64,000 nt of DNA from Methylohalobius crimeensis 10Ki (GTDB lineage: Bacteria; Pseudomonadota; Gammaproteobacteria; Methylococcales; Methylothermaceae): contig NZ_ATXB01000001.1 of the NCBI RefSeq assembly GCF_000421465.1, positions 310,001 to 374,000 of the forward strand, written 5' to 3'. Shown piece by piece: positions 1 to 64,000 of the stretch (positions within the stretch are counted from its first letter, which is position 1; each line of letters opens with the position of its first letter). The position numbers and the translations under genes are program-made. The notes beneath the pieces were generated by a model, which did no database searches, was not told where the DNA came from, and saw nothing but the letters and a program-made list of their open reading frames with translations.

Positions 1-1021
1 CTGCAATGGCGTGCTCAGATGCGCTATACCTATCCGGAGCGTTCGGATCCTCGATCCTTCAGTGCTTTTTCTGATGATGAGCAAAGCACATTCGAGCTGC
101 GTCGGGTACGGATGAAAATCGGCGGCCATGGTTACCGGCCGTGGTTGAAATATTATTTCGAAGTGGATCTGCAGCCGACCCGGGATCATGACGACGACTC
201 GGAAGCGGCGGGCAGCCGGGTGATCGACTGGCGCATCATGTTAGAGAAATATAAATGGGCATCTCTGCAGTTGGGTCAATGGAAAATCAACTACAACCGT
301 GAGCGTGTGGATTCCTCCGGCAGGCAGCAGTTCGTGGAGCGCTCCATCGTCAACCGAATCTTTACCGTCGATCGACAAATGGGTGCGATGCTGTATGGGC
401 ATCTAATGCCTGGAACCTTGGCGGATTCCCGTTATTATGTTGGTGTCTGGACGGGGGAAGGCCGTGGAGTCCGCAACGATGACGATCATATGATGTATAT
501 GGGCCGCTTGCAATGGAACTTCCTGGGACGCGATCTCAAATGGCGGCAAACCGATGTGGAATACCACGAGCAGCCGGCCGGTAGCATCGCGTTTGCAGCA
601 GCTACGGTTAGGGGGCGTTGTACTCGCTGGTCTTCCAGTGGTTGTGGCAATCTGGATGGTTTCGACAGTCCATCTAATGCTGAGAACGGCCAGTTCAGGG
701 TCTCCCAAATGATGGAAGAAACAGCCTTTAAATGGCGAGGCTTCTCCTTCCAGCACGAATATCACTGGAAGCGGGTGGAAGATCGAATCAACAATGAGAC
801 TGCCAGCATGTGGGGTAGTTATGCTCAGGCAGGTTATTTCTTCCATGATCTCATTCCGATGGTGCCCAAGGGATTGGAATTGGCATTCCGGTATGCTTTT
901 GTGGAAGAGCCTGAGCGAAATCGCCTATTCAGGGATCAATTGCGTCAGGAGTATACCGGTGCGGTCAATTATTTCTTTGCCGGTCATAACAACAAGGTTA
1001 CGGTGGACTACTCTTATCTAA

Positions 1022-1030
1022 CCCTCGAAG
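1022..1030. repeat. Left target-site duplication of the IS
   Basis: ccctcgaag, identical to 2329-2337, directly abuts the left terminal repeat. Confidence 0.9.
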
Positions 1031-2328
1031 CTGACTGCCTGACAAAACTCATTTTTCCATGCAAAATCAGTCATGTAGTGGAGTCAGGGATACAAAAGGT
1101 ATATTGCCAAGGTAATTCCTCCATCCAGCGCGAACGATCCGAGGCCGTAGGCACGGGAGCGGGGTCGTCGGCGGAAGGCAACCACAACCGATCGATAAGC
1201 GCCTTCCCGCAAGCCAGGGCATGGTGGATCCAGTTCCAGCCGATACGGGCATAGCTCAAGCCCCGACACCAATGCGGATCGACGGTTCTACGCTGCCCCT
1301 CGGCTACCACTGCCGTCCCCTGACAGGTCACGATCCAGGTGGCCACCGCCATCACAAAGCACAGCCGATCCAAGACCTCGGCTTGCCGAAGCCGGGAAGA
1401 CGCCCATTGAAACCCATTGGATTTATGGTCCAGAAACCCTTCCTCGATGGCAAAACGCTTGCCGTAATCGGCGAGGGTCGTTTCATCGGTCCATTCATCG
1501 CTCAGGATCAGCCAGGGTTCCTTGGCGCCTTTTTCCCAACCCACGGCCACGTTCACCGCTTCATGCACCTTCCAGAGATAAACAGTGTGGTAATAACGCA
1601 CCTGGCCGGCATCCACGCACCACTTCAGCGGGCGGTAACCAGCGCCGCTCCATCGCCAAGCCGGCGTATTGCGCTTCATCCGAATCCGGCAGTGCCAATC
1701 CGGTGTCCGTTTGATCCAGCGCACCAACTGCAGATGACAAAATCCACGATCGGCCAGCAAAATCACCTCAAAACCTTTCAGGCGGGAGACACTTTGCGCC
1801 AGAACCGAGCGGTAGACCTGAAAGGCCACGCTGGCACTGGGTTGCCGTTTCACCTTCCAGGCCACCGGAATCGCCCGACCCCGATACACCAACGCCACTT
1901 GAATCACACAGAAACTATTCCATAGCATCGTCGTATCCAAGGCCACGTATACGCGGCGTTCCTCGCCCGTCGGTAACCACCCTTTCAACAGCCCCGCATA
2001 CACCTCATTCACATCGATCCGTCCGTTACTCAACCAACGCCGGAATCGCCGCTCAATGCTTTGGGCATAGCGGGCGCGGCTGTCCACATACACCACCCAC
2101 CGGCTCAAACCGATGCCCCCACTCAACAACAATCCTGCGATCATCCAAGCGACCGTCGAAAGATGTCGCATATCTCGCCACGGCGCTTGTTTCAAAACCT
2201 GGGTTACCGTAACGTACATCCGTGTGGAAGGGTTGTTCATGGGCAATTTCGTCCTTTATCAATCATCATCTCGGACGATCTACCCTACAATCCTTCCGCG
2301 CCCTCCGCGAGTTTTGTCAGGCAGCCAG
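1031..2328 (-). mobile_element. IS4-family insertion sequence, 1,298 bp
   Basis: The element is bounded by 20-bp terminal inverted repeats with one mismatch: ctgactgcctgacaaaactc at 1031-1050 and the complement of ctggctgcctgacaaaactc at 2309-2328. It is flanked by a perfect 9-bp direct repeat, ccctcgaag, at 1022-1030 and 2329-2337. It holds one transposase gene on the minus strand. Length, end type, 9-bp duplication and the transposase signature all fit IS4-family elements. The perfect target duplication and near-identical ends suggest recent insertion. Confidence 0.93.
1071..2246 (-). CDS. IS4-family DDE transposase
   Basis: A 391-residue transposase filling the IS. The catalytic triad is visible as Asp104 ('ALDTTMLWN'), Asp166 ('LLADRGF') and Glu268. 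Glu268 lies in the IS4 signature Y-(2)-R-(3)-E-(6)-K, matched exactly by Y261, R264, E268 and K275 in 'YGKRFAIEEGFLDHK'. The frame has no stop or frameshift, so the enzyme is probably functional. It lies antisense to the porin it interrupts. Confidence 0.93.
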   Translation of the reverse strand: MPMNNPSTRMYVTVTQVLKQAPWRDMRHLSTVAWMIAGLLLSGGIGLSRWVVYVDSRARYAQSIERRFRRWLSNGRIDVNEVYAGLLKGWLPTGEERRVYVALDTTMLWNSFCVIQVALVYRGRAIPVAWKVKRQPSASVAFQVYRSVLAQSVSRLKGFEVILLADRGFCHLQLVRWIKRTPDWHCRIRMKRNTPAWRWSGAGYRPLKWCVDAGQVRYYHTVYLWKVHEAVNVAVGWEKGAKEPWLILSDEWTDETTLADYGKRFAIEEGFLDHKSNGFQWASSRLRQAEVLDRLCFVMAVATWIVTCQGTAVVAEGQRRTVDPHWCRGLSYARIGWNWIHHALACGKALIDRLWLPSADDPAPVPTASDRSRWMEELPWQYTFCIPDSTT

Positions 2329-2337
2329 CCCTCGAAG
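2329..2337. repeat. Right target-site duplication of the IS
   Basis: ccctcgaag, identical to 1022-1030, directly abuts the right terminal repeat. Keeping only one copy restores the porin frame. Confidence 0.9.
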
Positions 2338-2441
2338 ACAGCGACAATCGGGATACTCAGGATAATCGTGTCCGAGTTCAGTGGGACGTTTCTTTCTAAT
2401 CATCCCGGCTGAAAAGGGTCATTTTGATTTAAAAGAATTAA

Positions 2442-2474
2442 GCGCCCGATTAATCATCGGGCGCGCTCTCTTTT
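2442..2474 (+). terminator. Rho-independent terminator of the porin gene
   Basis: Nine-base stem GCGCCCGAT (2442-2450) and ATCGGGCGC (2456-2464) with a 5-base loop, followed by a pyrimidine/T-rich run ending in TTTT. It lies 43 bases after the reconstructed porin stop. Confidence 0.6.
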
Positions 2475-2554
2475 GAGCAATTAGGAAATTTAAGCCGCGT
2501 TGTTTACAATTACCGAGATTTTTTCCTTGGGAAGCCATTGAGCGGGGAAGTGCC

Positions 2555-3223
2555 TTGCAGAATTTGGACACCATCAAGCTGGTTATACGTCGACGGGGAC
2601 TCATCTGGCTGGGATTGATTTTGATGCTGGCAGGTTGTGGAACAGGTCGCCACATAACGGCTACGATTCACGAGGATCCGACTTGGATCATCCGTTTGCA
2701 GCGGGTTCCAGGGGCCAATCAAGGCCAGGGTTATACCCATCCTGCCGATCTGGAAGTGGGTACTTTGGAAAAAATGCTCGCAGGTGTTCTGATCCGGACA
2801 GGAAGCGCCAACCCCGAGAAAGCTCTCGCACCGGTATTTACCGACTATGAACGTAAACGTCTGGCACCCTTATTGTTGCAAGGTTTGCGCGAGGCGGGGA
2901 AATTTGATGTGGTCACATTTGTTCGAGTTCAGCCGGTCTCTTCTTGGCAGGAAAAACTTACTTCGGGTGGTGTGTTAGTCGAAGGAAAGAAAATACATTT
3001 CCTCTTGGGGAATTTTCAGGTCAAGCAGGCGTTGAAGCAGGACCTGGAGCAATATGACCCCCCCATCGAACTGCTTCCCCTGGAGCCGGTGGAAAAGGTT
3101 CCTTCCGGTTTGGTATTTCGCCCACAAGCCGCATTGGCCCCAGCAGAGCCGATAGCCGAGGATTTTCATAAAGTTCTTTGGTTATCCCCTTGGCATATTG
3201 CGGTCTTTTACACGAAGCTCTGA
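2555..3223 (+). CDS. Putative lipoprotein of unknown function
   Basis: A 222-residue protein with a basic N-terminus, a hydrophobic stretch (about residues 15-27) and the lipobox 'LAGC', so it is probably acylated and exported. The start is a TTG with a GGGGAAG ribosome-binding site about 5 bases upstream. The mature part shows no recognised domain: a mixed alpha/beta region around residues 60-150 and a Pro-rich C-terminus. It stands alone, between the porin and oppositely oriented genes. No function is proposed. Confidence 0.6.
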   Translation: MQNLDTIKLVIRRRGLIWLGLILMLAGCGTGRHITATIHEDPTWIIRLQRVPGANQGQGYTHPADLEVGTLEKMLAGVLIRTGSANPEKALAPVFTDYERKRLAPLLLQGLREAGKFDVVTFVRVQPVSSWQEKLTSGGVLVEGKKIHFLLGNFQVKQALKQDLEQYDPPIELLPLEPVEKVPSGLVFRPQAALAPAEPIAEDFHKVLWLSPWHIAVFYTKL

Positions 3224-3281
3224 TTGTGATTAAACCGGATTGAAGCTCTGCTGATTGTCCGTTTCCCTGAAACTCTTAACT

Positions 3282-3767
3282 TTAAGATCTTACAACGTCT
3301 CTTTCGAGAAGCTCGTCGATGGAGAAATTCTGATGAATGAATTCCGCCAACATGGCTTTGGCGCCGGTGAAGGCCGATGGATCGTCGTTCAGAAGGTTCA
3401 TCGTGCGGGCTTCCATATTGAACGTATCTCTCAGCAGTTCCACTTGGAATTTGAGCAATTCCTTCGGCTGGGAGGCGTAAGCCAGGCGGTTCTCCTCCAA
3501 GGCGTAATGTCTCAGCTTGTCCGCCATGTCCGGTTCCAGCAAGGAAAGTATCGAATCTACGTTTTGCAGGACGGAGATGAAGGCGTCCATCGCAAACGTC
3601 GCATTGGCCAGATGGTAAGGCGAAGGGCTTCCTTTGTAGTTGAGAAACGCTTCCTGACAATTGGTCAGTCCTCCGTACAGAAGAACCGCCGCCCTGGCTT
3701 GGACTTGGTGAGGTTGCCGAGTATCTCGGCAACGCTTTTCGAATATTTCCACCAATTCGGTCCACAT
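3282..3767 (-). CDS. Hypothetical soluble helical protein (161 aa)
   Basis: Begins 'MWTELVEIFEKRCRD' at 3767; the same frame is open further upstream, but that part is low-complexity Arg-rich sequence overlapping the next gene and is unlikely to be translated. The protein looks almost entirely helical ('LANATFAMDAFISVLQNV', 'KELLKFQVELLRDTFN'), with no signal peptide or membrane segment. It lies 32 bases downstream of the flavoprotein gene on the same strand and is probably cotranscribed with it. No family was recognised; a small helical-bundle accessory protein is possible but unproven. Confidence 0.6.
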   Translation of the reverse strand: MWTELVEIFEKRCRDTRQPHQVQARAAVLLYGGLTNCQEAFLNYKGSPSPYHLANATFAMDAFISVLQNVDSILSLLEPDMADKLRHYALEENRLAYASQPKELLKFQVELLRDTFNMEARTMNLLNDDPSAFTGAKAMLAEFIHQNFSIDELLERDVVRS

Positions 3768-3799
3768 CTCGATTCTTCTCCTTCTCCGTATCTGACGAT

Positions 3800-4993
3800 T
3801 CAGTCTGTGATTCTTCCTTTCAAATCCCCCGGCTTGAAAGGGCCGGGCTCGGCGATGAGAGTGCGGGCGTCTTCCACGCGGTCCCAGACGTTCCACAATA
3901 GTACGCCCCGCACCCGCTTGCCTTCCAGATAATAGACGACGCCTTTCTTAAACGGCTCGATCCAGTCCTCCACCGTTTCCAGTCGGGCGTCCGTCCAGCC
4001 CACCGCCTCGTATCCCAGCTCGAACAGGTCGGAGTAAAAGTAGGGGAGATGATGATAAGGGGTCTCCTCGCCCGCCATGTTCCTGCCGGCATGCATTCCC
4101 ATGGTCAGGGCATTGTCTTCGTGTTCCACCCGCAGGCGGGTATCCAAATGGGGATTGTAGAAATTGGCCACGTCGCCTGCGGCAAACACATCGGGGTGGC
4201 CGGCACGCAGCAGTTCATCCACGATGATGCCGTTGTCCACCGAAAGTCCGGCCTGCTCGGCGAGATGGGTAATGGGGCGGATGCCGATTCCGGCGATCAC
4301 CGCGTCCACTTCCAGGGTACGTTCGCTGGAGCCTTGGGCGCTGCAGGCGGTCAAATTCAGCCGGTCTCCCTGTCGGGTGAGTCCCGTTATCACCTGGCCG
4401 GACCAGAGCTCGACCCCCTTGAGATGATAATATTCGTTCAGGAATTGATTCAGATCGTGAGGAAACAGCCGCGCGCCAATGCCCTCCTCGGGAAAAAGCA
4501 TGGTCACTTCTTTATCGTGCAGCGCCAAGGCGGCGGCGATTTCCGAGCCGATAAACCCGCCCCCGATCACGGCGAAGCGCTGTTTTTCCTCGGTGAGCGC
4601 GCGCAGTTTCAAATAATCGTCGAGGTTTCGGAAATAAATGATATCGGCGCTGCCGAAGGGTAGGCGCACCGGACTTCCACCCGTGGCCAACAGAAGCTTG
4701 TCGAATTGATGGGTGGTTCCCTGGTCGTCGACCACGTGTTTGGCCGCCAGGTCCAGGGTTTGGACGGTGGTCCCCAGATGCAGGGTGACATCCCGTTCCT
4801 CGGTGGCGTACCAGATTTTTTCCAGCGGCTTTCCCTGCCACAACCCCTTGGAGAGAGGCGGCCGTTTATAGGGGGGATGGGGTTCCGTGCCGATCAAGCC
4901 GATGGAGCCCCGGGGATCGATGGCGCGTATGCCTTGGATGGCGGCGTCCGCCGTCATGCCGCCGCCGATGATGAGATATTGATAAGTGGGCAT
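3800..4993 (-). CDS. FAD/NAD(P)H-dependent oxidoreductase, ferredoxin/rubredoxin reductase-like
   Basis: A 397-residue pyridine-nucleotide-disulfide oxidoreductase-fold protein. The N-terminal FAD motif is 'YLIIGGGMTADAAIQGI', followed by 'PPYKRPPLSKGLW', typical of the AIF/ferredoxin-reductase group. The NAD(P)H-binding motif 'FAVIGGGFIGSEIAAAL' lies near residue 142, and the second FAD contact is 'VFAAGDVANF'. No redox-active CxxxxC is seen, so it probably passes electrons to a separate carrier (ferredoxin, rubredoxin or similar). The start at 4993 is supported by an AAGGAGGAAG ribosome-binding site. The partner is unknown; no ferredoxin gene is adjacent. Confidence 0.82.
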   Translation of the reverse strand: MPTYQYLIIGGGMTADAAIQGIRAIDPRGSIGLIGTEPHPPYKRPPLSKGLWQGKPLEKIWYATEERDVTLHLGTTVQTLDLAAKHVVDDQGTTHQFDKLLLATGGSPVRLPFGSADIIYFRNLDDYLKLRALTEEKQRFAVIGGGFIGSEIAAALALHDKEVTMLFPEEGIGARLFPHDLNQFLNEYYHLKGVELWSGQVITGLTRQGDRLNLTACSAQGSSERTLEVDAVIAGIGIRPITHLAEQAGLSVDNGIIVDELLRAGHPDVFAAGDVANFYNPHLDTRLRVEHEDNALTMGMHAGRNMAGEETPYHHLPYFYSDLFELGYEAVGWTDARLETVEDWIEPFKKGVVYYLEGKRVRGVLLWNVWDRVEDARTLIAEPGPFKPGDLKGRITD

Positions 4994-5059
4994 TTCTTCC
5001 TCCTTCGGGTTATGTTTTTATTGCGATAAACCTCCGGGAATGGCTCAATGCTGGTTGCG

Positions 5060-7018
5060 TTAAAAACCCTCCCCGGTCGTTGCCGTTACCCGTTCTCGAA
5101 CCAGATTGATCAGACTGCCCGCCAACACCATCTCCACTTGTCGGCGAGATAAGCGGTGTTCAGTGACGTAGCGTTCGTCGCGAGTCCGGTTGATCACTTC
5201 GACCCTGTCCCCCTGCCTGAGGACTTGGCGTACATCGGGTATGGAAATCACATCCCCTTGAGCGATTTTTTCCCAATCCTCCGCATCGACCAAGGTGAGG
5301 GGCAGAATGCCGAAATTGCTCAGATTTTGCCGGTGGATGCGGGCGAAGCTTTTGGCGATCACCGCTCTGAGGCCCAAATAGCGGGGCGCCAGGGCGGCGT
5401 GTTCGCGGCTGGAGCCTTGGCCGTAATTGACGCCGCCGACGATGAACGAGCCCTGTTGTCGGCTGGCCATAGCCCGCTCGTAATAACTTTCGTCGACGGG
5501 GTTGAACACGAATTTGCTGATTTCCGGAATGTTGCTGCGGAAAGGCAATACCTTGGCGCCGGCGGGCAGAATTTCATCCGTGGAGATGTTGTCCGCCACC
5601 TTCAGCAACACCGGTCCTTCCAGCTTTTCCGGCAGGGGGTCGAGTGCTGGCAGCGGCTGGATGTTGGGCCCCATCTCCAGTTCCACGCCAGCGTCTTGGG
5701 GGGCGGGAGGAACCAGCATTTCGGTATTGATCAGCAGGGTGCGCGGTTCCCGGAAGCGAGGATAGGGCATGTCCAGGGTGCGGGGATCGGTGATCACGCC
5801 GGTGAGGGCCGAGGCGGCGGCGGTTTCCGGGCTGCACAAATAGACCTGGTCTTCCTTGGTGCCGGAGCGGCCGGGAAAATTCCGGGGCACGGTGCGCAGG
5901 CTGATGCGTCCGCTGGCCGGCGCCTGGCCCATGCCGATACAGCCGCCGCAGCCTGCCTGGTGCAGGCGCGCCCCGGCATGGATGAGCTTTTTCAGGATTC
6001 CCAATTCCACCATGTTTTCCAGAATCTGGCGGGAGGTGGGATTGACGTCGAAAGAAACCCGGTCGTGTACCTGCTTGCCGTCCACGATAGCGGCGGCGAC
6101 GGCGAAATCGCGCAGACCGGGATTGGCCGAAGAGCCGATGTAGGACTGATAGATCTCCCTCCCCGCCACCTCGCTGACCGGCACCACATGGCCCGGGCTG
6201 CTGGGGAGGGCGATGAGCGGTTCCAGCTGGGAGAGATCGATTTCATCGTGTTCGTCGTAGCGGGCGTCGGGATCGGCGAGCATTTCCCGCCAGGCATCGC
6301 CCCGGCCTTGGGTGGTCAGAAAAGTCCTCACCGCGTCGTCGGCGGGGAAAACCGTCGTGGTAGCGCCCAGTTCCGCCCCCATGTTGGCGATCACGTGGCG
6401 GTCCATGGCGGTCAGGTGGTCCAGGCCGGGGCCGTAATACTCGACGATCTTGCCCAGTCCGCCGTCCACGCCGTGGCGGCGCAGCATTTCCAAAATCACG
6501 TCCTTGGCGCTGACCCAGTCGGGAAGGCGTCCCGTCAGGCGGACGCCCCATATTTTCGGCATCCGTAGATGGAACGGCTCGCCCGCCATGGCCATGGTCA
6601 CCTCCAGTCCGCCCGCGCCGATGGCGAGCATGCCCAGGGAGCCCGCGGCGCAGGTATGGCTGTCGGAGCCCAATAGGGTCTTGCCCGGTATGCCGAAGCG
6701 CTCCATGTGGACAGGGTGGCTGACGCCGTTGCCGGGGCGGCTGAACCAGAGGCCGAATTTCTTGCAGGCACTGCGGAGAAACAGATGGTCGTCCGGGTTT
6801 TTGAAATCTTCCTGGAGCAGATTGTGATCCACGTATTGGGCGGAGAGTTCGGTCCGGACGCGCGGTACCCCCAGCGCTTCGAACTCCAGCATCACCAGGG
6901 TGCCGGTGGCGTCCTGGGTCAAGGTTTGATCGATCTTCAGCCCGATTTCCTCACCCGCCTCCATGCGGCCTTCCACCAGGTGGCTTTCGATCAATTTCTG
7001 CGCGACGCTTTTTCCCAT
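5060..7018 (-). CDS. Aconitate hydratase (short, about 650-aa type)
   Basis: A 652-residue enzyme of the aconitase superfamily; it would interconvert citrate and isocitrate in the TCA cycle through a [4Fe-4S] cluster. Cluster-ligand motifs are visible: 'LLGSDSHTCAAGSLG' near residue 135 and 'HQAGCGGCIGMGQAP' near residue 355. The C-terminal swivel domain carries 'NYGQGSSREHAALAPRYLG'. Length and sequence are closer to the short (putative/Aquifex-type) class than to the ~890-residue AcnA or AcnB. A GGAGGT ribosome-binding site lies 7 bases before the ATG. It is divergent from the FkbM gene, with about 110 bases between. Confidence 0.88.
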   Translation of the reverse strand: MGKSVAQKLIESHLVEGRMEAGEEIGLKIDQTLTQDATGTLVMLEFEALGVPRVRTELSAQYVDHNLLQEDFKNPDDHLFLRSACKKFGLWFSRPGNGVSHPVHMERFGIPGKTLLGSDSHTCAAGSLGMLAIGAGGLEVTMAMAGEPFHLRMPKIWGVRLTGRLPDWVSAKDVILEMLRRHGVDGGLGKIVEYYGPGLDHLTAMDRHVIANMGAELGATTTVFPADDAVRTFLTTQGRGDAWREMLADPDARYDEHDEIDLSQLEPLIALPSSPGHVVPVSEVAGREIYQSYIGSSANPGLRDFAVAAAIVDGKQVHDRVSFDVNPTSRQILENMVELGILKKLIHAGARLHQAGCGGCIGMGQAPASGRISLRTVPRNFPGRSGTKEDQVYLCSPETAAASALTGVITDPRTLDMPYPRFREPRTLLINTEMLVPPAPQDAGVELEMGPNIQPLPALDPLPEKLEGPVLLKVADNISTDEILPAGAKVLPFRSNIPEISKFVFNPVDESYYERAMASRQQGSFIVGGVNYGQGSSREHAALAPRYLGLRAVIAKSFARIHRQNLSNFGILPLTLVDAEDWEKIAQGDVISIPDVRQVLRQGDRVEVINRTRDERYVTEHRLSRRQVEMVLAGSLINLVRERVTATTGEGF

Positions 7019-7130
7019 GGCTGGCTACCTCCAAGATGAAGGGGTATGGATGGGTTTTGCCGATGCCTATTATATTTGACAGCCGCACCGCTTCGCCGGT
7101 TCAATTGATCGATACTTTTCCGGAGTAGGC

Positions 7131-7874
7131 ATGGGATTGAATCGGTTTTTGGGCCTGATCCGCTCCTTCAGGCTCTACTATGGAAGCCTCGGGAAACGGA
7201 GGCAAATGGACCGGTTTTACGCCCAGTTCGTCCGGCGGGGAGCGCTTTGTTTCGACATCGGCAGTCATGTGGGCAATCGGATCGGCTGCTGGCGGCGCTT
7301 GGGTGCCCGGGTGGTGGCGGTGGAGCCCCAGCCCGATTGTGTGCGTTTTCTACGTTGGGCCTACGGCGGAGATTCCGCCGTCACGATCGACCCGCGCGCC
7401 GTCGGACGGCGGGACAAGCGCGTCCGGATGCTGATCAGCTCCCGGACGCCGACGGTTTCCAGCCTGTCGCCCGAGTGGATCGACGAGGTGCGAAAAGATC
7501 CCCGTTTTTCCAGGGTGAACTGGGATCGGACCATCGACGTGGAAATGGTTACCTTGGATCGATTGATCGTCCGATACGGCGAGCCGTCCTTTTGCAAAAT
7601 CGATGTGGAAGGGCTGGAAACCGATGTGCTGTCGGGTCTTTCCCGGCCGCTGCCGGCGCTTTCCTTCGAGTATATTCCGGTGGCGATTTCCCGCGCTTTG
7701 GCTTGCATCGATCTTTTGTCCGGTTTGGGCGCTTATGTTTATCAGTATTCGGAGGCCGAGTCCATGTGTTGGCGGAGTTCGCGCTGGATGAGGGCGGAAG
7801 AAATGAAAGCCGTGCTGGAAAGTCTTCCCTTCCATTCGGCAAGCGGGGATGTATACGCCCGCCTTGGCGGATAG
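7131..7874 (+). CDS. FkbM-family SAM-dependent methyltransferase
   Basis: A 247-residue class I methyltransferase. The SAM-binding motif is 'CFDIGSHVGNRIGCWRRLG' (about residues 40-60), followed by the acidic motif 'VVAVEPQPDCV'. The family motif 'CKIDVEGLETDVLSGL' lies around residues 155-170. FkbM-type enzymes O-methylate sugars or small molecules; the substrate here cannot be inferred. It appears monocistronic; the permease begins about 100 bases downstream. Confidence 0.82.
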   Translation: MGLNRFLGLIRSFRLYYGSLGKRRQMDRFYAQFVRRGALCFDIGSHVGNRIGCWRRLGARVVAVEPQPDCVRFLRWAYGGDSAVTIDPRAVGRRDKRVRMLISSRTPTVSSLSPEWIDEVRKDPRFSRVNWDRTIDVEMVTLDRLIVRYGEPSFCKIDVEGLETDVLSGLSRPLPALSFEYIPVAISRALACIDLLSGLGAYVYQYSEAESMCWRSSRWMRAEEMKAVLESLPFHSASGDVYARLGG

Positions 7875-7971
7875 CCGCTGAGGTTAATAAAGAAGTTTTT
7901 GGCAGGCGGTCGAAATGGCTAGTGTTATATTGCGTGTCATCGCTGCCGTTTCGAGACGTTGAGGTGACCAC

Positions 7972-9825
7972 ATGGGCGGTTCAGTTAAACTGCGCAAGGG
8001 CCTGGGGCTGGTCCACGTATTTACGATTGCCTCCGGTGCGATGATCAGTTCCGGATTGTTTATCCTGCCCGGCATGGCGCATGCTATGGCCGGGCCCGGC
8101 GTAATCTGGTCCTATGTCCTTGCCGGTTTGCTCGCCACAACAGGTGCGTTGAGCATGGCCGAACTGGCAACGGCCATGCCCAAGGCGGGTGGGGATTATT
8201 TTTTTGTTATGCGCGGTTTCGGCGCCGGTATGGGGTCGATTGCCGGCATGTTGAGTTGGTTTGCGTTGTCGCTGAAGAGCGCGTTCGCGATCGTGGGCAT
8301 GTCGACCTTCGTCCACTTGATTCTGGATCTCCCAGGACTGCTCAGCGGCGCTGCGCTCACCGTCCTTTTCATTGGGCTGAACATCCTGGGTGTACGCGCA
8401 GCGGCCCGCGCGCAGGCAATCCTGGTGTTCGGGCTCTTCTCTCTGTTGATCCTTTACGTGATAGCCGGTCTTCCTCAGACACGCGCCGAGTTATTGATTC
8501 CCTTCGCCCCCTACGGCGTCGGAAGCATATTCTCCACCGCAGGTTTTGTCTTCGTTTCATACGGAGGTCTGCTGAAGATGGCAAGCGTCGCCGAAGAAAT
8601 TCAGAATCCGGGCCGGGTTTTGCCCATCGGGCTTACCTTGGCGCTGGTGTCGGTGACTTTGCTTTACGCATTGGCGGTGACGGTAACCAGCGGAGTCGTG
8701 GAAAGTTCGGCCCTCGACGGGTCGCTCACGCCGCTCTCCGACGGGGGGCGGATGATTATGGGCGAGCCCGGTTTCGTGGCCATGAGCATTGGCGCGATTC
8801 TGGCATTTATCAGCACCGCAAATGCCGGAATCATGGCGGCCTCACGCTACCTTCTCGCCTTGAGCCGCGACAGGCTTCTCCCCTCGGCTCTGGCAAAAGT
8901 CAACGCCAGATTCCATACGCCGCATATCGCCATACTGATTACCGGAACGGCGATCCTACTCAGCCTCTTGCTCAAGCTGAACATCCTGGTGGAGGCGGCT
9001 TCCTGCGTGCTGATACTGACTTACACCCTGTCTTGTCTCGCGGTGATTGTTTTGCGCGAAAGCGGTCTCCAAAACTATCGGCCCGCATTCAAGTCGCCCT
9101 TATACCCCTGGCTGCAGATCGGCGGTATCCTGGGACTCGCTTTCGTCCTGTTTGAACTGGGAATGGAGGCATTCATCATCAGCGCGGGACTGATTCTGAC
9201 CGCGTTTTTGACATTCTGGTTCTACGGTCGAAAACAGTCGGCGCGAGAGTCCGCGCTGCTGCATCTGATCGCCAGGCTGACGGATCGCCAATTGGTCCAC
9301 GGTGTGTTGGAGGCGGAACTGAAACAGATCATTCGGGAACGCGACGAGATTGTAGTCGACCGTTTTGACAAGCTCGTAGAGAACGCCGTGATCCTGGACG
9401 TTTCCGAACCGCTGACGAAAGAGCAATTCTTCGAGGCGGCTGCGGAGCGTTTGGCTCCACGGTTGAACGTGACCGCGGACCGGTTGGCAAGCGTGTTGCG
9501 GCGAAGAGAAGAAGAAACCAGCACCGTACTCAGCGCATTTTTAGCAGTGCCCCATATGGTTGTGCCCGGTGAGCAGAATTTCGATCTGCTCATCGCGCGG
9601 GCACGCAAGGGGATTGATTTTTCCTCTGACGCCCGAGAAATACATGCTGTCTTTATCCTGGCCGGTACAGCCGACGAACGTAACTTCCATTTGAAAGCCT
9701 TGTCCGCGATCGCGCAAGTAGTCCAGGAAGAGCAATTCGAGGAGCGTTGGTTGGCGGCAAACGACGAGCAGGCCCTGCGAGACATCATTTTACTTGCCGC
9801 GCGCAAGCGGCTCGAACCCGTCTAG
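7972..9825 (+). CDS. APC-family amino-acid permease fused to a C-terminal PTS IIA-like domain
   Basis: A 617-residue protein in two parts. Residues 1 to about 420 form about 12 hydrophobic helices of an amino acid-polyamine-organocation transporter ('TIASGAMISSGLFILPGMA' is the classic TM1). Residues about 430-615 are cytosolic and resemble PTS EIIA(Ntr)/fructose IIA domains. His528 in 'FLAVPHMVV' occupies the position of the phosphorylated histidine, with 'VFILAGTADERNFHLKALS' after it. The arrangement suggests transport gated by a phosphotransfer or sensing domain, but no PTS genes are nearby. The substrate is unknown. A GAGGTGA ribosome-binding site precedes the ATG. Confidence 0.82.
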   Translation: MGGSVKLRKGLGLVHVFTIASGAMISSGLFILPGMAHAMAGPGVIWSYVLAGLLATTGALSMAELATAMPKAGGDYFFVMRGFGAGMGSIAGMLSWFALSLKSAFAIVGMSTFVHLILDLPGLLSGAALTVLFIGLNILGVRAAARAQAILVFGLFSLLILYVIAGLPQTRAELLIPFAPYGVGSIFSTAGFVFVSYGGLLKMASVAEEIQNPGRVLPIGLTLALVSVTLLYALAVTVTSGVVESSALDGSLTPLSDGGRMIMGEPGFVAMSIGAILAFISTANAGIMAASRYLLALSRDRLLPSALAKVNARFHTPHIAILITGTAILLSLLLKLNILVEAASCVLILTYTLSCLAVIVLRESGLQNYRPAFKSPLYPWLQIGGILGLAFVLFELGMEAFIISAGLILTAFLTFWFYGRKQSARESALLHLIARLTDRQLVHGVLEAELKQIIRERDEIVVDRFDKLVENAVILDVSEPLTKEQFFEAAAERLAPRLNVTADRLASVLRRREEETSTVLSAFLAVPHMVVPGEQNFDLLIARARKGIDFSSDAREIHAVFILAGTADERNFHLKALSAIAQVVQEEQFEERWLAANDEQALRDIILLAARKRLEPV

Positions 9826-9854
9826 ACTGTAACCGGACCCCCCCCCCTGCGAGC

Positions 9855-10721
9855 CTAGGAATCAAATACGGGTTTCGCCAAAGATTCACCCATCCGGATG
9901 GATTGACCCGGTTGGGCGTCCAACCAGCGGACCGCATTCTGTCCGAACAAGAGGATGACCGTCGAACCCATGTGGAAGCGTCCCAACTCCGCCCCTCTTT
10001 CCAAATGGATGGGGGACTCCTGATATGTCCAGCGGCGGATTTCCCGGGCCGTCGGCGGGGTGACCACGCCGTGCCAGACGGTCTCGATGCTCGCCACCAA
10101 GAGCGCTCCCACCAACACCACCGCCATGGGGCCGGCTTCGGTATCGAACAGGCAGACCACCCGTTCGTTGCGCCCGAACAGGTTGTCCACCGCCGCGGCG
10201 GTGGACTCGTTGACGCTGAACAGGCGGCCCGGAATGTGGCGCATTTCCTTCAAAGTGCCATCCAGCGGCATGTGAAATCGGTGGTAATCGCTCGGGGAAA
10301 GATAAATGGTGGCGAATTCGCCATTCTCGAAGGGTTTGGCCAGCTCGGCATCGCCTCCCAGCAATGCCGTCACCGAGTAGTCCTTGCCTTTGGCCTGAAT
10401 CAGCCACTCGGAGGTGAGGGAACCGACTTGGCTAAGGGTGCCGTCGGCGGGGCTGACCACCCGCTTGGAATCTTCGGGGAACGATCGGACATCGGCTTGG
10501 AGGGCGCGGATGAAAAATTCGTTGAAACAAGCGTAATCATCCGGGTCGGCGCTGGCGGCCTCGGTCATATCAACGTTGTACAAGCGGACGAATCCGCGGA
10601 TCAAAAGGTTTTTCAACCAGTGCCGCCGGCAGTGGGTGAGTTTTCCCATCAGCCGGGACAAGAGATGGTGAGGTAGCGGATATTGGATCAGGGCGAATAG
10701 GATTTGTTTGAATGTGGGCAT
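9855..10721 (-). CDS. psd: Phosphatidylserine decarboxylase proenzyme
   Basis: A 288-residue inner-membrane enzyme that makes phosphatidylethanolamine from phosphatidylserine. The self-cleavage site that generates the pyruvoyl group is visible as Gly252-Ser253 in 'FHMGSTVILLFG' (the common form is LGST). Other family motifs are 'VVSPADGTLSQVG' and 'PSDYHRFHMPLDG'. Length is normal for the bacterial enzyme. It begins 2 bases after the glycerate kinase stop, so it appears to be the last gene of the sgaA-hprA-glycerate kinase-psd unit. Confidence 0.93.
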   Translation of the reverse strand: MPTFKQILFALIQYPLPHHLLSRLMGKLTHCRRHWLKNLLIRGFVRLYNVDMTEAASADPDDYACFNEFFIRALQADVRSFPEDSKRVVSPADGTLSQVGSLTSEWLIQAKGKDYSVTALLGGDAELAKPFENGEFATIYLSPSDYHRFHMPLDGTLKEMRHIPGRLFSVNESTAAAVDNLFGRNERVVCLFDTEAGPMAVVLVGALLVASIETVWHGVVTPPTAREIRRWTYQESPIHLERGAELGRFHMGSTVILLFGQNAVRWLDAQPGQSIRMGESLAKPVFDS

Positions 10722-10723
10722 CT

Positions 10724-11680
10724 TTAAAACGGGTTGATTTGCAGAGGAGTGGGTTGATGGTCTCGGTCCAAAGGCATGATCGCGTGGGCGTGCTTCGGCA
10801 GGTCCACCAACGCCCAGCGGGTCAAGCGTTCGTAATGTTGGAGAAAACGTCTGAGCTGATTTTCATCCATGAGCCGCGAAAGGCGGCTGGAGGGGGTGCA
10901 GGTGCGCTGCGCCAGTTCGCGTTCCTGTTGCAGGCGCCAGCGGAAAACGCAATCCAGATCCGGCACTTGAAGGAATAGAAGTCGATCCAGCAGAGCGAAC
11001 AAGCACCGATAAGGCCCCTTGAGCTGGTCGTTGACATGGCGGCGCCAGCGGCCGTCCGGATCTTCGCATCTTTCCAAATCGTTGACCGGTTTGCGGAGGG
11101 CATCTTCGGGTTGGGGGCGGGTGCCCACGCACCAGCCCTCGAATAAAATCACGTCCACCGGGCCTTGCCAGACGGGCCATTCGGTTTTCGGTTTTCGGTC
11201 GTCCACGGCCTTGTCGAAGGCGGGGATGGGAACTCGATCGCCGGATCGGGCGTTTTTGAGGGTATTCAGGGTAGCGATTCCAAGCGCCACATCATGCGTT
11301 CCGGGCACGCCGCGGGTGATCAGTAGCGGATGGACGGTTTGGGCCAGCTTTTCCCGTTCGGCCCGGGTTAGATACAAGTCGTCGATGGACAATCCGGCCG
11401 CTTTGAGACCGAAACCCTCTTTGAGCAGGGTTGCCAGCAATGCCGCCACGGTGGATTTGCCCGACCCTTGGGCGCCATTGATTCCGAGAATCAAAGGTTG
11501 AGGAGTCTTCGCATTAACCTTGCCGGTCTGCGCGGCGACCCAAGCGGCAAGCGGTAGATAAACGGGAGTCAACCACGGGGTGAGGTCGGTTTCCACGCCC
11601 AGGGTTCGGCAACGGGCTCGAAAAGCGGGACGGACCTTTTCCGCCAGCGCGTCTATTTCCCCCGGATGGAGGGACGTCAT
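10724..11680 (-). CDS. D-glycerate kinase (P-loop kinase)
   Basis: A 318-residue kinase that would phosphorylate D-glycerate. The Walker A motif 'GAQGSGKS' is at residues 69-76. Further conserved parts are 'LSIDDLYLTRAER' and 'VILFEGWCVGTRPQ', seen in plant/cyanobacterial-type D-glycerate 3-kinase and YggC-like kinases. It sits 2 bases downstream of the glycerate dehydrogenase gene, which itself follows serine-glyoxylate aminotransferase. The three form a complete serine to phosphoglycerate path. Product specificity (3- or 2-phosphoglycerate) is not decided by the sequence; the family suggests 3-phosphoglycerate. Confidence 0.85.
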   Translation of the reverse strand: MTSLHPGEIDALAEKVRPAFRARCRTLGVETDLTPWLTPVYLPLAAWVAAQTGKVNAKTPQPLILGINGAQGSGKSTVAALLATLLKEGFGLKAAGLSIDDLYLTRAEREKLAQTVHPLLITRGVPGTHDVALGIATLNTLKNARSGDRVPIPAFDKAVDDRKPKTEWPVWQGPVDVILFEGWCVGTRPQPEDALRKPVNDLERCEDPDGRWRRHVNDQLKGPYRCLFALLDRLLFLQVPDLDCVFRWRLQQERELAQRTCTPSSRLSRLMDENQLRRFLQHYERLTRWALVDLPKHAHAIMPLDRDHQPTPLQINPF

Positions 11681-11682
11681 GC

Positions 11683-12651
11683 CTATACCGGGTCGGGCAG
11701 GGATTGATCGGCGAAGAACGCATCCAGGTTGGCCATCACGCGCCGGCCCATGGCTTCCCGGGTTTCGACGGTAGCGCTGCCCAAATGGGGTAAAAGCACC
11801 ACTTGGTCCAATTTCAGCAGCTCAGGATGCACTTGGGGCTCGTTTTCGTAGACGTCCAAACCGGCGCCTCCTAAGGGGCCTTGTTTTACAGCGACGATCA
11901 GCGCCTCCGTATCCACCACTTCGCCGCGGGCGGTATTGATCAAAAAAGCCCCCGGTCGCATCCGCTGAAGCCGTTCGGTGTCGATCAAGTGAAAATTTTT
12001 CTCTCCGCCCGGGCAGTGCAGCGAGACGAAATCGCAGCGGGGCAGGAGTTCGTCGATGCTGGCGCAGGGGGTGGCCGCCAGTTCGACGACCGTCTCGGCA
12101 GGCAGAGGATGGGTATGGTAGTAGAAAATCCGCATGCCGAAGCCGTGGTAAGCGCGCCGGGCCACGGCTTGGCCGATCCGGCCCATGCCGATGATTCCCA
12201 GGGTTTTTCCCGACACCCGGCTGCCCAGCAGGTGGGTGGGGCGCCAGCCGGTCCAGACGCCGCCGCGCACCTCCCGCTCACCTTCTCCGGCACGGCGCGC
12301 CGTCATCAGCAGGAGGGTGAGGGTCAGATCGGCGGTGCAGCCGGTGAGCACGTCGGGGGTGTTGGTGACGGGGATGCCGCGCCGCTTAGCGGCGTCCAGA
12401 TCGATATGGTTGACCCCCACGCCGTAGTTGGCGAGAATCCGGCAGCGCGGAGATTCCACCCCCAGCACTTCCGCGTCGATCCGATCGCTGACGGTGGGGC
12501 AGACCGCATCGTAGGCTTGCAAGGCGGCCTTGAGTTCCCGTGCCGACAAAGGATGGTCGTCCTCGTTCAAGGTCACGTGGTAACGCTGCCGCAATTCGGT
12601 TTCCACCGAAGCCGGCCAGCGGCGGGTAAGGAATATGCTGGGTCGGGTCAT
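11683..12651 (-). CDS. hprA: Glycerate dehydrogenase / hydroxypyruvate reductase
   Basis: D-isomer 2-hydroxyacid dehydrogenase that would reduce hydroxypyruvate (or glyoxylate) with NAD(P)H. The nucleotide-binding motif is 'LGIIGMGRIGQAVARR'. Catalytic residues are seen as Arg in 'INTARGEVVD', Glu in 'VYENEPQVHP' and His in 'VVLLPHLGSAT'. The start at 12651 ('MTRPSIFLTRRWP') is preferred: the open frame reaches 12693 but would run through the hairpin at 12680-12713. Placement between sgaA and glycerate kinase points to hydroxypyruvate as substrate. Confidence 0.88.
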   Translation of the reverse strand: MTRPSIFLTRRWPASVETELRQRYHVTLNEDDHPLSARELKAALQAYDAVCPTVSDRIDAEVLGVESPRCRILANYGVGVNHIDLDAAKRRGIPVTNTPDVLTGCTADLTLTLLLMTARRAGEGEREVRGGVWTGWRPTHLLGSRVSGKTLGIIGMGRIGQAVARRAYHGFGMRIFYYHTHPLPAETVVELAATPCASIDELLPRCDFVSLHCPGGEKNFHLIDTERLQRMRPGAFLINTARGEVVDTEALIVAVKQGPLGGAGLDVYENEPQVHPELLKLDQVVLLPHLGSATVETREAMGRRVMANLDAFFADQSLPDPV

Positions 12652-12679
12652 GGGCGCCTCGCGAAATGGGCGGCTGGAA

Positions 12680-12713
12680 CCGACTCGAGCCATCTCCTTG
12701 CGGCTCGAGTCGG
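12680..12713 (-). promoter_or_regulatory. Intergenic hairpin between sgaA and hprA
   Basis: Perfect 12-bp inverted repeat, CCGACTCGAGCC (12680-12691) and GGCTCGAGTCGG (12702-12713), with a 10-base loop. There is no T-run on either side. Position inside the operon suggests an RNA-stability or partial-attenuation element rather than a full terminator. Confidence 0.55.
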
Positions 12714-12723
12714 GCGGAACGGT

Positions 12724-13911
12724 TTATTTGCCCGGCACCGGCGGCGCGGTGTCGCGCCAGTATTCCATCGCCGCGGTAATGCCGCTGCCGGGTTTGAGAT
12801 CGATGCCCGCGTCGCGCATCGCCATCTCGGCGCCGACGATGGCGCCGGCCAGCATCAATTCGTTGAGGTCGCCCATATGGCCGATCCGGAACACCTTGCC
12901 GGCCACTTCCGAAAGACCGCCCCCCAGGGACAGGTTGTAACGGTTGTAGGCGACGTGCATCACGTCCCGGGCGTCGAAACCTTCCGGCACCACGATGGCG
13001 GAAACCGAATCCGAATACCACTTGGGATCCCGGGCGCAGAGGGTCAATCCCCAGCCGTCCAGCACCGCGCGCCGCGCGCCCTCGGCCAGCCGGTGGTGGC
13101 GGGCGTAGACGTTGTCCATGCCTTCGGCCAACAGCAGATTCAGTACCTGGCGGAGGCCGTGGAGCATAGAGGTGTTAGGGGTGTAGGGGAAGTAGCCGGT
13201 TTGGTTGGCCTGAATCTGGTCCTCGATATTCAAGAAGCTGCGCGGGCACTTGGCGGTATGGCGTTTTTCCAGGGCCTTGGGGCTGAAGCAGACGTAGGCG
13301 TTGCCGGCCGGCAGCATGAAGCCTTTCTGGGAACCGGTCAGGGCCACGTCCACGCCCCAGTCGTCCATGCGGAACTCGATGCTGCCGATGGAGCTGACCC
13401 CGTCGATCATGAATAGGGCTGGGTGACCGGTGGCATCGAGGATACGACGAATGGCCGCCAGGTCATTGGTGACCCCGGTGGCGGTTTCGTTGTGGCAAAT
13501 CAACAGCCCCTTGATTTCATGGTTGGTATCCTCTTGGAGGCGCTGTTCCAGATGCTCCAAAGGCACGCCTTCGCCCCAGGGCACTTCGTGATATTCCACG
13601 TCGAGCCCCATGCGTTGGGCCGACTGGATCCACAGATGACTGAATTGACCGAAGCGGTAGGACAACACTTTATCGCCCGGCGATAAAGTGTTGGTCATGG
13701 CGACTTCCCACCCGGCGGTGCCGGTGGCGGGGAAGAGAAAAACTTGGCCTTTTTCGGTGCGGAAGACTTTTTTCAGATCTTCCAGCAGCGGCTTGACCAA
13801 TTCCGAGAAATCCGGTGCCCGATGGTCCTCCATCGGCACATGCATGGCGCTGAGTACGGAGTCCGGCGCGTTGGTGGGGCCGGGGACATAGAGATGATTG
13901 CGACCTGCCAT
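12724..13911 (-). CDS. sgaA: Serine-glyoxylate aminotransferase
   Basis: A 395-residue class V PLP aminotransferase that moves the amino group of serine to glyoxylate, giving hydroxypyruvate and glycine. The start is 'MAGRNHLYVPGPTNAPDSV', matching the family N-terminus. The PLP-binding lysine is Lys196 in 'ALTGSQKGFMLPAGN'. Upstream 'MIDGVSSIGSIEF' is the Asp-containing cofactor motif. It is the first gene of the serine-cycle operon. In methylotrophs this enzyme links C1 assimilation to the glycerate branch. Confidence 0.92.
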   Translation of the reverse strand: MAGRNHLYVPGPTNAPDSVLSAMHVPMEDHRAPDFSELVKPLLEDLKKVFRTEKGQVFLFPATGTAGWEVAMTNTLSPGDKVLSYRFGQFSHLWIQSAQRMGLDVEYHEVPWGEGVPLEHLEQRLQEDTNHEIKGLLICHNETATGVTNDLAAIRRILDATGHPALFMIDGVSSIGSIEFRMDDWGVDVALTGSQKGFMLPAGNAYVCFSPKALEKRHTAKCPRSFLNIEDQIQANQTGYFPYTPNTSMLHGLRQVLNLLLAEGMDNVYARHHRLAEGARRAVLDGWGLTLCARDPKWYSDSVSAIVVPEGFDARDVMHVAYNRYNLSLGGGLSEVAGKVFRIGHMGDLNELMLAGAIVGAEMAMRDAGIDLKPGSGITAAMEYWRDTAPPVPGK

Positions 13912-14094
13912 TCGTAGGTTACCTTTGATTTTTTATAAAGATTGTCGAAATGTCCAGTCCTCAGGCGGATGGACCCGAAAAAACTTTTTGATCATGCCAT
14001 AGGTGGAATGGGGGGTTCAAGGAAACGATATTTAGTGGGTAGTTGGCGTTTATGCTAAAGGAGAGGAAAGGATCGCGGCGGTCTTCAGCTGAAA

Positions 14095-14181
14095 TGGTGC
14101 CTCGGGCCGGACTCGAACCGGCACGGAGTTTCCTCCTCGGGATTTTAAGTCCCGTGTGTCTACCAATTCCACCACCGAGGC
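14095..14181 (-). tRNA. tRNA-Leu (UAA)
   Basis: An 87-nt gene with encoded CCA. The acceptor stem is GCCTCGG/CCGAGGC, the anticodon stem CGGGA/TCCCG encloses loop CTTAAAA, so the anticodon is UAA. A long variable arm (class II) and T-loop GTTCGAGTC are present. It lies 14 bases downstream of the uvrY stop. Confidence 0.96.
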
Positions 14182-14195
14182 AATGTATTTATTAT

Positions 14196-14837
14196 TTAGC
14201 TGAGAATGCCGTTTAGCAAGTTGTATTTGGTCGCCAGACGCGTCAATTCCACATCGTTGCCGACTCCCAGTTTGTCGAAGACTCGGTAACGATAGGTGCA
14301 TACGGTTTTGGGGCTGACTTTCAGGGCCGCGGCGATCGATTGGATGGGCTTGCCCTGCAGCGTCATGACCACCACTTCCATTTCCCGGCAGGACAATTGG
14401 TCGAACGGGGAGCCGGTTTTCTTGCAATCACTGGCGCTTAGATGTTCGGCCACGTCCGAGCTGAGATAGCTTTGCCCTTCGTATACGGTCATGATGGCGG
14501 TGATCATCTCATCGGGAGGACAGTTTTTGGAGATGTAACCGTGGATGCCGGCTTTCAAAAGGCTGCGGGGAAGGGGCCCGTCGTCGCAGACGCTGAGCCC
14601 GATGATCTTGATATCCGGATGCTGTTGTCTGAGCCTTTGGCTGGCTTGCAATCCGCCGATTCCCGGCATGTGGATATCCATCAGGACGATCTCGGGACGA
14701 AGTTCATCGACCCGGCTCAGAGCTTCTTCACCGCTGCCGGCCAAGCCAACCACGGCGATCCTCGGATCGGCATCGAGAATATATTGAATGCCGCTGCGAA
14801 CAAGTTCGTGATCGTCCGCAATCAATACCCGGATCAT
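14196..14837 (-). CDS. uvrY: LuxR/NarL-family response regulator, GacA/UvrY type
   Basis: A 213-residue two-component regulator. The receiver domain has acidic residues '[12 protein letters not shown]' and phospho-acceptor Asp54 in '[12 protein letters not shown]'. The C-terminal LuxR helix-turn-helix is '[19 protein letters not shown]' onward (about residues 145-205). Closest in character to GacA/UvrY/SirA, which activate small RNAs antagonising CsrA. The cognate BarA-type kinase is not adjacent, and the usual uvrC neighbour is missing here. It sits between two tRNA genes. Confidence 0.85.
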
Positions 14838-14866
14838 TTCCTATCGTCGTCTTATTGTTCGTTACT

Positions 14867-14954
14867 TGGCGGAGAGGGTGGGATTCGAACCCACGGAGGG
14901 TCGCCCCTCGCCGGTTTTCAAGACCGGTGCTTTCAACCGCTCAGCCACCTCTCC
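14867..14954 (-). tRNA. tRNA-Ser (UGA)
   Basis: An 88-nt gene with encoded GCCA end. The acceptor stem is GGAGAGG/CCTCTCC, the anticodon stem CCGGT/ACCGG encloses CTTGAAA, giving anticodon UGA. A long variable arm and T-loop GTTCGAATC are present. Confidence 0.96.
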
Positions 14955-14996
14955 TCAAGGAGCGAAAGTAGGATAGCTTAAAAAGGGGTGGATTAG

Positions 14997-15725
14997 CTAG
15001 GGCTTATGCCATAAACAATTGCCGCCGCTGGCTTTGTCGATGGCTTCGAGCCGTTCTCGGTGGGCGGCCAAATCCTCCGGCGGGCAGCTCACCACTTTCA
15101 ATGCCGCATGGTTTCGGCGGTCGATTTTTCGGGGGGCGAGTTGAGGTTTACCTGCTCCCGCTTCGCTGAATTGCGATGCCGAATCCCCTTCCAGGCCGAG
15201 GGTGGTTTGGCCGCCGGTCATGGCCAGATACACCGAGGCCAGAATCTCCGCGTCCAGGAGCGCGCCGTGAAGATCGCGATGGCGATTATCGATTTGATAG
15301 CGCTTGCACAAGGCATCGAGACTGTTGCGCTGCCCCGGATGCATGCGCTTGGCCAGGACCAGGGTGTCGAGAATCGAAGCGTGGTCTTCCATGCGGCCCA
15401 GCTGCGGTCCCAGACGTTTCAGTTCCGCGTTGATGAAGCCGACGTCGAAAGGGGCGTTGTGGATAACCACTTCGCTCCCTTGAATGAAGCGGAGAAAATT
15501 TTCGGCGATATCGGTGAACCGGGGCTTGTCGGCGAGAAAGGCGTTGTCGATGCCGTGCACCTCGATCGCCTCTCGGTCGATTTCCCGCTCGGGATCCAAA
15601 TATTCGTGGAAGCGGTTGCCGGTCAAGCGGCGGTCGATCAGTTCGACGCACCCGATTTCGATGACGCGATGACCCTCTTCGGGTTCCAGGCCGGTGGTTT
15701 CGGTGTCCAGAACAATTTGGCGCAT
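14997..15725 (-). CDS. dnaQ: DNA polymerase III epsilon subunit (3'-5' proofreading exonuclease)
   Basis: A 242-residue DEDDh exonuclease. ExoI motif 'IVLDTETTGLEPEEGHRVIE' gives the first Asp and Glu; ExoII is 'VVIHNAPFDVGFINAEL'; ExoIII 'HGALLDAEILASVYLAM' carries the His and Asp. The ATG at 15725 is preferred to one at 15731 because AGGAGA is correctly spaced only from the former. It follows rnhA by 16 bases; the rnhA-dnaQ pairing is common in gammaproteobacteria, though there the two are often divergent. Confidence 0.94.
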   Translation of the reverse strand: MRQIVLDTETTGLEPEEGHRVIEIGCVELIDRRLTGNRFHEYLDPEREIDREAIEVHGIDNAFLADKPRFTDIAENFLRFIQGSEVVIHNAPFDVGFINAELKRLGPQLGRMEDHASILDTLVLAKRMHPGQRNSLDALCKRYQIDNRHRDLHGALLDAEILASVYLAMTGGQTTLGLEGDSASQFSEAGAGKPQLAPRKIDRRNHAALKVVSCPPEDLAAHRERLEAIDKASGGNCLWHKP

Positions 15726-15741
15726 AAGCATTCTCCTGACT

Positions 15742-16191
15742 TCAGCTTAGCATTTCGTCGATGGCGCGGTTGGCCAATTGGTCGGCGCGCTCGTTTTCCG
15801 GATGGCCGCTGTGGCCCCGGACCCATTCCCATTGAATTTGATGCGGTTCGGCGGCCTCGACCAGGCGCTGCCAGAGGTCGATATTCTTGACCGGTTTGCC
15901 GGCGGCGGTTTTCCAATTCCGCCGGATCCAATTGGGCAACCATTCGGTGATGCCTTGTTTCAGATAGCGCGAATCGGTGCTCAACAGAACTTGGCACGGG
16001 CGCTTTAAATTTTCCAAGGCCGAGATGGCCGCCATCAGCTCCATTCGATTATTGGTGGTATGAGGCTCGGCGCCGTACAGTTCGCGTTCCCGGTTCCTGT
16101 AGCGCAGCAGCGCGCCCCAGCCTCCCGGTCCCGGGTTGCCGCGACAGGCGCCGTCGGTATAGATTTCAACCAGATTGATGTTTTGAGTCAT
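15742..16191 (-). CDS. rnhA: Ribonuclease HI
   Basis: A 149-residue enzyme that degrades RNA in RNA-DNA hybrids. Active-site residues: Asp in '[16 protein letters not shown]', Glu in 'NRMELMAAI', Asp in '[12 protein letters not shown]', and the late Asp in 'NERADQLAN'. The start at 16191 ('[14 protein letters not shown]') has an AAAGAAGGA ribosome-binding site; longer frames add a Pro-rich non-homologous segment. Its 5' end overlaps the methyltransferase 3' end by 26 bases. Confidence 0.95.
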
Positions 16192-16927
16192 CGGTCCTTC
16201 TTTGAGCGGTGGAAGCGATTCCCGGGACCCAGCCCGGGCATTTTTCCGCGGTGGGGGTGATGGGAATGACGGTGTAGGTGCGCTTGATGGCATGAACCGC
16301 GTAACCCACTGTCCACAGAGGCGCGCCGGGGAGATGCAGCCAATTCCAGCGAGACGGCGAATGCAGCGCGTTAAAGTCGAATTGAGCGCCGACCTCGGCG
16401 GCGAAATTGAGCAGATTCAACCGGTCCATGAGGGTGAGTCGACTCACCGCGCGGCCGCGCCAGGGAGCGTCGTGACGATTGCCCGGAAGCCAACGGTATA
16501 GCCGGTAGAAGCTCCAGGGGTGGAATCCCAGAATCAGCAATTGTCCTTCGGGCTTCAGTATCCTTTCGGCTTCCCGCAAGAGTTGGTGTTGGTCGGAAGC
16601 ATATTCGAGGGTATGGGGCAAGATCAAGACATCGATGCTTTCCGACGCCAAAGGCAGGGAATCCATTTGCGCCCGGATCACCGGAAGGTTCGGGGTGATG
16701 GGGGATTCGTCGACAATGCAAAACTGGGGCAAGTAACCGGGGTCCAGGTAACGTTTCTCCCATCCCAGCAAACCCAATTGCACCAAAGTGAATGAATAAG
16801 GTACTTTGATGGCGCGGTTGAGATAGGTCGCCTCCAGTTGCCGCAAGCGACGCCCCAGAGGGGTTCGATACCAACGGCGAAGTGCGCGGCGGGGTGAATG
16901 GAACGGTCGATAGCTAGGCATCGGCAA
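16166..16927 (-). CDS. Class I SAM-dependent methyltransferase (YafS-like position)
   Basis: A 253-residue methyltransferase-11-type protein. '[20 protein letters not shown]' and '[20 protein letters not shown]' are the typical post-motif II/III segments. The usual glycine-rich SAM motif I is poorly preserved, as in other members of this small family. It shares the neighbourhood of E. coli yafS (next to rnhA, dnaQ and mltD), but gloB, normally beside it, is absent. The target is unknown. The ATG codons at 16927 and 16921 are both possible. Confidence 0.72.
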
Positions 16928-16999
16928 GCATCGGAGTTTGCAATTATAATAATGGAAAGTCCGGTCAATTAGGATCGCCGGGCATTTTGGGAGGAAATA

Positions 17000-18553
17000 A
17001 TGCTAAGGTTTGCGCGTTTTGTCATCCTGCTTTCATTGGTTGCGGCGGGGGGCTTGACCGGTTGCGGTCAACAGCCGGTCAAGCCGAGCCGTCAGGTCGC
17101 CCCGGCCGCGGAGGCGTCGCCCGTTACTTTGCGGGTCAACCTGCGCGAAGCGGATCGCAGCGCTCCGAAAAAACAACCGGAAAAACCGTCTCCATCAAAA
17201 GACAATTTGTGGACCCGCTTGTTCTCGCTTTATCGATTGCCGGAGACGGATCATCCCCGCATCGACCAGCAATTGCAATGGTACGCCGAGCATCCGGAGT
17301 ATGTCGATCGCGTTCAAGCGCGGGCGCGGCCGTACCTCTACACCATCGTGGAAGCGATCGAACGCAACGGCTTGCCGGGTGAGTTGGCCTTGCTTCCGGT
17401 GGTGGAGAGCGCATTCCAGCCGGATGCTTATTCCCGGCGCCGGGCCGCCGGATTGTGGCAGTTCATTCCCTCCACCGGCCGGCTCTACGGCTTGGAGCAA
17501 AATTGGTGGCTGGATTTGCGCCGCGATGTGCACGCTTCCACCCGTGCGGCGATCCGCTATTTGAAAAAGCTCAATGCCGACTTCCACGGCGATTGGCTCT
17601 TGGCCCTGGCCGCCTATAATGCCGGCGAAGGGCGGGTGGCGCGAGCGATCCGGCGGAATCGCCGTCTCCATCAGCCGACCGATTTCTGGCATCTGCGCTT
17701 GCCCCGGGAAACGCGCGCCTATGTGCCCAAATTGCTGGCGGTGGCGCGTTTGTTCGCCCATATTGAAGAATACGACATGGCCCTCAATCCGATTCCCAAC
17801 CGTCCCCTTTACGGGATCGTCAACGTCGGCTCGCAAATCGATCTCAATCTGGCGGCGGAATTGGCACAGATGCCTTTGGAGGAATTGTATCGCTTGAATC
17901 CCGGTTTCCGGCGCTGGGCCACCGCCCCCGAAGGGCCCCATCGGCTGGTGTTGCCCTTGGAGAAGGTCGAGCTGTTCGAAGAGCACCTGGCCGAACTGCC
18001 CGAATCCAAGCGGGTGCGCTGGGAACGCTATCAGGTTCGCCGGGGAGAAACCTTGAGTGAGATCGCCCGGCATTATCAGGCGACGGTGAGCGTGATTCGT
18101 CAGATCAATCACCTGCGCGGCGATCTGATTTATCCGGGGCAGGCGTTGTTGATACCGATGGGTCCCCGGGATCGGGTGGAAATGGCTCAAGCCCGGTCGC
18201 GTCGATCCCAGGTTCATGTGGTGCATCGGGGCGATACCTTGTGGGATATTGCCCGCCGTTACGGGGTTGAGATCGGCCAATTGGCGCGCTTGAACGATCT
18301 TAGCGTGAACAGCCCTTTGCGAGTCGGTCAACGCTTGCGGGTGGACGGTGCCGGGGGAGAGAACGCACCTCAATGGGTGAATTATACGGTGCGCGAAGGC
18401 GACTCCCTTTATCGCATCGCCCTTCGCTTCGGCGTGCGCCTGCGGGATTTGCGCGACTGGAATCGAGACCGCTTGGAGTCGGTGCTGTATCCGGGCCAAA
18501 ATCTCAAGGTCTATCTGAATCAAACCGCGGCATTGGTTAATTCGACCAGTTAA
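17000..18553 (+). CDS. mltD: Membrane-bound lytic murein transglycosylase D with three LysM domains
   Basis: A 517-residue periplasmic lipoprotein that cleaves peptidoglycan with formation of 1,6-anhydromuramic ends. The signal peptide ends in lipobox 'LTGC' (Cys22). The SLT domain (about residues 110-240) holds the catalytic Glu in 'LPVVESAFQPDAYS' and 'AAGLWQFIPSTGRLYGL'. Three LysM repeats follow, starting near residues 346 ('YQVRRGETLSEIARHY'), 411 ('HVVHRGDTLWDIARRY') and 463 ('YTVREGDSLYRIALRF'). A GGGAGGAAATA ribosome-binding site is present. Divergent from the methyltransferase gene. Confidence 0.94.
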   Translation: MLRFARFVILLSLVAAGGLTGCGQQPVKPSRQVAPAAEASPVTLRVNLREADRSAPKKQPEKPSPSKDNLWTRLFSLYRLPETDHPRIDQQLQWYAEHPEYVDRVQARARPYLYTIVEAIERNGLPGELALLPVVESAFQPDAYSRRRAAGLWQFIPSTGRLYGLEQNWWLDLRRDVHASTRAAIRYLKKLNADFHGDWLLALAAYNAGEGRVARAIRRNRRLHQPTDFWHLRLPRETRAYVPKLLAVARLFAHIEEYDMALNPIPNRPLYGIVNVGSQIDLNLAAELAQMPLEELYRLNPGFRRWATAPEGPHRLVLPLEKVELFEEHLAELPESKRVRWERYQVRRGETLSEIARHYQATVSVIRQINHLRGDLIYPGQALLIPMGPRDRVEMAQARSRRSQVHVVHRGDTLWDIARRYGVEIGQLARLNDLSVNSPLRVGQRLRVDGAGGENAPQWVNYTVREGDSLYRIALRFGVRLRDLRDWNRDRLESVLYPGQNLKVYLNQTAALVNSTS

Positions 18554-18632
18554 TCCCGAGATTGATACCACCCTAGCGGTAGTCCGGCAAGCAGGGTGTC
18601 TTCCCTCCTTGGGGGGGGCGGGATGGCGGATA

Positions 18633-20303
18633 TTAGGATGGTTGCTCTTCCAGCCTACCGTACTGGTTCATGTGGGGAGAGGTTGGAGACAGCGATTTGC
18701 CCGGCAGGGCCGACAGTAGTTTTTCCGTATAGGGGTGGCGGGGGGAGAAGAGCACTTGCCGGGTTTCCCCCAACTCCACGATTTTGCCGTCCTGCATGAC
18801 CGCCACCTGATCGGCGATTTCCGCCACCACCGCCAGGTCGTGGCTGATGAACAGATAGCTGACCCCGGTGCGTTGCTGCAATTGCTTCAGCAATTCGATA
18901 ATTTGTTTTTGCACCGACACGTCCAAGGCGCTGGTGATTTCGTCGCAGACGATCAGCCGGGGTTCCACCGCAAGCGCCCGGGCGATGCAAATGCGCTGAC
19001 GTTGGCCGCCGGAAAATTCGTGCGGATAGCGCAGCCGGCTTTGGGGCGGCAGACCCACGTCCTTCAGCAGTTGTTCGATCCGTTCCCCATGGGATTTGGC
19101 GGGAAGGTCGGTGCGTAAGGACCGGATCCCTTCGGCCACGATGTCGCCCACCAGCATTCTCGGATTCATGGCCGAAAACGGATCCTGAAACACGATCTGG
19201 AGCGCCCGGCAGCGCTGCCGGACCGGCACTCCCTCCAATTCCCGGCCGTCGAAATAGACCCTTCCCCCGGTGGGCGGTATCAATTGCAACAGCGCTTTGC
19301 CTAAAGTGGTCTTGCCGCAGCCCGATTCGCCCACCAGGGCCAGGGTCTGCCCTTGGGGGAGGGTAAAGGAGACCCCGTCCACCGCGCGGACGTGGTCCTT
19401 GACCCGTTTCAAGAGGCCTTTTCGAACCGGATACCACACCTTGAAATCGCGCACTTGAAGCAAGGGGGAAGCCGCCTGTTCGGTAGGCGCCGCCGCGGCG
19501 AGGCAGCTTTCCAAGCGAGGCAAGGTATCCAGAAGCTGGCGGGTGTAGGGATGTTTGGGGCGGCTAAAGAGCGGGGCTTCCCGTTTATCCAAGGTTTCGA
19601 CGATGGCGCCGTTTTGCATCACCGCCGCCGAGTCGGCCAGATCGGCGACCAAGCCCAGATCGTGGGTAATCAACCACAAGGCCATGTCGCGTTGGCGTTG
19701 GATCTTGGCGAGCAGGTCCATGATCTGGGCCTGGATGGTGACGTCCAGCGCGGTGGTGGGCTCGTCGGCGATGAGCAGATCCGGTTCCCCGGCCAGGGCG
19801 ATGGCGATCATCACCCGTTGGCGTTGCCCCCCCGACAATTGGTGGGGATACGTGTCGATCCGTTGTTCCGGGGCGGGGATGCCCACTTGGCGCAATAGTT
19901 CCAGGCTCTGTTGCCGGACCCGCTTGCGTCGGACGCCCAATTGCCGTACCAAGACTTCGGCGATTTGCTCGCCCACCGTTCTTACCGGATTGAGAGAAGT
20001 CATGGGGTCCTGGAAGATCATTCCGATGCGCTTGCCGCGGAGGCGGTTCATCTGCCGTTCGGGGACCTGCAACAGATCGATGCCGTCGAGCATGATCCGT
20101 CCGGCGGTGATGCGAGCGTCCGGCGGCAGTAGACGCATCACCGACAAGGCGGTGATCGATTTACCGGAACCGGACTCCCCCACCAGAGCGAAGGTTTCAC
20201 CGCGGCGGACGGTGAAACCCGCGCCGTCCACCGCGGTGAAAGTGCGGCCCGCCTGGCGGAACTGCGTGGACAGACCTTCGACGTGGAGCAGCGTTTCGCT
20301 CAT
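18633..20303 (-). CDS. yejF: Peptide ABC transporter, duplicated ATPase subunit (YejF-like)
   Basis: A 556-residue protein made of two ABC ATPase domains in tandem. Domain 1: Walker A 'GESGSGKS', signature '[15 protein letters not shown]', Walker B '[12 protein letters not shown]'. Domain 2: Walker A 'GESGCGKT', signature '[15 protein letters not shown]', Walker B '[12 protein letters not shown]'. This fused layout is typical of YejF and related oligopeptide importers. The start at 20303 overlaps the serB stop as ATGA, so it belongs to the operon with the permeases and binding protein despite serB lying between. Confidence 0.9.
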
Positions 20304-21136
20304 GACGCCGCGACAAGATAACGAATATCGTGCCAATCCCCCCGATCGATCAGGGCATCGGCGTGACGACGGGCGATGGGGTGGCCGTGATAGGCCACGC
20401 CCATTCCCGCCTGTTGGAACATCAAGACGTCGTTGGCACCATCCCCCACGGCGATCGTCTGGTTTGGAGCAATGCCCATTTCGCGCACCAAATCATGGAG
20501 GAATTCGGCTTTGCCCTGTCCGTCCACGATCGTACCGCCGAGCCGGCCGGTGAGTCGACCGCTGCGGGATTCCAGGACGCAGGCACGGGCCCGGTCGATG
20601 GGGAGGATTTTTTGCAGGCGATCGGTGAAGAAGGTGAAGCCGCCCGATACCAGCGCCGTGGCGATCCCGCGTTCCTTGAGCCAGGCCAGGGTGGCGGCGG
20701 CGCCCGGCTGCAGGGCGGGTTTCATGCGCTGCTGGAAAACTTCTTCCAAAACGCTTTCCGGCAATCCCTCCAAAAGCGCGACCCGCTCTTTAAGCGCGGC
20801 GGCAAAATCCAATTCCCCCGCCATGGCTTTCTCCGTGATCGCCGCCACTTGATAGCGCAAATTCAGGGTCGCGGCGATCTCGTCGATGGTTTCGATGGCG
20901 ATCAGGGTGGAGTCCATGTCGGTGACCACCAGTTTGACTTGCGCCGGCTCGAACGCCAAGGGCAGGGTGTTGACGTCGCAGCTCAGTTCCCGCCGCAGCC
21001 CGTCCAAGTCCAACGGCTCGGCATGCCGTAGCAGCAGATGATCGGGACGGCGCTGCACGGCTCCCAAAGCGGCGAGCCGATCGTTCAGGTCGGGGGAGAG
21101 GTGGGCGCGGTGGATGACGGTTCGATAAGTAGGCAT
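20300..21136 (-). CDS. serB: Phosphoserine phosphatase
   Basis: A 278-residue HAD-family enzyme for the last step of serine biosynthesis. The nucleophile motif is 'VVTDMDSTLIAIETIDEIAA' (Asp73, Asp75). Motif II is 'ALVSGGFTFF', motif IV 'AVGDGANDVLMFQQAGMG'. The N-terminal 70 residues form the regulatory region usual in proteobacterial SerB. It lies inside a peptide-transporter operon, overlapping yejF by 4 bases and 25 bases after the yejE-like gene. Serine supply and the serine-cycle genes 7-9 kb away may be metabolically linked. Confidence 0.93.
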   Translation of the reverse strand: MPTYRTVIHRAHLSPDLNDRLAALGAVQRRPDHLLLRHAEPLDLDGLRRELSCDVNTLPLAFEPAQVKLVVTDMDSTLIAIETIDEIAATLNLRYQVAAITEKAMAGELDFAAALKERVALLEGLPESVLEEVFQQRMKPALQPGAAATLAWLKERGIATALVSGGFTFFTDRLQKILPIDRARACVLESRSGRLTGRLGGTIVDGQGKAEFLHDLVREMGIAPNQTIAVGDGANDVLMFQQAGMGVAYHGHPIARRHADALIDRGDWHDIRYLVAAS

Positions 21137-21161
21137 GGTGTTTATTTGCGAATGGACGATC

Positions 21162-22508
21162 TCATTCCTCGGCCCGCCTCGGGTCGAAGGCATCGCGGAC
21201 CGTGTCGGCGAACAGATTGGCCGCCAGCACGAAGGAGAACATGAAAATGAAAGCGGCGGTCAGGGTCCACCAGACGATGGGGTCGCGGGCCAGCTCCAGG
21301 CGCGCGCTGTTGATCATATTGCCCCAGCTCTGGGTGGTGGGATCGACCCCGATGTTGACATAGGCCAATACCGCCTCGGCCAGTACCAAGCCGCTGAAAT
21401 CCAGTACCACCGAGATCAGGACGATGTGGAACACGTTGGGGAGAATATGACGGATCAGCGTCCTCGGATGGGAAACCCCCAGGGCTTGAGCCGCCTGGAC
21501 GTAATCCATTTCCCGCAGTTTCAGGGTTTCCGCCCTCAGCAGACGGCACAGACCGGTCCAATTGGTGATTCCCAGGATCAGGCAGAGGAAGAACAGGCGC
21601 ATGTCGGCGCGTACCGCAAGGTTGTCGAACTGTTCCGGATGGGCGGCGATATAGACCTGGAGCATCAAGATGGCCGCGGCGATCAGGAGCACGCCGGGGA
21701 TGGAATTCAAGGTGGTGTAGAGGTATTGAATGACGTCGTCCACCCAGCCGCGGAAATAGCCGGCCAATACCCCCAAACTCAAGGCGAAGGGGAGCATGAC
21801 CAAGGTGGTCAAGGTGCCGATGATCAGGCCGGTGCGGATACTCTTCAGGCTTTGATAGAGCACGTCCTCGCCCACCTTGTCGGTTCCCAGGACGTGGTAC
21901 TTGAGGCTCAATTCGGCGATGCTAAATCCGGCGATCAGGATCGCCGCCGTGGTGACCCCCAAAGTGACCCAGGGAAGCCCGTTTCGGGCGGTGTCGGAAG
22001 GCGGCCTTGTCCGGCGGCGGAGGAATATCACCGCCAGGCAGCCCAGCAACCAGATTCCCGATCCCTTGACGGTGCCCAATAGCGCAGTGCCAGCGATATC
22101 CGCCCATTTATCTTCGGGATTGGCGAGATGGGCGCCGCCGTGTTTCAGGGGTGGATAGGTCCAGATTTGGCGTCCGTCGGACCCGATTTGGAATTCGCGT
22201 GAATAAAGATGGGTGGCGAATGGGGCGGAATAGGTTTTTTCCGTCCGGACCCTAAGGGGTTCGACCCACCGGTCGAAGAGGCTCAGCATCTGGCCGTTGT
22301 CGGCGTTGCGGAAATGCAGAGAATCCAGCAGGCCGATGCCGGTGAAGGCCAATAATACGGTCAGGGCCGCCATCCCGGTCCGGTTGTGGACGATTTTGCG
22401 CCACGGCCGGCGAAGGTGCTCCTGACGCCGGGCGTAGACGATCAGCGCGGCGATGGCGGCGGCGAGTACGAACAAAAGCGCGTCGGTCCACAGCACCACC
22501 CAGGTCAT
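21162..22508 (-). CDS. yejE: Peptide ABC transporter permease (YejE/OppC-like)
   Basis: A 448-residue inner-membrane permease. Two hydrophobic segments lie in the N-terminal third, separated by a long periplasmic loop (about residues 70-150). The C-terminal transport domain has the EAA loop 'YVQAAQALGVSHPRTLIRHILPN', which contacts the ATPase. It is longer than OppC (about 300 aa), closer to the YejE type. The ATG at 22508 overlaps the stop of the upstream permease (ATGA), showing translational coupling. Confidence 0.88.
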   Translation of the reverse strand: MTWVVLWTDALLFVLAAAIAALIVYARRQEHLRRPWRKIVHNRTGMAALTVLLAFTGIGLLDSLHFRNADNGQMLSLFDRWVEPLRVRTEKTYSAPFATHLYSREFQIGSDGRQIWTYPPLKHGGAHLANPEDKWADIAGTALLGTVKGSGIWLLGCLAVIFLRRRTRPPSDTARNGLPWVTLGVTTAAILIAGFSIAELSLKYHVLGTDKVGEDVLYQSLKSIRTGLIIGTLTTLVMLPFALSLGVLAGYFRGWVDDVIQYLYTTLNSIPGVLLIAAAILMLQVYIAAHPEQFDNLAVRADMRLFFLCLILGITNWTGLCRLLRAETLKLREMDYVQAAQALGVSHPRTLIRHILPNVFHIVLISVVLDFSGLVLAEAVLAYVNIGVDPTTQSWGNMINSARLELARDPIVWWTLTAAFIFMFSFVLAANLFADTVRDAFDPRRAEE

Positions 22509-23482
22509 TGCAGGCGCACCCTCGGATCCACGAGTGTATAGGAAATGTCGGTCAAAACCAGGCCTAGAATATACAACGCCGATCCCAAAAACACCATGGA
22601 GCGGACGATGGCGAAATCCTGCCGGTTGATGGCGTCGATGGTGTAGCTGCCCAGCCCCGGAATACTGAAAAAGGACTCGGTCAAAAGGCTGCCCATGAAC
22701 AGCAGCGGCAGCAGGGCCACCACCCCGGTGAGAATGGGAATCAAGGCGTTCTGGAGTACGTGGCGGAACAAGACCGCCGGTTCCGATAACCCCTTGGCGC
22801 GGGCGGTGCGGACGTAATCCTGCTCGATCTCCTCCAGGAATAGCGTGCGGTACCAGCGCACGCCCGATCCGATGCCCGATACCACCCCCACCAGGATCGG
22901 CAGGATGATGAAATAAATTGCGTTGAGCCCGCCGGCGTAGCCGGAGATGGGCACCAGCTTCATGATTTTGCCGAACAGATACTGCCCGGCGATGATGTAG
23001 AACAAGGCGGAAATGGACATCAGGATGACGCAGGCGGTCAGTCCCGAAAACTCCAGATAGGTTCGGCGGAAGAACACCAGCAGCAAGGCGAAGGTGATGT
23101 TGACCGTCATCCCCAAAACCAGGCTGGGTACGGCGATGGCCAGGGAAGGCCACATTCGCTGCTTGATGTCGGCGCCGATGTCGCGGCCGCTGTCGGAGCG
23201 CCCGAAACGCAGCAGAAATAAATTGACCGACTTCTGGAAAAAGATCGTCCGGGTGACGGTCTCCACGCCTTGCGCGCCAGCGTTGACGAACAGCGGCAGA
23301 TCGTAACCGTGTTCGTGCTTCCACTTGTCGATGGCGTCTTGGGTGACGTGTTTGTGGCCCAATTGCATGCGCGCCATGTCGTCGGGGGGGTTGACCACGA
23401 AGAACAGCACGAAGGTAATCACGTTGATCCCGATCAGGATCGGAAACGCGTGCAAGATCCGGCGCAGCAAATAGGCGGTCAT
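22505..23482 (-). CDS. yejB: Peptide ABC transporter permease (YejB/OppB-like)
   Basis: A 325-residue permease beginning 'MTAYLLRRILHAFPILIGIN', the typical OppB/DppB N-terminus. The EAA motif is 'YVRTARAKGLSEPAVLFRHVLQN'. Six hydrophobic helices can be traced. Longer open frames upstream lie inside the binding-protein gene and are ignored. Start and stop overlap both neighbours by ATGA. Confidence 0.9.
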   Translation of the reverse strand: MTAYLLRRILHAFPILIGINVITFVLFFVVNPPDDMARMQLGHKHVTQDAIDKWKHEHGYDLPLFVNAGAQGVETVTRTIFFQKSVNLFLLRFGRSDSGRDIGADIKQRMWPSLAIAVPSLVLGMTVNITFALLLVFFRRTYLEFSGLTACVILMSISALFYIIAGQYLFGKIMKLVPISGYAGGLNAIYFIILPILVGVVSGIGSGVRWYRTLFLEEIEQDYVRTARAKGLSEPAVLFRHVLQNALIPILTGVVALLPLLFMGSLLTESFFSIPGLGSYTIDAINRQDFAIVRSMVFLGSALYILGLVLTDISYTLVDPRVRLQ

Positions 23483-25659
23483 GACCGGGCACCCGCCTGC
23501 ATCCGTTTGCGGTAACAGAGCCACGCCGGCAGGCCGGCCGCCACCAGACCCAGCAGGACCAGTCCCAGCGGCCACCAGATCGGCCGGTTCCAGCGCCTGC
23601 GTGCTTTCGCCCGGCGGTCCGGTTCCAGGCGCAAGTATTTGAGGGTGTTGTTGGCCATCAAATTGGGCTTCACGTTGTGCAGCCAGCCATGATACAGAGT
23701 GAAGTTTTTGGGATGGAAGCCGAACATCCACGGCGCGTCACGGCGGATGATCGCCTGGAGTTTTTGGATCAGCTCGAGTCGCTTCGGCGTATCGTCCATG
23801 TAGCGCATCCGTTCGAACAGGCGGTCGAATTCGGGGTTGTGATAGTTGGCGGCGTTCTCCCCGCCGTGCTCGACCTTTCCGTTGGGACCGTAGAACAGGA
23901 AAAAGAAGTTTTCCGGATCGGGGTAGTCGGCGTTCCATCCCCAGGTGAAAATTTGGGCGTTGCCGGTACGCATTTTTTGGCGGAATCGATTGTAATCGGT
24001 GGCCCGAACCACCAGTTCGATGCCCAGTTTGGCCAATTGCTTCCGGTACCAGTTGAGGCGTGCCTTGTCGTCGGGTCCGCCGCCGGGCGTATCGAGGTAG
24101 AGCAGCAAGGGCTGCCCGGTTTTGGGGTCGCGGCCGCCCGGATAGCCCGCCTCGGCCAAGAGTCGGCGGGCTTCCCGGATCGATTTGCGCCGCGGGTGGC
24201 CGTTTTGCCAGCGGTAGAGATAAGGATTGATGCCTTCCGGTCCTTTCAGATAGCCGAAAATCCCCGGCGGCAACGCCCCCTGGGCGGGGACGCCCCGGCC
24301 GTTCAGGAAAATGGAAATGTATTCCTCGTAATCCACGGCGATGGAGAGGGCTTGACGCAGCTTGCGCCCGGATTCCTTCAAGCCGCCGACAACCGGATCG
24401 AGCAGGTTGAATCCCAGGTAATAGATGGAAGGGGCCACTGAAGTTTGCAGATGGATTCCTTTGTCCTTGAGGGCGTCGGTCAGTTCCGCCTGTCCGCCGC
24501 CGCCGAAACGGATCGCTTGGTCGAAACTGTCGGAGCCGATACCGGAGGCCTCGTAATAACCCTGCAGGAATTTATTCCAGGAGGGAATGGATTCCCGTTC
24601 CAAAATATAGTGGATTTCGTCGATGAAGGGCAACGCTTTGCCGGCGTCGGCGAGCAATCCCTGGGCGGCATCGCCGCCTTCCCCCGTTTGCGGATAGGTT
24701 TCGCCGTGGAAGTTGGGGTTTCGGGTCAGCACCATGCGCCGGTTGGGGTTGTTTTCCGTCAGCAGATAAGGGCCGGTTCCCACGGGATACCAGTCCATGG
24801 TGATATTGCGTTCGATCAAGGGGGGTTGATGGTAGAACTGGTCGGCCTCCCAAGGTGTGGGCGCGAAGAAAGGCATGGCCAGCCAGTATTTGAACTGGGG
24901 GTATTTGCCGTGCAGCCGGATCACGTAGCGATAGCGGCCCAGCACCCGGACGCCGCTGATCCGGAAGGGGCGCACGTCGAAGAATTCCCCGGGCGCTTCT
25001 TCCGCCTGGGTCAGGCTTTCCCGGTAGTAACTTTGGACCTCCTTGGCAAAAGCTTCGAGTCCCACGATGTGCTCTTGCATCAGGCCCGCGATGGGAGAAT
25101 GGATTTGCGGATGAACCAGGCGTTTGATTTGATAGACGTAATCTTGGGCGGTCAATTCGCGGCTGCCCTGATGGGGAAAATCCCGCGGGCTGCGGATGCC
25201 CTCCAAATCCGCTTCGCTGAGGCGGTGGTAGCGGAAGCCCCCTTGGTCGTTGCGGGCGAATGCCGGATGGGGCTGGAAGCGAATGCCCGGTTTCAGGGTG
25301 ATCAGATATTCGCTGTAGGCGATGTCCTCGGCCGGGGTGTCCGGGGGGAGGGGGCGGCCCTGCGGGTCGAAGTAGGTCACTTCGGGCATCTTGCTCGCGG
25401 TGAGGGGAATCAAGGTGTAGGGACGCTTGAGGTAGTGGTATTGCAAGGGCGGCTCGTAGATCTGAGCGATCAGGCTGTATTCGTCGGCACTGTACGACAC
25501 CGCCGGATCCAAATGCTTGGGCCGCTCGGCGAACGAAGAATAGTAAATATCCCGGCTCCGTTCCGAAGCCGGGTACGGGTTGTTCAGCGGACCTTGGCAG
25601 CCGCCCAATAAAGTCAGTGCGACCAGCCATCCGAAAGTGAGTTGACGGGAGATTGTCAT
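23479..25659 (-). CDS. yejA: Peptide ABC transporter substrate-binding lipoprotein with C-terminal membrane anchor
   Basis: A 726-residue family 5 solute-binding protein. The N-terminal signal ends in a lipobox-like 'LLGGC'. The SBP_bac_5 body is recognisable in 'RHLDPAVSYSADEYSLIAQI'-like and 'QALSIAVDYEEYISIFLNGR' segments, and 'IFTWGWNADYPDPENFFFLF'. Unusually, the last 35 residues hold a hydrophobic helix ('WWPLGLVLLGLVAAGLPAWL') followed by basic residues, so both ends may be membrane-attached. It is the first gene of the operon SBP-permease-permease-serB-ATPase. The ligand, probably oligopeptides, is inferred from family only. Confidence 0.88.
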   Translation of the reverse strand: MTISRQLTFGWLVALTLLGGCQGPLNNPYPASERSRDIYYSSFAERPKHLDPAVSYSADEYSLIAQIYEPPLQYHYLKRPYTLIPLTASKMPEVTYFDPQGRPLPPDTPAEDIAYSEYLITLKPGIRFQPHPAFARNDQGGFRYHRLSEADLEGIRSPRDFPHQGSRELTAQDYVYQIKRLVHPQIHSPIAGLMQEHIVGLEAFAKEVQSYYRESLTQAEEAPGEFFDVRPFRISGVRVLGRYRYVIRLHGKYPQFKYWLAMPFFAPTPWEADQFYHQPPLIERNITMDWYPVGTGPYLLTENNPNRRMVLTRNPNFHGETYPQTGEGGDAAQGLLADAGKALPFIDEIHYILERESIPSWNKFLQGYYEASGIGSDSFDQAIRFGGGGQAELTDALKDKGIHLQTSVAPSIYYLGFNLLDPVVGGLKESGRKLRQALSIAVDYEEYISIFLNGRGVPAQGALPPGIFGYLKGPEGINPYLYRWQNGHPRRKSIREARRLLAEAGYPGGRDPKTGQPLLLYLDTPGGGPDDKARLNWYRKQLAKLGIELVVRATDYNRFRQKMRTGNAQIFTWGWNADYPDPENFFFLFYGPNGKVEHGGENAANYHNPEFDRLFERMRYMDDTPKRLELIQKLQAIIRRDAPWMFGFHPKNFTLYHGWLHNVKPNLMANNTLKYLRLEPDRRAKARRRWNRPIWWPLGLVLLGLVAAGLPAWLCYRKRMQAGARS

Positions 25660-25689
25660 GGACGCGTACTATATCATTTCGTTTCGATC

Positions 25690-26190
25690 ATGGCGTGGGT
25701 CAAAACAATGATTCGCTTATTATTGCTGTTAATCGTGTTGGGCGGGGTGATTTGGGGCTTTAGATGGTTGATGCGGACGCCGCCCCGGGAAGTGGCCGCC
25801 AAATTGCGGGGCCCCGCCGGCATGGCGTTGATCGGGTTTTTGGTGTTGTTCGCCGTGGCGGCCCACAGTTGGCTTCTGCCGGTTTTGGGGGCGGCAGGGG
25901 TGGTGCTTCTGCGCGGCCTGCCCCATCTGTTTCAGTGGTGGCCGACCTTGGAGCGGATCTGGCGGCAACGGCCGCGGTCGGAAAGCGCGCGCGCCGGGCG
26001 CGACTCGATGCCCGGGTCGGTGGCGGAGGCCTATGAAATCCTGGGGTTGAAACCCGGCGCCAACCGCGCCGAGATTGTCGCCGCCCATCGCCGTTTGATG
26101 CAAAAAGTCCATCCCGATCGGGGCGGTTCGGACTATATCGCCGCCCAAATCAATCGGGCCAAGGAAATTTTGCTCAATTCCCACAAATAA
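25690..26190 (+). CDS. Membrane-anchored DnaJ-domain protein
   Basis: A protein of 166 residues, counting from the ATG at 25690 ('MAWVKTMIRLLLLLIV'). Two hydrophobic segments (about residues 6-24 and 42-76) are followed by a short J domain with the HPD motif in 'LMQKVHPDRGGSDYIAAQIN'. This layout resembles Pam18/TIM14-like and DjlA-like co-chaperones that stimulate Hsp70 at a membrane. Start codons at 25642 and 25708 are also possible; 25690 avoids overlap with the divergent gene at 25659. The partner DnaK is not in the window. Confidence 0.8.
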   Translation: MAWVKTMIRLLLLLIVLGGVIWGFRWLMRTPPREVAAKLRGPAGMALIGFLVLFAVAAHSWLLPVLGAAGVVLLRGLPHLFQWWPTLERIWRQRPRSESARAGRDSMPGSVAEAYEILGLKPGANRAEIVAAHRRLMQKVHPDRGGSDYIAAQINRAKEILLNSHK

Positions 26191-26579
26191 TTCTTGCATT
26201 TATCGGTCGACTCTCATAATCTTGCTCTTATCTGACCGAGTTGATGATTTATGGATTTCCTTGTCTCCGAACTCCGACCTAAACCGGAGTTCCCAAAGCC
26301 CTCCCCGGGGCGGCCGCACTTCCAAGGTGCGGCGTTATTTCGTTTTACCTTGATTCCCTTCTTATCCAGGTTCGACGCGCTACGCGCAATCTCCGCGATG
26401 TTTTTCCGTCTATGGCAAGAGCTATCCTCGTGGGCGACTGAGTCGTGCTCTAGGCGTGCGCGCAAATTCAAAAACTTGGGCGCCAGCCCGGGACTCGTAA
26501 CATCGGCTTTCGCGCCATTGGCCGATTTTGCGATCAGTGCAGATAAATGGCGTGTTTCTTTTCCGATAGGGTTGTAGCA
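26191..26579 (+). promoter_or_regulatory. 390-bp gene-free stretch before the RRM gene, candidate structured leader
   Basis: No coding frame of credible composition is seen. It contains a perfect 8-bp hairpin GAACTCCG (26269-26276) / CGGAGTTC (26285-26292) and a GC-rich segment around 26300-26335. Small RRM proteins often have long regulated 5' leaders; here that is inference only, and no transcription start is visible with confidence. Confidence 0.3.
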
Positions 26580-26855
26580 ATGAAAAACATCTATGTGGGC
26601 AACTTGCCGTATCAGTTGAGCGAGGATGAACTGCGCGATGCGTTTTCCCAATTTGGGGATGTGTCTTCGGTACGTATCATCAAGGATCGTTATACCGACC
26701 GTTCCAAAGGTTTCGGCTTCGTCGAAATGTCAGTGGATTCGGAAGCGGAAGACGCGATCAAGAATCTCGACGGTCAAGATCTCAAAGGACGCGCGCTGCG
26801 TGTCAATGAGGCCCGTCCTCGGGACGACTTCCGGCCGCGCCGGCAGTTCGCTTAA
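26580..26855 (+). CDS. Small RNA-binding protein with one RRM domain
   Basis: A 91-residue protein that is nearly all one RNA-recognition motif. RNP2 is 'KNIYVGNLPY' at residues 2-11; RNP1 is 'KGFGFVEM' near residue 43. The C-terminus is Arg-rich ('ARPRDDFRPRRQFA'). Such single-RRM proteins in bacteria are often cold-induced. The ATG at 26580 is used because the family starts directly with RNP2; a start at 26547 would add 11 unrelated residues. Confidence 0.9.
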   Translation: MKNIYVGNLPYQLSEDELRDAFSQFGDVSSVRIIKDRYTDRSKGFGFVEMSVDSEAEDAIKNLDGQDLKGRALRVNEARPRDDFRPRRQFA

Positions 26856-26900
26856 ATCAAGCTTCGCAACCGTCTGCCTCGGCGGCCGGGGATTGCAGCG

Positions 26901-26932
26901 ACCCGAGGGCGGCATTCGCTCTCGGGTTTTTT
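26901..26932 (+). terminator. Rho-independent terminator after the RRM gene
   Basis: Stem ACCCGAG (26901-26907) with CTCGGGT (26921-26927), a 13-base loop, followed immediately by a T-run to 26932. Confidence 0.82.
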
Positions 26933-27006
26933 ATGTCGATTGCTTTTCCCGGATCTTATCAGTACGCTGCCCGCCGTTGGCCGAATAGCGCTATGAGGAA
27001 GAGTTC

Positions 27007-28224
27007 ATGACTGGACGCTATGATGTAATTATCGTCGGAGGAGGCATGGTGGGGGCCGCTCTGGCCTGTTCGCTGGGCGATACGCCGCTTAAGGTGGCGG
27101 TGATCGAAAACCGTCGCCCGGCGCCTTTCGAGGACGGACAACCGCTCGATTTGCGGGTATCCGCCATCAGTATCGCCTCCCGCCGAATCCTGGACGTGGT
27201 GGGGGCGTGGAATGCCATCGCCGCCATGCGCCTATGTCCTTTTCGGCGCATGAAAGTATGGGAAATGACCGACGGGACCGAATTTCGCAGCCGCGACGTT
27301 CAATATCCGGAGTTGGGCTACATTATCGAAAACCGTCTGGTCCAATTGGGCTTGCTCCAGCGGCTGGAGGAATTCCCCAATATCGATCTGCTGTGCCCGG
27401 CAAGGCCCCGCCGCATCGATTATTCCGCCGAGGGGTCGGAGATCGAATTGGAGGACGGCACCCGACTGGCGGCCCGCCTGTTGGTCGCCGCCGACGGGGG
27501 GCGCTCCCAAGTCAGGCAGGCCGCCGGGATCGGCGTGACCGCCTGGGATTACGAACAATCGGCCATGGTCTTGACGGTGCAAACCGCCTACGGCCAACAG
27601 GATATCACCTGGCAGCGATTTACCGAGAACGGTCCCCAGGCCTTCTTGCCGCTCCCCGGTCCCCACGCTTCCTTGGTGTGGTATCAGCGTCCGGAGGAAG
27701 TTCGCCGGCTGCACGCGCTGGACAGCGGAGAATTGCTGAATGCGCTGTACGAGGCGTTCCCGCGGGAGTTGGGAGATGTGGTGCAAATTCTGGATCGGGG
27801 CAGTTTTCCCCTGCGGCGCCAACACGCTCAGCGCTATGTCAAAGGCGGCGTGGCCTTGATCGGGGATGCGGCCCACATGATCCATCCCTTGGCCGGTCAA
27901 GGGGTCAATATCGGTCTGTTGGACGCGGCCGCCCTGGCCCAAGTTTTGGTGTCCGCCCACCGGCAGGGCAAGGATTTCGGTTCGCTAGATATATTAAAGG
28001 AATACGAAGCGATGCGGCGGCGGGATAATTTGACCATGATGACCGCCATGGATCTGTTTTATCGAGTGTTCGGCAACGCTTCGCTGCCCTTGAAGCTGCT
28101 GCGCAATCTGGGCTTGAACTTGGCCCAGCGGTTGTATCCGGCGCGGCTGGCGGTGATGCGCCGCGCCATGGGCCTGGAAGGCAATTTGCCGCGCTTGGCG
28201 CGGGGGGAGTCGCTGGCGGCTTAA
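27007..28224 (+). CDS. UbiH/UbiF/VisC-family FAD-dependent hydroxylase
   Basis: A 405-residue flavoprotein monooxygenase of the ubiquinone-biosynthesis hydroxylase family. The FAD motif is 'DVIIVGGGMVGAALACSLG' at residues 5-23. The 'DG' motif is 'LLVAADGGRSQVRQAAGI'. The second FAD motif 'LIGDAAHMIHPLAGQGVNIG' is nearly identical to the family consensus. It would hydroxylate the quinone ring during ubiquinone synthesis; which position (UbiH, UbiF, UbiI) cannot be told from sequence alone. Its last 4 bases overlap the convergent bepA. Confidence 0.9.
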   Translation: MTGRYDVIIVGGGMVGAALACSLGDTPLKVAVIENRRPAPFEDGQPLDLRVSAISIASRRILDVVGAWNAIAAMRLCPFRRMKVWEMTDGTEFRSRDVQYPELGYIIENRLVQLGLLQRLEEFPNIDLLCPARPRRIDYSAEGSEIELEDGTRLAARLLVAADGGRSQVRQAAGIGVTAWDYEQSAMVLTVQTAYGQQDITWQRFTENGPQAFLPLPGPHASLVWYQRPEEVRRLHALDSGELLNALYEAFPRELGDVVQILDRGSFPLRRQHAQRYVKGGVALIGDAAHMIHPLAGQGVNIGLLDAAALAQVLVSAHRQGKDFGSLDILKEYEAMRRRDNLTMMTAMDLFYRVFGNASLPLKLLRNLGLNLAQRLYPARLAVMRRAMGLEGNLPRLARGESLAA

Positions 28225-29657
28225 CGCTTGCGGGCCTTGTCTTCGGCCCGGAAATAACGCAGTCGTTCCTCGGCGACGGCCTTTAGAATGCGATCCTCCC
28301 GGGCCATTTTAGCGGCCAGTTCGGCGTGTGCGATCGCCTTGTCCAGGTCGCCTAAAGCATAGTGGTATTCGGCCAAGTAGCGCTGGGCTTCGGCTTGTTT
28401 GTCAAGCCCGGCGTAGGTTCGAGACAATAATTTGAGCAAAATCGGCTGGACTTTCTCCGGTGCGATCACCAACGGTTGCAGGAGTGCCCGGGCGTCTTGG
28501 AAATGCCCCGTATCCAAGAGGGCGCCGGCGTATTCCAATTTGAGTACCCAGGACGCCGGAAACCGCTCCAGGGCGATTCGGTAACGGCTGAGTGCCTTGT
28601 CGGTTTGATTGAGGGCGAGTTCGGTTTCCGCCATTCCATGGATGAACTGGGGTTGGCCGGGAAAGTCCTTCATCAGCTCCAGGAAAAGTTGGCGGCTGGA
28701 TTCGAGCTGATTTTGAGCTTTTCGGGTCAAGGCGAGACCGTAGCGAGCCGCGGCGCGCTGCAGATCGGTTCCGCGCGCCATCAGAGATTTAAATTCGCTC
28801 TCCAGCTCCTCCCGGTCGGTGGCGGTGAGGACTTTGAGTTTGGTTTTGGTCAGTAAATACCCCAGTGAATCGGTGTATTGGTGATAGGGGAAGTCGTTTG
28901 CCCGGGCGCGGGTGTCGGCGATCCGCGAGCTGGTGACCGGGTGGGTGCGGAGGAATTCGGGGATGTCCCGTCCCAAAAAACGGGTCGATTGCTGCAGTCG
29001 TTCGAAAAAAGCGGGCATGCTGCGCGGATCGAAATCGCTCTCGGCCAGAATCCGAAGACCGATGCGATCGGCTTCTTGCTCGTTTTTGCGGGTGAAGTTG
29101 ATTTGATGCTGCATGCTCCCGGCTTGCAGGGCGACGAGGGCGGCCTGGCCCAATTCCGGCACCTGGGTCCCGAGGAGGATGGCGGCCAGGGAAGCCGCGG
29201 CCATGGGCAGGGTCATTCGCTTGGCGACCCCGAACGCCCGTTGCAGATGGCGTTGGGTGACGTGAGCGATTTCGTGGGCCAGCACCGACGCCAATTCTCC
29301 CTCCGATTCGCTCGCCAGAATCAATCCGCTGTGGACCCCGATGTAACCGGCGGGGCCGGCAAAAGCATTGATTTCGGGTTCCATCACGACGAAAAAATGG
29401 AACGACCGATCCGCCATTTCGCTGTGGGCGACCAGATGCCCCCCCAGGGAGGCGATATAATCCTGAATTTCCGGGTCTTGGCTGATGCGGACTTGCTGGT
29501 GCAGGTTGCGATAAAACGCATCTCCCAGCTGTTTTTCCTCGTCCGGGCTGAGGACGGTGTCGGAAGGGGCGCCCATGTCGGGCAATTCGGGCATGGCGGC
29601 GGCCATGCCGGAGACGACGAGCAGCCATGCTAAGATGATTGAATGAACGAACGACAT
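28221..29657 (-). CDS. bepA: Periplasmic M48 metalloprotease/chaperone with TPR repeats
   Basis: A 478-residue BepA/YfgC-like protein for outer-membrane protein quality control. Signal peptide 'SFVHSIILAWLLVVSGMAAA' precedes the mature chain. The zinc motif is HExxH in 'VLAHEIAHVTQRHLQ', with the third ligand Glu in 'NEQEADRIGLRIL'. The C-terminal half (about residues 290-470) consists of TPR-type helices. The start at 29657 gives a clean signal peptide; the frame is open to 29693. The divergent tusD frame overlaps its first bases. Confidence 0.9.
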   Translation of the reverse strand: MSFVHSIILAWLLVVSGMAAAMPELPDMGAPSDTVLSPDEEKQLGDAFYRNLHQQVRISQDPEIQDYIASLGGHLVAHSEMADRSFHFFVVMEPEINAFAGPAGYIGVHSGLILASESEGELASVLAHEIAHVTQRHLQRAFGVAKRMTLPMAAASLAAILLGTQVPELGQAALVALQAGSMQHQINFTRKNEQEADRIGLRILAESDFDPRSMPAFFERLQQSTRFLGRDIPEFLRTHPVTSSRIADTRARANDFPYHQYTDSLGYLLTKTKLKVLTATDREELESEFKSLMARGTDLQRAAARYGLALTRKAQNQLESSRQLFLELMKDFPGQPQFIHGMAETELALNQTDKALSRYRIALERFPASWVLKLEYAGALLDTGHFQDARALLQPLVIAPEKVQPILLKLLSRTYAGLDKQAEAQRYLAEYHYALGDLDKAIAHAELAAKMAREDRILKAVAEERLRYFRAEDKARKR

Positions 29658-29673
29658 GCCAACGGCCTTGGGA

Positions 29674-30081
29674 ATGAATGAGTTAGAGACCATGCGAGAG
29701 GCGGCCGGGTTCCTGAGTTATACGATTCAGATTAACGCCGGTCCTTATTCCAGCGAAGCGGCGGATCTCGCCTACCATTTCGCGGTAGCGGTGTTGGCCA
29801 AGGGGTACCGGCTGCGGCGCGTGTTTTTTTATGCCGACGGAGTGTACCACGCGCTTAAATTGAGTGCGCCGCCGCAGGATGAATCCAACAAGGTAACCCG
29901 TTGGACCGAGCTGGCCGAGATTCACCGGGTGGATCTGGTAGTTTGCTCAGCGGCCGCGCAGCGTCGCGGGGTATGGTCGCCGGAGGCGGAGTCGGATTTG
30001 GCGGTCGGTTTCCGGGTGGCCGGCTTGGCCTTGTTGGCGGAATCCATTTTGGAAACCGACCGTTTGCTGGTGTTCGGCTGA
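29674..30081 (+). CDS. tusD: TusD/DsrE-family sulfur carrier subunit
   Basis: DsrE-fold protein of the sulfur relay for tRNA 2-thiouridine. The catalytic cysteine is in 'VDLVVCSAAAQRRGVW'. ATGs at 29656, 29674 and 29692 are all in frame; homology begins after the last ('SYTIQINAGPYSSEAADLAY'), and 29674 is a compromise. It overlaps tusC as TGATG at 30079-30083, so the two are translationally coupled. First gene of tusD-C-B-E. Confidence 0.85.
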   Translation: MNELETMREAAGFLSYTIQINAGPYSSEAADLAYHFAVAVLAKGYRLRRVFFYADGVYHALKLSAPPQDESNKVTRWTELAEIHRVDLVVCSAAAQRRGVWSPEAESDLAVGFRVAGLALLAESILETDRLLVFG

Positions 30082-30434
30082 TGCGTCATTTGTTTGTGAT
30101 TCGCCGGGGGCCCCACGAAGGCGGGCGTCCCCAGGAAACCCTGGATGTGCTGTTGACCTTGGCGGCTTTCGACCAGGCGGTGGATGCCGTGCTTTTGGAC
30201 GCAGGCGTATGGCAGCTTCATCGGAATCAACGGGGGGAAACCCTGGCCCGTAAGAATATCGCCGTCTTGTGGCAGGCGCTGGAGATTTACGGCGTCGATC
30301 CACCGTGGGTGGAGCGCGAATCGCTGGCCGAGCGGGGATTGCGCGAGGCGGATCTGGTGCTGCCGGTGCGACTGCTGGCACGCGAACGATTCTCCGGCCT
30401 GTTGCAGGACTACGACCGAGTGGTGGGGGATTGA
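30081..30434 (+). CDS. tusC: TusC/DsrF-family sulfur relay subunit
   Basis: A 117-residue DsrF-like protein starting 'MRHLFVIRRGPHEGGRPQET', the 'RxxPHG/EG' N-terminus typical of TusC. It forms the TusBCD hexamer that passes sulfur from TusA to TusE. No catalytic cysteine is present, as expected for this structural subunit. Start overlaps the tusD stop; tusB follows after 2 bases. Confidence 0.87.
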   Translation: MRHLFVIRRGPHEGGRPQETLDVLLTLAAFDQAVDAVLLDAGVWQLHRNQRGETLARKNIAVLWQALEIYGVDPPWVERESLAERGLREADLVLPVRLLARERFSGLLQDYDRVVGD

Positions 30435-30436
30435 GT

Positions 30437-30736
30437 ATGGGCGTTCTGTATTTGGTATCCCGCTCCCCTTATACCAGCCTGGATCTGGCCCAATGCTTGG
30501 CGCGGGTGGGGGATGGCGATGCGCTGTTGTTGTTGGCCGATGCGGTTTATGCCGCCGTTCCGGGCAACCCCGTGGCCGAGGCGCTCGAAGCCTGTTCGGC
30601 TGCTTGCCATGTCCTCATCCCCGATTTGGAGGCGCGGGGGATCGCGAGAGAGAACCGATTGCCATCGCTGGTTCCGGTGGATTTCGAGGGGTTCGTGGAT
30701 TTGACCGTGGATTATGAACGGATTGTGTCATGGTGA
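30437..30736 (+). CDS. tusB: TusB/DsrH-family sulfur relay subunit
   Basis: A 99-residue DsrH-like protein starting 'MGVLYLVSRSPYTSLDLAQC'. 'GDALLLLADAVYAAVPGN' is the family core. The region upstream of 30437 in the same frame is Arg/Gly-rich shadow of tusC. It overlaps the first bases of tusE. Confidence 0.82.
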   Translation: MGVLYLVSRSPYTSLDLAQCLARVGDGDALLLLADAVYAAVPGNPVAEALEACSAACHVLIPDLEARGIARENRLPSLVPVDFEGFVDLTVDYERIVSW

Positions 30737-31065
30737 TGTTGGAAGTGGATGGCCGGTCGCTGCCATTGACCGGAGACGGTTTCTTGGCCGATCCCGCCGG
30801 CTGGGACGAAAGGGTGGCGGCCGCGTTGGCGCGGCGCGAGAAAATCTCCTTGACCGAGGCCCACTGGGAGATCATTCATTTCATCCGCGCCTACTATGAG
30901 CGGGTTCGGCATTTGCCCAATATGCGCATGTTCGTGAAGGCGGTGGCCCAATCCCTGGGAGAGGAGAAAGGCAACAGTCGTTACCTTCATCGCCTGTTTC
31001 CCAAGGGGCCGCTGAAATACGCCTGCAAATTGGCGGGCCTTCCCAAGCCGCCCCATTGCATTTGA
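30730..31065 (+). CDS. tusE: TusE/DsrC-family sulfur acceptor with two C-terminal cysteines
   Basis: A 111-residue DsrC-fold protein. The flexible C-terminal arm 'KYACKLAGLPKPPHCI' holds the penultimate cysteine (Cys110) that receives sulfur in TusE, plus a second at Cys99, exactly 11 residues earlier. The pair is the arrangement usually cited for true DsrC, while TusE normally keeps only the last one. The tusDCB context argues for tRNA thiolation, and no dsrAB is in the window. An alternative ATG lies at 30736. Confidence 0.85.
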   Translation: MVMLEVDGRSLPLTGDGFLADPAGWDERVAAALARREKISLTEAHWEIIHFIRAYYERVRHLPNMRMFVKAVAQSLGEEKGNSRYLHRLFPKGPLKYACKLAGLPKPPHCI

Positions 31066-31158
31066 GTTCGTGAGCCGGCGGAATCGCTTCGAATTGCGCG
31101 GAGATCGATCCCCCTGCTAATCTGTTCAGTTTCGTCTCTTCGCGGAGGACAGACAGTC

Positions 31159-32829
31159 ATGCGCTCTGACATCGAAATCGCCCAGCAGGCGACCATGCGG
31201 CCCATTGTGGAATTGGCCGGGGAAAAGTTCGATCTCGATCCCATCCATTTGGATCCCTACGGCCACTACAAAGCCAAGCTGTCTCTGGACTACATCCAAG
31301 GGCTTAAGGATCGTCCCCGGGGAAAGTTGATTTTGGTGACCGCCATCAGTCCGACGCCCGCCGGGGAGGGGAAGACCACCACCACGGTGGGATTGGGCGA
31401 CGCCTTGAACCGTATCGGCAAGCAAGCATTGGTCTGCCTGCGGGAGCCCTCCCTGGGACCCTGCTTCGGCATCAAGGGAGGCGCCGCCGGCGGCGGGCGG
31501 GCGCAAGTCGTGCCCATGGAAGACATCAATCTCCATTTCACCGGAGATTTTCACGCCATCGGCGTGGCTCATAACCTGCTCTCCGCCATGGCCGACAACC
31601 ATATCCACCACGGCAATTCCCTGGACCTGGATGTGCGCCAAATGGCCTGGAAACGGGTGATCGATATGAACGATCGCAATTTGCGCCACATCCTGGAAGG
31701 CTTGGGCGGCAAGATCAATGGCGTCCCGCGCGAAGACGGCTTCGACATCGTGGTGGCATCCGAGGTGATGGCCATTCTATGCCTCGCCGAATCCCTCGGC
31801 GAATTGAAGGAGCGCCTCGGCAACGTGCTGGTGGGCCATACCCGCGCCGGCAAACCGGTTTTCGCCCGGGACCTGAAGGCGCAAGGCGCGATGGCGGCAC
31901 TGCTGAAAGATGCGATTCGCCCGAACTTGGTCCAGACACTGGAAAACAACCTGGTGTTTATCCATGGCGGACCGTTCGCCAACATCGCCCACGGATGCAA
32001 TTCCGCCATCGCCACCAAAACCGCCCTCAAAATGGCGGATTACGTCGTGACCGAGGCGGGTTTCGGCGCCGATCTGGGGGCCGAAAAATTCATCGACATC
32101 AAATGCCGAAAAACCGGGCTTCAGCCCGATGCGGTGGTATTGGTGGCGACGGTTCGGGCGCTGAAAATGCACGGCGGAGTGGCCAAGGATGCCTTGCAGC
32201 GGGAAAATCTGGCCGCCCTGGAAGCCGGTATGGTGAATCTGGAGCGTCATCTCCGAAATATCCGCGAGCATTTCGGCCTCTCCTGCGTGGTGGCCATCAA
32301 TCATTTCGTTTCCGACACGGAAGCCGAGATTGCCCTTCTTCAACAGAGAATCGCCGCGCTGGGCGCCAAGGCGGTCGTCTGTCGCCATTGGGCCGAAGGC
32401 GGTGCCGGCGCGGAAGAGTTGGCCCGCGAGATCTTGCAAGCGGTCGATGAGCCCTCCCAATGCCGCTTTCTTTACCCGGACGATGCGCCGCTTTGGGACA
32501 AGATCGAGGCGATCGCCACCAAGCTATACGGCGCCGCGGGGATTTCCGCGGAACCCAAGGTCAGACAGCAGGTGGAAAGACTCAGCGATGAATATCGCCA
32601 TTATCCGGTATGTATCGCCAAAACCCAATATTCCTTCGCCTCCGATCCCGAATTGCGGGGCGCGCCCGAAGGCCACACGCTGACTATTCGGGAGGTTAGA
32701 CCCGCCCACGGGGCCGAATTCCTGGTGGTCGTGTGCGGCAACATCATGACCATGCCCGGCCTGCCGAAGCAGCCCGCGGCGGAACGGATCGACATCGATG
32801 AACAAGGCAGAATTAGCGGGCTTTTTTGA
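31159..32829 (+). CDS. fhs: Formate-tetrahydrofolate ligase
   Basis: A 556-residue enzyme that makes 10-formyl-THF from formate, THF and ATP. The ATP-binding P-loop '[13 protein letters not shown]' is at residues 66-78. Other family hallmarks are '[18 protein letters not shown]', 'ITGDFHAI'-like '[15 protein letters not shown]', and '[19 protein letters not shown]'. Length is normal. It ends about 200 bases before pmoC on the same strand; a promoter between suggests separate transcription. It can feed formate from methane oxidation into folate-bound C1 units. Confidence 0.96.
32771..32826 (+). terminator. Possible terminator overlapping the end of fhs
   Basis: AGCCCGC (32771-32777) can pair with GCGGGCT (32816-32822), followed by a T-run. 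The loop of 38 bases is long and the left arm is inside the coding sequence, so support is modest. Confidence 0.35.
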
Positions 32830-32890
32830 GGGTTTCAAAAGGGGTGGGGCAAATGCCGCAATCGGGTGCGGGATATGCCGCAAAAGAGTC

Positions 32891-32918
32891 TTGACAACTT
32901 TCAACCGAATGCTAGACT
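32891..32918 (+). promoter_or_regulatory. Sigma-70-type promoter of pmoCAB
   Basis: -35 TTGACA (32891-32896, perfect), 16-base spacer, -10 TAGACT (32913-32918). It leaves a leader of about 105 bases before pmoC, whose ribosome-binding site AAGGAGGT is at 33018-33025. Confidence 0.65.
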
Positions 32919-33032
32919 GCCCGTTACCGAAAGGAAGGAGGTCGCCTTCTGGGTTAACCTGGGGGGTGAAAGGTTTTAAGGAAGGAGCGATTAAAAATAA
33001 ACTTTGAGTGAACTGATAAGGAGGTAACTCAA

Positions 33033-33839
33033 ATGGCTGCAACGACACAAGCAGTAGGCGCGGCAGCGCAAGATGCCCCGCTTCTGGACAAGAAATGGCT
33101 GGCGTTCGCGCTGGGCATTTACACGGTTTTCTACGCGTGGGTACGTTGGTACGAAGGGGTTTATGGCTGGTCGGCCGGTCTGGACTCGTTCGCTCCGGAA
33201 TTCGAAAAATACTGGATGAACTTCCTGTACACCGAAATCGTACTGGAAGTGGTCACGGCCTCGGTGCTGTGGGGCTACCTGTGGAAGAGCCGGGACCGCA
33301 ACCTGGACGCCTTGGCGCCGCGTGAAGAACTGCGTCGCAACATGACCCACCTGATCTGGCTGGTGGCTTATGCCTGGGCCATTTACTGGGGTGCGAGCTA
33401 CTTCACCGAGCAGGACGGCACCTGGCACCAAACCATCGTTCGGGACACCGACTTCACCCCGAGCCACATCATCGAATTCTACCTGAGCTACCCGATCTAC
33501 ATCATCACCGGGTTTGCGGCGATGATCTATGCGCACACCCGTCTGCCCTACTTCAACTACCAGAAGAAGGGTTTTTCGGTGGCTTATATGATCACCGTGG
33601 TGGGACCGTTCATGATTCTTCCCAACGTGGGTCTGAACGAATGGGGTCACACCTTCTGGTTCATGGAAGAGCTGTTCGTGGCGCCGCTGCACTATGGCTT
33701 CGTGTTCTTCGGTTGGATGGCGCTGTCGATTCTGGGCTTGCTGCTGCAAGTGTTCGCCAGCTTCGCCAACCTGATTGGAAGCGACCTGTGCGGTTCGGAC
33801 GTATACAGCAGCGGCGACGCTGCCACCTGGGCGGACTAA
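33033..33839 (+). CDS. pmoC: Particulate methane monooxygenase subunit C
   Basis: A 268-residue integral membrane subunit with six or seven helices. Metal ligands match the spacing of the Methylococcus enzyme. The Cu(C) set D-x3-H-x12-H is Asp128, His132, His145 ('EQDGTWHQ' and 'DFTPSHII'). The Cu(D) set N-x3-H-x13-H is Asn202, His206, His220 ('LNEWGHTFWF' and 'VAPLHYGF'). A strong AAGGAGGT ribosome-binding site supports the start. First gene of pmoCAB. Confidence 0.97.
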   Translation: MAATTQAVGAAAQDAPLLDKKWLAFALGIYTVFYAWVRWYEGVYGWSAGLDSFAPEFEKYWMNFLYTEIVLEVVTASVLWGYLWKSRDRNLDALAPREELRRNMTHLIWLVAYAWAIYWGASYFTEQDGTWHQTIVRDTDFTPSHIIEFYLSYPIYIITGFAAMIYAHTRLPYFNYQKKGFSVAYMITVVGPFMILPNVGLNEWGHTFWFMEELFVAPLHYGFVFFGWMALSILGLLLQVFASFANLIGSDLCGSDVYSSGDAATWAD

Positions 33840-33874
33840 TCGCCTGCCGAGGTTAGAATCCATAGGAAGCGCGA

Positions 33875-33914
33875 CCTGGGGGGCCGCTGGGGTGCTGGCG
33901 GCTCTCCTGCCAGG
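33875..33914 (+). promoter_or_regulatory. Stem-loop in the pmoC-pmoA intergenic region
   Basis: CCTGG (33875-33879) pairs with CCAGG (33910-33914), and GGGCCGC (33881-33887) with GCGGCTC (33898-33904, one G-U), leaving a 10-base loop. No T-run follows, so transcription probably continues. Likely role is mRNA processing or stability that sets pmoC apart from pmoAB (inference). Confidence 0.55.
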
Positions 33915-33981
33915 GAGGCGAAACCACAAGGCGTGAGTTCAATTAATGAACGAGCAACAACAAGAGACTTGGAGGTAAGTA

Positions 33982-34725
33982 ATGAGCACTACAACGTCTG
34001 CAGTTCGGTCACACGCCGAAGCAGTGCAGGTGTCCAGGACGGTTGACTACCTGGGCCTGTTTATCCTGTTCTTCGTATTGACCGGTTCCTACCACATTCA
34101 CGGCATGCTGACCATGGGCGACTGGGACTTCTGGTCCGACTGGAAAGACCGTCGTCTGTGGGTGACCGTCTACCCGATCGTCATGATCACCTTCCCGGCC
34201 GCGGTGCAAGCGGTGATTTGGGAACGTCTGCGCCTGCCTTTCGGGGCCACCATTTCCATTCTGGGCATTCTGCTGGGTGAATGGATCAACCGCTACTTCA
34301 ACTTCTGGGGATGGACCTACTTCCCGATCAACTTCGTCTTCCCGACGGCGGCGGTCCACATGGCCATCTTCCTGGACGTGGTCCTGATGCTGTCCAGCAG
34401 CTTCCTGTTCACGGCCGTGGTTGGCGGCTTGGGCTGGGGTCTGTTGATGTACCCGGGCAACTGGCCGGTGATCGCACCGCTGCACGTGCCTGTGGAATAC
34501 AACGGCATGCTGATGTCCGTGGCCGACATCCAAGGCTACCATTACGTCCGTACGGGTACGCCCGAATACATCCGGATGGTTGAAAAAGGCACCCTGCGTA
34601 CCTTCGGTAAAGACGTGGCGCCGGTATCCGCGTTCTTCTCCGGCTTCATGTCCATCCTGATCTACTTCATGTGGCACTTTGTGGGCCGTTGGTTCGGCAC
34701 TGTGAAATTCGTCAAGAAGACCTGA
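33982..34725 (+). CDS. pmoA: Particulate methane monooxygenase subunit A
   Basis: A 247-residue membrane subunit, the standard phylogenetic marker of methanotrophs. It has recognisable PmoA segments: 'GDWDFWSDWKDRRLWVTVYP', 'NRYFNFWGWTYFPINFVFP' and 'PLHVPVEYNGMLMSVADIQG'. Length equals that of gammaproteobacterial (type I) PmoA. A GGAGGT ribosome-binding site lies before the ATG. It encodes pMMO rather than ammonia monooxygenase by context with methylotrophy genes. Confidence 0.97.
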   Translation: MSTTTSAVRSHAEAVQVSRTVDYLGLFILFFVLTGSYHIHGMLTMGDWDFWSDWKDRRLWVTVYPIVMITFPAAVQAVIWERLRLPFGATISILGILLGEWINRYFNFWGWTYFPINFVFPTAAVHMAIFLDVVLMLSSSFLFTAVVGGLGWGLLMYPGNWPVIAPLHVPVEYNGMLMSVADIQGYHYVRTGTPEYIRMVEKGTLRTFGKDVAPVSAFFSGFMSILIYFMWHFVGRWFGTVKFVKKT

Positions 34726-34777
34726 TGAAGAATAGTTTGACGAACGACACACGAGACAACAATTGAGGAGGAAATCG

Positions 34778-36019
34778 ATGAAAACGATAAGAGACAGGAT
34801 CGCGCGCTGGTCGCTGGTTGGTCTGTTGATGACCCTGGCGGCGGCGATGATGTACACCCCGACGGCCTCGGCCCACGGTGAAAAATCCCAGGCAGCCTTC
34901 CTGCGGATGCGGACCATTCACTTCTTCGACCTGAACTGGTCCACGGACATGCTCAACATCAACGAAGAGATGGAAATCTCGGGCAAGATCCACATCTTCG
35001 AAGGCTGGCCGGACTCGGTGGATCCCCCGTCCGTCTCCTTCCTGAACATCGGCATTCCGGGCCCGGTGTTGATTCGTAAAGAATCCTACATCGGCGACCA
35101 ATTCGTGCCGCGTTCGGTGGAACTGCACCTGGGTGACACCTACAGCTTCCGCGTGGTGCTGAAAGCACGTCGTCCCGGGGAATGGCACGTTCACCCCATG
35201 GTCAACGTCGAAGGCGGCGGTCCGATCATCGGCCCGGGTAAATGGGTCACCATCAACGGCTCCATGAGCAACTTCAAAAACCCGGTGACCACCCTGACCG
35301 GGCAAACCGTGGACCTGGAAGGCTACAACGAAGGCAACGTTTGGTTCTGGCACGTTCTGTGGTATGCCTTGGGCGTTGCCTGGATCCTGTACTTCGTGCG
35401 CAACCCGGTCTTCATTCCGCGCCTGTTGATGGTCAATGCGGGCCGTGGTGACGAACTGGTCACCCCGCTGGACAAAAAGGTCGGCATGCTGTTCGGTGCG
35501 GCCACCATCCTGCTGGTGATCTTCGGCTACAGCAGCGCGCAAAGCAAATACCCGGTGACCATTCCGCTGCAAGCGGGCACCATGCGGGGTATCAAGGCGC
35601 TGGAAATGCCGGCACCGCAAGTGTCGGTGAGCGTGGACGAAGCCACCTATCGCGTGCCGGGTCGCGCCATGCGGATGGTTCTGACCGTGACCAACAACAG
35701 CGATCGTCCGCTTCAGCTGTGCGAATTCAACACCGCCTCGGTTCGCTTCATGAACCCGGCAGTGTGTGAAGACGACAGCGGCTATCCGGAAGACCTGCTG
35801 GCGGAAGAAGGCCTCAACGTCGACGGCGGAGCGATCGGTCCGGGTGAAACCAAGACCATCAACGTCACCGCCTCTGACGCGGCCTGGGAAGTGTATCGTC
35901 TGTCGGACATCATCTACGATCCGGATAGCCGGATGGGTGGCATGCTGATGTTCTACGACGATGCCGGCAACCGTCAAATCGTGACCATCGACGCACCGCT
36001 GATCCCGACCTTCATGTAA
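34778..36019 (+). CDS. pmoB: Particulate methane monooxygenase subunit B
   Basis: A 413-residue periplasmic subunit with two cupredoxin domains. A cleavable signal ('LMTLAAAMMYTPTASA') leaves His33 as first mature residue. With the ATG at 34778, the copper ligands fall at His33, His137 and His139 ('GEWHVHPMVN'), the same numbers as in Methylococcus PmoB. The ribosome-binding site GAGGAGG agrees; an upstream TTG at 34763 would read through it. Two hydrophobic helices (about residues 190-210 and 235-255) separate the cupredoxin domains. Confidence 0.97.
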   Translation: MKTIRDRIARWSLVGLLMTLAAAMMYTPTASAHGEKSQAAFLRMRTIHFFDLNWSTDMLNINEEMEISGKIHIFEGWPDSVDPPSVSFLNIGIPGPVLIRKESYIGDQFVPRSVELHLGDTYSFRVVLKARRPGEWHVHPMVNVEGGGPIIGPGKWVTINGSMSNFKNPVTTLTGQTVDLEGYNEGNVWFWHVLWYALGVAWILYFVRNPVFIPRLLMVNAGRGDELVTPLDKKVGMLFGAATILLVIFGYSSAQSKYPVTIPLQAGTMRGIKALEMPAPQVSVSVDEATYRVPGRAMRMVLTVTNNSDRPLQLCEFNTASVRFMNPAVCEDDSGYPEDLLAEEGLNVDGGAIGPGETKTINVTASDAAWEVYRLSDIIYDPDSRMGGMLMFYDDAGNRQIVTIDAPLIPTFM

Positions 36020-36073
36020 GGTCCGGACCGCGACTGCGGTCACATATAACAACAATAACGACTGACCTATTCA

Positions 36074-36100
36074 AAGCCCCCTCATTGAGGGGGCTTTTTT
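36074..36100 (+). terminator. Rho-independent terminator of pmoCAB
   Basis: Stem AGCCCCCTC (36075-36083) / GAGGGGGCT (36087-36095), 3-base loop, then a six-T run to 36100. Confidence 0.93.
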
Positions 36101-36124
36101 AATGTCAGTGGAAGAATTCAAGGT

Positions 36125-36265
36125 GGCTGTTTACAAAGCTGCTCCGATGGCTTGACCCCGTCCCCGGGGGGCTCGTATCGAGACCCGCCGGTTCGCGAAA
36201 GCGCACCGGTTAAGCCCCCGAGCCCTTTAAGTCGGATCACCTTCGGGGTAACTTTGTAAACAGCC
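36125..36265. repeat. 141-bp nested palindromic element downstream of pmoB
   Basis: Outer perfect 14-bp inverted repeat, GGCTGTTTACAAAG (36125-36138) and CTTTGTAAACAGCC (36252-36265). Inside are ACCCCG (36155) / CGGGGT (36244), GGGCTCG (36169) / CGAGCCC (36219), and CCGGT-T-CGC-GAAA-GCG-C-ACCGG (36188-36209), a hairpin with a GAAA tetraloop. All stems nest on one axis. It may be a non-autonomous mobile repeat or a structured RNA; no coding frame is convincing. Confidence 0.6.
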
Positions 36266-36702
36266 TCTAAACACGTCCGGATGGGCAAATTCGAACTAAT
36301 GCAAGGAGAAGTGCAGCCGCCGGCGGGTTTCACCGCGGTATACCGGGCAAGTGTCTACGTGATGCTGTAAAAGCTACCGCTGGAGGCGCCCGACGAGCCT
36401 TTGCTCTGTCGCTTGCAAAGCATGGGCTCTGCTGCGGCAGCGTCTCAAGTGGGGTTGGCTGCTGCCTTGATGGATTGGGCGGAGGGGCGAATGAGACCGC
36501 TACAGCGATTCTGGAGCGTGAATATCCGAAGCAAACCAACAGGATAGATCTGTGGAGATCGTTCGACCACCACATGGATACTCGGGGAAAGGGGATTTCG
36601 AGGCGTTGGCGGAAGTCCGCCCGGCGCGTTTCTACCGCGCCGGGCGGGCAGGGGAAAAGGTTTCCGGAGCCGGAAAACCGCTATCTGGCGGAATAAATTC
36701 GG
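36266..36702. other. Gene-free stretch with one strong hairpin
   Basis: No recognisable gene in either strand; short frames lack composition or homology cues. A perfect 12-bp inverted repeat, CCGCCCGGCGCG (36617-36628) and CGCGCCGGGCGG (36636-36647), lies near the right end and could end transcription from either side, though no T-run follows. Confidence 0.5.
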
Positions 36703-37221
36703 CTAATCGGCCGATGAAATGCGTTTGTCGGCGATTTGAATGAATTTCTTTAGGTCGCCTTGGACGGTTTTACGCGGAACGATCAGCGCCATGTCGATAT
36801 CCAGATAAATGAAGACGTAACGCTTGAGCGCCTCGATTCGGACGATATCCCGCCAGGGAATCCGATTTTCTTCTCCCTCGCCGATTTCCACCAATGCCTG
36901 AGGTTCCAGGCGGAGCCGGCGCTTTCCCAGTAACTGTTGCTTATCCGAGTCGCTGTACAATTTCAAGGTTTTGCGGCGGATGTTATATTTGATGATCAAA
37001 GGCGATAGGTAATGCCAAGCCACGGCGATCACGGCGATGCCGATGGCGCTCAAGGTGTTGGCATAGAAGAAGCCGACGACGAACGCCAGAAAGGCGAGGA
37101 CGGCGGGGAAGGTGATTTGATGGCGGCGCAGGATTTTCTGGTAGTCCTCCTTCTCCTGAATCTGATGTTCGGTGAAGGCGGTTAGGTCCCGTTGCCGCAG
37201 CTCGTATTCGATTTCTAACAT
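36703..37221 (-). CDS. YcxB-like membrane protein
   Basis: A 172-residue protein with two adjacent hydrophobic helices ('TFPAVLAFLAFVVGFFYA' and 'IGIAVIAVAWHYLSPLII', about residues 37-78) and a C-terminal beta-rich domain ('IPWRDIVRIEALKRYVFIYL'), as in the YcxB family. The family role is unknown. It is monocistronic and divergent from gcvR. Confidence 0.68.
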   Translation of the reverse strand: MLEIEYELRQRDLTAFTEHQIQEKEDYQKILRRHQITFPAVLAFLAFVVGFFYANTLSAIGIAVIAVAWHYLSPLIIKYNIRRKTLKLYSDSDKQQLLGKRRLRLEPQALVEIGEGEENRIPWRDIVRIEALKRYVFIYLDIDMALIVPRKTVQGDLKKFIQIADKRISSAD

Positions 37222-37312
37222 ATTTGGAGATATTCCGTATTTTTATGATGGGGCCAAAACGTTTTATTGTAACCGATCGGGAAAATCTTGCGCTTCCAGA
37301 CCGCGGTGAAAT

Positions 37313-37843
37313 ATGCAATTGATGATTACCGCCCTCGAGCCCACCGGTATCCGCCTATTTGAGCGGATCCTCGCCGGGATTCAGGAAAACGCCTGTTGTG
37401 TGCTGGAAAGCCGGATGAGTCGTCTGGCGGATGGCTGCGCCTGCTATTTTTTGGTGGAAGGCAACTGGAATCATATCGCACGCTTGGAGAGCGTCCTGAG
37501 CGGACTTCAGCCACAGGCCCATCTGTTTTTCAATCGGGTTCCCGACAGCGCCGCGGAAAAAAAATCGGGCGAATTGCTCTACGTGGCGGACCTGGTGGCC
37601 CGGGACAATTACGAGGTCCTGAACGACGTCGCCCGATTCTTTACCCTCCAGGGGGTCGTTCTCCAGGATCTGCGCTCCAGTCGCTACGGGGTCCCCTACG
37701 TGGATGGATCGGTATGCACGATTCATTTGCTGTTGCGGATTCCCGAGGGCATCTCCATGCTTTCCCTGCGCGACGAATTTCTGGATTTCTGCGAACAAAT
37801 GTCAGTGGATGCCATTTTGGAACCGATCAAGCCTGTCTATTGA
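37313..37843 (+). CDS. gcvR: GcvR-like ACT-domain regulator
   Basis: A 176-residue protein with two ACT-type domains ('GIRLFERILAGIQENACCVL' and 'YEVLNDVARFFTLQGVVLQ'). In E. coli GcvR binds GcvA and represses the glycine-cleavage operon when glycine is low. The gcvR-bcp pairing seen here is conserved. Glycine/C1 balance is relevant in a methylotroph, but the DNA-binding partner GcvA is not in the window. Confidence 0.78.
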   Translation: MQLMITALEPTGIRLFERILAGIQENACCVLESRMSRLADGCACYFLVEGNWNHIARLESVLSGLQPQAHLFFNRVPDSAAEKKSGELLYVADLVARDNYEVLNDVARFFTLQGVVLQDLRSSRYGVPYVDGSVCTIHLLLRIPEGISMLSLRDEFLDFCEQMSVDAILEPIKPVY

Positions 37844-37853
37844 AGGAGGAGTT

Positions 37854-38339
37854 GTGAGCGAAGCCCAAGCCATTCAGCCGGGACAACCGGTGCCGGAGTT
37901 CGAATCCCCCGCCACGGGAGATCGGACGGTCAAATTATCCGATCTTTTGGGGCAATACGTGGTTTTGTACTTTTATCCCAAGGATCATACCCCCGGATGC
38001 ACCACCGAAGGACGCGCCTTTCGGGATTTATACCCCGAATTTCAACGCCTCAACGCGGAAATCTTCGGCGTTTCCCGCGACAGCCTCAAGACCCATGCAA
38101 ATTTCAAAGCCCGCCAGGAGTTCCCCTTCGATCTGATTTCCGACAAAGAAGAAACCCTCTGCCGCTTGTTCGGCGTGCTCAAGCAGAAAAAAATGTTCGG
38201 CCGCGAAGTCTTCGGGATCGAACGCAGCACTTTTCTGATCGATCCCGAAGGCCGGTTGCTGGCAGAGTGGCGGAAAGTGAAAGTAAAAGGCCACGCAGAA
38301 GCGGTGCTGGAGACGCTTAAGGAGTCGCAGTCCGGTTGA
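37854..38339 (+). CDS. bcp: Thioredoxin-dependent peroxiredoxin, Bcp type
   Basis: A 161-residue peroxiredoxin from the GTG at 37854 with AAGGAGGA before it; the longer open frame overlaps gcvR. The peroxidatic Cys is in 'YPKDHTPGCTTEGRAFRD'. The resolving Cys found five residues later in E. coli Bcp is replaced by Arg, so it is a one-Cys form in that motif. 'FGVLKQKKMFGREVFGIERS' is the family C-terminal block. Convergent with the permease gene, overlapping by 23 bases. Confidence 0.92.
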   Translation: MSEAQAIQPGQPVPEFESPATGDRTVKLSDLLGQYVVLYFYPKDHTPGCTTEGRAFRDLYPEFQRLNAEIFGVSRDSLKTHANFKARQEFPFDLISDKEETLCRLFGVLKQKKMFGREVFGIERSTFLIDPEGRLLAEWRKVKVKGHAEAVLETLKESQSG

Positions 38340-39492
38340 GGTCGCCGGAATCGCGCTCGGGCGCTTTAGGCTTTCGGGTCTTTTCCGGGCTCCCGTAGCG
38401 ATTGTTTCGGGGCCAGGCGCTGAGCACCGCTTCCACCAGGGTCGCCAAGGGGATGGCGAAGAACACGCCCCAAAAACCCCAGAACCCGCCGAAGAAAAGA
38501 ATCGCCACGATGATGGCGACGGGATGCAGATTGACCACCTCGGCGAACAGAATCGGCACCAATACCATGGCGTCCAATGCCTGGAGCACGAAATAGGCGA
38601 TGGTGATGTACCAGAAGGGGGTGGTCAGGTTCCATTGGAAATAGGCGACCACCAAAATGGGAAAGGTCACCACCGTGGCGCCGATGTAGGGAATGATCAC
38701 CGACAATCCCACCAGCACCGACAAAAGGAGGGCGTATTTGAGCCCCAGCAGGGAAAAGGTGAGATAGCTGGCGCCGAAGACGATCAGGATTTCGATGGCC
38801 TTGCCGCGGATGTAATTGCCGATCTGTACATCCACGTTTCGCCAAACCTGGGCGGTCAAGTGGATGTCCTTGGGCAGGAATTGCTGCAGCCAGGTTTGGA
38901 TTTTGGTCTTGTCCTTGAGAAAGAAGAACACTAGGACCGGCACCAAAATCACGTACACGATAATCGAGATGACGTTGACCAGGGAAGCATAGGAATAGGT
39001 CACCAAGGTCTGTCCCATGGTGATCAACTCCCGACGCACGGCGGCGATCATTTGATCGACCTGACCCTGATTGATGAATTCCGGATAACGTTCCGGCAAC
39101 CGGTTGAGCAAGGCCAAGCCCTGGGTCACCATGGCGGGCAGTTGCTGGACCAGCTGGGCCAATTGCTGATAGAGCAGGGGCAGGAGGGCGATGACGATGA
39201 ACAGGAGCATCGTCATGAACGCCACGAACACGCCGAAGACCGCCGCCAAGCGGGGCGTTCGCCAGGCTTCCAGGGATTGCACCAGGCCCTCCAGGAGATA
39301 GGCGATCACCAGGGCGGCGAAGACGGGCATCATCATATCCGCCAAAAACACCACCCCCAGAAACCCCAGCGCCAGCAGCAGGGTCAGGGCGATGGCCTGC
39401 GGCGTGGGGAAAATGCGTCGAAACCATTTGAGCAGTATGTCCATTAGGGTGGTGGGGGTCGTGGCCGGTTGCAGGTGTTTCTGATTGGGCAT
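38317..39492 (-). CDS. AI-2E family (PerM/TqsA-like) permease
   Basis: A 391-residue membrane protein with about eight helices and the family segments 'LPERYPEFINQGQVDQMIAA' and 'FFGGFWGFWGVFFAIPLATL'. Members export AI-2 or exchange Na+/H+; the substrate is not predictable here. The ATG at 39492 is used; a second ATG at 39444 is possible. The gene order near bcp recalls the perM-bcp neighbourhood of other gammaproteobacteria. Confidence 0.85.
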   Translation of the reverse strand: MPNQKHLQPATTPTTLMDILLKWFRRIFPTPQAIALTLLLALGFLGVVFLADMMMPVFAALVIAYLLEGLVQSLEAWRTPRLAAVFGVFVAFMTMLLFIVIALLPLLYQQLAQLVQQLPAMVTQGLALLNRLPERYPEFINQGQVDQMIAAVRRELITMGQTLVTYSYASLVNVISIIVYVILVPVLVFFFLKDKTKIQTWLQQFLPKDIHLTAQVWRNVDVQIGNYIRGKAIEILIVFGASYLTFSLLGLKYALLLSVLVGLSVIIPYIGATVVTFPILVVAYFQWNLTTPFWYITIAYFVLQALDAMVLVPILFAEVVNLHPVAIIVAILFFGGFWGFWGVFFAIPLATLVEAVLSAWPRNNRYGSPEKTRKPKAPERDSGDLNRTATP

Positions 39493-39605
39493 GGGGCGTT
39501 CTCGTTGTAATTATTAAATTTGATCCTCCTCGTCTATATTTTGCCAAAAGATACCGATCGATCCGGGGTTATTTGCCTCTCCCATCCACCTTGGGCCCGC
39601 CCGGG

Positions 39606-39625
39606 TTATCCACAGCTTATGCACT
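39606..39625 (+). promoter_or_regulatory. DnaA box pair upstream of nrdAB
   Basis: TTATCCACA at 39606-39614 is a perfect match to TTATNCACA; TTATGCACT at 39617-39625 matches 8 of 9. E. coli nrdAB is also controlled by DnaA, so the position is sensible. Confidence 0.6.
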
Positions 39626-39655
39626 TCCCGTCCACAGTCTACTCACCGAAAAATC

Positions 39656-39701
39656 ACAGCATATAGTGTTTATAGGTATGGAAAAATACTATCTGTTGTG
39701 A
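39656..39701 (+). promoter_or_regulatory. Tandem NrdR boxes in the nrdA promoter
   Basis: Box 1 acagcatatagtgttt (39656-39671) and box 2 atactatctgttgtga (39686-39701) resemble the NrdR consensus. Their starts are 30 bases apart, about three helical turns, the usual NrdR spacing. NrdR would repress nrdAB according to ATP/dATP. Confidence 0.65.
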
Positions 39702-39763
39702 TTAAAATATTCGGCAAAGAATACTTCAGAGCGAACATCACAACCATCAGGCGGGAGAAAAAA

Positions 39764-42601
39764 ATGCAACCCAACATCGTCAGCCCCTTGAGCGAGGCGG
39801 AAATCGAAGCGCTCGGCCCGGCCGAGCTGAGCGCCGAAGTGCAAGCCATGATCCCGGGCGAGCTGAAGGTCATCCGGCGCAACGGCAAACTGACCGGCTT
39901 CGATCCGAGCAAGATCCGGCTCGCCATCACCAAGGCCTTTCTCGCCATGGAAGGCGGCCAGGCCGCCGCCAGCCGCCGCATTCACGACATCGTGGCCGAG
40001 CTCACCGAACAGGTGGTGCGGGCCCTGATGCGCCGACAACCCGACGGCGGCACCATCCACATCGAGGACATCCAGGACCAGGTGGAACTGGCCCTGATGC
40101 GCGGCGGCTATCAAAAGGTGGCGCGCGCCTACGTCCTCTACCGGGAGGAGCGGGCGCGGCTGCGGGCGAAGAAGGACAAGAAGGCCAAGGCTTCCTCCCC
40201 GGCCGAATTGCACGTCACCGACGCCGCCGGCAACCGCAAGCCCCTGGACGAGGCCCGCATGCGGGCGGTGGTGGAAGAATCCTGCCGCGGGCTCGAAGAC
40301 GTGGACGGCGACTGGATTTTGGCCGAGGCGCGGCGCAATCTCTACGACGGCGTGCCCGAGAACGAAGTGGTGGACACCCTGGTGATGGCCGCGCGCCTGC
40401 GCATCGAACAGTCCCCCGACTACAGCTTTGTTGCGGCGCGCCTGCTCTTGGACAAGATCCGCTCCGAGGCCCTGGGCTTTCTCAGCGGCCACTTCGAGAC
40501 CGCCACCGGCAGCGAAATGGGGGAGCACTACGCCGGCTACCTGGAGCAATACGTGCGCCGCGGCATCGAGCTGGAACTGCTCGATCCGGTACTGGGGCAA
40601 TACGATCTGGAAAAACTGGGCCGGGCGATCCGGCCCGAGCGTGACTTCCAATTCACCTATCTGGGTCTCCAGACCCTCTACGACCGCTATTTCATCCATC
40701 ATCAGGGGAATCGCTTCGAGCTGCCCCAGGCCTTCTTCATGCGGGTGGCGATGGGACTGGCCAAGAACGAGATCGAGCGGGAAGAGAAGGCGATCGAATT
40801 CTACGATTTGATCTCCCGCTTCGACTTCATGTGCTCCACCCCCACCCTGTTCAACTCGGGGACCTTGCGCCCCCAACTGTCCTCCTGCTATCTGACCACC
40901 ATTCCCGACGACCTGGAGGGCATCTTCAACGGGGTCAAGGAAGACGCCATGCTGTCCAAGTACGCCGGCGGCCTGGGCAACGACTGGACCCGGGTGCGGG
41001 CCATGGGCGCCCACATCAAGGGCACCAACGGCTCGTCCCAGGGGGTGGTGCCGTTCATGAAGGTGGCCAACGACACCGCGGTGGCGGTCAACCAGGGAGG
41101 GAAACGCAAGGGCGCCATCTGCGCCTATCTGGAAACCTGGCACCTGGACATCGAAGAATTCCTGGATCTGCGCAAGAACACCGGCGAGGAGCGCCGCCGC
41201 ACCCACGACATGAACACCGCCAATTGGGTCCCGGATCTGTTCATGAAGCGGGTGGCGGAAGAGGGCGAGTGGACCCTGTTCTCCCCCGACGACGTGCCCG
41301 ATCTCCACGACAAGTACGGCAAGGACTTCGAGCAGGCTTATCTCGCCTACGAGGAAAAGGCCGCGCGCGGGGAAAGTATCCTGTTCAAGAAGGTGCCCGC
41401 GGTGCAGTTGTGGCGCAAGATGCTCACCATGCTGTTCGAGACCGGCCACCCCTGGATCACCTTCAAGGACCCCTGCAACCTGCGCTCGCCCCAGCAGCAC
41501 GTCGGCGTCGTGCACAGCTCCAACCTGTGCACCGAGATCACCCTGAACACCTCCGACGAGGAAATCGCGGTGTGCAATCTGGGATCGATCAACCTGGCCC
41601 GCCACGTGACCGAAGCCGGTATCGACATGGACAAGCTGGCCGCCACCTGCGGCACCGCCATGCGGATGCTCGACAACGTGATCGACATCAATTTCTACAG
41701 CGTGCCCAAGGCGCGCCGCTCCAACCTGCGCCATCGGCCGGTGGGGTTGGGAGTGATGGGCTTCCAGGACGCCCTCTACCAGCTGCGCATCCCCTATACC
41801 AGCGACGAGGCGGTGGCCTTCGCCGACCGCAGCATGGAAGCGATCAGCTACCACGCCATCGACGCCTCCAGCCGCCTGGCCGAGGAGCGCGGCCGCTATC
41901 CCACCTTCGAGGGTTCGCTGTGGAGCCGGGGGGTGCTGCCCATCGATTCCATCGACCGGCTGCAGGAAGCGCGGGGCGATTACCTGGACATGGACCGCGG
42001 CGCCACCCTGGATTGGGACGCCCTGCGCGAAAAGGTGAAGACCTGCGGCATGCGCAATTCCAATTGCCTGGCCATCGCCCCCACCGCCACCATTTCCAAC
42101 ATCTGCGGGGTGTCCCAGTCGATCGAGCCCACCTTCCAGAACCTGTACGTCAAATCCAACCTGTCGGGCGAGTTCACCGTGGTCAATCCCTACCTGGTGG
42201 CGGAGCTGAAGGCGCGGGAACTGTGGGACGAGGTGATGATCAACGACCTCAAGTACTACGACGGTAGCGTGCAGATGATCGACCGCATCCCGAACGACCT
42301 CAAGGTGCTCTACGCCACCGCCTTCGAGATCGACCCGCGCTGGCTGGTGGAGGCCGCGTCGCGGCGCCAGAAATGGCTGGATCAGAGCCAGTCCCTCAAC
42401 CTGTACATGCCCGAGCCGTCCGGCAAGAAGCTGGACGCCCTCTACAAGCTGGCCTGGCTGCGAGGACTCAAGACCACCTACTACCTGCGCTCCCTGGGGG
42501 CGAGCCGGGTGGAGCGGCATACCCCGCAGGCGGCCACGCCGGAACCGGAGTCGCCCAAGGTATGCTCGATCCTCGATCCCGAGTGCGAGGCTTGTCAGTG
42601 A
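39764..42601 (+). CDS. nrdA: Class Ia ribonucleoside-diphosphate reductase, alpha subunit
   Basis: A 945-residue large subunit that reduces ribonucleoside diphosphates. An ATP-cone ('KVIRRNGKLTGFDPSKIRLA') starts near residue 31; a second cone-like region lies around residues 150-240, as in some long NrdA proteins. Active-site parts include 'MCSTPTLFNSGTLRPQLSSC', 'NLCTEITLNTSDEEIAVCNL' and 'MRNSNCLAIAPTATISNICG'. The C-terminal redox pair is in 'DPECEACQ'. The ATG at 39764 with GGGAGAAA upstream is preferred; an upstream GTG at 39698 lies in an NrdR box. Confidence 0.95.
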   Translation: MQPNIVSPLSEAEIEALGPAELSAEVQAMIPGELKVIRRNGKLTGFDPSKIRLAITKAFLAMEGGQAAASRRIHDIVAELTEQVVRALMRRQPDGGTIHIEDIQDQVELALMRGGYQKVARAYVLYREERARLRAKKDKKAKASSPAELHVTDAAGNRKPLDEARMRAVVEESCRGLEDVDGDWILAEARRNLYDGVPENEVVDTLVMAARLRIEQSPDYSFVAARLLLDKIRSEALGFLSGHFETATGSEMGEHYAGYLEQYVRRGIELELLDPVLGQYDLEKLGRAIRPERDFQFTYLGLQTLYDRYFIHHQGNRFELPQAFFMRVAMGLAKNEIEREEKAIEFYDLISRFDFMCSTPTLFNSGTLRPQLSSCYLTTIPDDLEGIFNGVKEDAMLSKYAGGLGNDWTRVRAMGAHIKGTNGSSQGVVPFMKVANDTAVAVNQGGKRKGAICAYLETWHLDIEEFLDLRKNTGEERRRTHDMNTANWVPDLFMKRVAEEGEWTLFSPDDVPDLHDKYGKDFEQAYLAYEEKAARGESILFKKVPAVQLWRKMLTMLFETGHPWITFKDPCNLRSPQQHVGVVHSSNLCTEITLNTSDEEIAVCNLGSINLARHVTEAGIDMDKLAATCGTAMRMLDNVIDINFYSVPKARRSNLRHRPVGLGVMGFQDALYQLRIPYTSDEAVAFADRSMEAISYHAIDASSRLAEERGRYPTFEGSLWSRGVLPIDSIDRLQEARGDYLDMDRGATLDWDALREKVKTCGMRNSNCLAIAPTATISNICGVSQSIEPTFQNLYVKSNLSGEFTVVNPYLVAELKARELWDEVMINDLKYYDGSVQMIDRIPNDLKVLYATAFEIDPRWLVEAASRRQKWLDQSQSLNLYMPEPSGKKLDALYKLAWLRGLKTTYYLRSLGASRVERHTPQAATPEPESPKVCSILDPECEACQ

Positions 42602-42622
42602 GAAGGAGTTCGCCGGTGGGGG

Positions 42623-42756
42623 GCGGGCTCCGGCCGCTTGCCTTCCGGGACGCCGTGAACCCGTCCGTGGTCCCCCCACCCAACCCTCCCCCCGTTGGGG
42701 GGAGGGCTATAGGGAGGGGGGCGCAAACGCCCTACCGGCAAGCAACCGGAGCCCGC
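42623..42756. repeat. Complex inverted-repeat element between nrdA and nrdB
   Basis: Outer 20-bp arms (42623-42642 and 42737-42756) pair with two mismatches. An inner perfect hairpin is CCCTCCCCCC (42684-42693) / GGGGGGAGGG (42697-42706). A non-autonomous palindromic repeat is likely; effect on nrdB expression is possible. Confidence 0.55.
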
Positions 42757-42804
42757 TCAGCAGACCTCCGCGGCGGACTCCCATCGCTGCCTTATTGCAA
42801 AAAT

Positions 42805-42841
42805 CCCCCTCTCCCTGAGGGAGAGGGTCGGGGTGAGGGGG
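42805..42841. repeat. REP-like palindrome upstream of nrdB
   Basis: CCCTCTCCCT (42807-42816) and AGGGAGAGGG (42818-42827) followed by a G-rich tail. This is a common style of extragenic repeat in proteobacteria. Confidence 0.5.
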
Positions 42842-42887
42842 AATCAAACAAACAAATGACTTCCGAGATTTGAGAGGAGAAATCGCC

Positions 42888-43997
42888 ATGTTGAACTGGG
42901 ACGACCCGCTGGAAAGCATCAAAAAACAACCGGCCCCACAGCCGAAGGAACATTTCACCATGCCGGCGGTGGCCGCCGACCGGGCGGCGGAGGAATCCTC
43001 GGCCCGGGCGGATTCGCAAAACTACGACGGCGAAAAACGGCTGGTGGGCGGCAGCGACCTGACCGCCAACATCGCCCCGATCAAATACAAATGGGCCTGG
43101 GACGCTTACATGGCCTCCCAACGCAACTTCTGGATGCCCACCGAGATCGGCATGGGCGAAGACCTGATGACGCTCAAAAAGCTCAACGAAAACGAGCGCC
43201 ACACCTTCTTCACCACCTTCGCCACCCTCACCACCGCCGACGCGCTCCACCAGCGCAACCTGGCCCTGGCCGTGTACGAACGCATCAGCGCGCCCGAGGT
43301 GGGCATGGCGGTCATCGCCCAGATGCACCAGGAAACCATCCACTCCATGAGCTACCAGCACGTCATCGAGGCGCTCAACTTCGACGAGGACGAGATCTAC
43401 CTGCTGTATCAGAAAGTCCCCCCCATCCGCGCCAAGTTCGAATACAGCAACGAAAAGACCAAAGCGCTGCAGGGGCAGGGCGGAAGCCTGAAGGATTACG
43501 TCAGGGGCCTGTTCTTCTACTACATGATCTTCGAGGGGGTCTGGTTCATGGCCAACTTCTGCCCCATCTTCTCCATGCAGCGCCGGCGGCTCATGGTCCG
43601 CACCGGCGAACAGCTCCAATACATCGCCCGCGACGAATCCGGCCACGTCGCCTTCGGCCGCGCCCTGATCTCCGCTCTGTGGAAGGAAAACCCGGAAACC
43701 CGCCTGGAGGAAGCCGAAGCCCACGGCCTCATGCGCGAAGCGATGGAATTGGAAGAAGCCTACGCCCAATACACCGTCAAGCCCATGCTCGGCTACGACC
43801 TGGAACTCCACCGCCGCCACGTCCGCTCCCTGGCCAACCGCCGTATGCTGGACCTGGGTTTCTCGCCGCTCTATTCGGACCAAGAAGCGGAAAGCCTGCC
43901 GTGGTGGGAGGAGCAGGTCGCCGCCCGAAAGGAGAAGAATTTCTTCGAGACGCGGGTGACCGAATATCAGACTGGGGGGGCTTTGAGTTGGGAGTGA
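42888..43997 (+). CDS. nrdB: Class Ia ribonucleoside-diphosphate reductase, beta subunit
   Basis: A 369-residue diiron/tyrosyl-radical subunit. 'QETIHSMSY' supplies the iron ligands Glu and His and the radical Tyr with E. coli spacing (E115, H118, Y122). 'TTADALHQRNL' holds the first Asp; 'IFEGVWF' and 'ARDESGHVAFG' hold the later Glu, Glu and His. The start at 42888 has GAGAGGAGA upstream. The last 75 codons are nearly duplicated at 44627-44840. Confidence 0.95.
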   Translation: MLNWDDPLESIKKQPAPQPKEHFTMPAVAADRAAEESSARADSQNYDGEKRLVGGSDLTANIAPIKYKWAWDAYMASQRNFWMPTEIGMGEDLMTLKKLNENERHTFFTTFATLTTADALHQRNLALAVYERISAPEVGMAVIAQMHQETIHSMSYQHVIEALNFDEDEIYLLYQKVPPIRAKFEYSNEKTKALQGQGGSLKDYVRGLFFYYMIFEGVWFMANFCPIFSMQRRRLMVRTGEQLQYIARDESGHVAFGRALISALWKENPETRLEEAEAHGLMREAMELEEAYAQYTVKPMLGYDLELHRRHVRSLANRRMLDLGFSPLYSDQEAESLPWWEEQVAARKEKNFFETRVTEYQTGGALSWE

Positions 43998-44095
43998 AGG
44001 CGGATTGATGGGAAGAGTGGCGTTATTTGAATCGGCGGAGAACTATTCGAGCAATCGGATAACCTGACGAATATCGATCCATGTAGAGGTGGAAA

Positions 44096-44284
44096 ATGTC
44101 TACGATAGTCAGCAAAGAAGACGCCCATAAATTGATAGATCAGCTTCCCGCCAATGCAACGTGGGAAGACCTGATGCATGAAATCTACGTTCGAGAAGCG
44201 ATCGAGAAAGGGCTCGAAGATAGTAAGGGAGGAAACACAAAGGATGTTGTAGAAATCAGGAAGAAATATGGATTACCTGAATGA
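44096..44284 (+). CDS. Antitoxin of a ParE/RelE-type toxin-antitoxin pair
   Basis: A 62-residue acidic protein, 'MSTIVSKEDAHKLIDQLPAN', with a predicted helical body, of the small addiction-module antitoxin group. It overlaps the toxin start as ATGA, the usual coupling. The pair lies exactly between the complete nrdB and the duplicated nrdB 3' end. Confidence 0.75.
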   Translation: MSTIVSKEDAHKLIDQLPANATWEDLMHEIYVREAIEKGLEDSKGGNTKDVVEIRKKYGLPE

Positions 44285-44574
44285 AAGTTCATTGGACGGA
44301 AACAGCCGAAGCTCATTTGGATGCCATATATGCGTACATCGCCCAAAATTCGGAAACCTATGCGTTACGCACTGTGGATCGAATTACGAGACGATCGCAA
44401 CAAATTGGTGAATTTCCGTTGTCTGGTCGAAAAGTCTCGGAATATCAGCATGATCAAATTAGGGAGGTTTTCTCTGGTCCATACAGAATCATTTATCACA
44501 TAAAAGCAGACCAAGTTGATGTTATCGCTGTGATTCATGGAGCAATGAATGTGCTGGAAGGCGAAAAAGAATAG
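44281..44574 (+). CDS. ParE/RelE-superfamily toxin
   Basis: A 97-residue protein with the ParE pattern: 'WTETAEAHLDAIYAYIAQNS', 'FPLSGRKVSEYQHDQIREV' and 'YRIIYHIKADQVDVIAVIHG'. ParE toxins poison gyrase, RelE toxins cut mRNA; the sequence is nearer ParE. Overlaps the antitoxin gene by 4 bases. Confidence 0.82.
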   Translation: MKVHWTETAEAHLDAIYAYIAQNSETYALRTVDRITRRSQQIGEFPLSGRKVSEYQHDQIREVFSGPYRIIYHIKADQVDVIAVIHGAMNVLEGEKE

Positions 44575-44626
44575 GAAAGGCCGAATAAAAGCCTCAATTC
44601 GGACTGTCTTAGTTGGAATATTGCTC

Positions 44627-44840
44627 CACCGTCAAGCCCATGCTCGGCTACGACCTGGAACTCCACCGCCGCCACGTCCGCTCCCTGGCCAACTGCCGTA
44701 TGCTGGATCTGGGCTTCTCGCCGCTCTATTCGGACAACGAAGCGGAAAGCCTGCCGTGGTGGGAGGAGCAAGTCGCCGCCCGGAAGGAGAAGAATTTCTT
44801 CGAGACTCGGGTGACCGAGTATCAGACCGGGGGGCGTTGA
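44627..44840 (+). pseudogene. Partial duplicate of the nrdB 3' end
   Basis: Matches nrdB from 43772 to about 44000 with roughly ten substitutions in 200 bases, seven of them silent third-position changes. It has no start region and ends 'QTGGR' because of an indel in the G-run. The similarity continues a short way past the stop (to about 44862). The silent bias shows the two copies diverged as working genes before being brought together. Confidence 0.9.
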
Positions 44841-44955
44841 GTTGGGAGTGAGGTTGGATTGGTGGGGGTGTGATGTTATGTGAATAGATGGAATCTGCCT
44901 ATTGTCCTAATTAGAGATTTCTGTCTATTGAACTGTTAGCCAAAAAAGTATAGGT
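44841..44955. other. Left boundary of the integron cassette array
   Basis: Short AT-rich non-coding segment. GTTAGCC at 44935-44941 resembles the R' core site (GTTRRRY) just before the first cassette, but no complementary left arm is present. It could be a decayed attC or an attI remnant. Confidence 0.3.
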
Positions 44956-46029
44956 ATGGAGATTCTGTTTTCACACGAGAGGTTGGGCGACTTTCTCCTT
45001 ATAGAGGAAATGCTGTTTAGTAACCGCCTACTGATTGACCCTTTGGATTCGAGATCAGACCATCCGTGCAGATTAGTTAACTACTCTCTGGAAACAGAAA
45101 GCGAATTTCGGTGTTTGCTTGATAGAAATGTCGTTTCATATCTAATTGAGCTAGCAAAAGGAAGAAAGGTAACAACGAACAAGGATGGAGAGTGTTTCAG
45201 GTTAACAGCAGCACTTCAGGCGTTTTTGAATGCGTCCGGCATCATGTCAGAACCGAGCATGGCTTACCATGAGTACATGGAATCGTCCGGTCTAGAGAAG
45301 GCGGATAAAGAGCTGTCTTTATTTAGGTCGGCAGACAATTTGAATGCAAACATATATTTGGACATTGCAATAGGGAAAAGATCATCAGTTCCTGATGCCG
45401 AATTAGTGCCATATGAGGCGGGAGAGCTAGTAAATGCAGAAATTCCTCCTAAGCTTCGTCATTTCGAGAATAATATTGTTATTGTCAAAAAAGCTTTATC
45501 TTTGAAATCCAAGGGAAATACGGATTACCAAGTCTTACTTGATCTAATGGATTGGATTTATGAGAATTACGTATTTTCAGCTCCAGCATTTCACTTTTTA
45601 TCAATTTACTTCAGCTCAAAGAGGATTTCACAGATGTTGAAGTCCCGCTCTATCACTGGAATACGTAATGCCACTTGGGATCTGTGTCTTATTCAGCAAA
45701 TGATCACGAACGTTAAAGATAGCGACAATACGAATGTTCGCTGGCTCTTGAGTACGTTCGATCAGGCTGTAAAAGAAACTACTGACTACGTGTTTCTAAG
45801 ATATGACGAATCAGTGGACGATTACTACTCAAGGCTGGAGACGTTATATTCCGAGATGTGGGGAAAGAAAAACAATTATGGAAACAATCTGCTGAATAAG
45901 TTGGTTGAATTCAACGATTCCGTCAACGATCCACAGAGAAACATCAATCGCCACAAGGGAAGCAGTGAGTATATATTATCTCTCAGAAAAGAGGTGGAGC
46001 GTGAGTTCCAGGCGTGTGAAATTGTCTAA
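44956..46029 (+). CDS. Cassette 1: hypothetical protein (357 aa)
   Basis: A 357-residue protein of AT-rich codon usage, 'MEILFSHERLGDFLLIEEML'. It seems soluble and mainly helical, with no signal peptide or membrane helix. No catalytic motif was recognised. The stop TAA (46027-46029) lies inside the left core of the first attC. Typical of uncharacterised cassette proteins. Confidence 0.7.
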   Translation: MEILFSHERLGDFLLIEEMLFSNRLLIDPLDSRSDHPCRLVNYSLETESEFRCLLDRNVVSYLIELAKGRKVTTNKDGECFRLTAALQAFLNASGIMSEPSMAYHEYMESSGLEKADKELSLFRSADNLNANIYLDIAIGKRSSVPDAELVPYEAGELVNAEIPPKLRHFENNIVIVKKALSLKSKGNTDYQVLLDLMDWIYENYVFSAPAFHFLSIYFSSKRISQMLKSRSITGIRNATWDLCLIQQMITNVKDSDNTNVRWLLSTFDQAVKETTDYVFLRYDESVDDYYSRLETLYSEMWGKKNNYGNNLLNKLVEFNDSVNDPQRNINRHKGSSEYILSLRKEVEREFQACEIV

Positions 46030-46085
46030 CAAAACCATTCACCGGACGTGCCAAAGGCGCGCGCCGGTGATGGTAAACGTTATAC
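46024..46085 (+). repeat. attC site 1
   Basis: Left core GTCTAAC (46024-46030) and right core GTTATAC (46079-46085). Arms ACCATTCACCGG and CCGGTGATGGT pair perfectly except for one extra T on the left, the extrahelical base. Confidence 0.85.
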
Positions 46086-46102
46086 AGAGTCAAGGAGCTC
46101 AG

Positions 46103-46600
46103 ATGCATCGGGATCATGACCCAGAATTTGTAGAGTGGGTTGCTGCGGAGATGGCGCAGTTTCGAGAGCATGTTACAGAGGCCGCTAATGCTTCTGGAGA
46201 TCAGCGCTTGGCTGTACTGTTAACGCATCTGTATACCGAGCATCTGCTCGAGCGCTACCTGAAAGCCAAGCTCCCGAAAGGGGAGCGCCTTCTCAAGGAT
46301 GAGTTCCTGATGTATCAAAAGAAGCTCGACTTCGCGGCAGCGCTTGGTGAACTTGATAATCAGCTCATTGACGGTCTTGGTAAGCTGAATAAGCTACGCA
46401 ATAACTGTGCGCATAAGTTCAAATACTCCATGGATTCGGAAGAGTTGGAAAAACTTGGCAAGACGCTAGGAAAGGAATATTCAGAATTCAAGGAAAAATA
46501 TCCAAACGATGAGCATGGATGGCTCGGGGCCACGCTTCCAAAAATCGCGGAGCGTCTGGCCACCGTGGTAGCGAGCGCTGAGATTGGCAAGCCTGTATAA
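46103..46600 (+). CDS. Cassette 2: HEPN-like protein
   Basis: A 165-residue helical protein from the ATG at 46103 with AAGGAG upstream. The motif Rx4H (Arg99 to His104, 'KLRNNCAHKF') is the signature of HEPN domains, which often are ribonucleases in toxin-antitoxin or anti-phage systems. 'HLYTEHLLERYLKAKLPKGE' is typical of the family N-terminal helices. No partner antitoxin is evident in the cassette. Confidence 0.72.
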   Translation: MHRDHDPEFVEWVAAEMAQFREHVTEAANASGDQRLAVLLTHLYTEHLLERYLKAKLPKGERLLKDEFLMYQKKLDFAAALGELDNQLIDGLGKLNKLRNNCAHKFKYSMDSEELEKLGKTLGKEYSEFKEKYPNDEHGWLGATLPKIAERLATVVASAEIGKPV

Positions 46601-46654
46601 CCAAGCCATGCAGCCGACGCTCGTGCCTCGCGCGCCTGATGGCTGTCGTTATGC
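46595..46654 (+). repeat. attC site 2
   Basis: Left core GTATAAC (46595-46601), right core GTTATGC (46648-46654). Left arm AGCCATGCAG pairs with CTGATGGCT of the right arm apart from one bulged G. Confidence 0.82.
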
Positions 46655-46669
46655 AATGAGAATCACCCT

Positions 46670-47392
46670 ATGAAGAAATCTCATATTTTGGAGGAGATTC
46701 GTCGAACGGCGGAGCAAAATGGAGGGGTCCCGCTGGGTAGATCCCGGTTCCTTGCGGAAACAGGAATCCGCGAAAGTGACTGGATTGGAAAGCATTGGTT
46801 GCGATGGAGTGAAGCTGTCCGCGAGGCTGGATTTGAGCCGAACACCAAGCAGCAGCCCCTTGATGAAAATGAAGTCTTGGAAAAACTTGCTAATTTCGTG
46901 CGGGAGCTTGGTCATTATCCTGTATCGGCTGAACTTAGGCTGAAAGGCCGCAATGATAGCGAATTCCCGAGCCACAATGTTTTTGCTCGTTTTGGCCGGA
47001 AATCCGAAGTGGCCTCAGCCCTTTTGACATGGTGTGAGGGGAATCCGGGCTGGGAAGATGTTGAGGCGATTTGCGCTCCATTGGCGGAACGACCTGAAGA
47101 AGAATCTGGTGCCGATGAAATTGAGGAAGAGCCGGAGTATGGTTTTGTATACCTATTGAAGTCCGGTAAGTATTTCAAGATTGGACGCAGCAACTCACCG
47201 GGGCGTCGTATATATGAGCTTTCCATCCAGTTGCCGGAGCGAGTCAAGACGGTTCATACCATAAAAACTGACGACCCTGCTGGCATTGAGCAGTACTGGC
47301 ACCGTAGGTTCGCTGACCGTCGTAAGAATGGTGAGTGGTTTGAGCTTAGAAGAGAAGACGTATCGGCTTTTAGGCGCCGAAAGTTTATGTGA
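46670..47392 (+). CDS. Cassette 3: GIY-YIG (T5orf172/Mug113-like) protein with HNH-associated repeats
   Basis: A 240-residue protein. The N-terminal part has two repeats like the homing-endonuclease-associated HNH_repeat ('RESDWIGKHWLRWSEAVREA'). The C-terminal 85 residues form a GIY-YIG-type nuclease of the T5orf172 group: 'YGFVYLLKSGKYFKIGRS', 'HTIKTDDPAGIEQYWHRRF' and 'GEWFELRREDV'. Probably a DNA-acting nuclease or a regulator; the function in a cassette is unknown. Confidence 0.8.
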   Translation: MKKSHILEEIRRTAEQNGGVPLGRSRFLAETGIRESDWIGKHWLRWSEAVREAGFEPNTKQQPLDENEVLEKLANFVRELGHYPVSAELRLKGRNDSEFPSHNVFARFGRKSEVASALLTWCEGNPGWEDVEAICAPLAERPEEESGADEIEEEPEYGFVYLLKSGKYFKIGRSNSPGRRIYELSIQLPERVKTVHTIKTDDPAGIEQYWHRRFADRRKNGEWFELRREDVSAFRRRKFM

Positions 47393-47397
47393 ATGAT

Positions 47398-47472
47398 GCA
47401 TAACCAGTGCGTCAACGCGGATTGCTTTTTCCGCTGGCGCTCCAAAAGCAACCGGTTACGCAAGCGTTAAAC
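47398..47472 (+). repeat. attC site 3
   Basis: Left core GCATAAC (47398-47404), right core GTTAAAC (47466-47472, full match to GTTRRRY). Left arm TGCGTCAAC pairs with GTTACGCA leaving one bulged C. Confidence 0.87.
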
Positions 47473-47494
47473 GTCACGAACCAAGGAGTAAATT

Positions 47495-47996
47495 TTGAGT
47501 ATTGATTTATGGATTAGTATTGCTCTAGCTATTCCTTTAGCTATCGTTGCGAATCTTTTTACACCCAAGCTTCAAAAGTGGCTAGATTCGCGCCTGGAGC
47601 GTAGTAAAAAAGCAAAAATTGAGAAAAAGGAAGCTGCGAGACAGTTGCAGCTTGGAGAGCTCCAAAAGGAGCTGTTAGAGGTATCTAAACTCCATTCTGA
47701 CAAAGCCGATTTGAATCAGCTATTCCTTGTATCGCTAATCAAAGTTGCGATGTATGGTGCAATTGGAACTATTTACGGAGCCATCTTCCCTTTGATGGGG
47801 GAATTAACAAGTTGGGGGGGGGATTGGTGGGGTCGTTGGAAGAACTGGAGCGCAAATAACCGCTCTAGCAGTTTCGATGCTCATTTTCATGACTTGTGCT
47901 CAAACAATGAGAATGCATAAGAAAGTCAGAGATTTCGAAGAGTATGAGAAGAATACTAAATCACTTATTTCTGAGCTTGAAGGTAAAAACGTTTAA
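47495..47996 (+). pseudogene. Cassette 4: membrane protein with a frameshift at a nine-G run
   Basis: The TTG-started frame runs to 47920. After 'GELTSWGG' it leaves a sensible reading and ends in polar sequence. Losing one G from the G9 run at 47814-47822 gives 'GGIGGVVGRTGAQITALA' and then the hydrophobic 'VSMLIFMTCAQTMRM', ending 'ISELEGKNV' with a stop at 47994-47996 inside the attC left core. The N-terminal half has a helix, a coiled coil (about residues 35-75) and a second helix. Either phase variation, real decay or a sequencing error explains it. Confidence 0.68.
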
Positions 47997-48038
47997 CAAA
48001 GCATTGCAGCGGACAAGCCGCTGAATGCGGCGTTAGTG
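47991..48038 (+). repeat. attC site 4 (short)
   Basis: Left core GTTTAAC (47991-47997), right core GTTAGTG (48032-48038, imperfect). Left arm GCATTGCAGCGG pairs with CCGCTGAATGC apart from one bulged G. At 48 bp it is shorter than usual. Confidence 0.75.
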
Positions 48039-48053
48039 TACAAGGAGGCATAA

Positions 48054-48587
48054 TTGAAAATTGATGATTTGGTACGTAGATCTGAAGAGCTAATTCAGCT
48101 TGGGTTAAAAGCTAAGCAAACCAATAAAGGCAGAAATCAATCGATTTGGGTTGAGTGCGAAATTTTCTATACATTTAGAGCCTCTTCACTTTCCTTCTTA
48201 TCGAATATATTCGGCGCTCAGCATTGCTATTATACTGAATTCTCCAAAACTGTTGGTGCTCCCCACCTAGACAAAACGGAGTCAGGTATAGGCATTATAA
48301 AAGCGGTAAAAAATGAATTGGAGGGTGGTTGGTTAACATCGGCAAAAGGGTTAATTTCGGCTGAAATATTCTCAGATTTTATTGAGATGGCCGACCATCT
48401 TTTATCTGAGAACTATAAAGATGCAGCAGCAGTAACACTAGGTAGCGTTCTTGAAGAGCATCTTAGAACCCTTGCTTCAGTAAACGGTATTGAAACAGAA
48501 TATGAGAAGGATGGAAAGTTACTTCCAAGAATATTCGGGGTCAGAGTAACATTTATGTTTCAACATTGCGATTTCGTGCGCTGGTAA
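48054..48587 (+). pseudogene. Cassette 5: HEPN-like/DUF protein, truncated by a palindromic repeat
   Basis: Begins with TTG at 48054 after AAGGAGG. Residues 1 to about 158 look natural ('DAAAVTLGSVLEEHLRTLA', 'GIETEYEKDGKLLPR'), like the first half of HEPN-type cassette proteins. At 48529 the frame enters a 93-bp inverted-repeat insert and stops at 48587. The expected C-terminal RNxxxH region is missing. A 33-codon unrelated tail ('YLKWRKALKEEWKQHPEW') follows the insert up to 48724 and belongs to no recognised gene. Confidence 0.65.
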
Positions 48588-48621
48588 TAGCGGCTAAACG
48601 TTACTCTGACCCCTAATATTC
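48529..48621. repeat. 93-bp palindromic repeat, GGGGTCAGAGT family
   Basis: Terminal 22-bp inverted arms at 48529-48550 and 48600-48621 match with one mismatch; the core is GGGGTCAGAGTAAC/GTTACTCTGACCCC. The first 34 bases recur almost exactly at 57186-57219. It resembles non-autonomous repeats mobilised by REP-associated tyrosine transposases. Confidence 0.7.
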
Positions 48622-48735
48622 AGGCCTACCTCAAATGGCGCAAGGCGCTCAAGGAAGAGTGGAAGCAGCATCCGGAATGGAAAACTCCACCATGGAAGGA
48701 AGCGATGCGGGAACTACCGAGATGAACGTACATAA

Positions 48736-48810
48736 ACCTAACGAGGCGCTCCACCTGACACAGGGGGGCCGTTAGCGCTCCATTGCCGCCGGTGAGCTTG
48801 GTCGTTAGGT
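48736..48810 (+). repeat. attC site 5
   Basis: Left core ACCTAAC (48736-48742) and right core GTTAGGT (48804-48810) are full matches and perfectly complementary. Left arm GCTCCACC pairs with GGTGAGC apart from one bulged C. Confidence 0.9.
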
Positions 48811-48850
48811 GTCGCTTGTTGCGTAGTGCGCAACGTGCTATTATCGGCGC

Positions 48851-49129
48851 ATGATCAAGTCGTTTCGGCACAAGGGGCTGGAGAAGTTCTATCAAACAGG
48901 TTCGGCCTCTGGAATACAGCCCCACCACGCCAAGCGCTTGAGAATGCAGCTTGTAGCTCTGGACACCGCAACGACGATTGAAGATATGGATATCCCCGGT
49001 TTCAAGCTGCATCGATTGAAAGGCCCAGGGAAAGGACGTTGGTCAATCTGGGTCAATGGTAACTGGCGCGTCACCTTCGAGTTTCGAGACGGTCACGCGC
49101 ATGCGCTCGACTACGAGGATTATCACTGA
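48851..49129 (+). CDS. higB: Cassette 6: HigB-type toxin
   Basis: A 92-residue RelE-superfamily toxin: 'MIKSFRHKGLEKFYQTGSAS' and 'KGRWSIWVNGNWRVTFEFRD' match the HigB (plasmid maintenance killer) pattern. HigB cleaves ribosome-bound mRNA. Toxin precedes antitoxin, the typical hig order, with TGATG overlap at 49127-49131. Confidence 0.92.
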   Translation: MIKSFRHKGLEKFYQTGSASGIQPHHAKRLRMQLVALDTATTIEDMDIPGFKLHRLKGPGKGRWSIWVNGNWRVTFEFRDGHAHALDYEDYH

Positions 49130-49422
49130 TGGCCATGCACAATCCGCCCCATCCCGGCGAGTTTATCCGGGAGGTATACATGGAACCCTTTGAAATCACT
49201 GGGCGGCAGCTTGCTGTCAAGCTTGGGGTTTCTCCGTCCACTCTTACCCGGGTTCTGAACGGGAAAAGTGGCATTAGCTCTGAAATGGCCCTGCGCCTTT
49301 CGAAGGCGCTCGGTCGCAGCCCCGAGAGCTGGCTAACTATGCAGGACAACTATGACCTGTGGAAGGCCCGGCAATCGGTCAATTTGGATGCCGTAGAAAA
49401 GGTTGAATTCCGCGCCGAATAA
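49129..49422 (+). CDS. higA: Cassette 6: HigA-type antitoxin
   Basis: A 97-residue helix-turn-helix protein, 'NPPHPGEFIREVYMEPFEIT', with the XRE fold 'GRQLAVKLGVSPSTLTRVLN'. It neutralises HigB and autoregulates the operon. The stop TAA lies inside the left core of attC 6. Toxin-antitoxin cassettes are common stabilisers of integron arrays. Confidence 0.92.
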   Translation: MAMHNPPHPGEFIREVYMEPFEITGRQLAVKLGVSPSTLTRVLNGKSGISSEMALRLSKALGRSPESWLTMQDNYDLWKARQSVNLDAVEKVEFRAE

Positions 49423-49491
49423 CCACTGCGTTAACTCGGACGCCCAACTGCGCTGCGCTTCGTTGGGCACCGGTTACGCGGATTGTTATGC
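49417..49491 (+). repeat. attC site 6
   Basis: Left core GAATAAC (49417-49423), right core GTTATGC (49485-49491). Left arm GCGTTAACTCGG pairs with CCGGTTACGC with one bulged T. It is the last attC; hsdM begins 50 bases later. Confidence 0.87.
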
Positions 49492-49540
49492 CCAGTTTGC
49501 ACACCAGAATTCATATCTCACACACTAAATAAGGGCATAG

Positions 49541-51712
49541 ATGACCACCAACACCACCAGCCTCATCAATTTCGTCTTCGATATTGCCAACAAGCTCCGC
49601 GGCCCCTACCGGCCGCCGCAGTACCGCAAGGTCATGCTACCCATGACAGTGCTACGCCGTCTGGATTGTGTGTTGGCCCCCACCAAGGAGCAGGTGCTGA
49701 AGGAGTACGACAAGCTGCAGGCCCGCGGTCTGGAAGGCAATGCCCTGCACGCTGGGCTTGCCAAGGCGGCTAGCAAGGGCCGCCAGCACCCGCTGTACAA
49801 CATCAGCCCCTACACCTTCGAGAGATTGCTGGCGGACCCCGAGAACATCGCCACCAACCTAACCAGCTACATCAACGGCTTTTCCGAGTCCGCGCGGGCG
49901 ATCTTCGAGGCCTTCGGCTTCGAGTCGGAGATCGAGAAGCTGGACAAGGCCAACCGGCTGTATCTGATCGTCAAGGAGTTTGCGGATCCGCGCATCGACC
50001 TGCACCCGGATCGGGTCAGCAACCACGACATGGGGTATGTGTTCGAGGAGCTGGTGCGCAAGTTCAACGAGCAGGCCAACGAGGAGGCCGGGGATCACTT
50101 CACCCCGCGCGAGGTGATCCGCCTGATGGCCCACCTGCTCTACACCGAAGACGAAGAGGTTTATACGCCCGGCATTGCCCGCACCATCTATGACCCGACC
50201 GCCGGCACCGGCGGCATGCTGTCGGTCTCCGAGGAGTACATCACCGAACAGAACCCCCAGGCGCACCTGGAGCTGTTCGGCCAGGAGTACAACGAAGAAT
50301 CCTGGGCCATCTGCCGCTCCGACCTGCTGATCAAGGACGAGCCGGTGGACAATATCGCCTTCGGTGACACCCTGGGCGACGGCGAGACCGGCGACGGCCA
50401 CTCGGACAAGACCTTCCATTACATGCTGGCCAACCCGCCCTTCGGCGTGGAGTGGAAGCCGCAGGAAGATTATGTGAAGAAAGAGCATAGGGAGCTGGGC
50501 TTCGATGGCCGCTTCGGCCCCGGCCTGCCGCGCATCAACGACGGCGCCACCCTGTTCCTGCTGCACATGCTCAGCAAGATGAAGCCCAGGCCCGAGCAGG
50601 GCGGCGAAGGCTCGAAGATCGCCATCGTCTTCAACGGCTCGCCCCTGTTCAACGGCGAGCCCGGCCCCAGCGAGAGCAACATCCGCCGCTGGATCATCGA
50701 AAATGACTGGCTGGATGCCATCATCGCCCTGCCGGACCAGCTCTTCTACAACACCGGCATCTACACCTACATCTGGCTGGTCACCAACCGCAAGCCGGCC
50801 GAGCGCAAGAGCAAGGTGCAGCTCATCGACGGCACCCGCCACTACCGCAAGATGAAAAAGAGCCTGGGCAACAAGCGCAACGAGCTGGGCGATAACCACA
50901 TCGAGGAGCTGACCCGCCTCTACGCCGGGTTCACCGACGGCGCCACCTGCCGGGTGGGCCTGAACGGCGAACAGACCGAACGGGTCTGCTCGAAGCTCTT
51001 CGACAACCGCGACTTCGGCTATCTGAAGGTCACCGTGGAACGCCCCCTGCGGCTCAACTTCCAGGCCAGCGCCGATCGCATCGAGCGCCTCTGGCAGGAG
51101 ACCGCCTTCATCAATCTCGCCAAGAGCAAAAAGCGCAAGGACCCGACCGAGGCAGAGGCCGAGATCAAGGCCGGCGAGGCCACCCAGCAGCGCATCATCG
51201 ACATCCTCCGGGGGCTGGGCGACCCGCTTTACACCGATCGCGCCGAGTTCGAACCGCGACTCAAGGCCGCCTTCAAGGACGCCGGTGAGAAACTGCCCGC
51301 GCCGATCAAGAAGGCCATCCTGGGTGCCCTGTCCGAGCGCGACGCCGAGGCCGCCATCTGCCGGGACGCCAAGGGCAACCCCGAGCCGGATACCGAGCTG
51401 CGCGATACCGAGATCGTCCCATTGCCCGCCGACATCCCGCTGCCGCTGCCCATCGGCTACGACAAGGACGCGGACAACAGCCAGCTGCTGGAGCTGGTCC
51501 AGGGCCACTGCGAAGACTACCTGGCCCGCGAGGTGCTGCCCTTCGTCGACGACGCCTGGATCGACCACGGCAAGACCAAGGTGGGCTACGAGATCCCCAT
51601 CAACCGCCATTTCTATGTCTACCAACCGCCCCGCCCGCTGGAGGAGATCGAGCAGGATATCCAGGCGCTGGAAGGCGAGATCCTGGAGATGCTGAGAAAG
51701 GTGACGGCATGA
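49541..51712 (+). CDS. hsdM: Type I restriction-modification system, DNA methyltransferase subunit
   Basis: A 723-residue N6-adenine methyltransferase. The SAM motif is 'DPTAGTGGM' near residue 217 and the catalytic motif IV 'NPPFG' near residue 298. The HsdM N-terminal helical domain ('FVFDIANKLRGPYRPPQYRK') is present. The C-terminal 200 residues extend beyond short HsdM forms. It overlaps the next gene by ATGA. The GC-rich codon usage differs sharply from the neighbouring cassettes. Confidence 0.95.
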   Translation: MTTNTTSLINFVFDIANKLRGPYRPPQYRKVMLPMTVLRRLDCVLAPTKEQVLKEYDKLQARGLEGNALHAGLAKAASKGRQHPLYNISPYTFERLLADPENIATNLTSYINGFSESARAIFEAFGFESEIEKLDKANRLYLIVKEFADPRIDLHPDRVSNHDMGYVFEELVRKFNEQANEEAGDHFTPREVIRLMAHLLYTEDEEVYTPGIARTIYDPTAGTGGMLSVSEEYITEQNPQAHLELFGQEYNEESWAICRSDLLIKDEPVDNIAFGDTLGDGETGDGHSDKTFHYMLANPPFGVEWKPQEDYVKKEHRELGFDGRFGPGLPRINDGATLFLLHMLSKMKPRPEQGGEGSKIAIVFNGSPLFNGEPGPSESNIRRWIIENDWLDAIIALPDQLFYNTGIYTYIWLVTNRKPAERKSKVQLIDGTRHYRKMKKSLGNKRNELGDNHIEELTRLYAGFTDGATCRVGLNGEQTERVCSKLFDNRDFGYLKVTVERPLRLNFQASADRIERLWQETAFINLAKSKKRKDPTEAEAEIKAGEATQQRIIDILRGLGDPLYTDRAEFEPRLKAAFKDAGEKLPAPIKKAILGALSERDAEAAICRDAKGNPEPDTELRDTEIVPLPADIPLPLPIGYDKDADNSQLLELVQGHCEDYLAREVLPFVDDAWIDHGKTKVGYEIPINRHFYVYQPPRPLEEIEQDIQALEGEILEMLRKVTA

Positions 51713-52713
51713 GCCATGGAGAACTGATCCTTTACCGCACCGAAGACGGCAAGGCGCAAATCCACCTGCGCGTGGAGGGGGAAACCGCCTGGCTGACCCA
51801 GGGGGAGATGGCCGAGCTGTTCGACACAACCAAGCAGAATGTCGGCATGCATATCCGTAACATCTTGAACGAAGGGGAATTATCCGACGCGGCAGTTGTA
51901 AAGAAATCCTTTACAACTGCCGCCGACGGCAAGCGCTACCGGGTGAATTGGTATGCCCTGCCCATGATCCTGGCCGTGGGCTACCGGGTACGCTCGCCCC
52001 GGGGCACCCAGTTCCGCCAGTGGGCCACCGCCCATCTGGAGGAGTACCTGGTCAAGGGCTTCGTCATGGACGACCAGCGCCTCAAGGAGCCCGGTGGCTG
52101 GGACTACTTCGACGAGCTGCTGGCCCGCATCCGCGACATCCGCGCCTCGGAGAAGCGCTTCTACCAGAAGGTGCGCGACCTCTTCGCCCTCTCTAGCGAC
52201 TACCGGCCCGACGACCGCGACGCCCAGACCTTCTTCGCCGAGGTGCAGAACAAGCTGCTCTACGCCGTCACAGGCCACACCGCCGCCGAGATCGTCGTTG
52301 AGCGCGCCGATGCCGATTCCCCCAACATGGCGCTGACCAGCTGGAAGGGCGCGCGGGTGCGCAAGCAGGATGTCACCATCGCCAAAAACTACCTCACCGC
52401 CGACGAGATCGACACCCTCAACCGCCTGGTGGTGATCTTCCTCGAACAGGCCGAGCTGCGCGCCAAAGAGCGCCAGGACCTGACCCTGGACTACTGGCGC
52501 CACAACGTGGACCGCCTGCTGGCATTCAACGAGCGGCCGGTTCTCGACGGCGCAGGCCGCATCAGCCGCGAGCGCATGGAACAGATCACCCACGAGCGCT
52601 ACGAGCACTTCGACGCCCGGCGGCGGCGGGATGAGGCGCTGGAGGCGGATGCCGAGGATTTGCGGGAGCTGGAGGCGTTGGAGGAGCGGATCAAGAAGGA
52701 GAAACCGCAATGA
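51709..52713 (+). CDS. rhuM: RhuM-family protein within the type I R-M operon
   Basis: A 334-residue protein of the virulence-RhuM family: 'WLTQGEMAELFDTTKQNVGM' and 'VVKKSFTTAADGKRYRVNWY' then 'FAEVQNKLLYAVTGHTAAEI'. The N-terminus is winged-helix-like. Biochemical role is unknown; it often lies between hsd genes. It overlaps both hsdM and hsdS by 4 bases, so all three are coupled. Confidence 0.88.
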   Translation: MSHGELILYRTEDGKAQIHLRVEGETAWLTQGEMAELFDTTKQNVGMHIRNILNEGELSDAAVVKKSFTTAADGKRYRVNWYALPMILAVGYRVRSPRGTQFRQWATAHLEEYLVKGFVMDDQRLKEPGGWDYFDELLARIRDIRASEKRFYQKVRDLFALSSDYRPDDRDAQTFFAEVQNKLLYAVTGHTAAEIVVERADADSPNMALTSWKGARVRKQDVTIAKNYLTADEIDTLNRLVVIFLEQAELRAKERQDLTLDYWRHNVDRLLAFNERPVLDGAGRISRERMEQITHERYEHFDARRRRDEALEADAEDLRELEALEERIKKEKPQ

Positions 52714-54041
52714 CCGTCAGTGAGAATGAACGGGTAATCGCTGACGAGCGGACACGCCACTGGAAAGAACGTAAGCTCAAGTTCGTATCGGGTGTGCGTA
52801 CAAGCAACGTCGATAAGCATGTTGTTGAAGGTGAGACCGCTGTGCGCCTGTGCAATTACACGGACGTTTACTACCACGAAAAAATAACGCCCGACATGCC
52901 ATTCATGCAGGGCTCGGCCACGGAAAGCGAAATTGAACGCTTCGGGCTTAAGAAAGGACAGGTGCTTCTGACCAAGGACAGCGAAAGCTGGGAAGATATC
53001 GCCGTCCCCGCCTATGTCGCCGACACGATGCCTGATGTGGTCTGTGGCTACCACTTGGCCATTATTGAACCTGATTCGGACGAGGTGGACGGGCGCTTCC
53101 TTTCATGGCTGGCCCAGTCCCCGGTATTGAATGACCAGTTCAAATTATCTGCAAAAGGGGTCACCCGGTTCGGGTTGTCTCAGCAGGCCTTGAAGAATGC
53201 CCTAATAGATGTTCCCCCACTCGAATATCAGCTAAAGGTGGCCGCCTTCCTCGACCGCAAGACCGCCGAGATCGACACCCTGATCGCCAAGAAGCGCCGC
53301 CTGCTCGACCGGCTGGCCGAAAAGCGCACCGCCCTGATCACCCGCGCCGTCACCAAGGGACTTAATCCCGATGCCCCCATGAAAGACAGCGGCATCGAGT
53401 GGCTTGGGGAGATCCCGGCGCATTGGAATGTCGTTCGGTTAAGACACGTTACCCAGAAGATTGAACAAGGTTGGTCCCCGCAGTGTGAAAACCGTCAAGC
53501 CAACATTGGAGAATGGGGTGTCCTCAAAGTGGGGTGCGTCAATGGCAACGTTTATAATGAGACCGAGAACAAAGCGCTTCCCATAGACTTGCCACCAAAG
53601 GAGCAGTACGAGGTTCAAGTGGACGATGTTTTGGTGAGTCGAGCAAACACCAAAGAGTTGCTTGGGAGCGCCACCTTGGTCAACAAGACACAGGGAAAGA
53701 TCCTGCTGTGTGACAAGCTTTATCGTTTGGAAACAAATTCATCCGTGCATAATGGGTTCCTGATAAGAGTGCTCCGTTCACGTGCTGCGCGTTTTCAATA
53801 CGAGCGTGATGCAACAGGAACGAGCGGCTCTATGCAGAACATCGGGCAAGACACATTGAAAGATTTAAGGTTCGCATGTCCACCGCTCGAAGAGCAGAAG
53901 GAGATTGAGACTCGGCTGATTGCCGCAATGGAGGAGTTTGGGCAACTTCAGGACCGAATCGAAAGCGCGGTAAGCCGCCTTGAAGAATACCGCTCCGCCC
54001 TGATCACCAACGCCGTCACCGGCCAGATCAAGGTGGCCTGA
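52710..54041 (+). CDS. hsdS: Type I restriction-modification system, specificity subunit
   Basis: A 443-residue HsdS with two target-recognition domains, each followed by a conserved helical spacer: 'PPLEYQLKVAAFLDRKTAEI' near residue 170 and 'CPPLEEQKEIETRLIAAMEE' near residue 390. 'GIEWLGEIPAHWNVVRLRHV' begins the second domain. The TRDs are distinct, so the target is bipartite; the sequence recognised cannot be read from the protein. Confidence 0.94.
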   Translation: MTVSENERVIADERTRHWKERKLKFVSGVRTSNVDKHVVEGETAVRLCNYTDVYYHEKITPDMPFMQGSATESEIERFGLKKGQVLLTKDSESWEDIAVPAYVADTMPDVVCGYHLAIIEPDSDEVDGRFLSWLAQSPVLNDQFKLSAKGVTRFGLSQQALKNALIDVPPLEYQLKVAAFLDRKTAEIDTLIAKKRRLLDRLAEKRTALITRAVTKGLNPDAPMKDSGIEWLGEIPAHWNVVRLRHVTQKIEQGWSPQCENRQANIGEWGVLKVGCVNGNVYNETENKALPIDLPPKEQYEVQVDDVLVSRANTKELLGSATLVNKTQGKILLCDKLYRLETNSSVHNGFLIRVLRSRAARFQYERDATGTSGSMQNIGQDTLKDLRFACPPLEEQKEIETRLIAAMEEFGQLQDRIESAVSRLEEYRSALITNAVTGQIKVA

Positions 54042-54054
54042 ACCGAGGAAAGCC

Positions 54055-57000
54055 ATGCACCAGGAAACCTACTTCGAACAGGCCATGGAGCAGTCGCTGA
54101 TCGAGCGGGGCGGCTTCGAACGCGGCGATGCCAGTGGTTTCGATCCGGTGCGGGCGCTGTTCCCGGATGAGGTCATCGCCTTTGTCTCCGCCAGCCAGCC
54201 GGAGCGCTGGCAATCGCTGGTGAAGCTGCACGGCGACCAGGCGGGCGAGGTGCTGCTGGGGGCGCTGGTCAAGGAGCTGGCCTCCAAGAACGCGCTGCAT
54301 GTGCTGCGCCACGGTTTCAAGTGCTTCGGCAAGATCTTCCGGCTGGCGTTTTTCGCGCCCAATACCGGCCTGAACCCGGAGGCCGCCGCGGCCTACGGCC
54401 ACAACCGGCTGCGCGTGACCCGGCAGCTGCACTTCAGCGACAAGCACCCGAACAAGTCGCTGGACATGGTGCTGTCGGTGAACGGCCTGCCGGTGGTGAC
54501 GCTGGAGCTGAAGAACCCCATGACCGGGCAGACGGTGGACGACGCCATGGGTCAGTACCGGCGCGACCGCGACCCGGCGGAGCCCATCTTCCGCTTCAAG
54601 GAGCGGGCGCTGGTGCATTTCGCGGTGGACCCGGACCAGGCCTTCATGACCACCCGCCTGGCCGGGGAGGACACCCGCTTTCTGCCCTTCAACCGCGGCC
54701 ACAACCATGGCGCCGGCAATCCGCCCGTCACTGCTTCAGGGCAAGGGGCCAGCGGTTATCGCACCGGCTACCTGTGGCAGCAGGTACTGACCCGCGACAG
54801 CCTAATGGACATCCTCGCCCGCTTCCTGCATCTGGAGGTGAGCGAGAGCCAGATCACCACCAAAAAGGGCGTCAAGCGTCGCCGGAAGGAGACCCTGATC
54901 TTCCCCCGCTACCACCAGCTCGACGCGGTGCGCCGGCTGATCGACTCCGCCCGTGCCCAGGGGCCGGGGCACAACTATCTGGTGCAGCATTCGGCGGGTT
55001 CGGGCAAGTCCAACTCCATCGCCTGGCTGGCCCATCGCCTCTCCAGCCTGCACGACCGCGAGGACAACAAGGTCTTCGATACCGTGGTGGTGATCACCGA
55101 TCGCCGGGTGCTGGACCAGCAGTTGCAGAACACCATCTACCAGTTCGAGCACAAGCAGGGGGTGGTGCAGAAGATCGACGAGAACACCCAGCAGCTCGCC
55201 CAGGCGCTCGGCTCCGGGGTGCCCATCGTCATCTCCACCATCCAGAAGTTCCCCTTCATCACCCAGGCCATGGACACCCTGGCGAAGAAGGGCGAGGAAG
55301 TGGCGCTCAATACCGGCGGCAAGCGCTTCGCGGTGATCGTGGACGAGGCCCACAGCTCCCAGTCCGGCGAGACGGCCATGGAGCTGCGCAAGGTGCTCAA
55401 CCGCGACGGCATCGAATCGGCCATCGCCGAAGAGTTCCTGGACGCGGAAGAGGAAGCGCTGTCCGAGGCGGCGCGCCGGGAACTGTTCAAGGAGATGCTC
55501 AAGCGCCCGCGTCAGCCCAATATCAGCTTCTTCGCCTTCACCGCCACACCCAAGTTCAAGACCCAGGCGGTGTTCAACGAGCCCGGCCCGGACGGCCAGC
55601 CGCCGTTTCATCTCTACTCCATGCGCCAGGCCATCGAGGAAGGCTTTATCATGGATGTGCTGGAAAACTACACCACCTACAAGACCTACTACGGCCTGAT
55701 CAAGTCCATCGAGGACGACCCTCAGGTGCCGAAGCGCAAGGCCGCCCGGGCGCTGGCGCGCTTCATGTCGCTGCACCCACACAACATCGCCCAGAAGGTG
55801 GAGGTGATCATCGAGCACTTCCGCCACAACACGTGCCACCGCATCGGTGGCCGGGCCAAGGCGATGGTGGTGACCGCCTCACGCCTGCACGCGGTGCGCT
55901 ACAAGCAGGCCTTCGACAAGTACATCCAGGACCACGATATCACCGGCATCCGTTCGCTGGTGGCCTTCTCCGGCAGCGTCACCGATCCGGACTTCCCCGA
56001 TCAGTCCTACACGGAAGTCGGCATGAACGAGGGCATCAAGGAGTCGGAGCTGCCCGAGCGGTTCGCCTCCGAGCACTACCAGGTGCTGCTGGTGGCGGAG
56101 AAGTACCAGACGGGCTTTGACCAGCCGCTGCTGCACACCATGTACGTGGACCGCCGACTGGCGGGCATCCAGGCGGTGCAGACCCTATCCCGCCTCAACC
56201 GGACCGCCCCCGGCAAGGAAGACACCTTTGTGCTCGACTTCGTCAACGAGCCGGGTGAGATCTTTGAGGCCTTCAAGCCCTACTACGAAGTCACCCCGGC
56301 CGGGGAGCCCAGCGACCCGCACCAGCTCTACGACCTGCAACACCGGCTGGAAGAGCACCAGGTCTTTACCGCCGACGAGGTCAACGCCTTTGCCGAGATC
56401 TGGTACAAGAACCGCAATGAACCCACCGCAGCGGATCATCGGAAGATCAACGCCATTCTCGATCACGCCGTGGAGCGCTATCGGGCGCTGGACGAGGATG
56501 AACAGGATCAGTTCAAGGGTCAACTCGCCAGCTTTCGTAACCTCTACGCCTTTCTCGCCCAGATTATCCCCTACCAGGACAGCGGCCTGGAAAAACTCTA
56601 CAGCTACGCGCGCTTCCTGCTGCACAAGCTGCCCCGGCGTTCTGATGACACGGTGTTCGAACTGGAAGATGAAGTCTCGCTGAAGTATTACCGACTGCAG
56701 AAGATCAGCGAGGGCGCCATCGACCTGGGCGTGGGTGAGGCGCAGCCCCTGTACGGGCCTACCGAGGTCGGCACCGGCAAGGCCGAGGACGACGAAGTGG
56801 AGCTCTCCACCCTGATCGGCAAGCTCAACGAACGCTTCGGCACCGAATTCACCCCCGCCGACCAGCTCTTCTTCGACCAAATCGCCGAGAGTGCCGTCGA
56901 GAACGACACCTTGCGCGAAGCCGCCCAGGCCAACACCCGCGATAATTTCGCCTACGTCTTCAACCGGATGCTGGAGAACCTGTTCATCGAGCGCATGGAT

Positions 57001-57120
57001 GGCAATGAGGAAATCTTCGGCCGCCTGATGAACGATGACGATTTTCGACGCGTGGCGGGGGAGCACCTGCTGCATGAAGTTTATGAGCGGTTGCAAGCAG
57101 GGGATAAAAACAATGCATAA
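54055..57120 (+). CDS. hsdR: Type I restriction-modification system, restriction/translocase subunit
   Basis: A 1021-residue endonuclease-translocase. The N-terminal nuclease core includes 'PVVTLELKNP' (residues about 147-156), the ExK of the PD-(D/E)xK fold. Walker A is 'SAGSGKS' near residue 312 and the DEAH box 'IVDEAHSS' near residue 428. Helicase lobe 2 has 'EKYQTGFDQPLLHTMYVDRR' and 'QAVQTLSRLNRT'. The frame is complete. It follows hsdS by 13 bases. Confidence 0.95.
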   Translation: MHQETYFEQAMEQSLIERGGFERGDASGFDPVRALFPDEVIAFVSASQPERWQSLVKLHGDQAGEVLLGALVKELASKNALHVLRHGFKCFGKIFRLAFFAPNTGLNPEAAAAYGHNRLRVTRQLHFSDKHPNKSLDMVLSVNGLPVVTLELKNPMTGQTVDDAMGQYRRDRDPAEPIFRFKERALVHFAVDPDQAFMTTRLAGEDTRFLPFNRGHNHGAGNPPVTASGQGASGYRTGYLWQQVLTRDSLMDILARFLHLEVSESQITTKKGVKRRRKETLIFPRYHQLDAVRRLIDSARAQGPGHNYLVQHSAGSGKSNSIAWLAHRLSSLHDREDNKVFDTVVVITDRRVLDQQLQNTIYQFEHKQGVVQKIDENTQQLAQALGSGVPIVISTIQKFPFITQAMDTLAKKGEEVALNTGGKRFAVIVDEAHSSQSGETAMELRKVLNRDGIESAIAEEFLDAEEEALSEAARRELFKEMLKRPRQPNISFFAFTATPKFKTQAVFNEPGPDGQPPFHLYSMRQAIEEGFIMDVLENYTTYKTYYGLIKSIEDDPQVPKRKAARALARFMSLHPHNIAQKVEVIIEHFRHNTCHRIGGRAKAMVVTASRLHAVRYKQAFDKYIQDHDITGIRSLVAFSGSVTDPDFPDQSYTEVGMNEGIKESELPERFASEHYQVLLVAEKYQTGFDQPLLHTMYVDRRLAGIQAVQTLSRLNRTAPGKEDTFVLDFVNEPGEIFEAFKPYYEVTPAGEPSDPHQLYDLQHRLEEHQVFTADEVNAFAEIWYKNRNEPTAADHRKINAILDHAVERYRALDEDEQDQFKGQLASFRNLYAFLAQIIPYQDSGLEKLYSYARFLLHKLPRRSDDTVFELEDEVSLKYYRLQKISEGAIDLGVGEAQPLYGPTEVGTGKAEDDEVELSTLIGKLNERFGTEFTPADQLFFDQIAESAVENDTLREAAQANTRDNFAYVFNRMLENLFIERMDGNEEIFGRLMNDDDFRRVAGEHLLHEVYERLQAGDKNNA

Positions 57121-57127
57121 TCGGGTA

Positions 57128-57150
57128 GCCGGGGGTGTTTAGCCCCCGGC
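57128..57150 (+). terminator. Hairpin after hsdR
   Basis: GCCGGGGG (57128-57135) pairs with CCCCCGGC (57143-57150), loop of 7 bases; the T-run is weak. Probably ends the hsd transcript. Confidence 0.5.
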
Positions 57151-57158
57151 CCCTATTT

Positions 57159-57228
57159 GAATATTCGGGGTCAGAAATATTCGGTGAATATTCGGGGTCA
57201 GAGTAATATTTATGTTTCAAGAATATTC
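57159..57228. repeat. GGGGTCAGAGT-family repeats, two tandem partial copies
   Basis: GAATATTCGGGGTCAG occurs at 57159-57174 and 57186-57201. The second copy continues like the repeat at 48529 for 34 bases and ends with GAATATTC. Confidence 0.7.
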
Positions 57229-57258
57229 TTTCGGCGTTATGCGGGCAAGACGTGCTTC

Positions 57259-57286
57259 TTGACGTACGTACCAAAAAGCGTACCAT
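57259..57286 (+). promoter_or_regulatory. Promoter/operator of yefM-yoeB
   Basis: -35 TTGACG (57259-57264), 16-base spacer, -10 TACCAT (57281-57286). The spacer contains two GTACC-type half-sites that could bind the antitoxin for autorepression. Confidence 0.45.
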
Positions 57287-57316
57287 GTTTTTCAGGTAGA
57301 CTATTGGAGGTGTGTC

Positions 57317-57559
57317 ATGACTGCAATTACAGCCAGCAAAGCCCGCGCTAACCTGTATCGACTGATCGACGAGGCCGCATCCTCGCATCAGCCGTTGCTG
57401 ATATCGGGGAAGCGGAATAAGGCGGTGCTGATTTCCGAGGAGGACTGGGAGGCGATTCAAGAAACGCTGTTTCTGCTATCTATCCCTGGTATGCGCGAAT
57501 CGATCCGGGAAGGTATGGAGACGTCTACTGACGAGTGCGCCGAGGATTTGGATTGGTGA
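57317..57559 (+). CDS. yefM: YefM/Phd-family antitoxin
   Basis: An 80-residue antitoxin: 'MTAITASKARANLYRLIDEA' and 'HQPLLISGKRNKAVLISEED' are the classic YefM fold. The C-terminal acidic tail would wrap the toxin. It overlaps yoeB at 57556-57559. Confidence 0.95.
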   Translation: MTAITASKARANLYRLIDEAASSHQPLLISGKRNKAVLISEEDWEAIQETLFLLSIPGMRESIREGMETSTDECAEDLDW

Positions 57560-57819
57560 GTTGGCGGCTGGTTTATACGAAGCAAGCACAAAAGGACGCC
57601 AAGAAGCTGGCTTCAAGCGGCTTGAAACCAAAAACGCAGGATTTGTTGGCCATCCTTGCGGAAGACCCGTTTCAGAGGCCGCCCCCTTTCGAAAAGCTGG
57701 TCGGTGATCTTGCAGGGGCCTATTCGAGGCGTATCAATATACAGCATCGGACAGTATACCAAGTGCTAGAAGAGGGTAGGGTTGTCAAGGTATTGCGGCT
57801 ATGGAGCCATTACAAATAA
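57556..57819 (+). CDS. yoeB: YoeB-type mRNA interferase toxin
   Basis: An 87-residue RelE-superfamily toxin from a GTG at 57556 (GTGA overlap with yefM): 'SWRLVYTKQAQKDAKKLASS' and 'RRINIQHRTVYQVLEEGRVV' fit YoeB/Txe. The terminal 'LWSHYK' contains the conserved His-Tyr pair. The longer ATG-started frame adds 7 residues that overlap the antitoxin. Confidence 0.94.
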   Translation: MSWRLVYTKQAQKDAKKLASSGLKPKTQDLLAILAEDPFQRPPPFEKLVGDLAGAYSRRINIQHRTVYQVLEEGRVVKVLRLWSHYK

Positions 57820-58462
57820 TGCACAATCGGGCAAGGACGGGTGTGTGCGACGTGAAGTCGCGTAAGTGATTGTTGTGCTTGGAATTAATCCCATGACACA
57901 ACCTACTGTTCCTCCAGTAGTAGCCAAGAGGCGCGGGCGGAAGGGGCAACCGTTCCGTCCGAAGCCGCCTCGACAATGTACCCCAATCCCGCAAGGGATG
58001 AAGCCGAACCCGCGAGGGCAAGGCGGAACTGCGAGCATCGCGCGGTGGGGGGCTAGGCTCGGAAGTAGGGCGAGCGTATGCGAACTGGTGATAAATCCCG
58101 TCACCTTAGACAAGCCAAAGATGCTGAACAGGCTTGAGCCAAAAGGCGAGAAGGCGGTCTTGGTGTTACACCCTCACCAAGCGGGGACAAATGCCTACCG
58201 GGAAAAAGCCAGCGCCTAACCTTCCGAAGTCACTTACGCGAAACACGGTAAGCCCGTATCTCCGCCCTTCGGGGCAGGCCGACCGTAAGGAAGGTTGTTG
58301 AAGATGCGGGTAAGGGAAGCCGAAAAAGCGAACGCCGTCCTGTAATGGGATGGATAGGGATTGAGGGGAAACCCGACATCATCCCACGCGAAAGCGGGCA
58401 GACTTCCGGCGGGTCTCTCCTTGCAAGAGAGTTTGCAGAGCCATTCACAGGAGGACAAGCAA

Positions 58463-60184
58463 ATGACGGTTGACATTGCAACTGGTGCGGCCTCCGGCTT
58501 CGAGATGGACTGGCACGGCATCGACTGGGCCAAGGCCCATCGGGAAGTCCGAAGGCTGCAAATGCGTATTGCAAAGGCGGTCCGGGAAGAACGCCGGGGC
58601 AAGGTGAAAGCCTTGCAATGGCTCCTGACCCACTCGTTCTCCGGCAAGGCCCTTGCCGTGAAACGGGTGACCGAAAACCAGGGCAAACGGACGCCGGGCG
58701 TGGACCGGGAAACCTGGAACACCCCGGCGGACAAAGCCAAAGCGGTATTGTCGCTCAAGAGAAGGGGCTACCGACCCCGACCCTTGAGGCGAGTGCTTAT
58801 CCCGAAAGCGAACGGGAAGAAGCGCCCACTGGGGATTCCGACCATGCGGGACCGGGCAATGCAGGCGATATACCTGCAAGCTTTGGAACCCATCGAAGAA
58901 ACCTTGGCGGACCCGAACTCGTACGGGTTTCGGCCCATGCGGGCGAGCCGAGATGCGGCGGAACAATGCTTTATAGCATTGGGAAAACGCCAATCGGCTC
59001 AATGGGTTCTGGACGCGGACATCGCCGGTTGCTTCGACAACATCGGCCACGACTGGATGGCCGCCAACATCCCCATGGACAAGGCGGTTCTACGGAAATG
59101 GCTGGATTCCGGCTTCGTCTGGAATCACCAATGGTTCCCAACCGAGGCGGGCACGCCGCAAGGCGGTATCCTCTCGCCGACGCTGGCGAACATGACTTTG
59201 GACGGGATGGAAAAGGAGTTGGAGCGGCATTTTGGAATAAAACGCCTCACCACAAATGGAAGTGTATATTCCAACCCCGCTAAAGTCTATCTGGTGCGAT
59301 ATTGTGACGATTTCGTCGTCACCGGCGCTTCGAAAGAGACGCTCGTAGAGGCGAAATCCGTGATCGAAGGTTTTCTAAAGGAAAGGGGGCTTTTCTTGTC
59401 TCCCGAGAAAACCAAGATCGTGCATATCGAGGAGGGCTTTGACTTTCTCGGATGGAACGTTCGCAAGTATGGGGGCAAATTGCTCATCAAACCTGCGAAA
59501 AAGAACGTCCAGGCGCTTCGGCGCAAAATCCGGGAATTCATCAAAGCCAACCGCCAGGCGAAGCAGGAAAATCTGATAGGACGCCTGAACCCGGTAATCC
59601 GGGGGTGGGCGAACTATCACCAAAACCAGGTGGCGAAAGAAACCTTCCAGAAGGTAGATTACGTCATCTGGAAACAGCTTTGGCGCTGGTGCTGCCGGAG
59701 GCATCCGAACAAACCCAAGAAATGGATCAAGGACCGGTATTTCCACCGGCAAGGAAACCGGAATTGGGTGTTCGGAGCCAAGGTGAAGGACAAAAACGGC
59801 GAGGAAAAGTTGATGAAACTGGTCAAAGCCAGTGACACGCCGATCCGCCGCCACGTCAAGATCAAGGGTGAAGCGAACCCCTACGACCCGAAATTTGAGG
59901 AATACTTCGAGAGAAGGCTCGACCTGAAAGCGAAGGACGACCTCAAGGGCTGGGGAAAACTGCTGAACCTTTGGCTTGCCCAGGAAGGAAGGTGTGCGGT
60001 CTGCGGTGAACCAATCACCAAGGAAACCGGATGGAACCGGCATCACATCCAACACAGATGCGATGGCGGCAGGGACATACAATCCAACCTGGTGCTCCTT
60101 CATCCGAACTGCCATCGGCAGTACCACAACCGGGTCGAAAGAGGACTGCCGGCTCCTGTCATAAGGGGCTTTGCAGAGGCTTGA
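58463..60184 (+). CDS. ltrA: Group II intron-encoded reverse transcriptase/maturase/HNH endonuclease
   Basis: A 573-residue protein. RT motifs include 'RPLGIPTMRDRAMQAIYLQA', 'NSYGFRPMRASRDAAEQCF' and the catalytic 'RYCDDFVV' (YxDD as YCDD). The maturase domain X is 'LNPVIRGWANYHQNQVAKET'. The HNH nuclease at the C-terminus has 'CAVCGEPI', 'GWNRHHIQHRCDGG' and 'LHPNCHRQYHN'. The ATG at 58463 has AGGAGGACAAG upstream; the open frame to 58361 is intron RNA. The stop overlaps domain V. Confidence 0.95.
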   Translation: MTVDIATGAASGFEMDWHGIDWAKAHREVRRLQMRIAKAVREERRGKVKALQWLLTHSFSGKALAVKRVTENQGKRTPGVDRETWNTPADKAKAVLSLKRRGYRPRPLRRVLIPKANGKKRPLGIPTMRDRAMQAIYLQALEPIEETLADPNSYGFRPMRASRDAAEQCFIALGKRQSAQWVLDADIAGCFDNIGHDWMAANIPMDKAVLRKWLDSGFVWNHQWFPTEAGTPQGGILSPTLANMTLDGMEKELERHFGIKRLTTNGSVYSNPAKVYLVRYCDDFVVTGASKETLVEAKSVIEGFLKERGLFLSPEKTKIVHIEEGFDFLGWNVRKYGGKLLIKPAKKNVQALRRKIREFIKANRQAKQENLIGRLNPVIRGWANYHQNQVAKETFQKVDYVIWKQLWRWCCRRHPNKPKKWIKDRYFHRQGNRNWVFGAKVKDKNGEEKLMKLVKASDTPIRRHVKIKGEANPYDPKFEEYFERRLDLKAKDDLKGWGKLLNLWLAQEGRCAVCGEPITKETGWNRHHIQHRCDGGRDIQSNLVLLHPNCHRQYHNRVERGLPAPVIRGFAEA

Positions 60185-60216
60185 GCCGTATGCGGGGAAA
60201 CCCGCACGTACGGTTC
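60183..60216 (+). ncRNA. Group II intron domain V
   Basis: A 34-nt hairpin starting GAGCCGTATGCG, GAAA tetraloop, ending CGTACGGTTC. It has the AGC catalytic triad and the 2-base bulge of domain V. Confidence 0.92.
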
Positions 60217-60262
60217 TTAGGGGGCGGGGAGCGCGGTAACGCCTCCCTGCTACCCGACTTAG

Positions 60263-60305
60263 CCCGCCCTCCTTACGCCACCTAATAAGCGGGCCCCGAA
60301 TATTA
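60263..60305. repeat. Hairpin and fragment of the GGGGTCAGAGT repeat after the intron
   Basis: GCCCGC (60263-60268) pairs with GCGGGC (60290-60295). CCCCGAATATT (60295-60305) is the complement of the AATATTCGGGG end of the repeat family. Confidence 0.5.
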
Positions 60306-60357
60306 CATCATCGGCGTCGCTGTTCCTAACCTCATTCTCCTAGCATCGTTGTACCAG

Positions 60358-60879
60358 TTATTGGCTGAGATAATTCAGCATGGTGTCAGCATCGCTGACT
60401 TCAAAAGGATCTTCCGGGCAGTTGTCCATCAGACCGGGTTCAATAAACATTTGCTTGATTTCGCTGTCGACCACATGCATGGAATAGCGCCACGAACGAA
60501 GGCCAAATCCAAGATTTTGCTTCCTGACCAGCATTCCCATTAATCGGGTGAAATCACCGTTGCCGTCAGGGAGCATTTTTACTTTTTCGACTGCTAAATG
60601 TTTCGACCACTGAAACATGGTGAAAGCATCGTTGACACTGAGGCAATAAATTTCGTCGATACCCTTAGCTTTCAGCGCGTCATATTTTGCCTCATAACCG
60701 GGGAGATGGTTGCTAGAGCAAACGGGCGTGAAGGCGCCGGGCAAACTAAACAGGACCACGTTTTTTCCCTTGAAGATGTCACTAGGGGTAACGTCTTGCC
60801 ACCGGAAAGGGTTGTCGCCACCGATGGATTCGTCACGAATCCGGGTCTTGAAAGTTACTTCGGGTACTTGGTGAATCAT
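60358..60879 (-). CDS. Peroxiredoxin, Prx5-type
   Basis: A 173-residue peroxiredoxin. The peroxidatic Cys is in 'LPGAFTPVCSSNHLPGY', the Prx5 form of the motif. 'YCLSVNDAFTMFQWSKHL' and 'LGFGLRSWRYSMHVVDSEIK' are also family-specific. It reduces hydrogen peroxide and organic peroxides with glutathione or thioredoxin. No glutaredoxin fusion is present. It is monocistronic. Confidence 0.92.
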   Translation of the reverse strand: MIHQVPEVTFKTRIRDESIGGDNPFRWQDVTPSDIFKGKNVVLFSLPGAFTPVCSSNHLPGYEAKYDALKAKGIDEIYCLSVNDAFTMFQWSKHLAVEKVKMLPDGNGDFTRLMGMLVRKQNLGFGLRSWRYSMHVVDSEIKQMFIEPGLMDNCPEDPFEVSDADTMLNYLSQ

Positions 60880-61159
60880 GGATTCCTCCGACGGATACTT
60901 TAATTGACGATGACTGCCCCCGGGTAGGATATGGTGCTTTTCACCTCTTGCGTAGTTCGCGTACCTTGGTCAATGTCTTCTGATCGACCCTTTTCAATGG
61001 GTGCCGGGAATCGAAATTCTAACGTGCTTTTTAGCGAGACGGGGTAATGGGATCATATCGGAATAATGGGGTCAAGTCTTGGGCATAAGGGGCTACCATC
61101 CAACATTTTGCGATCTGGGGATACCTCAGACTCTGGACCCCGAATATTTAAGGGACGCG
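60880..61159. other. 280-bp gene-free stretch
   Basis: Holds the upstream region of the peroxiredoxin gene and, at its right end, a degenerate palindromic repeat. No gene is seen. Confidence 0.6.
61061..61149. repeat. Diverged GGGGTCA-family palindrome
   Basis: GAATAATGGGGTCAAGTC (61061-61078) faces GACTCTGGACCCCGAATATT (61129-61148), an imperfect inverted pair of the same repeat family as 48529-48621. Confidence 0.55.
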
Positions 61160-63343
61160 TTAAGTCCGGGACAGCAACTCCGATAACGTTTCGAAGTCAA
61201 CCGGTTTGAGCAAGTGATGGTCGAATCCGGCGTCCTGTGAGCGGATTCGGTCTTCGGTGCGCCCGTAACCGGTCAAGGCGATCAACGTCGCCTCCCGCGT
61301 TTCCGGCAGTTTGCGCAACCGATTGGAGACCTCATAACCGTCCAGATCGGGAAGGCCGATGTCGAGCACTATGATCCGGGGTCGAAAAACTCGAGCCAGT
61401 TCGATCGCTTGTATGCCGCTTTGGGCTGTTTTGACTTCATATCCTTCTATTCGCAACAGCATCGCCAGGCTTTCAGCGGCGTCGGCGTAGTCGTCCACGA
61501 CCAGGACGCGAAGCTTGGAGGCCGGCGAAGCCGGAGAGTCCGGTCCGGGCGCGGGGAGGGATTCGTCGGCGGGGCGATCAGCCGGCAAGAGCGGCAGCCG
61601 TACCGTAAATGCACTGCCTTGGCCGATGCCTGCGCTTTCGGCCGTGACCGTGCCGTTGTGTTTCTCGACCAGTCGACGGACCAGCGTCAGGCCGAGTCCC
61701 AGTCCTCCTTGGGCATGAGCCAAAGAACGGTCGGCCTGGGCGAAAAGATCGAAGACCCGGGCCAGCAGGTCCGGGGCGATGCCGATACCGGTGTCTTCAA
61801 CGCGTATCACCGCGTCGTTGCCGGCCCTTCTGACGCTGAGTGTGATTTTGCCGCCTTCCTCGGTATATTTGGCGGCATTGTTCAGCAGATTGGTCACGAC
61901 CTGTTCCAGCCGCGTCGCATCGCCTTTCAGCCAATGCGGTTCGTCCGGCACGGAAAGAACGAAGCGATGCCTTCGAGCCTCGATCAAGGGCAAGGTGTCT
62001 TCGACGGCGCGTGCGATGATCTCGGACAAATCGCAACGTTCTATTTTTAAGCGGATCTTGTCCTGGATGATGCGCGCCACGTCGAGCAGGTCGTCGAGCA
62101 GCCGCGCGAGATGCGTGACTTGCCGGTCGATTAAGCTATGTCCCCATTCCAGCGCAGGGTCTTTTGGGTCATGTTTTTTTAATACTTGCAGCGCATGGCG
62201 GATGGGGGCGAGCGGGTTGCGCAGTTCGTGAGCGAGCATGGCCAGAAACTCGTCCTTGTGGCGATCGTTTTCGCGTAATGCTTGTTCCATACGCTTTCTT
62301 TCGGCAATTTCGCCGCACAGCGCTTCGTTCGTGCGGGCCAGTTCCGAAGTCCGCTTCCGTACGTGAAGTTCCAGCTCTTCATGGGATTTCCGGCGCGCTT
62401 CTTCCGCCAGCTTGCGTTCGGTGATGTCGGTGCAGGTGCCTATCCATTCCCGGATCGTTCCATCGGCTTCTAATACCGGCACGCCGCGAGCGGCGACATG
62501 CCGATATTCCCCATCGTGCCGATGCAGGCGATATTCCGTTTCCAAGATCGAGCCGGTCGCCACGGCTTGCCGCCAATTTGCCAGGACGCTTCCGCGGTCT
62601 TCCGGATGCACGGCATGGAGCCAGCCATCGCCTTTAATTTCCCCTTCTTTTTGCCCCGTGAATAGGCGCCAACTGGGGATGTCCTCGACGATTTCGCCTT
62701 TCGAGTCGGTGGTCCATACGATTTGAGTCGTGGCAATGGCCAAAGATCGGTAGCGCTCCTCGCTGAGTCTCAGCGCTTGTTCCAAGCTATTGCGAGATTG
62801 GATTTCTTGCTCGAGCTCGGCATTGCGCCGGGCCAGCTCGGCCGTGCGGTCCTGGACCTCCGATTCGAGTTCCTGCAATACTTGATGAAGCTGTTCCTGG
62901 ACGATTTGCCTCGTCTGCTCCAACGAACGCCTTTCCAGTTCCGTTGCCACGATATTGGCAAGGTTCGCGAGATAAGGCTCGTAAGGCAAAAACGCCTCAA
63001 GGTTATGGACCGAGTACGCCATGAAGCCGTATAGCTTCGAGGCGGTGCGCAGCGGCAGATGACGCATGTCGGCTTGATCCAGCGCATCCGGTTGGTTGCC
63101 GTGGGTCGAATTGTTCGACAGGGTGGCGCGGCCGGCATAATCGGGGATAGGCCGGGAAGCGTTTGGGCTGACGGTGCAATCGAGACAGAAATAGACCGTA
63201 GCAAGGCCGGGCACGGTCCGGTTGATTGCGTTGGCGGCGAAATCCACAATGGATTCCTGGTCGGGAAGTACGCACAGGGTCCCCGGAATCACGAATAATT
63301 TGCCGAGAACCTCGGCTTTACATCGAGCAGCCGTCATGGACAA
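61160..63343 (-). CDS. Hybrid sensor histidine kinase (PAS-HisKA-HATPase-REC)
   Basis: A 727-residue soluble kinase with no membrane helices. Residues 1-150 resemble a GAF-like sensor, 150-200 a coiled coil, 200-320 a PAS/PAC domain ('[20 protein letters not shown]'). The phosphorylated His is His372 in '[16 protein letters not shown]'; the ATPase has '[13 protein letters not shown]' and '[20 protein letters not shown]'. The C-terminal receiver has Asp661 in '[14 protein letters not shown]'. A MEDS-domain gene lies 72 bases upstream on the same strand, so the two probably act together. Confidence 0.9.
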
Positions 63344-63415
63344 GCGGTGTAATCAAAACAATTGCGCCATGGAAGAAAGCGTATGGCGTAAGCAGATCCC
63401 TGAGCGCGAAATCGC

Positions 63416-64000
63416 TTACGATGTTTTAGACTGTTGAAAGTAGGGATTATGCACGATTTGGCCGGCTACGATCATCATCGGATGAACACTCAGTACCTCG
63501 AAAAGCATGGCGCCGTCCATTTTGTTCACGTCGTATTGGCAAAGGATTCTCTGGAAGGGCAGTTCGTCCACCAGATCGTTGAGCATCGCTTCGTATTCAA
63601 TCCAGCGCTCGATGCCGGGCAATTTTTTGCCTAGCCAGTTGGTTTCTCCGGTCACGCGGACTCCGGCAAAGCTTTCCTGTTGCGCCTGGATATAGAAAGA
63701 TCGCCAATGATCAATCATGCGCTCCGGCTGGAAGGTGCCATCCGGGCAATAGGTTGTCTCCGTCTGGGCCAGGACCCATTGTTCCGGTTTAAGATTGTCG
63801 GGAGGCGTCATTCCGAGTCGAGAGAGATACGTGTCCATTTTAATCGTCTGGGGAATATCCGCGAGGTAGCCTATCTTCTCTCCGGCCAGCAGTCCGCTTT
63901 GGATAAATTGCGCAATGGTATGCCGCCGCTCATTTTCATGATTATACAAATAGCAGATGTGCATCCCTGCCGGATGTCCGCGCTCGGAGAAACCCGATGA
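63416..64000 (-). CDS. MEDS-domain sensor protein, 5' end outside window
   Basis: A DcmR-type sensory (MEDS) domain: 'MHICYLYNHENERRHTIAQF', 'SGLLAGEKIGYLADI' and 'WVLAQTETTYCPDGTFQPE'. The frame stays open past 63964 to the window edge and the preceding residues 'GHPAG' fit the domain start, so the true start is probably outside. MEDS domains were defined in methanogens and methylotrophs (DcmR); they bind small ligands. Together with the kinase below it may sense a C1-related signal (inference). Confidence 0.78.
   Translation of the reverse strand, partial: SSGFSERGHPAGMHICYLYNHENERRHTIAQFIQSGLLAGEKIGYLADIPQTIKMDTYLSRLGMTPPDNLKPEQWVLAQTETTYCPDGTFQPERMIDHWRSFYIQAQQESFAGVRVTGETNWLGKKLPGIERWIEYEAMLNDLVDELPFQRILCQYDVNKMDGAMLFEVLSVHPMMIVAGQIVHNPYFQQSKTS

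Follow-up and report, generated by a model that had tools for sequence, protein, structure and literature searches.

An integron integrase (IntI) binds the repeats of an attI site and, using attC hairpins of single-stranded DNA, inserts cassettes there at G^TT. The integron is usually described with one attI (PMC3607928, in the part accessible to us). Outside class 1 integrons attI sites are poorly described and are missed by IntegronFinder, according to the accessible text of PMC9024848, and therefore attI-headed arrays without intI would be filed as plain CALINs, that is, as at least two attC sites without a nearby intI. In the accessible parts of three further reports, the Shewanella prophage M16-3 was found to have an array that lacks intI but has an attI of its own (PMC9892861); Methylococcus Mc7 was found to have one complete integron and a separate cluster of nine attC sites (PMC8527097); and in Delta-attI-type cassettes of mobile integrons pieces of attI form the cassette recombination site (PMC12901181).

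The array analyzed here, from Methylohalobius crimeensis 10Ki, resembles a CALIN as characterized in the available portion of PMC9024848, having six attC sites in one orientation and no intI nearby, but it is headed by an attI copied from beside an intI of the same genome. As in Shewanella M16-3, the genome has a complete integron as well as an array without intI, and the same attI stands at the start of each; the accessible account of M16-3 concerns one pair in one prophage, whereas here there are two to five attI sites per genome, on different contigs and in several genera. Delta-attI-type cassettes, as far as the text at hand goes, likewise have attI outside its usual place and recombined by IntI; here, by contrast, the attI copies are the heads of separate arrays. 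Methylococcus Mc7 is also a methanotroph with a complete integron plus a separate attC cluster, but no attI copy is described in the accessible part of that paper. In the portion of the open-access literature available to us we found no report of attI copies dispersed over the genomes of one genus. What stands out is the recurrence, across a genus, of attI copies that lie away from intI and are loaded with cassettes.

The window, by which we mean the whole stretch of 64,000 nucleotides analyzed, corresponds to C1:310001-374000 in a genome of 3.51 Mb on five contigs. A preliminary description, made from the letters of the window, had named the host a methanotroph. This has good support, since the genome has two genes of the PF02461 family (AMO, pmoA/amoA), one of them in the window. 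It had also proposed an integron cassette array with six attC sites, all in one orientation, with core pairs and bulged-base hairpin arms, and had named at least four covariance-model matches above threshold as support. A rule-based attC scan missed two of the six sites, misplaced the right end of another and gave additional matches, and a covariance model was therefore used instead. The model has 20 pairs, and its training set comprised 26 attC sites, 58-72 nt long, belonging to integrons in other Methylococcales genera (loci L065, L066, L069, L070, L071, L075, L080 and L084), none of them from Methylohalobius. Of five covariation measures computed on these sites, three (paired cells, both-side changes and the covariation score) exceeded all 500 shuffles and the slid versions, while the other two, counts of pairs and of pair types, were not above the shuffles.

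Applied to both strands of the 64 kb with filters off, the model recovered exactly the six proposed sites, all on the plus strand: attC 1 at 46024-46085 (45.7 bits, E 1.2e-9), attC 2 at 46595-46654 (39.9 bits), attC 3 at 47398-47472 (28.6 bits), attC 4 at 47991-48038 (29.5 bits), attC 5 at 48736-48810 (42.3 bits) and attC 6, the end of the array, at 49417-49491 (25.0 bits). Their E-values range from 1.2e-9 to 3.2e-4, the next-best match has E = 2, and no attC follows the array in the rest of the window. The bottom strand of each site folds into a hairpin, so the core pairs and bulged arms, the common orientation and the number of sites all stand. The feature is an integron cassette array of six attC sites, with R''/R' cores and bulged hairpins and with genes ending at attC, cassettes 4 and 5 being broken. 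Rfam at gathering thresholds found two tRNAs and one group II intron in the window and nothing else.

All cassette genes lie on the plus strand. Cassette 1 encodes a protein of 357 aa (44956-46029) with no family assigned; it was matched by 11 plasmid records, seven of them from Vibrio with 45-46% identity over 98-100%. The full-length Vibrio homologues sit on conjugative plasmids. The 165-aa product of cassette 2 (46103-46600) has a HEPN similarity that is weak and below cut-off, and had no match among plasmid records. The 240-aa product of cassette 3 (46670-47392) matches HNH_repeat and MUG113/T5orf172, all three over cut-off. Cassette 4 (47495-47920) has no family, and its frame is broken at a run of nine G residues (47814-47822); protein-family searches gave no function for cassettes 1 and 4. 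The gene of cassette 5 (48054-48587) has no Pfam match, although some of its plasmid relatives are annotated as DUF4145 or HEPN. A 93-bp element (48529-48621) interrupts the 3' end of this gene, and the 27-nt inverted ends of the element are shared with a transposase-like element at C1:436.1-437.15 kb. Cassette 6 (48851-49422) consists of higB (48851-49129) and higA (49129-49422), and homologues of both genes (58% and 48%) follow an attC in the array of another genome of the order (G047, locus L069).

The AT-richness that had been attributed to cassettes 1-5 is evident, the GC content of their genes being 39-50% as against 58% for the window. Other statements about the contents were right in part. 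The cassettes had been called uncharacterised, which holds at curated cut-offs for cassettes 1, 2, 4 and 5 but not for cassette 3 with its domains or cassette 6 with HigBA; and stop codons within the left cores are found in cassettes 1, 2 and 6 (three of six) but not in cassettes 3, 4 and 5, the stop of cassette 3 lying 5 nt before its left core. To the right of the array, on the same strand, is a type I restriction-modification locus (49541-54041) with hsdM, a PDC-S05-type gene and hsdS, and a defence role of the cassettes beside it is plausible.

The array had been taken to begin at 44935, where there is no attC. This position is the crossover of an attI copy of 66 bp (44873-44938, plus strand), which is 88% identical to C1:424211-424276 (BLAST against the genome, E 1.2e-17), the segment from the start codon of an intI to its crossover and thus the attI of that gene. 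The similarity stops at the G^TT crossover, with the G at 44935. To the left, near the copy, lies a duplicated 3' end of nrdB (44629-44851, plus strand). The array thus has, judged by similarity, a putative attI at its head, no intI adjoins this attI, and the six attC sites without a nearby intI would by themselves make a CALIN. Since the copy ends at the crossover, the array is intI-less yet attI-headed, and what would be a plain CALIN becomes an attI-headed satellite array. The earlier reading as a cassette array was correct; what it overlooked is that the attI of the second intI of the genome had been copied to its head. IntI is reported to insert cassettes at non-classical genomic sites (Loot 2024, as cited in the accessible parts of PMC12901181 and PMC12444791), and the junction at 44935 might be such an insertion at an ordinary G^TT, its likeness to attI being incidental; given the 88% match over the 66 bp left of the crossover, we regard this as highly improbable and have dropped it for this junction. 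Insertion of this kind could be the origin of clusters without attI, for example the attC cluster at C1:1254.8-1262.5 kb, which has no copy of either attI of the genome. Clusters without a recognised attI, this one and those of another genome (G006, which has attC sites but lacks both the attI pattern and a full intI), are a counter-point to the general picture given below.

The TIGR02249 profile had 14 matches in the genome, of which two are full and exceed the cut-off (265 bits). All 14 lie outside the window, and tblastn and blastn found no intI there either, so the reported lack of intI is correct for the 64 kb. On the genome scale the phrase "without integrase" does not hold, as one of the two full genes is 63 kb away. 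The canonical intI is at C1:1209203-1210141 (plus strand, 493 bits). The other, here the long intI, is at C1:422803-423723 (minus strand) in an open frame of 471 aa; with 410.8 bits its product scores as an integron integrase, and it has about 150 additional N-terminal residues. Because attC sites stand on its right (C1:426282, 429696, 430746 and 435149, covariance model), the long intI heads a complete integron; the distance from it to the window array, on its left, is 63 kb. The main array appears by eye to be broken up by insertion-sequence-like open frames that recur beside the canonical intI.

The canonical IntI is a second full enzyme and might be the one that built the window array. We consider this very unlikely: the sequence upstream of its gene has no match to the window attI, apart from stray matches elsewhere (E 0.39), and the close copy of this attI adjoins the long intI instead. 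From the sequences we infer that the window attI is probably active and would be used by the long IntI rather than by the canonical one.

A genome search found four copies of this attI: in the window, beside the long intI, at C1:435845-435905 (the 435k copy) and at C2:26430-26491. They align through GTTA (CTTA in the 435k copy) and then diverge. The upstream palindrome of the window copy is altered, and the 435k copy, with its mutated core, has no attC behind it as far as C1:450000; both are counter-points to the use of dispersed sites. The C2 copy shares 512 bp with the 435k copy at 92% and is followed by a gene just under the DUF4145 cut-off (23.0 vs 23.1 bits) and then by an attC. Its left neighbour has a Bro-N domain, and others resemble terminase and lysozyme genes by eye, so the C2 site appears to lie in a prophage-like region.

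Compared by eye, the attI sites of the five species of the genus with a long intI have in common the palindrome TAGACrGAATCyGTCTA and, ahead of ACTGTT, the repeat TTCyGTCTA, with some variation; palindrome and repeat are altered in parallel in G008. Searching ten genomes of the genus with the core pattern and at most one mismatch gave 12 matches, ten of them exact, as compared with one for the reversed pattern and with 0.02 exact and 0.9 one-mismatch matches expected from base composition. The matches are confined to exactly the five genomes with a long intI: five lie beside intI and seven elsewhere, at least one extra copy being found in each of these five genomes and in none of the five others. 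Six of the seven extra copies (the window and C2 copies and those of G002, G003, G008 and, with E 0.009, G009) have an attC in the right orientation within 1.2 kb behind them, the chance of which, roughly estimated from the attC density of the M. crimeensis genome, is 0.26% per site; the seventh is the 435k copy. In one attC survey 150 first-look candidates were scored per genome, so that its counts are lower bounds, with two of the window sites missing.

The mean identity of attI copies is 90.5% in pairs from the same genome (10 pairs, 71-98) and 73.8% in pairs from different species (56 pairs, 64-87). The 1.26-kb left flanks of six of the seven extra copies have no BLAST match among themselves at E 1e-3. 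The higher identity within genomes and the unrelated flanks indicate that the copies originated inside each lineage or have been kept alike there. The extra attI of G009 is an exception and a counter-point, being 71% identical to its own primary attI and having lost part of the upstream repeat.

Nine other genomes of the order were searched with three attI queries, and extra attI sites were found in four of them: two each in G056 and G042, one in G048, where intI is broken, and four in G032, three of which matched over 18-22 nt. With the same queries G053 and G012 have an intI and no extra copy, another counter-point, and G024 and G027 have no attI match. An 18-nt match in G035 was set aside as chance-like and without attC, as was a 15-nt match on C59 of G056 (E 0.99); opposite-strand self matches in G012 and G048 were left out of the counts. 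Sites of attC follow G032_b (six), G032_e (four), G048_2 (four) and G056_b (one, 3 kb off), and also G032_c and G032_d, where BLAST with known attC sites located them. G042_2a has an attC immediately before it and a weak one (E 0.06) after it, the first attC after G042_2b comes no nearer than 3.9 kb, and G056_c is close to a contig end.

The core pattern, widened slightly, was also applied to 11 additional genomes that encode a long IntI; it gave 15 matches in seven of them, and the reversed control none. Eight of these matches lie beside a long intI, and seven, in five genomes, have no intI in the fetched 1.5-kb flank. Among the latter, which are outside the order, a clear attC is present within 1.5 kb in only three, which counts against general use, and a weak one (E 0.03) in one. 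In four of the 11 genomes the pattern had no match, even at their own attI, so that the counts cover the other seven. A second attI copy within the locus was found in two of 19 loci, those of Thiohalocapsa (L121) and Methylolobus aquaticus (L131), two of these four genomes.

Further evidence on use comes from cassettes present in both kinds of array. Arrays behind extra attI sites were compared with the main array of the same genome, and matches of 150 bp or more were considered. The extra attI of G003 is followed by a cassette that is identical to a main-array cassette over 273 bp, from the crossover base. In G032, a genome of the same order but another genus with an IntI of canonical length, a main-array cassette is also first behind an extra attI (323 bp, 99.7%), and a second extra site has a main-array cassette over 648 bp at 92.9%, both from the crossover base. 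G032_d has one shared stretch of 152 bp at 70%, and G009 has stretches of 487 and 237 bp at 93-94%, the first beginning 40 bp past the crossover. No sharing of this length was found for the window array, the C2 and 435k copies, G002, G008, G042, G056 and G032_c; for the window array this is a counter-point to use in trans. That two species have near-identical cassettes behind the primary attI and an extra one suggests that the extra sites were used after duplication.

This finding is at odds with the view that the window array is a fossil, consisting of the attI and cassettes that remain from the duplication of a complete integron whose second intI was later lost. Degradation of integrons has been proposed as the origin of CALINs (PMC9024848, accessible text), and the two broken cassettes, which suggest that the window array may be old, fit such a history, as do the 5' remnants of intI at extra attI sites (43 nt in G003, 47 in G002, 23 in G008) and the 87 nt of intI open frame kept at G032_b. 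The extra copy of G003, though, is 100% identical over 112 bp, including the 43 nt of intI, and then ends, so that the copied unit itself seems small, and at the window copy tblastn and blastn found no match to intI. Decay of a complete integron is thus unlikely to account for the window array.

Our preferred reading is that the long IntI, encoded 63 kb away, acts in trans on the window attI and that the dispersed attI sites are served by it, which we consider probable. It would bind the repeats of the window attI and, with single-stranded attC hairpins as partners, insert cassettes at G^TT, giving six cassettes behind a duplicated attI with no integrase of their own. The four attI copies in one genome suggest that one integrase may serve several landing sites. 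If so, each attI is a separate first-cassette position, the counting of cassette capture and expression changes, and some intI-less arrays gain a concrete origin other than decay. The attI motif (a TAGACAGAATCTGTCTA-like palindrome and a TTCTGTCTA repeat before ACTGTT) is a direct handle for finding such sites.

More tentatively, attI itself may be mobile: it is possible, if doubtful, that IntI transfers copies of attI to new genomic places, each copy running from one G^TT to another and often including a little of the 5' end of intI, and so seeds arrays under one integrase. Long-IntI integrons would then be, by design, systems with several platforms. A lead, and no more than that, comes from where extra attI sites end on the left. 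Of 16 comparisons (G048_2 being set against the attI of G042), eight had a G^TT no more than 6 nt away (the window, C2 and 435k copies, G003_2, G002_2, G042_2a, G042_2b and G056_c) and eight had none so close, single null fractions ranging from 0.02 to 1.

The four relatives of the long IntI in the genus are 67-70% identical to it, and the best 80 of 306 related loci include matches across the extension from gamma-, zeta- and deltaproteobacteria, Nitrospirae, Scalindua and other groups; L124, whose chosen coordinates held a stop codon, was left out of the protein alignment. In a search of solved chains with these relatives the best stretch was profile positions 149-461 against IntI4 (2a3v), and none of the best stretches listed started before position 140. 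In an AlphaFold model of the long IntI of G008 (mean pLDDT 81.7, pTM 0.49) the N-terminal extension forms four helices with lengths resembling those of the following core-binding domain, which suggests that it may be a second DNA-binding domain.

Cassette 5 of the window array, whose gene occupies 48054-48587, carries a small element at window positions 48529-48621, the ends of which are common to a larger transposase-like element at L009 16091-17150, in the locus of the long intI on contig C1 (C1:436.1-437.15 kb). The small element is likely a non-autonomous derivative of the larger one.

The long IntI (L009:2798-4213) and the related loci L110-L189 (alignment A4; the best 80 of 306) form an IntI group defined by approximately 150 additional N-terminal residues. 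This group is spread over many phyla, and an attI motif is common to many of its members. Elsewhere in the genome, an additional attC cluster with four matches is situated at C1:1254.8-1262.5 kb; no copy of the attI of either the long or the canonical intI was found within it. On contig C2, one of the attI copies lies in a prophage-like region (22.8-30.0 kb), together with an attC and a cassette gene that resembles DUF4145.

At the left flank of the array, the 3' end of nrdB is present twice (window 43766-44866), the copies being 94% identical over 80 bp and enclosing a gene for a ParE-type toxin with a small gene upstream of it (44096-44574). The nrdB tail is likewise doubled in the genus-mate genome G003, with different small genes enclosed.

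The window also harbors a PF02461 (pmoA/amoA) family gene at 34003-34716, a second genome match to this family with an equal score being located at C1:2411268-2411981, and a candidate defence gene (PADLOC PDC-S05; 51709-52713) flanked by hsdM and hsdS. A group II intron occupies 57825-60296; its second copy, 99.6% identical, is found at C1:1197.5-1200.0 kb, approximately 9 kb away from the canonical intI.
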